Source: Gemmatimonadota bacterium (GTDB taxonomy: Bacteria; Gemmatimonadota; Gemmatimonadetes; Longimicrobiales; Gaopeijiaceae). From it: DNA of 38,151 nt. The notes under the pieces are model-generated. The model was not told the origin of the DNA. It was given only the letters and a program-made list of their open reading frames with translations, and ran no database searches. Shown piece by piece: positions 1 to 38,151 of the stretch. Position 1 is the stretch's first letter. Every line of letters starts with the position of its first letter. The stretch is from contig JAJDVT010000058.1 in NCBI GenBank assembly GCA_022826005.1, positions 70,605 to 108,755 of the forward strand. Reading direction: 5' to 3'. The translations under genes were made by a program, and so were the position numbers.

Positions 1-828
1 CATGATCTGCCGTACAGTTCCGTCGGGACGCCGCCATGTGAGCTCGGGCTTGTCGTTGCGCCCGTGGACGAACTCGCCTCCGACAACGCCAACCCTTCCG
101 GATGGACTCAGGAGCCCGGTGGACTCCCTCTCCGTAAACGGAAGCCAGTCGTAGTCGGCGACGGTGTCCGCGACCTGGGCAGAGACGTCGAAGCGGATCA
201 GGTGCCCCGTGAGCCAGGGTTCATCGAATTGAATGCCGCTGGCCGGCATGACGGACATCGGTGTGGACGCCATGAGGACCCGGCCACTCTCGCCCATCCC
301 CAACGCCCTCAGACCGATGCCCCCGGCACCCGGCGGCATCCGTGACGTGAACGCCACGGCACGGCCGGCGAAAAGGGTGAGGCGCATGTTCCAATCGTCC
401 TCGACCAGCAGTGTGTCACCTCGGCCGCCCGTGATGCGGATGGTCCCGTACTGACTGATCTCACCCGGTCCCTCTCCGGGTCCGGACAATACGCTGCGAA
501 AAGTGCCGTCGGGCCCGAGGAGGACGATCTCGCGGTTTTCCCAGTCGAATACCGCGGCGCTCCCATCCGGGTAGAAAACGCCCCCGGTGATGCTCGCGAA
601 CGGGTAGTCGTCCGGATCGGCGCCGTGGGTGTACACGGGATCGCCAGCCAGGGTGAGGGTGGGCGCCTGTGGCGTGCCCGCATACTCGACGATCCGCACG
701 CCGGCGCTGTCCTCGATGTGGACGGGGACGGAGGCGGAAGCGGGGCCGGCGGACTCGCCCGCGTCGTCGCACCCCGCGAACGCAAGGGCGAGAAGAGCCG
801 GGAAGCAGAACCGGCCGGGTGCCGCCAT
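1..828 (-). CDS. 6-bladed beta-propeller lipoprotein, copy 1 (3' end outside window)
   Basis: The 276 visible codons run open to the left edge, so the C-terminus is missing. The N-terminus is a lipoprotein-type signal (LLALAFAGC, Cys about residue 20). It is followed by the family signature HIEDSAGVRIVEYAG (residues 37-51) and propeller-like blade repeats with GPGEGPGE and ELTWRRPDGTVRQI. The ATG at 828 is chosen because the upstream gene's TGA ends at 830, leaving one spacer base, and the signal peptide starts there. It is the distal gene of a four-gene paralogous run. Its function is unknown: the fold is typical of exported binding or scaffold proteins, and no catalytic residues are recognisable. 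The lipobox is slightly atypical (Phe at -3). Confidence 0.8.
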   Translation of the reverse strand, partial: MAAPGRFCFPALLALAFAGCDDAGESAGPASASVPVHIEDSAGVRIVEYAGTPQAPTLTLAGDPVYTHGADPDDYPFASITGGVFYPDGSAAVFDWENREIVLLGPDGTFRSVLSGPGEGPGEISQYGTIRITGGRGDTLLVEDDWNMRLTLFAGRAVAFTSRMPPGAGGIGLRALGMGESGRVLMASTPMSVMPASGIQFDEPWLTGHLIRFDVSAQVADTVADYDWLPFTERESTGLLSPSGRVGVVGGEFVHGRNDKPELTWRRPDGTVRQIM

Positions 829-829
829 T

Positions 830-2047
830 TCAGTTGACCTCCACCAGCTCGTACACCACCACCATCTCCACATCCATCTCGTTCAGCTGTACGCCGAGTA
901 CCAGCCCATGAGCCACATCGAGGATGGTGAGTTTGGGCGGGGCCTCCACCGTGCCCAGCCATTCCCCGTCGGCGCCGATGACGGTGTAGTGGGGCGCGCC
1001 CTCGCTCCTGTCGCCCGGACGGTAGGAAGGCAGCCATATCCGGCCTTCAGAGTCGGCGAAGGTGATGGTGAAGAGGGGCATCGGCCCCCCGATGACAGCC
1101 CGATAGGTGGCCATGTCGTCATCGGTCATGCGGTCGATGACGGCATCCGACGCGCCCGGGTTGGCCATCTGGTTGCTGGCCCTGAGTCCCGCCTCGATCC
1201 CTTCGAGCATCTCCTCGGTCAGCGGTTCCGGCTCGGCCTGCCAGCGCACGATCTGCGTGACGGTGCCGTCGGGACGGCGCCAGGTGACCTCCGGCCTGTC
1301 GGATCTGGTTTGGACGAACTGGCCGTCCGCGACCGTGATCCAGCCGCCCGCTCCGATCGGGTTCCACCGCATCCCCGGCGGAGCACGCTCAATGAGGTCG
1401 TAGGACGCGACCGTGTCGACGGCGCCGGTTTCCATGTCGAGCCGGGCCATGTGGCCCCGGAGCCACTCCTCTTCAAAGCCGGACCTGAACGAACCCGTGG
1501 TCATGAGCATGTGTCCGGATGAGCCGATTCCCGCGACACTCAGGCCGTTCGCGTGGCGGATGTCCACCGTCTGCTCGACCGAACCGCCGTCAAAGATGGT
1601 CAAGCGGTACTGGAACTGGTCGACCGCCAGAAACCTGTCCTGCCCCAGCGCAAACGTCGCCCCCACGTAGTCAACGTCGCCCGGTCCCTCTCCCGGCCCG
1701 GCAATCACTTCGTGCGAGGTGCCGTCCGGACTCAGCACGATCAGTTCCTTGTTGAACACATCCGAGACGATGGCGCCGCCGTCCGGGAAGAGGCTGCCGG
1801 GGTGGATGCCCTGGAAGGCGTAGTCGCCCGGATTGGCGCCGTGCCGGTACAGTGGCTCCGCCGGGAGCTGAAAGGGAGCGTCGACTTCCGGCATCCCGGC
1901 GTACTCGACGATCCGCACGCCGGCGCTGTCCTCGATCTGGACGGGGATGCCGCCGGTCTCGCGGACTTCACTTGTGCCGCCGCAGGCGCTGAGGCCCGTA
2001 GCCATGACCGGCGCCAGGAGCAGGACGGGTTGGTAGTTGTTTCGCAT
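830..2047 (-). CDS. 6-bladed beta-propeller lipoprotein, copy 2
   Basis: This is a 405-residue predicted lipoprotein with signal MRNNYQPVLLLAPVMATGLSAC (lipobox LSAC, Cys22), the signature VQIEDSAGVRIVEYAGMP at about residues 35-52, and repeated blade segments ending in VVVYELVEVN. An open frame extends upstream to 2467, but it is antisense-like sequence overlapping the previous gene. The ATG at 2047 is preceded by AGGAG that overlaps the stop of copy 3, and it starts a proper signal peptide. It lies 14 nt after copy 3 and 1 nt before copy 1, so the genes are probably co-transcribed. It is very similar to copy 3 (a 53-nt block is identical), which points to recent duplication. Ligand or partner is unknown. 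Confidence 0.85.
   Translation of the reverse strand: MRNNYQPVLLLAPVMATGLSACGGTSEVRETGGIPVQIEDSAGVRIVEYAGMPEVDAPFQLPAEPLYRHGANPGDYAFQGIHPGSLFPDGGAIVSDVFNKELIVLSPDGTSHEVIAGPGEGPGDVDYVGATFALGQDRFLAVDQFQYRLTIFDGGSVEQTVDIRHANGLSVAGIGSSGHMLMTTGSFRSGFEEEWLRGHMARLDMETGAVDTVASYDLIERAPPGMRWNPIGAGGWITVADGQFVQTRSDRPEVTWRRPDGTVTQIVRWQAEPEPLTEEMLEGIEAGLRASNQMANPGASDAVIDRMTDDDMATYRAVIGGPMPLFTITFADSEGRIWLPSYRPGDRSEGAPHYTVIGADGEWLGTVEAPPKLTILDVAHGLVLGVQLNEMDVEMVVVYELVEVN
1779..1831. repeat. 53-nt block shared exactly with 3002-3054
   Basis: Positions 1779-1831 inside lipoprotein copy 2 match 3002-3054 inside copy 3 base for base. They encode the same stretch around HPGSLFPDG. Flanking sequence is also highly similar (for example 1697-1778 against 2920-3001). 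The perfect block shows recent duplication or gene conversion and could be a recombination hotspot. Confidence 0.9.
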
Positions 2048-2061
2048 TTTTCCCGTATCTC

Positions 2062-3264
2062 CTATGTCTCCACTAGCTCGTACACCACCACATTCTGCAC
2101 GTCTGCTTCGTCCAGTTGGACTCCGAGCACGAGCCCATGAGCTACATCGAGAATGGTGAGCCGCGGCGGGGCCTCCACCGTGCCCAGCCATTCCCCATCG
2201 GCGGAGATGACGGTGTAATGTGACGAGTCTTCGGTGCCCAGCCGGTAGGAGGGCAACCACACCCGGCCCTCCGAGTCGCCGATGGGCGTGGCGAAGAGGG
2301 GCATCGGCCAGCCGACGACCGCCCGATAGTTGGCCATTTGCGCATCGGTGGCGCGATCGATCAGGGCAGCCGACACGCCCGCGCTGGACATCTGAGTGGC
2401 GGCCCGGATTCCCGCCTCGATGCCTTCGAGCGACTCTTCGGTCAGGGGAGCGGCCTCGGCTTCCCACCGCACGATCTGCGTGACCGTGCCATTGGGCCGA
2501 CGCCAGGTGACCTGCGGTCTGTCAGAACGCGCATAGACGAACTGACCGGCGGCTACTGCAACCCAGCCGAACGGTGTGACGGGGTTTCTTCGCAGCCCTG
2601 ATGGGGGGCGCGATGCCAGGTCGTAGGACGCGACCGTGTCGAGGGCGCCCGTCTCCATGTCAACCCGTGCCATGTGACCTTGAAGCCACTCCTCTTCGAA
2701 GTCGAAGCTGAATGCACCAGTGACCATCATCAGTTCTCCGGATGTGCCGATTCCCAGGACACGCAGGCCGTCCGTGTGTCGGATGTCCAACGTGCGCTCG
2801 ACTGAACCGTCGGCGAAAACGGTCACGCGACCCAAGTCGCGATCAGCCACCAGAACCCTGTCCTGATCCAGCGCTAACGTGGCCCCCGCGTAGGCAACGT
2901 CACCCGGTCCCACCCCCGGCCCGGCAATCACCTCGTGCGAGGTGCCGTCCGGACTCAGAACGATCAGTTCCTCGTTGGACACATCCGAAACAATGGCGCT
3001 ACCGTCCGGGAAGAGGCTGCCGGGGTGGATGCCCTGGAAGGCGTAGTCGCCCGGGCTGGCGCCGTGGCGATAGCGTGGTTCCGCCGCAAACCGGAAGGGG
3101 GCTTCGGTGTCCGGCATCCCCGCGTATTCGACGATGCGCACGCCGGCGCTGTCCTCGATCTGGACGGGGGCGTCGGCGATTGCCTGGGTATCGGGCTGGC
3201 AGGCGCCGAGGCCTGCCGCAAGCACCGACGCCGTCAACAAGGTAAGCAGGTGTCCATTTCGCAT
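2062..3264 (-). CDS. 6-bladed beta-propeller lipoprotein, copy 3
   Basis: This is a 400-residue lipoprotein precursor: MRNGHLLTLLTASVLAAGLGAC (lipobox LGAC, Cys22), then VQIEDSAGVRIVEYAGMP and a propeller-like body ending in NVVVYELVET. The ATG at 3264 has a strong Shine-Dalgarno (TTAGGAGG, about 6 nt upstream). It begins 10 nt after copy 4 ends. Of the four genes it is closest to copy 2; alignable segments such as DGTSHEVIAGPG and HPGSLFPDG are the same in both. Assignment to the 6-bladed propeller family rests on these repeats and the signature. The biochemical role is unknown, and location on the periplasmic side of a membrane is inferred from the lipobox. Confidence 0.87.
   Translation of the reverse strand: MRNGHLLTLLTASVLAAGLGACQPDTQAIADAPVQIEDSAGVRIVEYAGMPDTEAPFRFAAEPRYRHGASPGDYAFQGIHPGSLFPDGSAIVSDVSNEELIVLSPDGTSHEVIAGPGVGPGDVAYAGATLALDQDRVLVADRDLGRVTVFADGSVERTLDIRHTDGLRVLGIGTSGELMMVTGAFSFDFEEEWLQGHMARVDMETGALDTVASYDLASRPPSGLRRNPVTPFGWVAVAAGQFVYARSDRPQVTWRRPNGTVTQIVRWEAEAAPLTEESLEGIEAGIRAATQMSSAGVSAALIDRATDAQMANYRAVVGWPMPLFATPIGDSEGRVWLPSYRLGTEDSSHYTVISADGEWLGTVEAPPRLTILDVAHGLVLGVQLDEADVQNVVVYELVET
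3002..3054. repeat. 53-nt block shared exactly with 1779-1831
   Basis: This is the partner of the identical block in lipoprotein copy 2, in the same reading frame and orientation and 1,223 nt apart. Recombination between the two would delete or duplicate exactly one gene unit. Confidence 0.9.
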
Positions 3265-3274
3265 TTCCCGCCTC

Positions 3275-4483
3275 CTAACGCGCCACGAGTTCGTAGACCA
3301 CCACGCTCTCCACGTCCATGTCCCCCTTCATGACACCCACTACCCGTCTCCGGTTTACGTCGAAGACGCGGAGCCCTTCCGGCACGGTGACGCGCCCCAG
3401 CCACAGGCCGTCGGAGGAAAAGACGATGTAGGACCGGGTGGTCGTTTCCAGGGAGGGGTAGTATTCGCGCAGCCAGACACGACCCTCGTCGTCCGCCATG
3501 AGCCCCGTGAAGAGGGGCAGTGGCTTGTCGGTGTCGAATTGCCATGTGGCCAGCATGCCCTCGAGCAGCGAAGCCCGGTCCTCTTCCGTCCGTGCCCCGA
3601 GTTCGTCCAGGATTCCGCCCTCCAGCTCCCTCGCCAACTGGTCCCGGTGTTCGTCGGCAGGGTAGACCCACTCGGGCTGCCACCGAGCGATTTGCCGGAT
3701 CGAACCATCCGCCCGGCGCCAGGTGAGTTCCGGCTTGTCGGTGCGACCCTGGACGAACTCCCCGCGAACAGGCGCGATCCCACCGGAGTGTGGGGCAGGG
3801 TTCCTCGAGCGCGGACGAACTGCTGGCTGGGGTGGTACCCAGTCGTATGAAAGGATGGTGTCGGTTGCTCCGTTGGCGAGGTCGAGACGGACCATGTAGC
3901 CAGCCTCCCAACCGTCCTGGGAAGGGCGCACACTCCGCGTGGACACCATCAGGATATCGCCGTCCTCGCTGATCCCGCGCGCGCCGAAAGCCTGGCTGAG
4001 TTCCGGCGGGACCGTCGTCGTGCGCACGAAAGCACCTCCCGCGAAGAGCGAGAACCGGGTGTTGGTGTAGTCCTGAATGAGCAGGCTGTCCTGTCCCAGG
4101 GGCAGCATCGCTTTCGGAGGACCGCCTAATTCGGCCGGGCCCTCCCCACGGCGTGCGAGAACCGAACCGGACCGCCCGTCGGTCTCCAGGAGCACAAGAT
4201 CGCCGCTGTCGGCATCGTAGACTGCGGCGCCCCCGTTGTTCAGAAGTACCCCGGACGTGACCCAGGTGAACATGTAGTCGCCCGGCCCGGCCCCGTAGCG
4301 GTACACCGGCTCGGGTGCGAAGCGGAAGGGGGCTTCTTTGTACGGGACGCCGGCGTACTCAACGATCCGCACGTCGGCGCTGTCCTCGATCTGGACCTGG
4401 GTGCCGCCGGTCGGCTCCGTGTCGTCGCCGCACGCTACGAGAACGGTCGTCAGCATCAGGATGGAGCAATACGCACTTCGCAT
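3275..4483 (-). CDS. 6-bladed beta-propeller lipoprotein, copy 4
   Basis: This 402-residue predicted lipoprotein has signal MRSAYCSILMLTTVLVAC (lipobox LVAC, Cys18) followed by VQIEDSADVRIVEYAGVP, a variant of the family signature. Later segments include RRGEGPAELGG, ELTWRRADGSIRQIARW and a C-terminal VESVVVYELVAR. The start at 4483 has GGGAGG 6-7 nt upstream. It is the first gene of the four-gene minus-strand run and diverges from the Bat operon, so its promoter should lie in 4484-4585. It is more diverged than copies 2 and 3. Function is unknown. Confidence 0.87.
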   Translation of the reverse strand: MRSAYCSILMLTTVLVACGDDTEPTGGTQVQIEDSADVRIVEYAGVPYKEAPFRFAPEPVYRYGAGPGDYMFTWVTSGVLLNNGGAAVYDADSGDLVLLETDGRSGSVLARRGEGPAELGGPPKAMLPLGQDSLLIQDYTNTRFSLFAGGAFVRTTTVPPELSQAFGARGISEDGDILMVSTRSVRPSQDGWEAGYMVRLDLANGATDTILSYDWVPPQPAVRPRSRNPAPHSGGIAPVRGEFVQGRTDKPELTWRRADGSIRQIARWQPEWVYPADEHRDQLARELEGGILDELGARTEEDRASLLEGMLATWQFDTDKPLPLFTGLMADDEGRVWLREYYPSLETTTRSYIVFSSDGLWLGRVTVPEGLRVFDVNRRRVVGVMKGDMDVESVVVYELVAR

Positions 4484-4585
4484 TTTGACCTCCCTTTGCC
4501 GCGCGCGCGAGGAGATCCGGCAACCGTTCCGCGCGGCGCGTTATCATTAAGGTTGCCCTGCAAACAACCCGAAACACAAGGTGGC
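4484..4585. promoter_or_regulatory. Divergent intergenic region, lipoprotein array / Bat operon
   Basis: This is the only gap between the minus-strand lipoprotein run and the plus-strand Bat operon, so both promoters are expected here. The one AT-richer patch is TTATCATTAAGG at about 4541-4552, about 35 nt upstream of the moxR start, and could hold a -10 element in either direction. AAGGTGG at 4579-4584 is a plausible ribosome-binding site for moxR. No convincing -35/-10 pair or operator was found. Confidence 0.4.
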
Positions 4586-5575
4586 ATGAACCGAGACATC
4601 GAAGTCATACAGGCGAGGATCAAGGAAACGAGCGGTTTCGTCGACCGTCTGCTCGAAGAGGTGGGCGGCGTGATCGTGGGCCAGAAGGCGATGGTCGAGC
4701 AACTGCTGGTGGGGCTGCTTTCGGACGGGCACGTCCTCATGGAAGGGGTGCCGGGGCTGGCCAAGACGCTCACCGTGCGGACGCTGGCCGACGCGATCCG
4801 GACCTCGTTCCAGCGCATCCAGTTCACCCCCGATCTGCTCCCGGCCGACCTGATCGGGACGCTGATCTACGATCCCCGCAAATCCGAATTCAAGACCCGG
4901 AGGGGGCCGGTCTTCGCGAACGTGATCCTGGCCGACGAGATCAACCGTTCGCCGGCGAAGGTGCAGTCGGCGCTGCTCGAAGCCATGCAGGAGCGCACGG
5001 TGACGATCGGCGAGGACACCTACCCGCTGCCGTCCCCGTTCCTCGTGCTCGCGACCCAGAATCCGATCGACCAGGAGGGGACCTACCCGCTCCCCGAGGC
5101 GCAGGTGGACCGCTTCATGCTCAAGCTCTCGGTGGGGTATCCGAACCGGGACGAGGAGCTGGAGATCATGCGGCGGATGAGCTCGGGGCCGACGCCGGCC
5201 GCCGAGCCGGTGGTCACGCCTGAGGAGATTCTTACGGCGCGCGAGGCGGTCGAGACGATCTATATGGACAGCCAGGTGGAGCGGTACATCGTGGACCTGG
5301 TCTTCGCCACCCGCGAGCCGGCGGAAAGCGGCCTCGCCGAGCTCGATCCGCTGATCTCGTTCGGGGCCTCGCCGCGGGCGTCGATCTACCTGGCGAAGAC
5401 TTCGCGGGCGCACGCGTTCCTGCGGCACCGCGGCTACGTGACGCCCGAGGATGTGCGCTCGGTTGCAATGGACGTGCTCAGGCACAGGGTCATCCTCACG
5501 TATGAGGCGGAGGCGGAGGAGGTGACGGCGGAGGACGTGGTGACCCGGGTGCTGGACACGGTCGAGGTGCCGTAG
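4586..5575 (+). CDS. MoxR-family AAA+ ATPase
   Basis: The 329-residue cytoplasmic ATPase shows Walker A GVPGLAKT (54-61), Walker B VILADEINR (113-121), sensor-1 LATQNP (155-160) and EAQVDRF (171-177) with the likely arginine finger, all diagnostic of MoxR ATPases. The family acts as a chaperone-like partner for VWA-domain proteins, which fits the BatA and BatB genes downstream. An in-frame ATG lies 90 nt upstream, but MNRDIEVIQ at 4586 matches the usual family N-terminus and has AAGGTGG before it. It is the first gene of the Bat operon; AGGAGG at its stop codon serves the next gene. Confidence 0.95.
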   Translation: MNRDIEVIQARIKETSGFVDRLLEEVGGVIVGQKAMVEQLLVGLLSDGHVLMEGVPGLAKTLTVRTLADAIRTSFQRIQFTPDLLPADLIGTLIYDPRKSEFKTRRGPVFANVILADEINRSPAKVQSALLEAMQERTVTIGEDTYPLPSPFLVLATQNPIDQEGTYPLPEAQVDRFMLKLSVGYPNRDEELEIMRRMSSGPTPAAEPVVTPEEILTAREAVETIYMDSQVERYIVDLVFATREPAESGLAELDPLISFGASPRASIYLAKTSRAHAFLRHRGYVTPEDVRSVAMDVLRHRVILTYEAEAEEVTAEDVVTRVLDTVEVP

Positions 5576-5585
5576 GAGGTTGGCG

Positions 5586-6584
5586 GTGAAGTTGCGGCCA
5601 GGCATCGGACGGGGCCAGGGGGCGCGCGGGGTAGCCGCCGGTGCAGCCGGCGCGCGTGGTGCTGCGACGGCGGGCGGGCGCGTCACGGACGGCAAAGGGG
5701 CTGTGGCGATTACCCGCGAGATCCTCAAGCAGGTACGCCGGATCGAGATCACGACGCGCGGCCTGGTGAACGAGGTCTTCTCGGGCGAGTACCACTCCGT
5801 CTTCAAGGGGCGGGGGATGAGCTTCGCCGAGGTGCGGGAGTACCAGTACGGGGACGACATCCGCGGGATCGACTGGAACGTGACCGCCCGCACCGGTTCG
5901 CCGCATGTGAAGGTTTTCGAGGAGGAGCGCGAGCTCACCCTGATGCTGGTGGTGGATGTGAGCGCGTCGTCGGAGTTCGGGACGCGGGGCCGGACGAAGG
6001 CTGAGTTGGCGGCTGAGTTGTGCGGGGTGATCGCCTTCAGCGCCATCAAGAACAACGACAAGGTGGGACTGATTCTCTTTTCCGACCGGATCGAGCGCTT
6101 CGTGCCGCCGCGGAAGGGACGCCGGCATGCGTTGCGCGTGCTGCGCGAACTGCTCTTTCATCCGGCCGAGGGGAAGGGGACCGACATCGGTGGCGCGCTG
6201 GAGTACCTGGCGCGGGTGGCCAAGCGCCGCGCGGTGGTCTTTCTGGTGTCGGACTTTCTGGCCGGGGGCTACGAGCAGGCGCTGTCGGTGGCGGCGCGCA
6301 GGCACGATCTGGTGGCGGTCAGGGTGGGCGACCGGCGCGAGCAGGAGATCCCGCCGATCGGATTCGTCGAGTTCGAGGACCCGGAGACCGGGCAGCGCGT
6401 GCTGGTGAACACGTCGCGGGGGCTGTTCCAGGAGCGCTTCGGGGAACACCGGGCCGACGTACGCCGCCGGGTGGACCGGCTGCTGCGCCGCAGCAAGGTG
6501 GATTCGATCGACGTTACCACCGGGGTGCCGTACGACAAGGCGCTCCGGCGCTTCTTCGAGGAACGGGGACGGCGGGTGCGATGA
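5586..6584 (+). CDS. DUF58 domain protein (VWA-like), Bat operon
   Basis: The product has 332 residues. The DUF58 hallmark runs from GEYHSVFKGRGMSF through EVREYQYGDD to IDWNVTARTG (residues 67-104). It is followed by a VWA-like strand and metal-site motif VVDVSASSE (122-130). DUF58 proteins are regularly encoded between moxR and VWA genes and probably act in the same complex; the precise role is unknown. The GTG at 5586 is chosen because AGGAGG (5574-5579) sits 6 nt upstream; a TTG at 5580 is too close. The first 40 residues are Gly/Ala-rich and unlike the family core, so a later GTG (5703) is possible. The stop overlaps the next start (ATGA). Confidence 0.9.
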   Translation: MKLRPGIGRGQGARGVAAGAAGARGAATAGGRVTDGKGAVAITREILKQVRRIEITTRGLVNEVFSGEYHSVFKGRGMSFAEVREYQYGDDIRGIDWNVTARTGSPHVKVFEEERELTLMLVVDVSASSEFGTRGRTKAELAAELCGVIAFSAIKNNDKVGLILFSDRIERFVPPRKGRRHALRVLRELLFHPAEGKGTDIGGALEYLARVAKRRAVVFLVSDFLAGGYEQALSVAARRHDLVAVRVGDRREQEIPPIGFVEFEDPETGQRVLVNTSRGLFQERFGEHRADVRRRVDRLLRRSKVDSIDVTTGVPYDKALRRFFEERGRRVR

Positions 6585-7693
6585 TGGAGGGGACCGCACG
6601 ACGCCTGCTGGCGGGAACCGCGAGTGCGCGGCGCTTGGCGAGGGGCTTGCTGTCCCTGGGCGTCGTGGTGGCGCTGCAAGGCGCGGGTCCCGCCCCCCAG
6701 GAACCCCGCGTCACGATGCAGGTGGACACGACGCTCATCAACGTTGGCGACCCGATCATTGTGCGGCTCGTGGTGGACCACCCGGCAGACTGGACGGTCC
6801 AGTGGGCGGACTCGCTCGACCTCTCGCCGTTCGAGGTGCTGCACTACGAGGCCGCCGAGGCCACGCCCGCGCCTTCGGGCGAAGGGATGCGCTCCGCGGC
6901 CTCCCTTGTCATTACCAGCTTCGAACTGGGCGAGCTCGAGATCCGGCCGATCGAGGTGGCCGTCACCGCCCCCGACGGCAACGTCTGGACGCTGCTCACC
7001 GATCCGTTCCGCATCGGCGTGGAGAGCGTCGGGCTCGACGAGTCCGGGGAGATTCGCGACATCAAGGGACCGCTTTCGCTGCCTCGCAGCTGGTGGGGGC
7101 TGTTGCCGTGGCTGCTCCTCGCGGCCGCTCTGGCGGGCGGCGGCTACTACCTGCACCGCCGCATGCGGAACCGTCCGGTGACCGCGGCGGCCAAGCCCGC
7201 ACCCCCGCCCCGTCCCTTCCACGTAGTCGCCCTCGAGCAGCTGGACGAACTGGAGACATCGTCGCTGCTGGAGCGCGGCCAGGTGAAGGCCTACCACATC
7301 CGCATCTCCGAGATCATTCGCGCGTATGTCGAGGGCCAGCTCGAGGTGCCCGCCCTCGAGATGACCACCCGGGAGGTCGTGCGCGGCCTGCGCCGGGCGT
7401 CGCTGAGCGGAGCGATCACCGGGAGCTTCCGGAGCTTCCTCGCCCGCTGCGACCTGGTGAAGTTCGCGAAACTGCGACCTGGAGCGGACGAGTCCGGGGA
7501 ACTGATGGGGGTAGCCCGTTCGCTGGTGGCGATGACGAGCGGGGTAGAGAGCGGGAGGAATGGGCGGACGGATGAATCCGCGACGGCCGCGGGATCGGCC
7601 GAGGGCGGAGAGCCGCAGGCGGGGCAGCCGCAGTCGGCAGAGTGGGAGGAGCCGGAGACGCCAGCCGGCCGCGTGGAGGCTCGCGTCCAATGA
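6581..7693 (+). CDS. Membrane protein with BatD-like N-domain and DUF4381-like C-domain
   Basis: The 370-residue protein has a signal-like N-terminus (about 19-40), a periplasmic beta-domain beginning VTMQVDTTLINVGDPI (45-60), one transmembrane helix (about 171-191, WWGLLPWLLLAAALAGGGYY) and a cytoplasmic helical tail (about 205-315) with ALEQLDEL, EIIRAYVE and RCDLVKFAKLRP, resembling DUF4381. Such proteins usually sit between DUF58 and batA. The start is coupled to the DUF58 stop by ATGA at 6581, and a second ATG follows at once. The last 50 residues are Glu/Gly/Gln-rich and low-complexity. The open frame extends far upstream in the DUF58 gene, but that part is an off-frame shadow. Function is inferred only from operon context. 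Confidence 0.8.
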   Translation: MMEGTARRLLAGTASARRLARGLLSLGVVVALQGAGPAPQEPRVTMQVDTTLINVGDPIIVRLVVDHPADWTVQWADSLDLSPFEVLHYEAAEATPAPSGEGMRSAASLVITSFELGELEIRPIEVAVTAPDGNVWTLLTDPFRIGVESVGLDESGEIRDIKGPLSLPRSWWGLLPWLLLAAALAGGGYYLHRRMRNRPVTAAAKPAPPPRPFHVVALEQLDELETSSLLERGQVKAYHIRISEIIRAYVEGQLEVPALEMTTREVVRGLRRASLSGAITGSFRSFLARCDLVKFAKLRPGADESGELMGVARSLVAMTSGVESGRNGRTDESATAAGSAEGGEPQAGQPQSAEWEEPETPAGRVEARVQ

Positions 7694-8682
7694 TCTTCCG
7701 GTTCGAGGATCCGTGGATGCTGCTCCTGCTCGGGTTCGTCCCGGTGCTGGCGTGGTGGTACCTGAAGGGGACGCGGCGGCGGCGGGGGTCGCTCACGCAT
7801 CCGGATGCCGAGGGGCTGGCTCACGCCGCCGGAAGCGGAGGCCGGTGGCTGAGCCACCTGCCGGCAGCGCTGAGGGGGCTTGCGCTGGTGTGTCTCATCT
7901 TCGCATTCGCGCGCCCGCAGACGGGCGTCACCGGCGAGAACGTGGTCGCCGAGGGAATTGACATCGTGCTGGCGCTGGACATCTCCAGCTCGATGCTGGC
8001 GGAAGACCTGACGCCCAACCGCATCGAGGCGTCCAAGGAGGTGGCCGCCGACTTCATCGAAGGGCGCACCAACGATCGCATCGGCCTGGTGATTTTCGCG
8101 GGTCGGGCCTTCACGCAGGCTCCGCTGACGCTGGACTATTCCGTCGTCACTTCTCTGATCGCCGAACTCGAGGTGGGAATCATCGAGGACGGCACCGCGG
8201 TCGGAATGGGGCTGGCCACGGCGGTCAAGCGGCTGCAGGCGAGCGAGGCCGCGTCAAAGGTGGTGATTCTCCTGACCGACGGGCGCAACAACCGGGGTGA
8301 GATCGATCCGGTTACCGCGGCGCAGGCAGCCCAGGCGCTGGGGGTTCGCGTCTATGCCATAGGCGCGGGGGCGCGCGGCACGGCGAGGGTTCCCCTACTC
8401 GTCCCGTTCGGGGGACACCGGTATGTCACGACGCGGGTCGATGTGGGCGAGCCGGTTCTGCGCGAGGTCGCGGAGACCACCGGAGGGCGCTACTACCGTG
8501 CCACCGACCGAGAGAGCCTGGAGGCCATCTACGATGAGATCGACGAGCTGGAGACCACCGAGATCCTGGTCGAGGACTTCACCACCTACGGGGAGCGCTT
8601 CCCGCTGCCGCTGGCCGCGGGACTGCTCTTGCTGCTGGGCGAGGTGGTGCTGGGGCGCACTTGGCTGAGGACCCTGCCGTAA
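7690..8682 (+). CDS. batA: BatA-like VWA-domain membrane protein
   Basis: The product has 330 residues. N-terminal helices MLLLLGFVPVLAWWYL (10-25) and LALVCLIFAFARP (64-76) precede a von Willebrand A domain with the MIDAS motif DISSS (97-101), DGTAVGMGLATAV carrying the conserved Thr (167-179), and TDGRNN (196-201). A C-terminal helix is about 311-330. This is the standard BatA architecture: a cytoplasmic-membrane protein with the VWA domain between transmembrane segments. The ATG at 7690 overlaps the previous stop by 4 nt (ATGA) and has GGAGG about 10 nt upstream; an earlier in-frame ATG at 7642 would delete this coupling. A 62-nt AT-rich gap separates it from batB. Confidence 0.92.
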   Translation: MIFRFEDPWMLLLLGFVPVLAWWYLKGTRRRRGSLTHPDAEGLAHAAGSGGRWLSHLPAALRGLALVCLIFAFARPQTGVTGENVVAEGIDIVLALDISSSMLAEDLTPNRIEASKEVAADFIEGRTNDRIGLVIFAGRAFTQAPLTLDYSVVTSLIAELEVGIIEDGTAVGMGLATAVKRLQASEAASKVVILLTDGRNNRGEIDPVTAAQAAQALGVRVYAIGAGARGTARVPLLVPFGGHRYVTTRVDVGEPVLREVAETTGGRYYRATDRESLEAIYDEIDELETTEILVEDFTTYGERFPLPLAAGLLLLLGEVVLGRTWLRTLP

Positions 8683-8698
8683 CATGTGTATGGTTAAC

Positions 8699-8743
8699 AT
8701 GACATTATGTAAAGTCGTCCTTACATTCGCCGAGGACTGCTAA
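8699..8743 (+). CDS. Possible 14-codon leader peptide upstream of batB
   Basis: A short frame ATG...TAA encodes MTLCKVVLTFAEDC and ends one base before the GTG of batB (TAA-A-GTG), an arrangement that would couple translation. Its first codons resemble those at the start of the third batD frame (MTFCNVYFT at 14694). The same DNA forms the shared TGTAA-N8-TTACA element, so the peptide similarity may be a by-product. There is no clear ribosome-binding site. It is offered as a possibility only. Confidence 0.25.
   Translation: MTLCKVVLTFAEDC
8708..8725 (+). promoter_or_regulatory. Inverted-repeat element TGTAA-N8-TTACA before batB
   Basis: TGTAAAGTCGTCCTTACA has perfect 5-nt arms and lies 19 nt before the batB GTG in an AT-rich gap between batA and batB. 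It sits within a 29-nt segment (8697-8725) that matches 14692-14720 at 23 positions, including an identical ACATGACATT. It could be an operator or internal promoter; which regulator might bind is unknown. Confidence 0.5.
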
Positions 8744-8744
8744 A

Positions 8745-9881
8745 GTGTTCCGCTTCGGTTCCGGCGTCGCGCTCTGGGCCCTCGCCCTGGTCCCGCTGCT
8801 CGTCCTCCTCTACTGGCAGGCGGACAAGCGCGGCCGGGCGCTCCTCGACCGCTTCGGCGAACACGAGCTGGTGCGTCGGCTCCGCGCCTCCGTCGATGCC
8901 ACCGCCATGCGCTGGAAGGGGGTGCTGGTGCTGGCGGCGGTGGCGCTGCTGGCGGTGGCGCTGGCCCGGCCCCAGTTCGGCACCCGCGTGGAGACGCTCC
9001 GCCGCCAGGGGCAGGACGTGATGGTCGCGCTTGACGTGTCGCGCTCGATGTACGCGGAGGACATCACGCCCAACCGGCTGGAGCGCGCCCGCATCGAGAT
9101 CGGCCGCATCATCCAGCGCCTCGAAGGAGACCGGATCGGGCTGGTCGCCTTCGCGGGGGACGCGTTCGTGCAGAGCCCGCTCACCGGAGACTACGGCGCG
9201 GCGATGATGTTCCTCAACGCGATGGACCCCGACCTCATGTCCGTGCAGGGGACCGACCTGGCGCGCGCCATCACGGTGTCGATCGAGGCGCTGGAGGAGA
9301 CACCGCCCGAGAACCGGATCGTGGTGATCGTCACCGACGGGGAGGACCATGAGGGCGGGCTGGCCGAGGCGATCGCGGCGGCGACCGCGGCGGAGGTCAC
9401 TGTCCACACGGTGGGCGTCGGGTCGCCGGACGGCGTCCCGCTCCCCGACGTGGACGGGAGCGGGGGGGGCGGCCGCTTCCGCCGCGACGACGAGGGCAAT
9501 GTGATCACCACGCGCCTGAACGAGACGGCGCTGCAGGACATCGCCCTGCAGACGGGCGGCGAGTACCACCGGATCGGCCAGGGCGCGGGCGGGCTCGGGC
9601 GGCTGGTCGAACGGATCACCGGGGGCGGTCGGGAGTTGGAATCCAGGGAGATCACCCAGTTCGAGGAGCAGTACCAGCTCTTTCTCGGTGCGGCATTGCT
9701 CCTGCTGGTCGCGGAGTTCATCATACCAGGGAGGCGCAGGCGGCCGCGCGACGCGGATGGACGCGGGCAGGGGCGCGATGCCGGCGGGCGCAGGCCGGCC
9801 CACGATGCCGGCGGGCGCGGGCCGGCCCACCACGCTGGCGGACGCGGGCGCCCCGCTGCAGTTCCGGAGGTTGATTCATGA
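8745..9881 (+). CDS. batB: BatB-like VWA-domain membrane protein
   Basis: The 378-residue protein opens with a transmembrane helix (SGVALWALALVPLLVLLYW), then a second at about 61-75. Its VWA domain carries MIDAS DVSRS (VALDVSRSMYAED), GTDLARAI and VTDGEDHEGG. A third helix (QLFLGAALLLLVAEFIIP) follows. The paralogous match to BatA (AEDLTPNR / AEDITPNR) is clear. The GTG start is chosen from frame and homology; GAGG lies about 9 nt upstream. After the last helix is an odd 45-residue tail made of a 9-residue repeat (DAGGRRPAH type) from a 27-nt tandem DNA repeat. Its stop overlaps batC by ATGA. Confidence 0.92.
   Translation: MFRFGSGVALWALALVPLLVLLYWQADKRGRALLDRFGEHELVRRLRASVDATAMRWKGVLVLAAVALLAVALARPQFGTRVETLRRQGQDVMVALDVSRSMYAEDITPNRLERARIEIGRIIQRLEGDRIGLVAFAGDAFVQSPLTGDYGAAMMFLNAMDPDLMSVQGTDLARAITVSIEALEETPPENRIVVIVTDGEDHEGGLAEAIAAATAAEVTVHTVGVGSPDGVPLPDVDGSGGGGRFRRDDEGNVITTRLNETALQDIALQTGGEYHRIGQGAGGLGRLVERITGGGRELESREITQFEEQYQLFLGAALLLLVAEFIIPGRRRRPRDADGRGQGRDAGGRRPAHDAGGRGPAHHAGGRGRPAAVPEVDS
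9776..9856 (+). repeat. 27-bp tandem repeat at the 3' end of batB
   Basis: Units at 9776-9802 and 9803-9829 differ at one visible position (GCAGG against GCGGG), and 9830-9856 is a degraded third unit. They encode DAGGRRPAH, DAGGRGPAH and HAGGRGRPA. Because 27 is a multiple of three, changes in copy number keep the frame. Confidence 0.85.
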
Positions 9882-10801
9882 GGATTTGTTCCTGGCGTTG
9901 GGCGGGTGGTCGGGTCATGGCTGTGTTTGGCGTGGCCGTGGGGCGGGGCGCGGCCGCGTGGGCACGGTGCGTTGCCGTGCTGTCGATCGTCACAGCCGGG
10001 TGGCTGCGCTATGCCGCGGTCGTCGCTCCGGTCGCCGCCATCTTGGTGATCGCCGGACCGCTCCGCGCGCAGGAGGGCCGCCGCGAGGTCGAGGAGGGGA
10101 ACCGCCTCTACGAGGAGGGGCGCTACCAGGAGGCCCACGCCCGCTACCTGGAGGCGCTGGCGAAGGTGCCGGGGCTCTCGCTGGCCCGCTTCAACGAGGG
10201 GAACGCGCTCTATCAGAGCCAGGAGTTCCAGCGCGCCATGGAGGCCTACCTGGAGGCGGCCGAGAGCGGCGACCCCGGGTGGCAGTCCCGCGCGTGGTAC
10301 AACCTGGGCAACGCGCTCATGAGGCAGCAGCAGCCGGGGGCGGCGGTGGAAGCGTACAAGCAGTCGCTGCGCCGCGATCCGGGTGACCGGGACGCAAAGC
10401 ACAACCTGGAGCTGGCGCTCCGGATGCTGGAGGAGCAGGAGCAGCAGGAGGGGGAGGACGGGCAGGAGGGCCAGGACGGGGAACAAGGGGAGCAGGGCGG
10501 GCAGCAGGATCAGCAGGGCGAGGGGGAGCAGGGTGAGGAAGGTGATGAGGGCGAGCAGGGTGGCCAGCAGGGGCAGCAGGGTGAGCAGGGGGACGACCAG
10601 GGGCAGGGATCGCAGCCGGGTGGGGGGGATGCGCAACAGTCCCCGGACGAGGGCGAGCAGGAGGGCCAGCAAGGTCAGCCGCCCCCGCAGATGACCCCCG
10701 AGCAGGCCGAGCGCCTCCTGCAGGCGATCACGGAGGATCCCGGTGAAGTGAACCGGAGGGCGGCTCAGGCGCGCGGAAGCCAGCCGAGGAAGGACTGGTA
10801 G
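9878..10801 (+). CDS. batC: BatC-like TPR protein with acidic Gln/Gly/Glu-rich region
   Basis: The 307-residue protein has a long N-terminal hydrophobic/signal region ending near LRAQ (about 62-65). TPR motifs follow from about 68 to 180 (EGNRLYEEGRYQEA, FNEGNALYQSQEFQRA, YNLGNALMRQQQPGAA). Next is about 80 residues almost wholly of Glu, Gln, Gly and Asp, then a terminal helix (MTPEQAERLLQAI...KDW) typical of BatC. ATG at 9878 overlaps the batB stop and has GGAGG 8 nt before it; a second ATG 13 codons later is possible. It is likely a periplasmic or membrane-tethered scaffold of the Bat complex. The repetitive tract is prone to length variation. Confidence 0.9.
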   Translation: MRICSWRWAGGRVMAVFGVAVGRGAAAWARCVAVLSIVTAGWLRYAAVVAPVAAILVIAGPLRAQEGRREVEEGNRLYEEGRYQEAHARYLEALAKVPGLSLARFNEGNALYQSQEFQRAMEAYLEAAESGDPGWQSRAWYNLGNALMRQQQPGAAVEAYKQSLRRDPGDRDAKHNLELALRMLEEQEQQEGEDGQEGQDGEQGEQGGQQDQQGEGEQGEEGDEGEQGGQQGQQGEQGDDQGQGSQPGGGDAQQSPDEGEQEGQQGQPPPQMTPEQAERLLQAITEDPGEVNRRAAQARGSQPRKDW

Positions 10802-10802
10802 G

Positions 10803-12728
10803 ATGGTTGGGATGAGAATGCTCAGGTGGGCGAAGGGCCGGCGGGGCGGGCCGGCGGGTATGATGGCGGCGATGGCCATGGCGGCCGCAGCAACGGTGCC
10901 GGTGACCGCGTCGACGGCGGACCGGCTTTCGGCCCAGGAGCCGGCCGTGCGGGCCTATCTGGAGTCGGAAGAGGTGTCAGTGGGTGATGTGTTCCGGGTG
11001 ATCGTCGAGGTCTCCGGGGTCATGGAGGTGGAGAACATCATCGTGCCCCCGATCTTCGGGTTCTCCGGTCGGCCCGAGGACCGCGCGCTGCCCTTCGCTA
11101 CCGAGATCACCAACCCCGAAGCGGGAGAGCAGGGCGGAGTGGTGGTGATCACCTATTCGTATGTGGCGGCAGGCGCCGGATCGGTCGAGGTCGGCCCCGT
11201 TCTGGTCACGGCAGACGGCCGGAATCTGGAGACCGGACTGCTGACGCTGCAGGTGAGACAGCCCTCCGACGTGTCGGTTCGGGCGCATATCGAGCCCGCC
11301 GAGGTCCGACTATTGGGGCAGTTCGAGATACACGTGGAGGTCGATGGGGTGGACGCCCTTCTGGAACGCCCGGTTCTGCCGGACTTGTCGCAGTTCGCAA
11401 CGGAGCATGGTGGCGGGGGGGGGCGCGGGTCGGTCAGGTTCAGTTTCATAGCCATGGAGCGCGGCACTCACGAAATCGGCCGGATTTCAGTGAAGGTTGG
11501 AGACCGCGTCTATGAGAGCGAGCCGTTGACGCTGGTGGTCAACGACGAGCCGCCGCGCGTCGTGGCCAACGCCGCATTCAACACGGCCGAAGCGTGGGTA
11601 GGAGGCGACTTCCTCCTGGCCGTCGTGGTGGAGGGGGTTCGCGAGCTGGAGGAGGACCCGGTGTTGCCCGACCTGTCCGGCCTGGCGGATCTCGTACGCG
11701 CGACAGGGGGCGGGACATCCTTTGGTGCATCCGCCGGAATCTCAAGATTTGCGGTCCATCACCGCTACCAATTCCGCGCGCTGGCACCCGGCAGGTTCGA
11801 ACTCGGACCCATTCGAATCAGGGCCGCGGGCCAAACGGTTCTTACGGAACCGGTCAGCTTGACCATAGGCGAAGCGCCGCCGGACCCGGTTCGCTCCCCT
11901 GAGGATCTCCGAGTCACCACTGAAGCCGACAAGCGACGTGTCTACGTCGGAGAACCGGTAATCGTCTCCTATAGGGTCCTTTCCCGGGGCTCATTCGGCG
12001 GCGACGGCTGGACGGTCCAGAGCGACACCCTCCGGGTACCGTCGCAGGCAGGCCTCCGTAGCCAGGCGCTAGGAGCGTCGTTCAGCGGGCCGGAGCAAGT
12101 CTGGATTGACGGTCGTCGGTATCGGGGCGGTTATGCGCGTCGGGTCGCTTTCTTTCCAACGCAAGTCGGCCAGATGAGCATCGACCCTGTTGAAATCGGT
12201 GTCCAGATTAATCGGCGGCGCTGGCCCCGTGCCAGGGTGTTTGACCCAGCCGAGAGCCGGGCAAGGAATCAAGGAGACTGGGTTCCCATGACTCTCACCA
12301 CCGAGCCCGTTGCCATCGAAGTCGTGCCGCTCCCCGACGAAGGCCGTCCGGGCTCCTTTCGGGGGCGCGTGGGAAGGCTCGGGGTGGTCTCGTGGGTGGA
12401 TCGGACGGACCTGGCCGTAGGGGACACGGTTGCGCTTCAAGTGGAGCTCTCCGGGGATGGCCACAGCCGGGCGCTGCCGGAGCTGGAGATCGCTTTCCCC
12501 GACGGATTCGAAGTCCTGGAACCGGCGGTCACGCATTCGAATCCCCGTGACGAAGGCGGCGGCATGCGTGGCAGCATCACCCGTTACTACCGCTTGATCG
12601 CGCGCGCGGCGGGCGGCTACCGGATCCCCGCGATCGAGCTTTCCTACTTCGATCCCGAGAGCGGGTCGTATGGAACCACCCGCGGCGGGTCCTTCGACTT
12701 GACCGTTGGCCCCGGCGTGAAGGAGTGA
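10803..12728 (+). CDS. BatD-like secreted protein 1, without membrane anchor
   Basis: The 641-residue product has a signal region (MMAAMAMAAAATVPVTA, ending near SAQ) followed by about four Ig-like/BatD beta-domains beginning VRAYLESEEVSVGDVFRVIVEVSG. Repeated features are YESEPLTLVVND, FELGPIRI and RVYVGEPVIVSYRV. The end, IPAIELSYFDPESGSYGTTR, matches the last beta-domain of the third BatD, but no transmembrane helix or cytoplasmic tail follows. It is therefore predicted to be free in the periplasm. The start lies 1 nt after the batC stop; an ATG three codons on is an alternative. Its end overlaps the Shine-Dalgarno of the next gene. Confidence 0.85.
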   Translation: MVGMRMLRWAKGRRGGPAGMMAAMAMAAAATVPVTASTADRLSAQEPAVRAYLESEEVSVGDVFRVIVEVSGVMEVENIIVPPIFGFSGRPEDRALPFATEITNPEAGEQGGVVVITYSYVAAGAGSVEVGPVLVTADGRNLETGLLTLQVRQPSDVSVRAHIEPAEVRLLGQFEIHVEVDGVDALLERPVLPDLSQFATEHGGGGGRGSVRFSFIAMERGTHEIGRISVKVGDRVYESEPLTLVVNDEPPRVVANAAFNTAEAWVGGDFLLAVVVEGVRELEEDPVLPDLSGLADLVRATGGGTSFGASAGISRFAVHHRYQFRALAPGRFELGPIRIRAAGQTVLTEPVSLTIGEAPPDPVRSPEDLRVTTEADKRRVYVGEPVIVSYRVLSRGSFGGDGWTVQSDTLRVPSQAGLRSQALGASFSGPEQVWIDGRRYRGGYARRVAFFPTQVGQMSIDPVEIGVQINRRRWPRARVFDPAESRARNQGDWVPMTLTTEPVAIEVVPLPDEGRPGSFRGRVGRLGVVSWVDRTDLAVGDTVALQVELSGDGHSRALPELEIAFPDGFEVLEPAVTHSNPRDEGGGMRGSITRYYRLIARAAGGYRIPAIELSYFDPESGSYGTTRGGSFDLTVGPGVKE

Positions 12729-12733
12729 CGAAA

Positions 12734-14608
12734 ATGGAGAATACCGGACCAGCGAGAATCCGGAGATTCCAGGGGACATCGGGCCGGCTGGGGGGCATCC
12801 TCCTGGTGGCCCTGCTGTCGGCGGGATTGGTCCCGTCACCGGCCGCCCACGGACAGGATCCGTCGGCCCATGTCCGCCTGGAGCCGCACGATGTGGTGAT
12901 AGGCGAGGAGTTCCGCCTTGTCGTGGAGGTAAGGGGGGCAAGCAGGGTCGAACGGGTGGTCATCCCGGAGCTCTTCGACTTCGCCTACTGTATCAACCCG
13001 TACGATCCGGCCGTGGAGGTGAAGGTCGGTGATGCGGAGTCCGGCGCCGCCGCGAACTCGGTCTCCCTGTCCTATGTGTTCGTTCCCACGCGTGTCGGGT
13101 TTTTCGAGATGAGACCGTTCAGGATCACGGCGGACGGCCGAAGTCTGGAGACGGACGCCATCGCGGTCAGGGTAAGCGGCGGCACGGATCCGGTCGTAAC
13201 GGCGCGAGTCGAGCCACCCGAGGTGAATGTGGGGGACGAGTTCGAGTTGACCGTCGAAGTCCTGGGTTCGGAGTCGTTGTCCCTCGAATTCGTAGCACCA
13301 GATGTGTTCGACTTTGCCGAGTCCGGTGGAGGGGGTGGATCGGAGTCCCGCCGGACGTGGAGAATGCGCGCGCTGGAGCCGGGCGAGTGGGTCATCCCGC
13401 CGGTGCGGGTATTGGATCAGGACCGAAGCTACGAGAGTGAACCGGTTGCCATCGTGATCACCGACGAGCCGATCGAAATCGGGGCTGAAGCCACCGTGCA
13501 ATCCGAAGCGATCTGGGTCGGCAGCGAGTTCACGCTCAGGCTCGAAGTCACGGGCGTCCACGAGTTGGACGAAGACCCCACGATCCCGGAAACGGATGGC
13601 TTCGCGGAGCTGCTGGAGGCGGATGGGCCAGGGCGCTTCATCGTGAACACCGAAAAAAGGATATCGTACACCTACCGGTTCCGGGCCGCTCAGGCGGGCA
13701 GTTTCGAGATCGGTCGCATGCGGATTCTGGCCGATGGCCGGGAATACGAGTCCGAACCCGTGAGCCTTGTCATTGACCAGGTGCCGACCGGTGAGGCGGA
13801 TCCCCCGGAGGGCCTGGTGCTCGTCGGCTCCCTGAGCAAGACCCGCGCCTATATTGGCGAACCCGTTGTTGTCGAGTATTCGGTTCAAAAGCTGGGCGCA
13901 TGGCCATCGATCGGCAGTTTGCCACGAATCGGGACGAAGGCCTGGCCCTCGTTTGGCGGCTTCGAGGTGTTGAATCTGGCTGGCTGGCGCGTGGAAGACT
14001 TGCAAGACCCCTCTTTACCATCTCCTGGCCGTTCAATGGTGGTCGTGCCTCGGGAAGTGGGCACGATCGATATCGGCGCTGCGACAATCGAGTACAGAAT
14101 AGAGGATTGGCGGGACTCCTGGGACAGAGCGCCACCGGATGAGCCCTCACGGGTATCCACTTCCTACATCCTGACCTCGGAGCCTCTATCGCTGGAGGCG
14201 GTGCCTCTGCCCGTGGAAGGCCGTCCCGGGTCCTTTCGGGGGCATGTGGGGACCCTGGCGGTGGCATCGCGGGTGGACCGGACCCGCGCTGAGGTGGGGG
14301 AGACGGTCACGTTCCGGGTCAAGGTGTCGGCGGTGGGGAATGTGGATGCGCTTCCCGCTCCCGAAATCGACTTCCCGAGCGGATTCGCGGTCTCCGAACC
14401 GGAGATCGTCACCGTGTTGCCGGACCGCTACGTCACACCGCGCGGGGACCGTGAGTACATCTACCGGCTCACGGCCATCAGTCCCGGGACCTACCGGATC
14501 CCCGCCGTCGAGATGTCGTTTTTCGACGCCGAGACCGAGTCCTACGGGACGGCGCGCGGCCACCCCTTCACGATCACGGTGGTGCCGGCGGGGAGGGAGG
14601 GGCGGTAG
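12734..14608 (+). CDS. BatD-like secreted protein 2, without membrane anchor
   Basis: The 624-residue precursor has a signal peptide (GGILLVALLSAGLVPSPAAHG) and then BatD-type beta-domains: VRLEPHDVVIGEEFRLVVEV, VEPPEVNVGDEFELTVEV, SEAIWVGSEFTLRLEVTG and KTRAYIGEPVVVEYSV. The end, IPAVEMSFFDAETESYGTARG, is again that of a BatD beta-domain without an anchor. The ATG at 12734 is preferred over a GTG at 12725 because AAGGAG (12720-12725) is 8 nt before the ATG and touches the GTG. It is similar in domain order to the preceding gene (for example EGRPGSFRG before the last domain), which supports tandem duplication. Confidence 0.85.
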   Translation: MENTGPARIRRFQGTSGRLGGILLVALLSAGLVPSPAAHGQDPSAHVRLEPHDVVIGEEFRLVVEVRGASRVERVVIPELFDFAYCINPYDPAVEVKVGDAESGAAANSVSLSYVFVPTRVGFFEMRPFRITADGRSLETDAIAVRVSGGTDPVVTARVEPPEVNVGDEFELTVEVLGSESLSLEFVAPDVFDFAESGGGGGSESRRTWRMRALEPGEWVIPPVRVLDQDRSYESEPVAIVITDEPIEIGAEATVQSEAIWVGSEFTLRLEVTGVHELDEDPTIPETDGFAELLEADGPGRFIVNTEKRISYTYRFRAAQAGSFEIGRMRILADGREYESEPVSLVIDQVPTGEADPPEGLVLVGSLSKTRAYIGEPVVVEYSVQKLGAWPSIGSLPRIGTKAWPSFGGFEVLNLAGWRVEDLQDPSLPSPGRSMVVVPREVGTIDIGAATIEYRIEDWRDSWDRAPPDEPSRVSTSYILTSEPLSLEAVPLPVEGRPGSFRGHVGTLAVASRVDRTRAEVGETVTFRVKVSAVGNVDALPAPEIDFPSGFAVSEPEIVTVLPDRYVTPRGDREYIYRLTAISPGTYRIPAVEMSFFDAETESYGTARGHPFTITVVPAGREGR

Positions 14609-14693
14609 GGGGTTGTGGATGGGCGAAGTGGGGTGCCGACCGTGGCGAGGGTGTCGACCGGGCAAGTCGAAGACGCTGAAACGTATAGTATAC

Positions 14694-16634
14694 ATGACAT
14701 TTTGTAACGTTTACTTTACAGGATGGTCCCGCGCGCGAAGCGGGGCCGTCGGCGCGGGCGGCGGGATCCGCACCGGTCGGGCGCGGACGCATTGCGGCTT
14801 GAGTGGTGGCGGGGGTCTCGTCTGCGCGCTGCTGGGGGCGGTCCTCGGGCTTGGCGCGCCGCCGGGCGCGGTACAGGCGCAGGAGATTGCCGTCCGCGCC
14901 TTTCTGGGCGCGCCGCAGGTCGGGGTGGGGCGGCAGTTCGTGCTGAACGTGGAGGTCACGGGGGCGCAGCAGGTGGACCGGGAGCCCACCCTTCCCGACA
15001 TGGAGAACTTCGCGAGCTTCCTCGGGTCGAGCACCTCCAGCTCGTTCCAGATGGCGGGCGGGCGCACCACCGTGTCGGTCACCTACCAGTACCGCTTTCA
15101 GGCGCTGGCCGAGGGGACGTTCGAGATCGGGCCGGTGTCGGTGACGGTCGGGGGCGAAATGTTGCGGACGGAGCCGGTCACGCTGACGGTCTCCGACGCG
15201 CCGCCGCCGGGTGGCGGGAACGCGGAGGCCGATCCTGCTGCGGGGGTCGCGCCGGAGGATCTCCTGCTGGAGGCATCGGTCTCGAAGACCCGCGCCTACG
15301 AGAACGAGCCGGTGACCGTCGAGTACGAGATCTTCACGCGCGTCGACGTGGACCGCTACACCATCACATCGCTGCCCCAGGCGACCGGCTTCTGGACCGA
15401 GGTGCTGGAACAGCCGGAGTCGCCCCAGGTGGAGCGGGTGGTGAGGGACGGTGCCGAATACCTGCGCGCATCCATCCGGCGTGTGGCGCTCTTCCCCACC
15501 GGCGCGGGCACCCGCACCCTGGATCCGATGAGCATCGAGGCCCAGGTGCGCGTTCCGGACCAGCGCGCCCTGGATCCGTTCGGCGGCCGCCTCGGCGGCA
15601 TCTTCGGCGGCCCGAGCCTCTTCGACCGCCGGATGCCCGTGGTCGTCGCCTCGCAGCCCGTCACGATCGAGGTGCTGCCCACGCCGGCCGAGGGGCGCCC
15701 GGATTCGTTTTCGGGACATGTGGGGACGCTCCGCGTCTCGGCCTCGGCGGACAGGACGGAGGTGCAGACGAACGATGCGGTCACGTTCAGCGTCGACTTG
15801 CGCGGCACCGGGAATCTCCGCGTGCTGACGCCCCCCGAGATAGCCTTCCCGGTCGAGTTCGAGACCTTCCCGCCGGAGACACGCGACGAGATTGGCGCGG
15901 GTGGCGGGAGCCTCCAGGGGACGCGCGGCTACGACTACGTGCTGATCCCGCGCGCGCCCGGCCGGGTGACGATTCCGCCGGTGGAGATGTCGTATTTTGA
16001 CCCCGCAAACACCCGGTACGTGACCGTTCGCACGGAGCCCGTGGAGATCACGGTGACCGGCGACGGGGCGGGGGCCGACCTTCCCGGTGCGGTCCCGTCC
16101 GCGGTGGAATCGATCCGCGACGAGATCCGCTTCATCCACATCGATGCGCCCCGGTTCACGCGCAGGGACGTGCCGCTGTACGTGACCGCCGGCTTCTGGG
16201 TGGTGCTGCTCCTTCCCGTGGCGGCGCTGGGGGGCGCGGTCGCGGTGCGCCGGCACCGGGACCGGATCGAGGGGGACGTGGCGTACGCGCGGGTGCGCAG
16301 GGCGGGCCGGATGGCCAGAAAGCGGCTCGCGCGGGCGAGGTCGCTGGCGACGGGCGAGCCGCAGGCCTTCTACGCGGAGGTGGCGGGCGCGCTGGAGGGA
16401 CTGCTGGCCGACAGGCTGAACGTGGCCGAAGCCGGGCTGGTGCGCGAGGAGGCGGGGCGACTGGCGGCCGCGCGCGGGGTCTCCCGCGAGACGCTGGAGC
16501 GGCTGTTCGCGTGCCTCGACGACTGTGACCGGCAGCGGTTCGCGCCCCAGGGAGCCGAACGCGAGGCGCCGGAGAAGGTGCTGGAGCGTGCGGCCGGGCT
16601 GATGAACGACCTTTTGAAGGAGTTGGCGAAGTGA
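14694..16634 (+). CDS. batD: BatD-like protein 3, membrane anchored
   Basis: This is the canonical BatD of the three (646 residues from ATG 14694). A signal region ends near GAVQAQ. Ig-like domains start IAVRAFLGAPQVGVGRQFVLNVEVTGA and include KTRAYENEPVTVEYEIFTRV. The last beta-domain (IPPVEMSYFDPANTRYVTV) is followed by a transmembrane helix (FWVVLLLPVAALGGAVAV) and a basic cytoplasmic tail of about 125 residues. The start is uncertain. ATG 14694 lies inside the AT-rich TGTAA-N8-TTACA element and lacks a ribosome-binding site. ATG 14619, with a G-rich tract before it, would give a long N-terminal extension; a TTG nearer the signal core is also possible. Confidence 0.88.
   Translation: MTFCNVYFTGWSRARSGAVGAGGGIRTGRARTHCGLSGGGGLVCALLGAVLGLGAPPGAVQAQEIAVRAFLGAPQVGVGRQFVLNVEVTGAQQVDREPTLPDMENFASFLGSSTSSSFQMAGGRTTVSVTYQYRFQALAEGTFEIGPVSVTVGGEMLRTEPVTLTVSDAPPPGGGNAEADPAAGVAPEDLLLEASVSKTRAYENEPVTVEYEIFTRVDVDRYTITSLPQATGFWTEVLEQPESPQVERVVRDGAEYLRASIRRVALFPTGAGTRTLDPMSIEAQVRVPDQRALDPFGGRLGGIFGGPSLFDRRMPVVVASQPVTIEVLPTPAEGRPDSFSGHVGTLRVSASADRTEVQTNDAVTFSVDLRGTGNLRVLTPPEIAFPVEFETFPPETRDEIGAGGGSLQGTRGYDYVLIPRAPGRVTIPPVEMSYFDPANTRYVTVRTEPVEITVTGDGAGADLPGAVPSAVESIRDEIRFIHIDAPRFTRRDVPLYVTAGFWVVLLLPVAALGGAVAVRRHRDRIEGDVAYARVRRAGRMARKRLARARSLATGEPQAFYAEVAGALEGLLADRLNVAEAGLVREEAGRLAAARGVSRETLERLFACLDDCDRQRFAPQGAEREAPEKVLERAAGLMNDLLKELAK
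14703..14720 (+). promoter_or_regulatory. Inverted-repeat element TGTAA-N8-TTACA at the third batD
   Basis: TGTAACGTTTACTTTACA has the same arms and spacing as the element before batB. The 29 nt from 14692 to 14720 match 8697-8725 at 23 positions, and the flank GTATAGTATAC just upstream is also AT-rich. It sits in or just before the start of the anchored batD. A regulatory role is inferred from its recurrence and position. Confidence 0.5.
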
Positions 16635-17413
16635 CGGGGGGCAGGCTGGCAGTTCACGTCTTCGCGGCGGGGTTCATCGCGCTCGCGGCCGCACCGGCCC
16701 CCTCCGGGCTCGCGGCCCAGCAGCCGCTCTTCGACGAGGGCAACCGACTCTACCAGGAGGGCGACTTCGCCGGGGCCGGCGCCAGCTACGAGGCGGTCCT
16801 GGACGGCGGCTTCGAATCCGCGGAGGTCTACTACAATCTTGGCAACGCGCACGTCCGGCTGGGCCAGCTCGCGGAGGCCGTCCTCAACTACGAACGGGCC
16901 GCGCGCCTCGACCCGGCGAACGACGACATCCGGGCCAACCTCGCGCTGGTCAATCAGCGGCTGGTGGACCGGATCGAACCCATGCCGCGCTTCTGGCTGC
17001 TGTCGGCCTTCGACTGGTGGATGGGACTTATCCCGGGCGGAGTGCTCACGGGGCTGGCGGCGGCGGGCTATCTGCTGCTTGGCTCGGCCCTGGTGATGAT
17101 CGTGCTGCGGCGCCCGGCGGGCTGGCGCAGGGTTTTCGTCGGCACCGCGTACGTCGCCGGGGTGGCTACGGCGGTGCTCGGCGCGACGCTGATGGTGCGG
17201 GAGACCGGCCTGGCCGAGCCCGAGGAGGCGGTGGTGATGGCCGTAGAGGCGAGGGTGCTCAGTGCGCCGTCGGAGGAGGGGGGGCTGACCGTCTTCACCC
17301 TCCACGAAGGGACGAAGGTGCGGGTCGACCGCCGGGCGGGGGAGTGGGTCGAGATCGTGCTGGCCGACGGGAAGGTCGGGTGGCTCCCGGCGGAGGTGCT
17401 GGAGGTCGTGTAG
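16631..17413 (+). CDS. batE: BatE-like TPR and SH3-domain membrane protein
   Basis: The 260-residue protein has a signal peptide (HVFAAGFIALAAAPAPSGLAAQ) and TPR motifs (EGNRLYQEGDFAGAGASYEAVL, YYNLGNAHVRLGQLAEAVLNYERAARLDPAN). Two transmembrane helices follow (about 139-160 and 166-190). The C-terminal SH3-like domain includes VFTLHEGTKVRVDRRAGEWVEI and KVGWLPAEVLEVV. This is the BatE layout. The GTG at 16631 overlaps the batD stop (GTGA) with AAGGAG 8 nt upstream. It is the last gene of the operon; the next gene converges on it 19 nt away, and no classic U-tailed terminator is visible between them. Confidence 0.9.
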   Translation: MTGGRLAVHVFAAGFIALAAAPAPSGLAAQQPLFDEGNRLYQEGDFAGAGASYEAVLDGGFESAEVYYNLGNAHVRLGQLAEAVLNYERAARLDPANDDIRANLALVNQRLVDRIEPMPRFWLLSAFDWWMGLIPGGVLTGLAAAGYLLLGSALVMIVLRRPAGWRRVFVGTAYVAGVATAVLGATLMVRETGLAEPEEAVVMAVEARVLSAPSEEGGLTVFTLHEGTKVRVDRRAGEWVEIVLADGKVGWLPAEVLEVV

Positions 17414-17432
17414 GGGGGGCGCCCGCGCCTCG

Positions 17433-19553
17433 TTACCGGATCGTGAACTGGATGCGGAAGGTGCGCCCGGCCTGGGGCAGCCCGCACTGGTCCAGAACCG
17501 TGGAGTCCGTCAGGTTCGCGACCCCGACCGTGGCGCTGGCCACGCGGCCCGACCGGGACCCTTGCAGCACGAAAACGCGGGATGCCTCGACGTCGAAGGT
17601 GGCGCTGGCATCCATCTTCTCAAGGCCAGCGATTTCCACGTTGCGGCAGTACTGCACGCCCCTGTAGGCTCCGAATCCCGTCAACGTGATGGATCCCGGC
17701 ATCACGAAACCCAGGTTTGCCGAGCCCGAGAGATTCGGCTGGTACTCGGCCCGCTCCTCGGAGCCCGGCTCATGGGGGTCGAGCACGCGCACGTCCTTCC
17801 AGGTTATCCCGCCTCCGAAGGCGAGTGCTCCCAGCGACCCGGCGGCGGCGACCTCGAGCCCGGTCGACCGAACCTCGTCGCGGTTCACGCGCTGGAACTG
17901 CGGGCCCAGGACGGTGACCGTGGAGGTGCGGACGATCGCGTCGGACAGCCGGTGATGAAACCCCACGATCTGGAGCGAAAGTCCGTCCCCGGTGTCGACG
18001 GTCACTCCGGCTTCCGCCGTGATCAGGCTCTCCGGCTTGAGGTCGGGGTTGGGACGGAAGCGGCCCAGCGCGCCCGAATAGAGTTCGCGAAGGGAGGGAA
18101 AGCGGGTGCGGCGGCTGATGCCGGCATGATACAGCATCCGGCCCCCGGCGGCGGGACGGGTCAATCCCGCTCGCATCCCCCAGTCCCATAGGGTCCCCAG
18201 CGGCTCCTTGTCGCCCGATTTGGGAGTGTCCGATCCGTCGAGCGACCCGCCCAGAGTCCACCGCGTATCCCCTCCTCCCAACCCGAGAATCCCCTGGCTT
18301 GCGACCTCGATTTCGCCCCCGAGGCTCCACAGACGCTGTTCGTAGCCGAATCCCGCGCCGGACGCGAAGATCTCGGTGTGGGCTACGTCCGCGATGGTCA
18401 GTGCGCCGCGGAGGTCGATTGCGTCCCTGATGAGGTGATCCAGGAGGAGGCGGCCAGTGAGTGTGTTGGTGGTCCCGGTCTCACCGTCCACTACCCTCAG
18501 ATAGGAGGCGGACTCGTATTCGACGATCTCGGTCGTGGAGCGATCCAGGCCGAAGTTCGCCTCGACCTGGGACTCCCCGAACCGGTTCGCCCGCCTCTCC
18601 GTTCCCCCCGACAACGCGATGAACAGGCGCGACTGCTCGGGATAGCGCCAGAGCCGCGGATCCGCCACATGCGCCTCCGGAGGGACACCGCGGTTGGCGT
18701 CACTGGCGGACACCAGGCTGGAGAGCCAGGTGCCCCCGCCGCCCCGATACCGTGCGGCCACGAATCCGTCTACGAGCCGCCGGTCGGAGTTGAGGCGCAG
18801 ACCCTTGGCGTCGGCGAGGAACTCCTCACGCAGCCTGGGGTGATCGCTGGCACCGCCCGGCAACGCGAGTCCGGGGCTGTTGCGGAATCCGCCGCCGACT
18901 CTCAGCACCCACTCGGACTCGTGGTCGACAAAGGAAGCCGCGCCGGTGGCCCCGAGGTTGGCTGCTCCCTCGTGATCCAGCGAAAGCGCTCCCGTGAACG
19001 GCGGGGGCGCCGCCGCGACCGACGAACCGCGAACGACATCGAACTCGAGAGCGCCGCCGAGGACGTTGGGGCCGTGGAGCATGGACGACAGGCCGCGCAG
19101 CATCGTGAACTTGCGCACCGAAGTGATCGGGATGATCGACACGTCGGTGCGGTGGTCCCATCCCAGGGTGATGGGGATCCCGTCGAGCAGGATGGCGATC
19201 TGGCGGTCCTCGGCGCCGCGGAGATCAGGCTGCGCCTCGCCACGGGAGTTCGCGCGGATCTGGAGCATCGGCATGCCCCGGAGAAGTGCCTCGGCCGTCG
19301 GGGCGGCGACGCTCAGCGAGTCCAGATAGATCTCGATGGCGCTCGTTCCGCCGGTTGTGGTTGCCGGGCGCGGGACCTCGACGGTGATCCCGCGGATTCG
19401 GACGACCCTGGTCGTGTCCTGGGCGGCGGCGAGGCTTGCCGGTGAGGCCAGGGTGGGCGCCACCAGCAGCGGCATTGCAAACAGGGTCCGGACAAGCCGG
19501 GCCCTTGCGGCAGCTGTCAGGAAGCGGGCCAAGAGAGTCTTGCCAACAGCCAT
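17433..19553 (-). CDS. TonB-dependent outer-membrane receptor
   Basis: The 706-residue precursor has a long signal peptide (ending near SLAAAQD). The N-terminal plug domain shows IQIRAN-like start MLQIRANSRG, ILLDGIPITLG and MLRGLSSMLHGPNVLGGALEF. A beta-barrel follows, with GYEQRLWSLGGEIEVAS, SRRTRFPSLRELYSG and FRPNPDLKPESL, and ends in FRIQFTIR with aromatic residues near the C-terminus as in outer-membrane proteins. The substrate cannot be read from sequence. ATG 19553 is chosen as the nearest start to the signal core; ATG 19577 adds eight residues. It lies 150 nt after the transketolase gene. Two late cysteines (QYCRNV, DQCGLP) could form a disulfide. Confidence 0.88.
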   Translation of the reverse strand: MAVGKTLLARFLTAAARARLVRTLFAMPLLVAPTLASPASLAAAQDTTRVVRIRGITVEVPRPATTTGGTSAIEIYLDSLSVAAPTAEALLRGMPMLQIRANSRGEAQPDLRGAEDRQIAILLDGIPITLGWDHRTDVSIIPITSVRKFTMLRGLSSMLHGPNVLGGALEFDVVRGSSVAAAPPPFTGALSLDHEGAANLGATGAASFVDHESEWVLRVGGGFRNSPGLALPGGASDHPRLREEFLADAKGLRLNSDRRLVDGFVAARYRGGGGTWLSSLVSASDANRGVPPEAHVADPRLWRYPEQSRLFIALSGGTERRANRFGESQVEANFGLDRSTTEIVEYESASYLRVVDGETGTTNTLTGRLLLDHLIRDAIDLRGALTIADVAHTEIFASGAGFGYEQRLWSLGGEIEVASQGILGLGGGDTRWTLGGSLDGSDTPKSGDKEPLGTLWDWGMRAGLTRPAAGGRMLYHAGISRRTRFPSLRELYSGALGRFRPNPDLKPESLITAEAGVTVDTGDGLSLQIVGFHHRLSDAIVRTSTVTVLGPQFQRVNRDEVRSTGLEVAAAGSLGALAFGGGITWKDVRVLDPHEPGSEERAEYQPNLSGSANLGFVMPGSITLTGFGAYRGVQYCRNVEIAGLEKMDASATFDVEASRVFVLQGSRSGRVASATVGVANLTDSTVLDQCGLPQAGRTFRIQFTIR

Positions 19554-19703
19554 ACGGCTTTTTTCGTCTCCCCGCATTCGTCCCGCCAATCGGAATCCCA
19601 TATTGAAACTGACCCCCGGCGGACCCAAAACGTTCACAAGAGAAGCGCCTTGTTGGGGGCGCTGCGCCGCCCTCGGTGCTGGCCGGGTATTCTCCACGGA
19701 CCG

Positions 19704-21722
19704 CTAGCGGGCGATTCCCGCACGCACCGCTTCGCAGACCGCTTGGTGTGATACCCCGTAGTGCCGGAAAATCTCCTGGAAGGGCGCCGAAGCGCCGAAG
19801 CGATCGATGCCGATCGAAGCCCCGCCGGAGCCGACCCAACGGTCCCAGCCCATGGTGCTTCCGGCCTCCACGGAGACCTTGAAGGCGCCGTCGGGCAGCA
19901 CCTGCAGGCGGTATTGGGGGGATTGGGCCGCGAACAGACGCCAGCTGGGCATGCTGACTACGCGTGTGCCGATTCCTTCGTCGGTGAGGAGCTTGCGGGC
20001 CGTCAGGGCGATCCCCACCTCCGAGCCGGAGGCGATGATCACGGCGTCGGGCCGGCCGGATGCCGCGTCCCGGAGGGTGTAGGCGCCGCGGTGGAGGCCG
20101 GTGGCCGCGGGCCGGCCCGGTCCGCGGTCGATGACGGGCACCGTCTGGCGGGTGAGAGCAAGGAAGGACGGGCCTTCGCGGTACCGCAGCGCCGCGCGCC
20201 AGGCCTCGGCGGTCTCGGGGCCGTCGGCGGGACGCAGATCCAGCAGGCCCGGGATGGCGCGCAGCGCGGTCAGCTGCTCGATGGGCTGGTGCGTGGGGCC
20301 GTCCTCGCCGAGGCCGATGCTGTCGTGCGTGAAGACGTAGGTGACCGGAAGCCCCATCAGCGCAGCGAGCCGGATGGCGGGGCGCATGTAGTCGGAAAAG
20401 ATGAGGAAGGTGCCGCCGAACGGGTGCACGCCCCGGTGCAGCGCCATCCCGTTCATGACCGCGCCCATCGCGTGCTCGCGCACGCCGAAGTGGATGATGC
20501 GGCCGCCGGGGTCGTCGGCGAGGAGGTCTCCGCCGCCCGCGATGTCCGTCTTGTTGGAGCCGCCGAGGTCGGCCGAGCCCCCGATCATGGTGGGAATCGC
20601 GCCGGCTGCACCCTGCAGCACCTTGCCCGAGTGGTTGCGGGTGGCAGTGGCGGGGGCGGTGGTCAGATCCGGCAGCGCTTCTTCCCAGCCGTCCGGCAGT
20701 CTGCCCGCGGCGGCGGCCTCGAAGTCAGCCGCCAGCTCGGGGAATGCCGAGCGGTAGGCCTCCATGCGGCGCGCCCACGCCGCGTGTGCGCCTGCCCGCC
20801 CACCCGCCCGCTCCCGCCAGTGCTCCAGCGCGGCCGGCTCAACATGGAACGGCTCCAGCGACGGGTACCCGATGTTGAGCTTGGTGGCAGTGATTTCGTC
20901 TTCGCCGAGCGGGGCGCCGTGGGTGTCCGCCGTTCCGGCCATGTTGGGGCTGCCGTCGGCGATGGTCGTGGTCATCACGATCAGCGAGGGGCGGTCGGTT
21001 TCGGCGCGGGCGGCGGTGAGGGCGGCGTCGATCGCGGCGGTGTCGGTGCCGTCCTCAACGTGCAGTGTGTGCCAGCCGTAGCCGGCGAATCGTTCGCGCT
21101 GGTCGGTGGCCGTGGCCAGGTCGGTGGCCCCCTCGATCGTGATGCGGTTGTCGTCGAAGACCCAGATCAGCTTGCCGAGCCGCTGGTGCCCCGCGATCTC
21201 GGCGGCCTCGTGGGAGATCCCCTCCATGAGGTCGCCGTCGGAGCAGAGCGCGTAGGTGTGGTGGTCGACGATCGCGTGGCCGGGCCGGTTGTAGCGGTGC
21301 GCGAGCCAGCGCTCCGCCAGCGCCATTCCCACGGTGTTCGCGACGCCCTGCCCCAGGGGGCCGGTGGTGGTCTCGACGCCGGGGGTGTGGCCGTACTCGG
21401 GGTGGCCGGGGGTGGGGCTGCCCCACTGGCGGAAGTTCCTGATGTCGTCGAGCGACAGGTCGTAGCCGGACAGGTGGAGGAGGCTGTACAGGAACATCGA
21501 GGCGTGGCCGGCGGAGAGGACGAAGCGGTCGCGGTCCACCCAGCCGGGAGCGCGGGGATCGTGCCGCAGGTGGCGGGTCCAGAGGACGTAGCCGAAGGGG
21601 GCGAGAGCCATGGGCGTGCCCGGGTGGCCGGAGTTGGCGGCCTGCACGGCGTCCATGGCCAGGACCTTGATGGTGTCGATTGCCAGCTTCTCGATGGTGG
21701 TCCCCGCCACGGCCTGGGGCAT
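19704..21722 (-). CDS. tkt: Transketolase
   Basis: The 672-residue enzyme transfers two-carbon ketol units in the pentose phosphate and Calvin-type sugar interconversions, using thiamine diphosphate. Visible motifs include [13 protein letters not shown] (about 30-42), [14 protein letters not shown], the ThDP/Mg motif SDGDLMEG followed by [11 protein letters not shown], and the central [18 protein letters not shown] with the catalytic Glu. [21 protein letters not shown] follows, and the C-terminal domain ([15 protein letters not shown]) is complete. The length is normal. The ATG at 21722 has GAGG about 8 nt upstream. It follows leuS by 40 nt on the same strand and is probably in the same transcript. 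Confidence 0.97.
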
Positions 21723-21762
21723 GCGTCAGCCTCGCTTCCGCCTGGTTACTTCGATGATTCGC

Positions 21763-24306
21763 TCATCCGGACCCGCTCCCGATCGCCGCGGCCTCGGCGA
21801 CCACGAAGTTCAGAAGCCTGTCCGGCACGTGTATGGTCCTGCGAACCTCCATCCCCTCAAGATGCCGGGCCACATTCGGCTCGCTACTGGCCAGCGCCAC
21901 CACGGCCTCCCTGTCCGCGCCGGCGGGCGCCGACACCGTGCCCCGCACTTTCCCGTTAACCTGCACGGCCACCCGCGCCACCCTCTCGGCCGCCTTGGCG
22001 GGATCGAACGCCGGCCAGTTGGCGCCGTCGAAGACGCTGCCCTCGTGGCCCAGCCGCCGCCACAGTTCCTCCGCGATGTGCGGCGCGAAGGGTGCCACCA
22101 GGCACACCAGCGGCTCGATTTCGGCCCGGGCGGGGGCCCGCCCCCCGGCGCGCGCCGCGTTGAGATACTCCATCATTGCGGCGATTGCGGTGTTGTAGCG
22201 GAGCGTCGCGATCTGTTCCGTAACCTTCTCGATCGTCTGGTGCAGCTTTTGTTCCACCGCGGGATCCGGGTCATCCCCGGGCGTCTGGTCGTCGTCCGCC
22301 ACCACCGACTCCCACAGGCGGTGCAGGAAGCCGTGCGGACCCGAGATCCCCTTGTCCTGGTAGTCCCCGCCCTCGACGAAGGGGCCGAGGAACATCAGGT
22401 ACAGCCGGAAGGTGTCCGCACCGTAGCGCTCGATGATCGGGTCGGGGATGATCACGTTCCCCTTGCTCTTCGACATCTTGGCGCCCTCGCGGATGATGAG
22501 GCCGTGGGCGCGGAACTGGTCGTACGGCTCCTCGAAGTGGAGCAGCCCCATGTCGTGCAGCGCCATGACGACGAAGCGCGAGTAAAGCAGATGAAGGACG
22601 GCGTGCTCGTTGCCGCCGATGTAGCAGTCGACCGGGAGCCAGCGCCGGGTGATTTCCGGATCGAAGGGACGGTCCCGAAAATCGGTGGACGGGTATCGCA
22701 GAAAGTACCAGGCGCTGTCCAGGAATGTGTCGGAGACATCGGTTTCGCGGGTGGCGTCGCCCCCGCAGGAGGGACAGGCCACCTCGTACCAGTCGCTGAC
22801 CCGTGACAGGGGACTTACCCCGGTCGCGTCCGGCCGGAAGTCCTCCACATGCGGCAGGATGACGGGAAGGTGCTCCTCGGGGACCGCCACCGGACCGCAC
22901 GCCTCGCAGTGGATGATCGGGATCGGCGGCCCCCAGTAGCGCTGGCGCGAAATGCACCAGTCGTGCAGGCGGTACGTGACCTTGGCCTCGGCGAGTCCCT
23001 GCGCCGCCAGGTCGCCTACGATAGCCGTCTTGGCGTCCTCCACGTCGAGCCCGTCGTAGCGTCCCGAATTGACGAGCGTCCCGGTGGGATACTCGTAGGC
23101 GATCTCAAGCGGCGTACTGGTGTCCTCCCCCGGCGCTGCGATGACGCGGGGGATCGGCAGCTCGTAGGTGGTTGCGAAGTCGAAGTCGCGCTCGTCGTGC
23201 CCAGGCACGGCCATAATGGCGCCCGTGCCGTACCCCATCAGCACATAGTCGGCGATCCAGACCGGCACGCGGTCCCCGTTCACGGGGTTGATGCAGTAGC
23301 CCCCGGTGAAAACCCCGGTCTTGCGCTTCTCGATCTTCTTGCGGGCCACCATGTCCTTCGCCTGGGTCCTTGCGCGGTATGCCTCGACATCGGCGCGGCA
23401 GCCGTTGCTGGTGACCGCGTCGACCAGCGGGTGCTCAGGCGCCAGCACCACGTAGGTCGCTCCGAAAATGGTGTCGGGACGGGTGGTGAAGACGGTGATC
23501 CGGGTGGTTTCGGCGGCGGGTTCGTCACCTGGATCCTCTCCGGAGGCCGTCCGGCCGGGCTCGCGCTCCGACCCCGCCACCGGGAAGTGCAGTTCCGCCC
23601 CGTCGGAACGCCCGATCCAGTTCCGCTGCGCCTTCAGCGTCGTGTCCGACCAGTCGATGTGCTTCAGGTTGCGCAGCAGCCGCTCCGCGTATTCGGTGAT
23701 CCTGAAGAACCACTGGCGAATGAACCTCTGCTCCACGCCGGTGCCGCACCGCTCGCACGCCCCGACGATGACCTGCTCGTTGGCCAGGACGGTCATGCAC
23801 GAAGGGCACCAGTTGACCGGCGCTTCCTTCTGCTCCGCCAGCCCGTGGTTGAAGAGCTGGAGAAACAGCCATTGGGTCCACTTGTAGTAGTCGGGGTCGG
23901 TGGTGTCGACGGTGTGGTCCCAGTCGAACATGCCGCCGATCCGGCGCAGCTGCCGGCGGAAATTGGCGACGTTCGCCGGAATCAGTTCAGTGGGGTGCAC
24001 ACCCGACTTCAGCGCGAAGTTCTCGGAGTGGATCCCGAAGGCGTCGAATCCGATCGGCTCGAAGACGGCATGCCCCTGCATGCGTTTGAAGCGGCCGAAG
24101 ACATCCGCCCCGGTGAAGGCGTAGATGTTGCCCACGTGCAGCCCCTCGGCGGAGGGGTAGGGGAACATCATCAGGTTGAAGAACGGCCGCTCGGCGGTTC
24201 GCAGCTCTTCGAGGGTGAAGGAGTTGGTCCGGTTCCGGTCCCACCGCGCCCGCCAATCGGCCTCGACGGCGACTGGGTCGTACGCCTTGTCAGCTTCTGT
24301 CGGCAT
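21763..24306 (-). CDS. leuS: Leucyl-tRNA synthetase
   Basis: The 847-residue class I synthetase charges tRNA-Leu. The HIGH motif appears as HVGN within FPYPSAEGLHVGNIYAFTG, and KMSKS lies within GAKMSKSKGNVI. The editing domain carries TTRPDTIFGATYVVL, a zinc-ribbon-like pair is CPSC...CERCG, and a further Cys pair is CPSCGG. The C-terminal anticodon and leucine-specific regions end with VNGKVRGTV. The ATG at 24306 (MPTEADKAYDP) is chosen because YDP begins the conserved domain. A TTG at 24393 and ATG at 24342 lie upstream in frame, and none has a strong ribosome-binding site. It is followed by tkt and preceded by the aminopeptidase gene (96 nt). Confidence 0.97.
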   Translation of the reverse strand: MPTEADKAYDPVAVEADWRARWDRNRTNSFTLEELRTAERPFFNLMMFPYPSAEGLHVGNIYAFTGADVFGRFKRMQGHAVFEPIGFDAFGIHSENFALKSGVHPTELIPANVANFRRQLRRIGGMFDWDHTVDTTDPDYYKWTQWLFLQLFNHGLAEQKEAPVNWCPSCMTVLANEQVIVGACERCGTGVEQRFIRQWFFRITEYAERLLRNLKHIDWSDTTLKAQRNWIGRSDGAELHFPVAGSEREPGRTASGEDPGDEPAAETTRITVFTTRPDTIFGATYVVLAPEHPLVDAVTSNGCRADVEAYRARTQAKDMVARKKIEKRKTGVFTGGYCINPVNGDRVPVWIADYVLMGYGTGAIMAVPGHDERDFDFATTYELPIPRVIAAPGEDTSTPLEIAYEYPTGTLVNSGRYDGLDVEDAKTAIVGDLAAQGLAEAKVTYRLHDWCISRQRYWGPPIPIIHCEACGPVAVPEEHLPVILPHVEDFRPDATGVSPLSRVSDWYEVACPSCGGDATRETDVSDTFLDSAWYFLRYPSTDFRDRPFDPEITRRWLPVDCYIGGNEHAVLHLLYSRFVVMALHDMGLLHFEEPYDQFRAHGLIIREGAKMSKSKGNVIIPDPIIERYGADTFRLYLMFLGPFVEGGDYQDKGISGPHGFLHRLWESVVADDDQTPGDDPDPAVEQKLHQTIEKVTEQIATLRYNTAIAAMMEYLNAARAGGRAPARAEIEPLVCLVAPFAPHIAEELWRRLGHEGSVFDGANWPAFDPAKAAERVARVAVQVNGKVRGTVSAPAGADREAVVALASSEPNVARHLEGMEVRRTIHVPDRLLNFVVAEAAAIGSGSG

Positions 24307-24402
24307 GGCTGAAGAGATGGTGGTGCAGCGGTGCGGTTCCATGCCACGATTCGGGTTTCGCTGGGGCGCTCGGCCGTCGAACGGGGCAATCAAGCGAGAA
24401 AG

Positions 24403-25626
24403 CTAAGAAAGGTCGGGGCTCTTTTGCAGTGCCTGTCCTTCCGCGTCCGGAAGCAGGGAGAAGGGATCGTCCGCCCCTTTCACACCCGCCCGCAGTGATT
24501 CGACGGCGTCCGCGAGGGATCCGTCGTGGGCCTCCAGGAGCGCGTCGAACGCGGGCAGGCGGTGGTAGTAGCGCATGCGGCTCAGCAGCGTGGCGTTGTT
24601 CAGGGGCAGCGAAGCGAAGCCGGCGAAGCTGAAGGAAAGGAACCCTGGTTGCACCTGGTCGCGAAAGCGTTCCAGGTGGCGTTCGAAGACGGTTTCGCGC
24701 GCGGCGATCTTCTCGCCGCTGGTGGCGAGCGAATCCGCGTACACCGCTTCCAGGTCCTCCACGAGCCCGTCGAGGAAGACCGAGAAGCGCATGGTGTCGC
24801 GCCAGCGGTCCCGGGCGCGGTTGCACCAGACGGTGTCGGGGCCGCCGCCCGGCCGGGAGCAGAAGAACTCGATGGCGCCGGTGCGGCCCACCCAGGTTGC
24901 GAAGCTCTCGTTGAAGCGCACCTGGCCGGGCACGAAGAGGTGGTTGTGGGAAAGCTCGTGGAGGATGGTCGTCACCAGCTCCACCTCGTCGTACCGGACG
25001 ATCGTCGACAGGAGCGGGTCGGCGAACCAGCCGAGGGTGCTGAAGGCGGCGGTCGGGCGCAGATAGGTGTCGAACCCGTCGTCCTCGAGCTTCCGTTGCG
25101 CGCCCATGGCGTCTTCAAGGCTGAAGAAGCCGCGGTAGGGGACGCGCCCCACCACCGGGAACCACCACGTCTTCGACGCCAGCCGGTCGCGGTAGGCCGC
25201 CGAGAGGACCATCGCCAGGGTGTCGCGCTCGAGCTCGGTGTAGCTGGTGTAGCTGTCGCCGACATCGAGCTCGAGACGGTCCCGGGCGAACTCCCGCGCC
25301 TCCCGCGCCAGCGTGAGCTTGCCGCGCAAGACATCGTCGGTGGTGGGGGCGAGGATCACTTCGGGGATCGGCCGGCGGGCGCGCAGGATCTTCGCCTCCT
25401 CCCACCCGGCCCGGATCACGTACATGGGGGAGCAGGCGGTCCCGGGCCAGAGCGCGGCAGCGGCGAGCAGCACGCCCGCCGCTGCCAGAAGCGCGCGGCG
25501 GAACCTGCGGGCAGGCCGCGCCGGCGAACGCACGCTCCGCGCCGGGGATGACGAATCCGGCGACGGCGCGGTCGATCCCCGCGCAGACCCGGGTGCCTCG
25601 CCCCCCTCCGAATCGCTACCGCCCAC
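24403..25626 (-). CDS. Predicted zinc aminopeptidase (COG4324-like), probable lipoprotein
   Basis: The 407-residue protein has a hydrophobic N-terminal segment ending WPGTACSPMYVIRAGWEEAKIL. A lipobox-like Cys lies before a YxxRAG/WEEAKIL segment typical of this family. The conserved core contains YRGFFSLEDAMGAQ, FSTLGWFADPLLST, the zinc-binding ILHELSHNHLF (HELSH, about 220-225) and RFNESFATWVG (about 238-248). Peptidase activity is predicted from the family, not proven. The GTG at 25626 overlaps the end of the SPFH gene by 11 nt. The first 40 residues before the hydrophobic core are Ser/Pro/Arg-rich and a later start is possible. Co-transcription with the SPFH gene is likely. Confidence 0.85.
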   Translation of the reverse strand: MGGSDSEGGEAPGSARGSTAPSPDSSSPARSVRSPARPARRFRRALLAAAGVLLAAAALWPGTACSPMYVIRAGWEEAKILRARRPIPEVILAPTTDDVLRGKLTLAREAREFARDRLELDVGDSYTSYTELERDTLAMVLSAAYRDRLASKTWWFPVVGRVPYRGFFSLEDAMGAQRKLEDDGFDTYLRPTAAFSTLGWFADPLLSTIVRYDEVELVTTILHELSHNHLFVPGQVRFNESFATWVGRTGAIEFFCSRPGGGPDTVWCNRARDRWRDTMRFSVFLDGLVEDLEAVYADSLATSGEKIAARETVFERHLERFRDQVQPGFLSFSFAGFASLPLNNATLLSRMRYYHRLPAFDALLEAHDGSLADAVESLRAGVKGADDPFSLLPDAEGQALQKSPDLS

Positions 25627-26500
25627 CGCCGAGATTCCGGATCAGCGGGATTCCGCCCTCGGTGGGCACGTAGACCAGCGAGCCCTCGGGCATCTGCGAG
25701 AGCTGCTGGATGTAGAAGAAGGTCAGGTACTCCTGCGTCAGCCCCTCCGAGATGATCCGCTGGGCCTCCGCGATCCCCTTGGCTTCCTCGGCCTGCTGCC
25801 GCGCCTGCTCCTGGATGATCTGCGTCTGGAACTCCTCGGCCGCGACCTGCTGTTCACGCTCCTGCTTTTGCTCGATCGCTTCGCGGACCCGCGGCGGTGC
25901 CTGGATGTCGCGCACGAACACGGTCTCCACCTCGATCCGGTCTTCGGCCTTGGCCTGAATCTCGTTCCTGATCGCCTGCGCCAGTTCACGGCGCTCGGGG
26001 GAGAAGATCTCGTTGATCGACTTTGTGGCCACGGCGTCGCGTACGCCGTTGCGCACGGCGCTGAGGACGATTGCCTGCTCCATGGTGGCCTCGCTGCCTA
26101 TCTCCGCGTAGATGGTCGGCACGTTCTGCTGAGGGATCTTGTACAGGATCGACACCTCCACGGTCACGTTCAACTGTTCCGAGGTCTGGGCTTCGATCTG
26201 CTCGACACCGCCCCGGTCGGGGAATGCCTGCTCCCGTATGGACATGCGTTCCACCGAGGCGAGGGGATTGATCAGGTGAACGCCCTCCTCGAGCACATTG
26301 GGCTTCACGTCTCCCAGAAAGTGCTGCGCGCCGGCCTCGCCGACGCCGATGATCACTACGGCCTTCACCAGCACGAGTCCGACGCCGAAGACCGCCAGGC
26401 CGAGCCCGGCGAGCTTGTTCGGGATCTTTGCATCCGGAGTCGGCATGAGGTACACCACCACACCGATGACTACGAGGACGAGCGCGACAGCTGCTAACAT
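25616..26500 (-). CDS. SPFH / band-7 (prohibitin-like) membrane protein
   Basis: The 294-residue protein has two N-terminal hydrophobic helices (about 2-18 and 30-53). A band-7/SPFH domain follows (VLEEGVHLINPLASVERMSIREQAF, LNVTVEVSILYKI, VRDIQAPPRVREAI), then a Glu/Gln-rich coiled coil (about 190-240) ending in IAEAQRIISEGLTQEYLTFFYIQQL. Such proteins form oligomeric membrane scaffolds and often regulate membrane proteases, which fits the overlapping peptidase gene. The ATG at 26500 has AAGGAAGG 5-7 nt upstream. A 64-nt gap separates it from the GHKL protein upstream on the same strand. Confidence 0.92.
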   Translation of the reverse strand: MLAAVALVLVVIGVVVYLMPTPDAKIPNKLAGLGLAVFGVGLVLVKAVVIIGVGEAGAQHFLGDVKPNVLEEGVHLINPLASVERMSIREQAFPDRGGVEQIEAQTSEQLNVTVEVSILYKIPQQNVPTIYAEIGSEATMEQAIVLSAVRNGVRDAVATKSINEIFSPERRELAQAIRNEIQAKAEDRIEVETVFVRDIQAPPRVREAIEQKQEREQQVAAEEFQTQIIQEQARQQAEEAKGIAEAQRIISEGLTQEYLTFFYIQQLSQMPEGSLVYVPTEGGIPLIRNLGGGR

Positions 26501-26564
26501 GGGTTCCTTCCTTTCGAGGGGAGTCCTTACCGCCGTTACAACCTGTTACGACCGGTAAGCCAAG

Positions 26565-27776
26565 TTACTTCCTCAGTCCGGCCGTGGGCAGGTAGTGCGT
26601 GGCACGGCCACGTCCACCTTCGCGCAGGAAGCCCAGCTCCACAAGCAGGCCCAGCTCGCGCCGCGCGACCGGGTAGCTGAGCTTGACGATCTCGCGGTAG
26701 TCCGCGCTGCGGAGCCGCGAGTGCTGCCCGAAGTGCTTGCGCAGCTCGGGTACGCGTTCCTCGAGAAACCATCTCGTGGAATCGAGGTCGGCCGTCAGGT
26801 AGTAGACCGGCACGCGGTCATCGTCGCTGAACTCGGGCTCGATGATGCCCCGCCCGACCAGATCGCGGATGCGTTGGTCCGCTTCGGCGGCGGTAACGGA
26901 GTTGAGGCGCCGGTATTCCCCTCGCGTGAACCCGTCCGGACGCGCGAGCAGCATGCGTCTCTGGTCCGGGTCGATGCCGAGTCCGCCCACGACGTGCTTC
27001 CATCCGGGTCCGGCGCTCGCGACCTCCGGCTGATTGCGCAGGCTGATCGTGAATACACCCCTGTGGGCCGCGAAACGTGGCGCCGGGAGGAGACTGTCCT
27101 TCATCTCGGTGAACATGCGCGCGAGGCCGCGGCCTTCGCCGAGCATGTGCCCCGCAGCCACCAGCGCGCCGACCAGGAGGGGATTGCGCGTGGCGTGCGG
27201 TGCTTCCCCGTTCGTCAGCTCGCGCACGGTCACACCTTCGGCCAGGAGACCCGGGCTCGCCACCTCCACCCGGTCGTCGTAGAACACGACCTCGGTCTCG
27301 CTCCGCGAACGTTCGTAGTCGCGGTGCGCGACCGCGTTGATCAAGGCTTCGCGAAGTGCGCCGGCGGGGTACTCCGGCATGTCCGCGAGCAGCAGTTCCC
27401 GCAGCGGCTCCGACCGGCGGCACTGCTCCCCGATCAGCCTGAGACCCTTGGGAACGGCCTCGGCAAGCGGCGGATCGGCGCTTCCGACCCAGGTCGTGCT
27501 CTGGCGGTGACCGAGAATGCGCGCCGTTCCCGCGACCCGCATGACCCGGATTCCGGCCCCCGGATGCCAGTTGCGCGCCGGGGGCCGGGCGAAGAGGAGC
27601 AAGGCTGCGTTGGTAATCCCCCAGTCGGGAGCCTCCCCCTCGATCAGGCCGAAGCGGCGCAGGATGTCGACGGCGGGTTCGCGGCCCCCGTTTGCATCCG
27701 CAAGAAACGACTGCGCCAGATCCAGGTCCAGATCGGCGATACAGGCGTCCGGCCGTATGCGCTTCCCGTAGTCCAA
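26565..27776 (-). CDS. GHKL-ATPase / winged-helix protein (COG2865-like) lacking its AlbA domain
   Basis: The 403-residue protein resembles the central and C-terminal parts of COG2865 (RecG-C/HATPase_c_4) regulators. DLDLDLAQSFL and ITNAALLLFA (54-63) come first. The ATPase N-box EALINAVAHRDY (143-154), YDDRVEVASPG (166-176) and the G-box GEGRGLARMF (213-222) follow, then two winged-helix-like segments. Full-length relatives start with an AlbA/SLFN-like DNA-binding domain; here none is encoded. Upstream in the same frame there is only about 17 codons before a TGA at about 27827. The TTG start at 27776 is weak, so the gene may be 5'-truncated. A regulatory or defence role is inferred only from the family. 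Confidence 0.75.
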   Translation of the reverse strand: MDYGKRIRPDACIADLDLDLAQSFLADANGGREPAVDILRRFGLIEGEAPDWGITNAALLLFARPPARNWHPGAGIRVMRVAGTARILGHRQSTTWVGSADPPLAEAVPKGLRLIGEQCRRSEPLRELLLADMPEYPAGALREALINAVAHRDYERSRSETEVVFYDDRVEVASPGLLAEGVTVRELTNGEAPHATRNPLLVGALVAAGHMLGEGRGLARMFTEMKDSLLPAPRFAAHRGVFTISLRNQPEVASAGPGWKHVVGGLGIDPDQRRMLLARPDGFTRGEYRRLNSVTAAEADQRIRDLVGRGIIEPEFSDDDRVPVYYLTADLDSTRWFLEERVPELRKHFGQHSRLRSADYREIVKLSYPVARRELGLLVELGFLREGGRGRATHYLPTAGLRK

Positions 27777-27927
27777 GGCCCTTGCTTCCCGCTGTGCGAT
27801 TGATCGCGGATCATCTGCATGATCGCAAGATAGTCACCTGACAATGGGGCCGGGAAATGACACAATGATGATTTGATGACGACATTTGCCGTCCCGTCCG
27901 TCAACGGTCAACGCAATCCCTGACCGG
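27777..27927. other. Intergenic region with small palindromes
   Basis: These 151 nt lie between the ABC exporter and the GHKL protein, on the same strand. The half nearer the GHKL gene contains GATCATCTGCATGATC (27811-27826), whose GATCA/TGATC ends are inverted repeats. The middle (27840-27885) is AT-richer, with AATGACACAATGATGATTTG. This may be the promoter of the GHKL gene or the remains of its lost N-terminal part. No terminator is evident. Confidence 0.35.
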
Positions 27928-29784
27928 TCATGCAGCGGCACCGACAAACTGGAGCTCGTGGAGTCTGCTGTAAAGCCCGTCCCGCTCCAGCAGCTGGTCG
28001 TGGGTCCCCTCTTCGACCAGGCTGCCCGCGTGCATCACAAGAATACGGTCCGCGCCCTGTACGGTCGAGAGGCGGTGGGCGATGACAAGGCTGGTCCGGC
28101 CCCGCATCAGGCGGTCGGTGGCCTCCTCGATGCGGGCTTCGATCTCGGAGTCGACGGAGCTGGTGGCCTCGTCCAGCACCAGGATCGCGGGGTCGAAGGC
28201 CAATGCCCGAGCGAACGACAGCAGCTGCCGCTCGCCCACCGAAAGGGTGGCGCCGCGCTCGCCGAGGGGCTGGGAGGTGCGCTGCGGGAGCCGCTCGACG
28301 AACGGGGTGGCCCCGACGGCGTCCAGCGCCGCCGCCACCGCGTCCGCGCCGATCTCGCCGGAGCCCAGCTTCACGTTGTATTCGACGGACTGGCTGAACA
28401 GGAAAATGTCCTGCAGCACAAGGCCGATGCGGTCGCGCAACTCCTCCGTGCGCAGCCGCTCGATCGGGACGCCGTCCACGGTGATCCGCCCCCTCTGGGG
28501 CTCGTAGAACCGCATCAGGAGGTTGATGATGGTCGTCTTCCCGGCTCCCGTGTGTCCCACGATCGCCACCTTCTCGCCCGGCGCGACCGTGAACGAAAGG
28601 TCGCGGATCACCCAGTCGGGATCATCGCCGTCGCCGCCACGGCCATCGCCGCCATCGCCGTCGCCGTCCCGGCCACCGTCGCGGCCCCCGCCACCGTACG
28701 CGAACCACACGCTCTCGAAGCGGATCTCGCCGCGCCCCCCCGCCGGCAGCCCGGCCGGCAACTCCGCGTCCCGGATCGCGGGTTCCCGGTCGAGCAGCCG
28801 GAAGATGCGTTCGGACGACGCCATCGCCCCCTGCAGCAGGTTGTACTTATCCGAGAGGTCCTGGATCGGGCGGAAGAAGCGGCGCGCGTAGTCGAGAAAG
28901 GCGGCCAGCACCCCGATCGTCACCGCCCCCTGGATGAGCGAGCCGCCCCCGTACCAGATGATCAGCGCCAGCGCCACCGCGGTGATGAGCTGGATGACGG
29001 GGTAGAAGAGCGCGTAGTAGGTGATCGAGCGCAGGTGGGCCGCAAGGTAGTCGTCGTTGAGTTCCCTGAAGCGGTCCAGCGCGGCGCCCTCCCGGTTGAA
29101 GAGCTGCACGACCCGGATCCCGGTGAAGCGCTCCTGCAGGAAGGCGTTCAGGCGGGCGACCCGCGTGCGGATATCCCGGTACGCCGACCGGATCCGGGAC
29201 CGGAAGACGAAGGCGGCGTACGCCACGAACGGCAACACGCTGAAGGTCACCAGCGCCAGCTCGGCGTCCATCTGCAGCATCGCCGCGACGATGAAGAAGA
29301 GGATGAAGAGGTCCCCGAAGACCGTCACCAGCCCCGAACTGAACAGCTCGTTGAGCGTCTCCACGTCCGAAGTCACCCGCGTCATCAGCCGGCCGACGGG
29401 GTTGCGGTCGTAGAAGGCCAGGTCCAGCCGCTGCAGCTTGCCGAAGATCTGGGTGCGCAGGTCGTACATGACGCGCTGGCCGAGCCAGGTGGTGACGATG
29501 GCCTGCGCGTACTGGAAGACGAAGACGAGGACGGTAGCCCCGAGAAACAGGATGGCCAGCAGCGCCAGCTGCCGTCCGTCGCCGCCCGGAATCGCCTCGT
29601 CGAGGGCGATCTTGGTGAGGTACGGCCCCACCACCGCGAACCCCGATGCCAGCATCAGCAGCGCGACCGCCCCCGCCACCGGCCACCGGTACGGCTTCAG
29701 GTAGTGCAGAAGCCGGGCCATGAGGCGCGAATCGTACGCCCGGCCGAGGACCTCCTCTTCGTAGCCGTCTCCGCCGTCGCTCAC
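27928..29784 (-). CDS. ABC exporter, fused transmembrane and ATPase domains
   Basis: The 618-residue half-transporter has six transmembrane helices (about 35-320) and one nucleotide-binding domain. That domain has Walker A GHTGAGKTT (about 407-415), Q-loop VLQDIFLF, signature LSVGERQ, Walker B ILVLDEATSSVDSE and H-loop IAHRLSTV. The LSVG variant of the signature is common in ABCB-type exporters. It is likely to act as a dimer exporting lipid, drug or peptide; the substrate is unknown. The GTG at 29784 has AGGGGA upstream. Between the membrane domain and the ATPase, residues about 366-391 form a Gly/Asp/Arg insert from a GCC-ATC-like repeat. The hisC-like gene precedes it by 22 nt. Confidence 0.93.
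   Translation of the reverse strand: MSDGGDGYEEEVLGRAYDSRLMARLLHYLKPYRWPVAGAVALLMLASGFAVVGPYLTKIALDEAIPGGDGRQLALLAILFLGATVLVFVFQYAQAIVTTWLGQRVMYDLRTQIFGKLQRLDLAFYDRNPVGRLMTRVTSDVETLNELFSSGLVTVFGDLFILFFIVAAMLQMDAELALVTFSVLPFVAYAAFVFRSRIRSAYRDIRTRVARLNAFLQERFTGIRVVQLFNREGAALDRFRELNDDYLAAHLRSITYYALFYPVIQLITAVALALIIWYGGGSLIQGAVTIGVLAAFLDYARRFFRPIQDLSDKYNLLQGAMASSERIFRLLDREPAIRDAELPAGLPAGGRGEIRFESVWFAYGGGGRDGGRDGDGDGGDGRGGDGDDPDWVIRDLSFTVAPGEKVAIVGHTGAGKTTIINLLMRFYEPQRGRITVDGVPIERLRTEELRDRIGLVLQDIFLFSQSVEYNVKLGSGEIGADAVAAALDAVGATPFVERLPQRTSQPLGERGATLSVGERQLLSFARALAFDPAILVLDEATSSVDSEIEARIEEATDRLMRGRTSLVIAHRLSTVQGADRILVMHAGSLVEEGTHDQLLERDGLYSRLHELQFVGAAA
28612..28692 (-). repeat. Low-complexity GCC-rich repeat inside the ABC exporter gene
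   Basis: The plus strand reads as imperfect repeats of GCCGTCGCCGCC and GCCATCGCCGCC. Read on the coding strand it gives the Gly/Asp/Arg run just before the A-loop of the ATPase domain. The trinucleotide-based repeat can change length without breaking the frame. Confidence 0.75.
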
Positions 29785-29806
29785 CGCGCTTCCCCTCTGT
29801 CCGCCA

Positions 29807-30874
29807 TCAGATCGTGCCGGCGGCCACGAGGTCGAGGGCGTCCAGGAGCAGCTGCATCCGGTCCCACGGGGCGACCGTCGCGCGCAGCCCGTTGGACAGG
29901 GCGGTCGGCCCGCCGAAGGGACGCACGCGCACCCCCGCTCCCTCCAGCCGCGCCGTCACGTCGTCGAGTTCGGCCGCTTCCCAGAGGATGAAGATGAAGT
30001 TGGTCGCCGAGGGGGGCACCTCGTAGCCGCGGTGGCGCAGAGCGTCGCGGACACGCTCGCGGCTCGCCTTCGTTTCGGCGATCGTCTCGGCCAGCCAGGG
30101 CGACCCGCTGGCTATCGCCGCCGCCGCCGCCGCGCTCGTCACGCTTGTGACCACGAAGGGTCCACGCGCCTTGTCGACCTCCAGCACCAGCGACGGGTGG
30201 GCCACGCCATACCCGGCCCGCAGCCCGGCGAGCCCGTACGCCTTCGACAGCGTCTTCACGCAGATCGTGCGCTCCGCGCCGAGCGCCATCTCGAAGGGTG
30301 TGCGGTCATCCGGCTCCCGGTTGTATTCGCCGTAGGCCTCGTCGATGATGAGCACGCTGCCCACCGCCTCGGTCCGCTCCTGCACGGCCCGCAGCCAGTC
30401 GTCCGGGATCGCCATCCCGGTGGGGTTGCCCGGGTTGGCCACGAAGACGATCGCCGGCTCGCGGCCGGCAAAGCCCTCCGGGTCGCCCATCGCGTCGTGC
30501 CACTCGACCGCGACCGGGATGTGCCCGTTCATCTGCGCGAGCATCCCCGCGGCTGGCCAGCCCGGGTCGAGGAAGCGCATCGTGGTGGGCGCGACCGCCC
30601 GCATCAGCATGTCCAGGACCCCCGTCCCCCCGGCGCCCGTCGTGATGTGGCCGGCGGTGATCCCAAGCTGGGCCGCGACCGCGTCCGTCAGCCGCTCGGA
30701 GTAGCTCCCGGGGTACTCCGACGCCGCGGCCGTTCCGGAGTCGGCCAGCACCGCGAGCGCCGCCGGATGGGCGCCCCAGAGGTTGCGGTTGTCGCCCAGG
30801 TCGGCGGCGATGGGCGACCGCTCCGGGAGGTAGCGGGCAAGGGTCCGGTAGTCGGTGCGTGGGTAGATGTCCAT
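29807..30874 (-). CDS. Class I/II PLP aminotransferase, HisC-like
   Basis: This 355-residue pyridoxal-phosphate enzyme resembles histidinol-phosphate aminotransferase. It shows NPGNPTG (147-153), IDEAYGEY (178-185), the Schiff-base lysine in TLSKAYGLAGLRAGYG (Lys211), and a C-terminal substrate-binding segment with FGGPTALSNGLRATV. Family members also act on phenylalanine, tyrosine or cobalamin precursors, and no other histidine-pathway gene is nearby, so the substrate stays open. The ATG at 30874 (MDIYPRTDYRTL) has AGGA upstream. The frame stays open to 31030, but that part is intergenic repeat sequence. It heads the hisC-ABC exporter pair and diverges from uvrA. Confidence 0.85.
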   Translation of the reverse strand: MDIYPRTDYRTLARYLPERSPIAADLGDNRNLWGAHPAALAVLADSGTAAASEYPGSYSERLTDAVAAQLGITAGHITTGAGGTGVLDMLMRAVAPTTMRFLDPGWPAAGMLAQMNGHIPVAVEWHDAMGDPEGFAGREPAIVFVANPGNPTGMAIPDDWLRAVQERTEAVGSVLIIDEAYGEYNREPDDRTPFEMALGAERTICVKTLSKAYGLAGLRAGYGVAHPSLVLEVDKARGPFVVTSVTSAAAAAAIASGSPWLAETIAETKASRERVRDALRHRGYEVPPSATNFIFILWEAAELDDVTARLEGAGVRVRPFGGPTALSNGLRATVAPWDRMQLLLDALDLVAAGTI

Positions 30875-31065
30875 TGCCGATGGTCCTGTGGCGATAGATT
30901 TGACGGGGACGCCGCTCGGGGCGGGAGACGCCGCTCGATGGACGGAGACGCCGCCCGTTGATCGGGGCGTGCCGCTCGCGAGCGCGCACCATGGCCGTTC
31001 CACGCTCGGTGAAAACGCGCGTTCCCGCAACGGCCAGCGGTCCGGACACTGGGGGTCAGACGGGT
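30875..31065. promoter_or_regulatory. Divergent intergenic region, aminotransferase / uvrA
   Basis: This 191-nt region must contain promoters for both genes. It carries a degenerate tandem repeat at 30905-30985 and otherwise no recognised operator. No clear LexA-type box (CTGT-N8-ACAG) was seen ahead of uvrA. GGGGG at 31051-31055 is a weak ribosome-binding candidate for uvrA. Confidence 0.4.
30905..30985 (+). repeat. About 20-bp degenerate tandem repeat, four units
   Basis: Successive units contain GGGGACGCCGCTCG, GGGAGACGCCGCTCG, GGAGACGCCGCCCG and GGGGCGTGCCGCTCG, each followed by 5-6 variable bases. The phased copies in the hisC/uvrA intergenic region could be protein-binding sites or simple slippage. 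Confidence 0.6.
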
Positions 31066-34000
31066 ATGGATGAGCCGATTCGCATCAGGGGGGCGCGCCA
31101 GCACAACCTGAAGGGGATCGACCTCGACCTGCCCCGCCGCGCGCTCACCGTGATCACCGGGCCCTCTGGCTCGGGCAAGTCCTCACTCGCGCTCGACACC
31201 CTCTTCGCGGCCGGCCAGCGCCGCTACGTCGAAGCGCTCTCCACCTACGCCAAGCAGTTCCTCGACCGCCTCGACAAGCCCGACGTGGACCGCATCGAGG
31301 GACTCCCGCCCGCGGTGGCGATCGAGCAGCGCAACCCCGCCACCTCGAGCCGCTCCACCGTGGGCACCGCGACCGAGGTCTACGACTACCTGCGGCTGCT
31401 CTTCGCGCGCGCCGGGCGCACCCACTGCCCCGACTGCGGCGACGAGGTGCGGCCCGACACGGTCAGCAGCGCGGTGGACAGGGTCGCGGCGCTGCCTCCC
31501 GGCACCCGCTTCATGGTCACGTTCCCTTTGCGCAGGAGCGGCAAGGTGTCGCACCGGCAGGTGGCGGAGAACCTGCGGGCGCTGGGGTTCGCGAGGGTGC
31601 TGGCGGACGGGGTGCCGGCTGAGCTGGAGGCGGTGTTGGGGGATGCCGGGCCGGCGCCGGGACCGGAGGCGGACGCGCCGGACGGGACCTCCTTCCCGGA
31701 CCTTGCCGCGAGCCGCGAAGTAATGGTGGTGGTGGACCGGATGAAGGTGCCGGAGAAGCCGGAGCGGACGTGGAGCGAGCGGCTGGCGGACTCGCTGGCG
31801 ACGTGCTTCAGGGAGGGGGAGGGAGAGGCGGCGGTGATCCCGGCGGGAGGCCGCGCAGCCCCCACGCCCCTCCACTTCACCGAGGCGTTCCGCTGTCCGA
31901 GGCACCCGGACCGGGTCTTCCTGCAGCCGGAGCCCAAGCTGTTCTCCTTCAACAACCCCTACGGGAGTTGTCCGGCCTGCACCGGCTTTGGCGCTACGCT
32001 CGAATACGACCCCGACCTGGTGGTGCCCGACCCCGGCAAGTCGATCGACGACGGCGCGGTGGATCCCTGGGCCAAGCCCCGCTACGGGCGCGAGCGGTCG
32101 GCGCTGCGCCGGTTCGCCGTCCGCGAAGGCGTCTCCAGCTACACTCCCTGGCGCGACCTGCCCGCCTCCTTCCGTGACGCGGTGCTCTACGGGAGGGGTT
32201 CCTTCGGCGGCGTCATGGGGTTCCTCGTCTCCAAGGAGCGGAAGCGGTACAAGCAGTACATCCGCATCTTCCTGCGGCAGTACCAGCGGCCGCTGCGTTG
32301 CCGGGCCTGCGGGGGCTCGCGACTGAGGCCTGAGGCGGGCCACGTGACCGTCGGCGGGGTCGCCATCGGCCAGGTCGGCGAAATGCCCATCGAGGAGCTG
32401 CCCGGGTGGCTGGCCGGGCTCGAGCTGCGTCCCATGGAGGAGAAGATCGCGGCCACGATCCTCAGGGAGCTGACCGCCCGAACAGGCTTCCTGGTGGACG
32501 TGGGCCTGGGCTACCTGACGCTGGGCCGCCAGATGCGGACGCTGTCCGGCGGCGAAGCTCAGCGAATCTCGCTCGCCAACTCGCTGGGATCCCGGCTGGT
32601 GGACACCCTGTACGTGCTCGACGAGCCGTCGGTGGGACTGCATCCCAGGGACATCGAGGCGCTGCTCGCGCTCTTGCGACGGCTGCGCGACGGGGGCAAC
32701 ACGGTCGTGGTCGTGGAGCACAACGCGGCGGCGATCGGGGCCGCCGACCACGTGGTCGAGCTGGGGCCGGCGTCGGGGGACCGCGGCGGAGAGGTCGTCT
32801 TCGAAGGCTCACCGGAGACTTTGACAGATTCTGTGACAAATACAGGGCAGTATATGGCACAGAATATGTCACATCATAAATCCAAGTCATCAAATGTGTT
32901 AACAGATAATGAGCAAAATAATCCGTCACGACATGGCCTGCGGAGTTGGGCGGCAACCCGGAGGCCGGTCGATGGGGCCCGGATCCGGCTGGACGGTGCC
33001 AGTCTGCACAATCTGCGAGCGGTCGAGGCCGAGTTCCCGGTGGGGGTAATGACGGTTGTGACCGGCGTGTCGGGGTCCGGCAAGTCGACGCTGGTGCACG
33101 ATGTCCTGTACCGCGCGCTGGAGCGCGAGCTGCGGGGCGGGCAAACCTCGGCGAAGGAACACCTGGGCGAAGCGGTCGGCTCCTACTCGTCGCTTTCGGG
33201 ACTCGAGCACATCGACGACGTGGTGCTGATCGACCAGAGCCCGATCGGCAGGACGCCGCGCTCGAACCCCATCACCTACATCCGGGCGTGGGGTGAGATC
33301 CGGCGCATCTTCGCCAGCGAGCCGGCCGCGCGGAAGGCGGGGCTGGACACGCGCAGCTTTTCGTTCAATGTGAAGGGCGGGCGATGCGAGGAGTGCGCGG
33401 GGGCGGGATCGGTGCGCGTCGAGATGGTGTTCATGGCCGACATCCACGTCCCCTGCGAGGTCTGCGGCGGGAAGCGCTACGGGCCGGATGTCCTCGAAGT
33501 GAAGGTCCGCGGCCACAACGTGACCGAAGTGCTGGACTTCACGGTCGACCGCGCGATGCGTTTCTTCGTGCGCGAACCGAAGCTGGGGCAGGCGCTCTGG
33601 CACCTGCAGCAGGTGGGCCTCGGGTACCTGCGGCTGGGACAGCCGGCTCCGCAGCTTTCGGGGGGCGAGGCGCAGCGGCTCAAGATTGCGCGGGAACTGA
33701 TCGGGGCGGCCGGGAAGGGGGCGCGGGGGCGAAGCGGGCGGATGGCCGCGCGGGCCGTCGGCGGGATGAAACGCGCCGGCCCGGCGACCGGGTCGCGCAA
33801 GCTGTACATACTGGACGAGCCGACGACCGGCCTGTCCGGCCAGGATGTGGCGCAGCTGCTCAGGGTGTTGCGCAAGCTGGTGCGGGCGGGGAACACGCTG
33901 GTGGTGGTGGAGCATGATCTGGACGTGATCCGGGCGGCGGACTGGGTGGTGGACCTGGGTCCGGGCGCCGGGATGCACGGGGGTGAGGTGGTGGCGATGG

Positions 34001-34158
34001 GCCGGCCGGAGGACGTCGCGACGGTGCCGGAGAGCGTGACGGGGCGGTTTCTGGGGGCGGGGGGAGACGGGGCCGGGGGGGCGGAGGCGGTGGAGGGCGG
34101 ACGGCGGAGCCGGTCTGGCGGGCCTGCCAGGGGAGCGGGTGCGGGCGGGCGCTCGTGA
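31066..34158 (+). CDS. uvrA: UvrA-family excinuclease ATPase (divergent type)
   Basis: The 1030-residue DNA damage-recognition ATPase has two ABC modules. The first has Walker A GPSGSGKSS (32-40), LSGGEAQRISLANSLG and LYVLDEPSVGLHP. The second has TGVSGSGKSTLVHDVL, LSGGEAQRLKIARELIG and LYILDEPTTGLSGQDV. Zinc sites are CPDCG, a Cys-Pro-Arg-His...CPAC pair around LFSFNNP, CRACGG and CEEC/CEVCGG. It has PPAVAIEQRNPATSSRSTVGTATE, unlike the NPRSTVGT form of canonical UvrA, suggesting the paralogous UvrA type. It is longer than usual (about 940) because of an AT-rich linker (about 585-623) and a basic insert before the last Walker B. ATG 31066 fits the family N-terminus. Confidence 0.93.
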   Translation: MDEPIRIRGARQHNLKGIDLDLPRRALTVITGPSGSGKSSLALDTLFAAGQRRYVEALSTYAKQFLDRLDKPDVDRIEGLPPAVAIEQRNPATSSRSTVGTATEVYDYLRLLFARAGRTHCPDCGDEVRPDTVSSAVDRVAALPPGTRFMVTFPLRRSGKVSHRQVAENLRALGFARVLADGVPAELEAVLGDAGPAPGPEADAPDGTSFPDLAASREVMVVVDRMKVPEKPERTWSERLADSLATCFREGEGEAAVIPAGGRAAPTPLHFTEAFRCPRHPDRVFLQPEPKLFSFNNPYGSCPACTGFGATLEYDPDLVVPDPGKSIDDGAVDPWAKPRYGRERSALRRFAVREGVSSYTPWRDLPASFRDAVLYGRGSFGGVMGFLVSKERKRYKQYIRIFLRQYQRPLRCRACGGSRLRPEAGHVTVGGVAIGQVGEMPIEELPGWLAGLELRPMEEKIAATILRELTARTGFLVDVGLGYLTLGRQMRTLSGGEAQRISLANSLGSRLVDTLYVLDEPSVGLHPRDIEALLALLRRLRDGGNTVVVVEHNAAAIGAADHVVELGPASGDRGGEVVFEGSPETLTDSVTNTGQYMAQNMSHHKSKSSNVLTDNEQNNPSRHGLRSWAATRRPVDGARIRLDGASLHNLRAVEAEFPVGVMTVVTGVSGSGKSTLVHDVLYRALERELRGGQTSAKEHLGEAVGSYSSLSGLEHIDDVVLIDQSPIGRTPRSNPITYIRAWGEIRRIFASEPAARKAGLDTRSFSFNVKGGRCEECAGAGSVRVEMVFMADIHVPCEVCGGKRYGPDVLEVKVRGHNVTEVLDFTVDRAMRFFVREPKLGQALWHLQQVGLGYLRLGQPAPQLSGGEAQRLKIARELIGAAGKGARGRSGRMAARAVGGMKRAGPATGSRKLYILDEPTTGLSGQDVAQLLRVLRKLVRAGNTLVVVEHDLDVIRAADWVVDLGPGAGMHGGEVVAMGRPEDVATVPESVTGRFLGAGGDGAGGAEAVEGGRRSRSGGPARGAGAGGRS
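32818..32935 (+). other. AT-rich insert within uvrA with inverted repeat
   Basis: About 118 nt in the middle of this otherwise about 70% GC gene are AT-rich. They stay in frame and encode a polar linker (TDSVTNTGQYMAQNMSHHKS..., then SNVLTDNEQNN) between the two ABC modules. TGTGACA at 32832-32838 and TGTCACA at 32867-32873 form an exact inverted repeat. The codon usage is unlike the flanks. The conserved TGQY of UvrA is inside, so it is at least partly native sequence. Confidence 0.8.
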
Positions 34159-35312
34159 GCGGTCGGACGGGAGCCTTGAGGCCGCGCGGCAGCCCTGCCA
34201 TCTCGGTCGTCCTGCCGGTCCGTGACGGTGAGCGCACCCTCGGCGCGGCGCTGGAGTCGCTCCGCGCGCAGACGTTTGAGGACTTCGAGGTCATCGTCCT
34301 GGACGATCACTCCCGTGACGGGACGGCGGCGGTCGCGCGGGCGTGGGCGCGGCGCGATGGGCGCTTTCGGGTGGTGTCGGCGGCGGACAGACCCGGAATC
34401 GTCGCCGCCCTCCAGCGCGGCCTCGCGGAAGCGCGCGGCACCTGCGTCGCGCGCATGGACGCCGACGACCGCTGCCACCCCGAACGGCTGGCCGTCCAGC
34501 ACGACCTGCTCGCACGCGCACCCGGGCTCGCGGGGTGCGGGACCGGCGTCCGCCTCGTGCCCGAATCGGCCGTGACCCCGCGCGCCGCGGAGTACGCGGC
34601 CTGGGTCAACTCCATGACCGATTGGGACACCGTCGCCGCCAACATCTTCGTCGAGTGCCCCCTCGCCCACCCGACCTTCATGTTCCGGGCGCGCGTCCTG
34701 GCCGAAGCCGGCGGCTACCGCGACCGCGCCTGGCCCGAGGACTACGACCTGCTGCTGCGCCTGTGGCGGCGAGGCCACCGCTTCGTGGCGGCGCCGCGCG
34801 TGCTCCTCGACTGGCGCGACGATCCCGGCCGACTGAGCCGCACCCACCCCGCGTACTCGCTGGCCGCGTTTCGGGCCTGCCGCGTGCACCACCTGCGCAG
34901 GAGCGTGCTCAGGGGGCGGAGCGGGGTGGTGGTGTGGGGCGCGGGCCCGACGGGCAAGAGCCTGGCGCGCGAGTTCGCGCGGCAGGGCGTGAGGGTACAG
35001 GCGTTCGTGGAGGTCGACCCGCGCAAGATCGGGCAGCAGATCCACGGGGCTCCGGTGCTTGGGGTGGAGGCCGTGCGGGAGGTGGTTGGGCGGGGAGGGG
35101 GGGGACGGGGGCGGAGGGGTGGCGGGCGGGTGGGGGGAGGGGGAGCGGGGGTCGTGAGGGGCGCGAGAGCGGGGGCCGTGCGAGGCGCGCGGGGGGTCTC
35201 GGGTGCGCTCCATGTGGGGGCTGTCGCGCGGGCAGCGGGCCGTGCGGGGGTGCGGGGGGCGGTGGGGGGGGTGGGGTTGGGGGAGGGGGTGGACTTCGTG
35301 GCGATGGCGTGA
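34155..35312 (+). CDS. Family 2 glycosyltransferase with C-terminal nucleotide-binding-like domain
   Basis: The 385-residue protein has an N-terminal GT-A fold: ISVVLPVRDGERTL, VIVLDDHSRDGT and DXD-type MDADDRCHPERL (101-112). These are followed by HPTFMFRA and WPEDYDLLLRLWRRG with the likely catalytic Asp/Glu. It transfers a sugar from a nucleotide donor; the acceptor is unknown. Residues about 257-300 (VVVWGAGPTGKSLAREFARQG) form a Rossmann-like segment. A 45-residue Gly/Arg-rich stretch precedes the end (about 310-355), which seems to be slippage in a G-run rather than conserved sequence. The GTG start overlaps the uvrA stop (GTGA), so the two may be co-translated. Confidence 0.85.
   Translation: MSGRTGALRPRGSPAISVVLPVRDGERTLGAALESLRAQTFEDFEVIVLDDHSRDGTAAVARAWARRDGRFRVVSAADRPGIVAALQRGLAEARGTCVARMDADDRCHPERLAVQHDLLARAPGLAGCGTGVRLVPESAVTPRAAEYAAWVNSMTDWDTVAANIFVECPLAHPTFMFRARVLAEAGGYRDRAWPEDYDLLLRLWRRGHRFVAAPRVLLDWRDDPGRLSRTHPAYSLAAFRACRVHHLRRSVLRGRSGVVVWGAGPTGKSLAREFARQGVRVQAFVEVDPRKIGQQIHGAPVLGVEAVREVVGRGGGGRGRRGGGRVGGGGAGVVRGARAGAVRGARGVSGALHVGAVARAAGRAGVRGAVGGVGLGEGVDFVAMA
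35080..35300 (+). repeat. G-rich tract with quadruplex potential in the glycosyltransferase 3' end
   Basis: Dense runs of three or more G occur on the plus strand, for example GGGGAGGGGGGGGACGGGGG (35092-35111) and a second cluster at 35242-35290. The runs are spaced as in G-quadruplex motifs. They code for the Gly/Arg-rich part of the protein and are likely to vary in length. Confidence 0.7.
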
Positions 35313-35468
35313 GTTGGTGGTCGTGCTCACGCAGAGAATGGGACAGACGGTTGCTTCTGACTCTGGAATGGTCGAGTTGCGCGAGTCTGCGGGGCGGGAA
35401 TCTTGGGACCGTGATCGGGTTCCGCTCTGGCGCCCGACGCGCAACCAACTCCAAGAGGAGGATGTATC

Positions 35469-35927
35469 ATGCGGATCCGAAATCTCATTCTCTGCCTGTT
35501 CGTGGCGATGTTCGCCGTGGCCGCGTGGACGGAGAGGGCATCTGCCCAGTGCTGGAATTGCAAGCCCAACGCCTGCATGTGGGGGCCGGGCGAGGGGTGT
35601 GTGATGTCGATCCCGCTAAAGCGTGGGTATGGCGACTGCGCCGACTTCGTGATGTATGGCCACTGTCTCTGTGTTCCCAAGCCGGACGGCAGCGACTGCG
35701 AGTACATGGAAGACGAGGATCCGAGCGTTGCCGCCGCGACGATGGAAACGGAGCTTGCGGAGACGGTGATGGCCATCAAGGCTGGGGAGCCGATACCGGT
35801 CGACGGCTCCTTCGTATACTTGAGTCGAGGCCCGGATCTGGTTGTCAGAAGGAGATGCGACATGGCCGAAGTCGCGCGCGTGGCAATTGCCGAAGTCGAA
35901 CCTGTGCGAACTCTTGCCGGCGGATGA
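35469..35927 (+). CDS. Small cysteine-rich secreted protein
   Basis: This 152-residue product has a clear signal peptide (MRIRNLILCLFVAMFAVAAW...ASAQ, cleavage about residue 26). Eight cysteines follow within residues 28-77 (CWNCKPNAC, GEGC, GDC, GHCLC, DC), and there is one more near 129. The spacing suggests a disulfide-bonded exported domain; the family is not recognised. The C-terminal half is mixed acidic and hydrophobic without cysteines until RRRCDMAEV. ATG 35469 has a strong AAGAGGAGG upstream, and the stop overlaps the next start (ATGA), so it is translationally coupled to the propeller-type lipoprotein. The two may function together. Confidence 0.82.
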   Translation: MRIRNLILCLFVAMFAVAAWTERASAQCWNCKPNACMWGPGEGCVMSIPLKRGYGDCADFVMYGHCLCVPKPDGSDCEYMEDEDPSVAAATMETELAETVMAIKAGEPIPVDGSFVYLSRGPDLVVRRRCDMAEVARVAIAEVEPVRTLAGG

Positions 35928-37186
35928 CAGTGGTCTCGATCCCCAGAAGATGGCTCGCCCTCCTGGTCCTGACTCTCCTCCCCGCCTGTGCCGACTCTGA
36001 ACCTGAGGCCCCCAACCGAACCGAGTCCACGTGGACCACGGAGCTGGAGTACCGGTTCGGGGACGCCATGGTTGGGGACGCCCAGTTTCACGTCATCCGG
36101 TTGGTCCGGGTCGGCAGGGGGGGCGAGCGGGTATTTGTCGTTGAGACGGCCTTGTCGAGGGTGTCGGTTTGGACGCCGGAGGGGACGCTCCTCGTCGATG
36201 TGGGACGGCCCGGTGAGGGTCCTGGCGACTTCGCGTTTGCGGACTACGTGTTCCCGGATGATTCCGGGTTCCTGGTCCGCGACCTGCAGCGGGGACGGTT
36301 CTCATACTTTTCGGCCGACGGCGCACTTCAGACAACGACCGCTTTCCCCCGCAACGTGAGCTACCAGGGGTTCCAGATCGACGGGCACGCCAGGTTCCCT
36401 GATGGGAGCTTCCTCGGGGAGCCCAGCATTGCGGCCAGCATCAGAATGGGCATGTCGGGCGACGACCCCATCCATAGCCTTCCGCTGCTGCGAATCCACG
36501 AGACCGAAGACGGCTGGTCTCACCGGCCACTTTGGCGCCGGAACATTCGCAACGAGACCCTGTGGTTGAAGCTGCCCGACGATCAGCCGGTTTTCACGGT
36601 ACAGCCTTTCTCGGATGCGGACCGGTACCAGGTGGATCCGGTTGCGGGCACATTCGTTCTAGCGCGCAATACCGGTGGGAACCTCGGTGCCGGACAGGCC
36701 GAGCTCCTGGAACTCACCTCGGCGGGTGACACGGTCTGGCAGCGACGGCTGCAGTTCGATCCCGTCCCGGTGTTGGGTTCCGTTCTCGATGAGCAGGTGG
36801 AGGTCTTCGTCGGCGTGCTCGAACACCTTGAGGAGACCTACCCGGGAATCCTGGGCCGCCGTTCTCCCCGCTCGATCGTGGAGGAAGCGGTCTTTGTGCC
36901 TGAGCATCTGCCAGCGGTCAGGAGCATCTTCCTCAGTTCCTTCTCCCGAGAAGTGTGGATCGAGAGTCTTGAGCGGGTGGACACGATGAAGGTCTGGTAT
37001 TCGGTCGTGCGGGGTGAGAGCGAGACGCCGCCCCGGCGTGTGCTGCTTCCCGAGTTCTTCCATGCCCGCGACGCGACCGAAACCCATGTGTGGGGGTTTT
37101 GGAGGGATGAAATGGGTGTCGGCCAATTGGGTGTCGACCATGTGGAGGGCCGGCGGCTGGTGGAGTTGGGCCATTCTGAGCGTTGA
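35924..37186 (+). CDS. 6-bladed beta-propeller-type lipoprotein
   Basis: The 420-residue precursor has signal MTVVSIPRRWLALLVLTLLPAC (lipobox LPAC, Cys22). Propeller-like repeats include RVSVWTPEGTLLVDVGRPGEGPGDF, FPDDSGFLVRDLQRGRF and HRPLWRRNIRNETLWLKLP. It belongs to the same broad group as the lipoproteins at 1-4483, sharing GxGEGPGD-type blades, but lacks the IEDSAGVRIVEY signature. A very long open frame starting in the glycosyltransferase gene runs into it, but only the part from ATG 35924 is real. It is coupled to the cysteine-rich protein upstream and its stop overlaps the start of a decayed paralogue. The ligand is unknown. Confidence 0.85.
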   Translation: MTVVSIPRRWLALLVLTLLPACADSEPEAPNRTESTWTTELEYRFGDAMVGDAQFHVIRLVRVGRGGERVFVVETALSRVSVWTPEGTLLVDVGRPGEGPGDFAFADYVFPDDSGFLVRDLQRGRFSYFSADGALQTTTAFPRNVSYQGFQIDGHARFPDGSFLGEPSIAASIRMGMSGDDPIHSLPLLRIHETEDGWSHRPLWRRNIRNETLWLKLPDDQPVFTVQPFSDADRYQVDPVAGTFVLARNTGGNLGAGQAELLELTSAGDTVWQRRLQFDPVPVLGSVLDEQVEVFVGVLEHLEETYPGILGRRSPRSIVEEAVFVPEHLPAVRSIFLSSFSREVWIESLERVDTMKVWYSVVRGESETPPRRVLLPEFFHARDATETHVWGFWRDEMGVGQLGVDHVEGRRLVELGHSER

Positions 37187-37848
37187 CTACGGCGAGGAAC
37201 CGTATTGGCGGGCAACTCCCCCTCCTGACGCTGGCACTTGCCACCGCCTGTGCCGACCCCGGACCCGCGCCCCCTGACCGAACCGAGTCCACATGGACCA
37301 CGGAGCTGGAGTACCGGTTCGGGGATGCATTTGAGGGGGACGCGATCTTCCACTTCATCCGCTCTGTCCGGGTCGACGGGGGAGGGCGAGCGGGCGTTCA
37401 CCGTGGAAACGGCCTTGTCCAGGGTGTCGGTCTGGACGCCGGAGGGGGAGCTCCTCGTCGAGGTGGGACGGCCCGGCGCAGGTCCCGGCGACTTCGTGTG
37501 GGCGGATGACCTGTTCCCGGATGATTAGGGGTTCGTGGTCCGCGACCTGCGGCGGGCGGTTCTCTCGCTTCTCGCACGACGGCGCACTGCAGACCACGTT
37601 CGACTTCCCCGGCAACGTGGGCTACCAGGGATTCCAGATCGAAGCTCTCTCCTGGTTCGCTGACGGGAGTTTCCTCGGGAGGCCGAGCTTTCCGGCCGAT
37701 GTCGAGGTGGGGCTACGGGGCGACGACCCCATCCACAGCATGCCGCTCTTGCTGGTTTCCGATTCCGGCGGCGGCTGGTCCCACCGGCCGCTTTGGCGGC
37801 TGAACATTCGCAACGAGAACTTGCTGTTGAAGCTGCCGGATGCCCGTG
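37183..37848 (+). pseudogene. Decayed paralogue of the propeller lipoprotein
   Basis: TTG at 37183 overlaps the previous stop, and the product begins with a lipobox (LATAC) and TESTWTTELEYRFGDA, as in the intact gene. An extra base in a G run near 37380-37388 shifts the frame to RAFTVETALSRVSVWTPEGELLVEVGRPG. That frame meets an in-frame TAG at 37526-37528 (intact copy: GAT-TCC-GGG). A 2-nt loss near 37550 shifts it again to FSRFSHDGALQTTFDFPGNVGYQG. Similarity to the intact gene ends abruptly after LLLKLPD at about 37848, leaving out the last 200 or so residues. Some shifts could be sequencing errors, but three lesions plus a break make decay likely. Confidence 0.85.
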
Positions 37849-37951
37849 TCAATCGTTCGCTCAGTTCGTCCGGTCGCGCCCTTTTTTGGAGGCCGGGTAG
37901 ACGGAAACCGACCCCATGGTGGGGTTGGAATCGAGCGAGGGCTCTTGCCCT

Positions 37952-37967
37952 CAAATCCACAGGAGCG
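37952..37967 (+). other. Small hairpin GAGGGC-TCTT-GCCCTC
   Basis: Six-base perfect arms with a 4-nt loop lie just before the ribosome-binding site of the short frame at 37975. It has no U-tract, so an intrinsic terminator is doubtful; it may be an RNA structure or chance. Confidence 0.35.
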
Positions 37968-37974
37968 GTCATCA

Positions 37975-38054
37975 TGACTGGACTCAAGCTGTTCTTCCCC
38001 GTAGCACTCAGTGGACCTGCCCCGCTTTCACGGACGATTAGTTCTTGGGGTTGA
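37975..38054 (+). CDS. Short frame, possibly a disrupted signal-peptide-bearing gene
   Basis: The ATG has a good AGGAG 8 nt upstream and begins MTGLKLFFPVALS, like the start of an exported protein. It then runs into the IS-end-like sequence at about 38010 and stops after 26 codons. One reading is a gene interrupted by an insertion; another is a chance frame. No family is recognised. Confidence 0.25.
38010..38040. mobile_element. Possible insertion-sequence end (weak)
   Basis: TGGACCTGCCCCGCTTTCAC and the following CGGACG recall terminal repeats of IS3-type elements (CTGCCCC...CGGAC). No transposase is visible before the window ends, and neither the opposite inverted repeat nor a target duplication can be seen. 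This is an impression from memory of such ends and is uncertain. Confidence 0.2.
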
Positions 38055-38151
38055 TAGTGTGTGATTTGGTTTGTGCTTTCGCCCTTCCAACGGTGGAGAG
38101 GGGCAGCGAGCGACTCTGGAGAAGCGAGCGAGGACGAGAAGTCCGGAGAGC

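Follow-up and report, generated by a model that had tools for sequence, protein, structure and literature searches.

Paired anchorless BatD-ectodomain paralogues form a cassette multiplied and lost as a unit in the Bat operons of one Gemmatimonadota genus

The Bat operon in the window (the whole stretch of Gemmatimonadota DNA analysed here, 38,151 nucleotides) carries two BatD-type genes without a membrane anchor, D1 and D2, directly upstream of an anchored BatD, D3. D1 and D2 represent two subfamilies, termed alpha and beta. The alpha-beta cassette is found in 7 of the 23 genomes of the genus, always between BatC and BatD, and in these carriers alpha and beta form strictly alternating pairs (1, 2 or at least 3), neither being found singly. 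The unit that is multiplied and lost is the alpha-beta pair, not the single gene.

The Bat operon and its BatD-type genes

Bat stands for Bacteroides aerotolerance; the operons were discovered as an aerotolerance locus, are common and are stress-related. In the window, MoxR, DUF58, two VWA proteins with the BatA N-terminal domain, TPR proteins and BatD are found in order (Table 1), and gene order in relatives is the same. All three BatD-type genes thus lie alongside MoxR, DUF58, BatA, BatB, BatC and BatE. D1 starts 1 bp past the BatC stop and D2 overlaps D1 by 4 bp (GTGA). The palindrome between beta and D3 is one of 14 GTAANGTNNACNTTAC sites in the genome. D3 probably starts at the TTG at 14799; in G008, the D3 frame past the ATG equivalent to 14694 hits an early stop.

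The original prediction took Bat operons to have one, sometimes fused, BatD. This was too simple since the B. fragilis Bat operon has two BatD-domain genes, bf2420 and bf2416 (PMC5700661). Its number places bf2420 away from bf2416, across the BatA genes, and we take it to correspond to TMx. The latter matches the NCBIfam LB_053 family weakly (E 0.0068, far under the cut-off), and its position is identical in the other operons mapped; it is from position that TMx is probably the counterpart of bf2420. The B. fragilis operon is thus alike in having more than one BatD-domain gene but differs in that alpha and beta are additional and in tandem.

Table 1 Features of the Bat operon in the window. 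Ig domain coordinates were converted from the contig positions of PF13584 matches.
Feature	Position	Strand	Remarks
MoxR-type AAA+ ATPase (AAA_3 + AAA_lid_2)	4586..5575	+	PF07726 E 4.5e-65
DUF58 protein	5580..6584	+	PF01882 E 3e-80; start uncertain
TMx, between DUF58 and BatA	6581..7693	+	no Pfam match
BatA, VWA protein	7690..8682	+	PF00092, PF07584; start 7642 GTG or 7690 ATG
BatB, VWA protein	8745..9881	+	PF13519, PF07584
BatC, TPR protein	9878..10801	+	TPR families
D1 = alpha	10803..12728	+	signal peptide, Ig1-Ig2-Ig3, central region, IgC; no anchor, no lipobox
Stretch absent in close relative G020	10863..14667		base-exact natural cassette deletion
alpha Ig1	10962-11255	+	PF13584 match
alpha Ig2	11289-11540	+	PF13584 match
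alpha Ig3	11580-11867	+	PF13584 match
alpha IgC	12396-12683	+	PF13584 match
D2 = beta	12725..14608	+	layout as D1, second subfamily
beta Ig1	12878-13174	+	PF13584 match
beta Ig2	13202-13456	+	PF13584 match
beta Ig3	13490-13768	+	PF13584 match
beta IgC	14270-14581	+	PF13584 match
Palindrome GTAACGTTTACTTTAC	14704..14719		between beta and D3
D3 = anchored BatD	14799..16634	+	TTG start proposed; frame open from 14175
D3 membrane helix	16188..16274	+	hydrophobicity; residues 437-465 of model starting at 14880
BatE, TPR + SH3-like	16631..17413	+	family matches

Alpha and beta are BatD ectodomains with two extra domains

Three adjacent BatD-type genes had been predicted, and PF13584 (BatD) is indeed found in all three, with whole-protein E-values of 1e-31, 1e-40 and 2e-37 for D1, D2 and D3, respectively. 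A six-frame search yielded four, four and two matches, two of the four D1 domains falling under the curated cut-off. The N-terminal hydrophobic segments of D1 and D2 peak at 1.52 and 1.85, which predicts export. After the signal peptide, neither protein has a hydrophobicity peak above 1.5 (19-residue window), whereas D3 peaks at 2.24 at residue 495 (frame counted from 14709), near 16191. AlphaFold2 agrees: the D1 model has beta-sandwich domains and a single short helix (438-444) but lacks a membrane helix, and D3 has the helix 437-465 followed by a helical domain. The C-terminal membrane helix and cytoplasmic domain of BatD are thus present in D3, as had been proposed, and absent in D1, D2 and the other anchorless copies; anchors in D1 and D2, which would have contradicted the proposal, were sought by hydrophobicity and, for D1, in the AlphaFold2 model, and none was found. 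The end motifs quoted for D1 and D2 are present and are followed by 14-15 further residues (GGSFDLTVGPGVKE; HPFTITVVPAGREGR), so that both proteins finish with the last Ig-like domain.

Domain by domain, D3 Ig1 is closest to alpha/beta Ig3 (mean 62-63 bits), and the closest counterpart of D3 IgC is alpha/beta IgC (69-71 bits), indicating that alpha and beta each consist of a BatD ectodomain plus two further Ig1-type domains. They share with BatD the Ig-like domains, signal peptide, central region, last Ig domain and place between BatC and BatE, but have two additional N-terminal Ig-type domains, are missing both the membrane helix and the helical cytoplasmic domain, and occur as pairs on top of a normal BatD.

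Could D1 and D2 be BatD genes truncated by a frameshift, stop codon or assembly error? The data are from MAGs and G009 carries a one-domain remnant, as decay would produce. However, 22 of the 23 anchorless copies aligned extend no more than 22 residues past the last Ig domain, the remaining one no more than 33, and none of these ends contains a hydrophobic segment; the D1/D2 overlap leaves no room for a lost anchor, dN/dS is 0.27-0.39, and the arrangement is also seen in the single-contig genome G021. Conservation in the main already refutes such an origin, which we consider highly improbable.

A profile search revealed no solved relative of BatD, its two matches (E >0.04) being judged chance. 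In fold comparisons, the top matches are Ig-like domain strings of the kind seen in PrgB, FdeC and invasin-type adhesins, at very low TM-score. Together with the signal-like N-terminus, the lack of anchor and lipobox, and the presumed sponge habitat of the genus, these matches would suit secreted surface proteins or adhesins directed toward host, neighbours or phage, having the Bat operon in common but not docking. Yet no outer-membrane export signal was recognised by eye, gene order and overlap tie alpha and beta to BatC and BatD, and the BatD central region and IgC are retained in both. We therefore regard an adhesin role as unlikely.

Alpha and beta diverge and multiply as pairs

Six further genomes of the genus show the three-gene arrangement, which is thus more than chance. 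One pair each is found in G000, G021 and G022, and two each in G003 and G008. G007 has at least three pairs over two contigs, pair 3 being read over contigs sharing no sequence overlap, so that adjacency of its genes is assumed; in G012, where the contig ends, at least one pair is seen. The genus, of uncultured marine bacteria, is probably sponge-dwelling, and the cassette is known from MAGs only.

D1 and D2 form a clade separate from D3 (99) and fall into two subfamilies, and simple triplication of BatD was therefore rejected. The beta clade has a bootstrap of 100; the alpha clade overall is weak (27). The tree of alpha is mirrored by that of beta: distances correlate with a Mantel r of 0.91 (p 1e-4, 11 pairs), while correlation with the species tree is lower (0.25 and 0.35). 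A further alpha-beta pair, on contig C377 of G019, was kept as a tree row and excluded from the counts and the Mantel test; at its BatC end, the contig shares 92.7% identity with G005 and 81.1% with the operon of G019 itself, and is thus probably foreign. Pairing and exchange of the alpha and beta genes are well supported. The idea of interchangeable modules was thus right in that diverged types are gained and lost as units, but it missed that the unit is a pair of two subfamilies.

Both alpha and beta are under purifying selection (dN/dS 0.27-0.39, compared with 0.20-0.26 for D3). Co-resident pairs are always deeply diverged, with no recent copies. A per-domain comparison revealed no hypervariable recognition domain, divergence being spread across all domains, and no excess within-pair identity indicative of gene conversion between the alpha and beta of one pair was found. 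Per-domain nearest neighbours hint at mosaicism, for example alpha Ig1 versus Ig2 in G003p2/G007p3, but nothing firm emerges.

Empty loci retain deletion scars

Operons without a pair are found in 15 of the 23 genomes; G018 was excluded from this count, its locus being an assembly gap since the LeuRS gene adjoining the operon in relatives is also missing. Clear deletion scars are present in 8 of the 15. In G020, a base-exact 3,805-bp deletion is observed: the sequence matches 10772-10862 and resumes directly at 14668-14936. In a local test, the beta 3' end remains in 7 of the 15 (scores 52-170; 180 shuffles reached at most 44, and 27 outgroup loci at most 43), the shortest and weaker scars, of 12-14 residues, being in G002, G013 and G015. 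An earlier test requiring the exact stop position had found two of the 15 (G001, G019). The G005 locus retains 12 bp of alpha and nothing more, and no scar was found at the empty loci of G004, G006, G010, G011, G014 and G017. The scars indicate an old cassette, lost repeatedly, and the genomes without it that the cassette is dispensable for core Bat function.

Pair numbers from 0 to at least 3 among close relatives, the many genomes with none and the faster evolution of alpha and beta compared to D3 might reflect birth-and-death redundancy, i.e. tandem BatD-ectodomain duplicates that add soluble BatD dosage, no new specificity, and are lost neutrally. We find this rather improbable: co-resident pairs are not recent copies, neither gene is ever seen alone, selection on both is purifying, and the two extra Ig domains are retained (one G007 alpha lacks one of them).

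Among the genomes examined, the cassette is restricted to one genus

Outside the genus, 37 operons were mapped and PF13584 matches counted in 1,046 genomes of four phyla, with no further carrier. The search as a whole covered 59 relatives (own genome included), 295 of the phylum (22 of these in this genus), and 392, 297 and 84 of the other three phyla; a separate contig scan covered 34 loci, 11 in this genus (L129 to L138, and L140). All eight genomes with at least seven PF13584 matches belong to this genus, these counts being from one Pfam model that diverged domains can escape. The top counts outside are 6 (G793) and 5 (G937, G1013, G1063, G1074), the listed matches of G793 and G937 being split over two contigs; these five genomes are not among the 37 mapped loci. 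At L157, a one-domain ORF adjoins BatD. Among the genomes examined, the cassette is thus restricted to one genus of Gemmatimonadota. Anchorless copies, expected to be conserved in several genera, are conserved in other species of the genus and under purifying selection, but being confined to that genus do not meet the wider expectation.

Discussion

The original prediction envisaged an assembly in the periplasm or a diversified surface for recognition, and either role may apply to alpha and beta. We propose that alpha and beta, as exported soluble BatD-ectodomain paralogues, most likely function as obligate partners in the periplasm. Each would be a five-domain Ig-like rod, docking via its BatD-derived central region and last Ig domain onto a membrane platform made of the BatA/BatB VWA domains and anchored BatD, and presenting the two extra N-terminal Ig domains. 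Pair types may then be exchangeable specificities, possibly for ligands, served by one machine. This would make sense of three observations: pairs multiply, only diverged types are found side by side, and losses remove an entire pair. We give such docking with exchangeable pairs about an even chance. The 1-bp gap between BatC and D1 and the 4-bp overlap of D1 and D2 count for it, as do the anchorless layout, the homology to BatD, the strict alternation, the mirrored trees, purifying selection and the deletion scars; the mirrored trees are also expected if the pair is a mere duplication unit with no physical contact. Against it stand the 15 of 23 genomes lacking the cassette, the fact that it is known from one genus and from MAGs only, divergence over all domains instead of one recognition domain, and the weak bootstrap of the whole alpha clade. 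A broader version sees Bat as an invariant MoxR-VWA platform for loading or displaying a variable Ig-like receptor of two chains, with alpha-beta heterodimers of several co-resident specificities and modules swapped or deleted as pairs; it is offered tentatively and is doubtful.

A parallel is found in the bifidobacterial PFNA operon, which combines a MoxR-type ATPase, DUF58 and an FN3-domain protein; this last protein is exported, varies between species, has an Ig-like fold and reportedly binds TNF-alpha (PMC8430577). The likeness lies in a MoxR/DUF58 operon with a variable exported Ig-like-fold protein; FN3 domains and a single fn3 gene set it apart, and it is an analogy only (PMC8430577).

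More than one BatD-domain gene was already known from B. fragilis; tandem anchorless alpha-beta pairs are a new arrangement as far as the literature searched goes, its titles and abstract beginnings containing no description of tandem anchorless BatD genes. That alpha and beta always occur together, multiplied in some species and deleted in others, hints at variable parts on a fixed membrane machine. In this natural system the exported Ig-like component is doubled to a soluble pair that has been multiplied and deleted, whereas the rest is constant. Cassette variation thereby identifies the exchangeable part of the machine and offers a direct handle on Bat function. Matched loci with and without the cassette are available, including the exact deletion in a close relative, and a simple binding test becomes possible, of alpha with beta and of the pair with BatA/BatB/D3.

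An anchorless pair of BatD-type genes in the Bat operon

A complete Bat operon lies within the window; a 1-bp gap separates the BatC stop codon from D1, and there are 4-bp overlaps between D1 and D2 and between D3 and BatE. In a six-frame search, PF13584 matched D1 four times, D2 four times and D3 twice, with no further match reported in the whole of the window's own genome (G000). D1 and D2 each have an N-terminal hydrophobic segment, with neither a lipobox nor a subsequent membrane helix; a membrane helix and helical tail are found in D3 only. These results confirm the original observation of three adjacent BatD-like genes, the first two anchorless, and the AlphaFold2 model of D1 (mean pLDDT 81.7, pTM 0.55, 23 sequences) agrees, consisting of successive beta-sandwich domains and a single short helix.

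Features of the Bat operon (window coordinates)
Feature	Start	End	Strand	Remark
MoxR	4586		+	first gene
DUF58			+
TMx	6581	7693	+
BatA			+
BatB			+
BatC			+
D1 (alpha)			+	anchorless
D2 (beta)			+	anchorless
Palindrome GTAANGTNNACNTTAC	14704	14719		in D2-D3 gap
D3	14799	16634	+	anchored BatD
BatE		17413	+	last gene

Domain-by-domain comparison (Ig1, Ig2, Ig3 and IgC, from N- to C-terminus) showed that, among the domains of the anchorless proteins, Ig3 is the best match to D3 Ig1 (mean 62-63 bits, vs 35-46 for Ig1 and Ig2) and IgC the best match to D3 IgC (69-71 bits). D1 and D2 are thus BatD ectodomains with two further N-terminal Ig1-type domains, ending before the membrane helix. Foldseek matched the D1 model to PrgB, FdeC and receptor ectodomains (TM-scores 0.12-0.16 among 13 matches with E up to 0.001), which indicates only that the modelled protein is a string of Ig-like domains. 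Separately, the first alpha of G007 (L016, oriented 10134-11906) has three domains because Ig2 is missing, which shows that Ig modules can vary in number.

The palindrome occurs at 14 sites in the G000 genome (none for the reversed-pattern control), often adjoining a ACATGACAT box, and looks like an operator for some regulator. At three sites (L167, L169, L179) the identity extends over a longer stretch; some sites may therefore be repeat copies.

Alpha and beta are paired and of several types

The anchorless proteins fall into two subfamilies, alpha and beta, both in an alignment of 23 of them and in a tree that joins 24 with four D3 proteins (bootstrap 27 for alpha, 100 for beta, 99 for both vs D3). 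Alpha precedes beta in every case, and neither gene occurred without the other in the mapped operons of the genus. One pair each is present in G000, G021 and G022, and two each in G003 and G008 (in the latter the first alpha directly follows the BatC end). G007 has at least three, spread over two contigs, and G012, whose locus is cut by a contig end, at least one. Across 11 pairs, alpha distances track beta distances closely (Mantel r of 0.91, with p 1e-4 from 10,000 permutations), but the correlation with the species tree is poor (0.25 and 0.35), probably because there are several ancient pair types. Type I occurs in two genus branches (G000 and G008; G003 and G007), type II in G008 and G022, and type III in G003, G012, G021 and, less firmly, as two G007 pairs; pairs co-resident in one genome are deeply diverged. 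An ancestral set that was lost differentially suffices to account for this, with no need for horizontal transfer.

Distribution of the cassette

Operon maps of 23 genomes of the genus, the window's own among them, which is probably Candidatus Palauibacter, with members in sponges (from species names such as irciniicola and rhopaloidicola and from the bin names), place the alpha-beta cassette in seven (those listed above), with 15 lacking it and one, G018, undecidable owing to an assembly gap. A 3.3-kb contig of G019, C377 (L028), also carries a pair, although the Bat operon of that MAG has none; since its BatC end is nearer to G005, the contig is probably foreign.

The 37 operons mapped outside the genus (17 of one set of 20 loci, plus another set of 20) each have a single BatD, with a full tail in 36 and L044 cut by a contig end. 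PF13584 counts per genome are 7-24 in carriers, 9 in G019 owing to C377, and at most 4 elsewhere in the phylum (295 genomes, 22 of them of the genus); maxima in three other phyla are 4 (392 genomes), 6 (297) and 5 (84). A genome-contig scan with the anchorless alignment, using two peptide patterns only, found no carrier outside the genus. The suggestion of interchangeable or diversified secreted BatDs is partly supported, by recurrence within the genus, but the expected copies in several genera did not appear in these surveys. As side observations, in eight loci of a related family of the order (L040-L043, L045-L048) BatD has a tail of ~390-450 residues, no separate BatE was matched, and the protein is probably a BatD-BatE fusion; in a Verrucomicrobiales MAG (L157:8914-10774) a one-domain BatD-like ORF overlaps the BatD ORF, through a frameshift or as a second copy.

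Loss of the cassette and selection

The close relative G020 matches window 10772-10862 (BatC end and alpha start) and resumes at 14668-14936 (before and into D3), without the intervening 3,805 bp. Seven other empty loci (G001, G002, G009, G013, G015, G016, G019) retain the beta 3' end directly before D3, with best local scores of 52-170 vs at most 44 for 180 shuffled loci and 43 for 27 outgroup loci; requiring the exact stop position leaves G001 and G019 only. G005 retains 12 bp of alpha, and six empty loci show no scar trace. On a LeuRS and RpoB species tree (RpoB missing for two genomes, LeuRS for one; LeuRS lies near the Bat operon, RpoB on a separate contig in G000), carriers are interspersed with scarred and empty genomes. 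If the ancestor carried the cassette and it was then lost, our count requires five or more independent losses.

D3 of G020 (L029) and of the window are 96% identical with a dS of 0.08, vs 0.15-0.48 for the remaining operon, which points to recent recombination across the deletion allele.

In the comparisons made, with an in-house script based on the Nei and Gojobori method, alpha and beta have dN/dS values of 0.27-0.39 (G000-G008, G012-G021, G003-G021), vs 0.20-0.26 for D3 and 0.07-0.08 for MoxR. The alpha and beta genes are constrained and evolve faster. Among the core operon genes compared, dN is highest for TMx, which lies upstream of BatA (dN/dS 0.24-0.37).

Discussion

We conclude that the cassette is a paired, exchangeable, anchorless BatD unit. 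A membrane-associated complex of Bat proteins has been proposed (PMC3557215). Given that alpha and beta have preserved the BatD core and that their genes are coupled to BatC, the most economical reading is that both would dock on this complex. The nearest functional analogy is the PFNA operon of bifidobacteria, a MoxR/DUF58 operon whose variable FN3 protein is exported and reportedly binds TNF-alpha (PMC8430577). That alpha and beta are strictly paired, have mirrored trees and are lost as a unit suggests that they work together, and the coexistence of diverged pair types suggests that different types may serve different partners.
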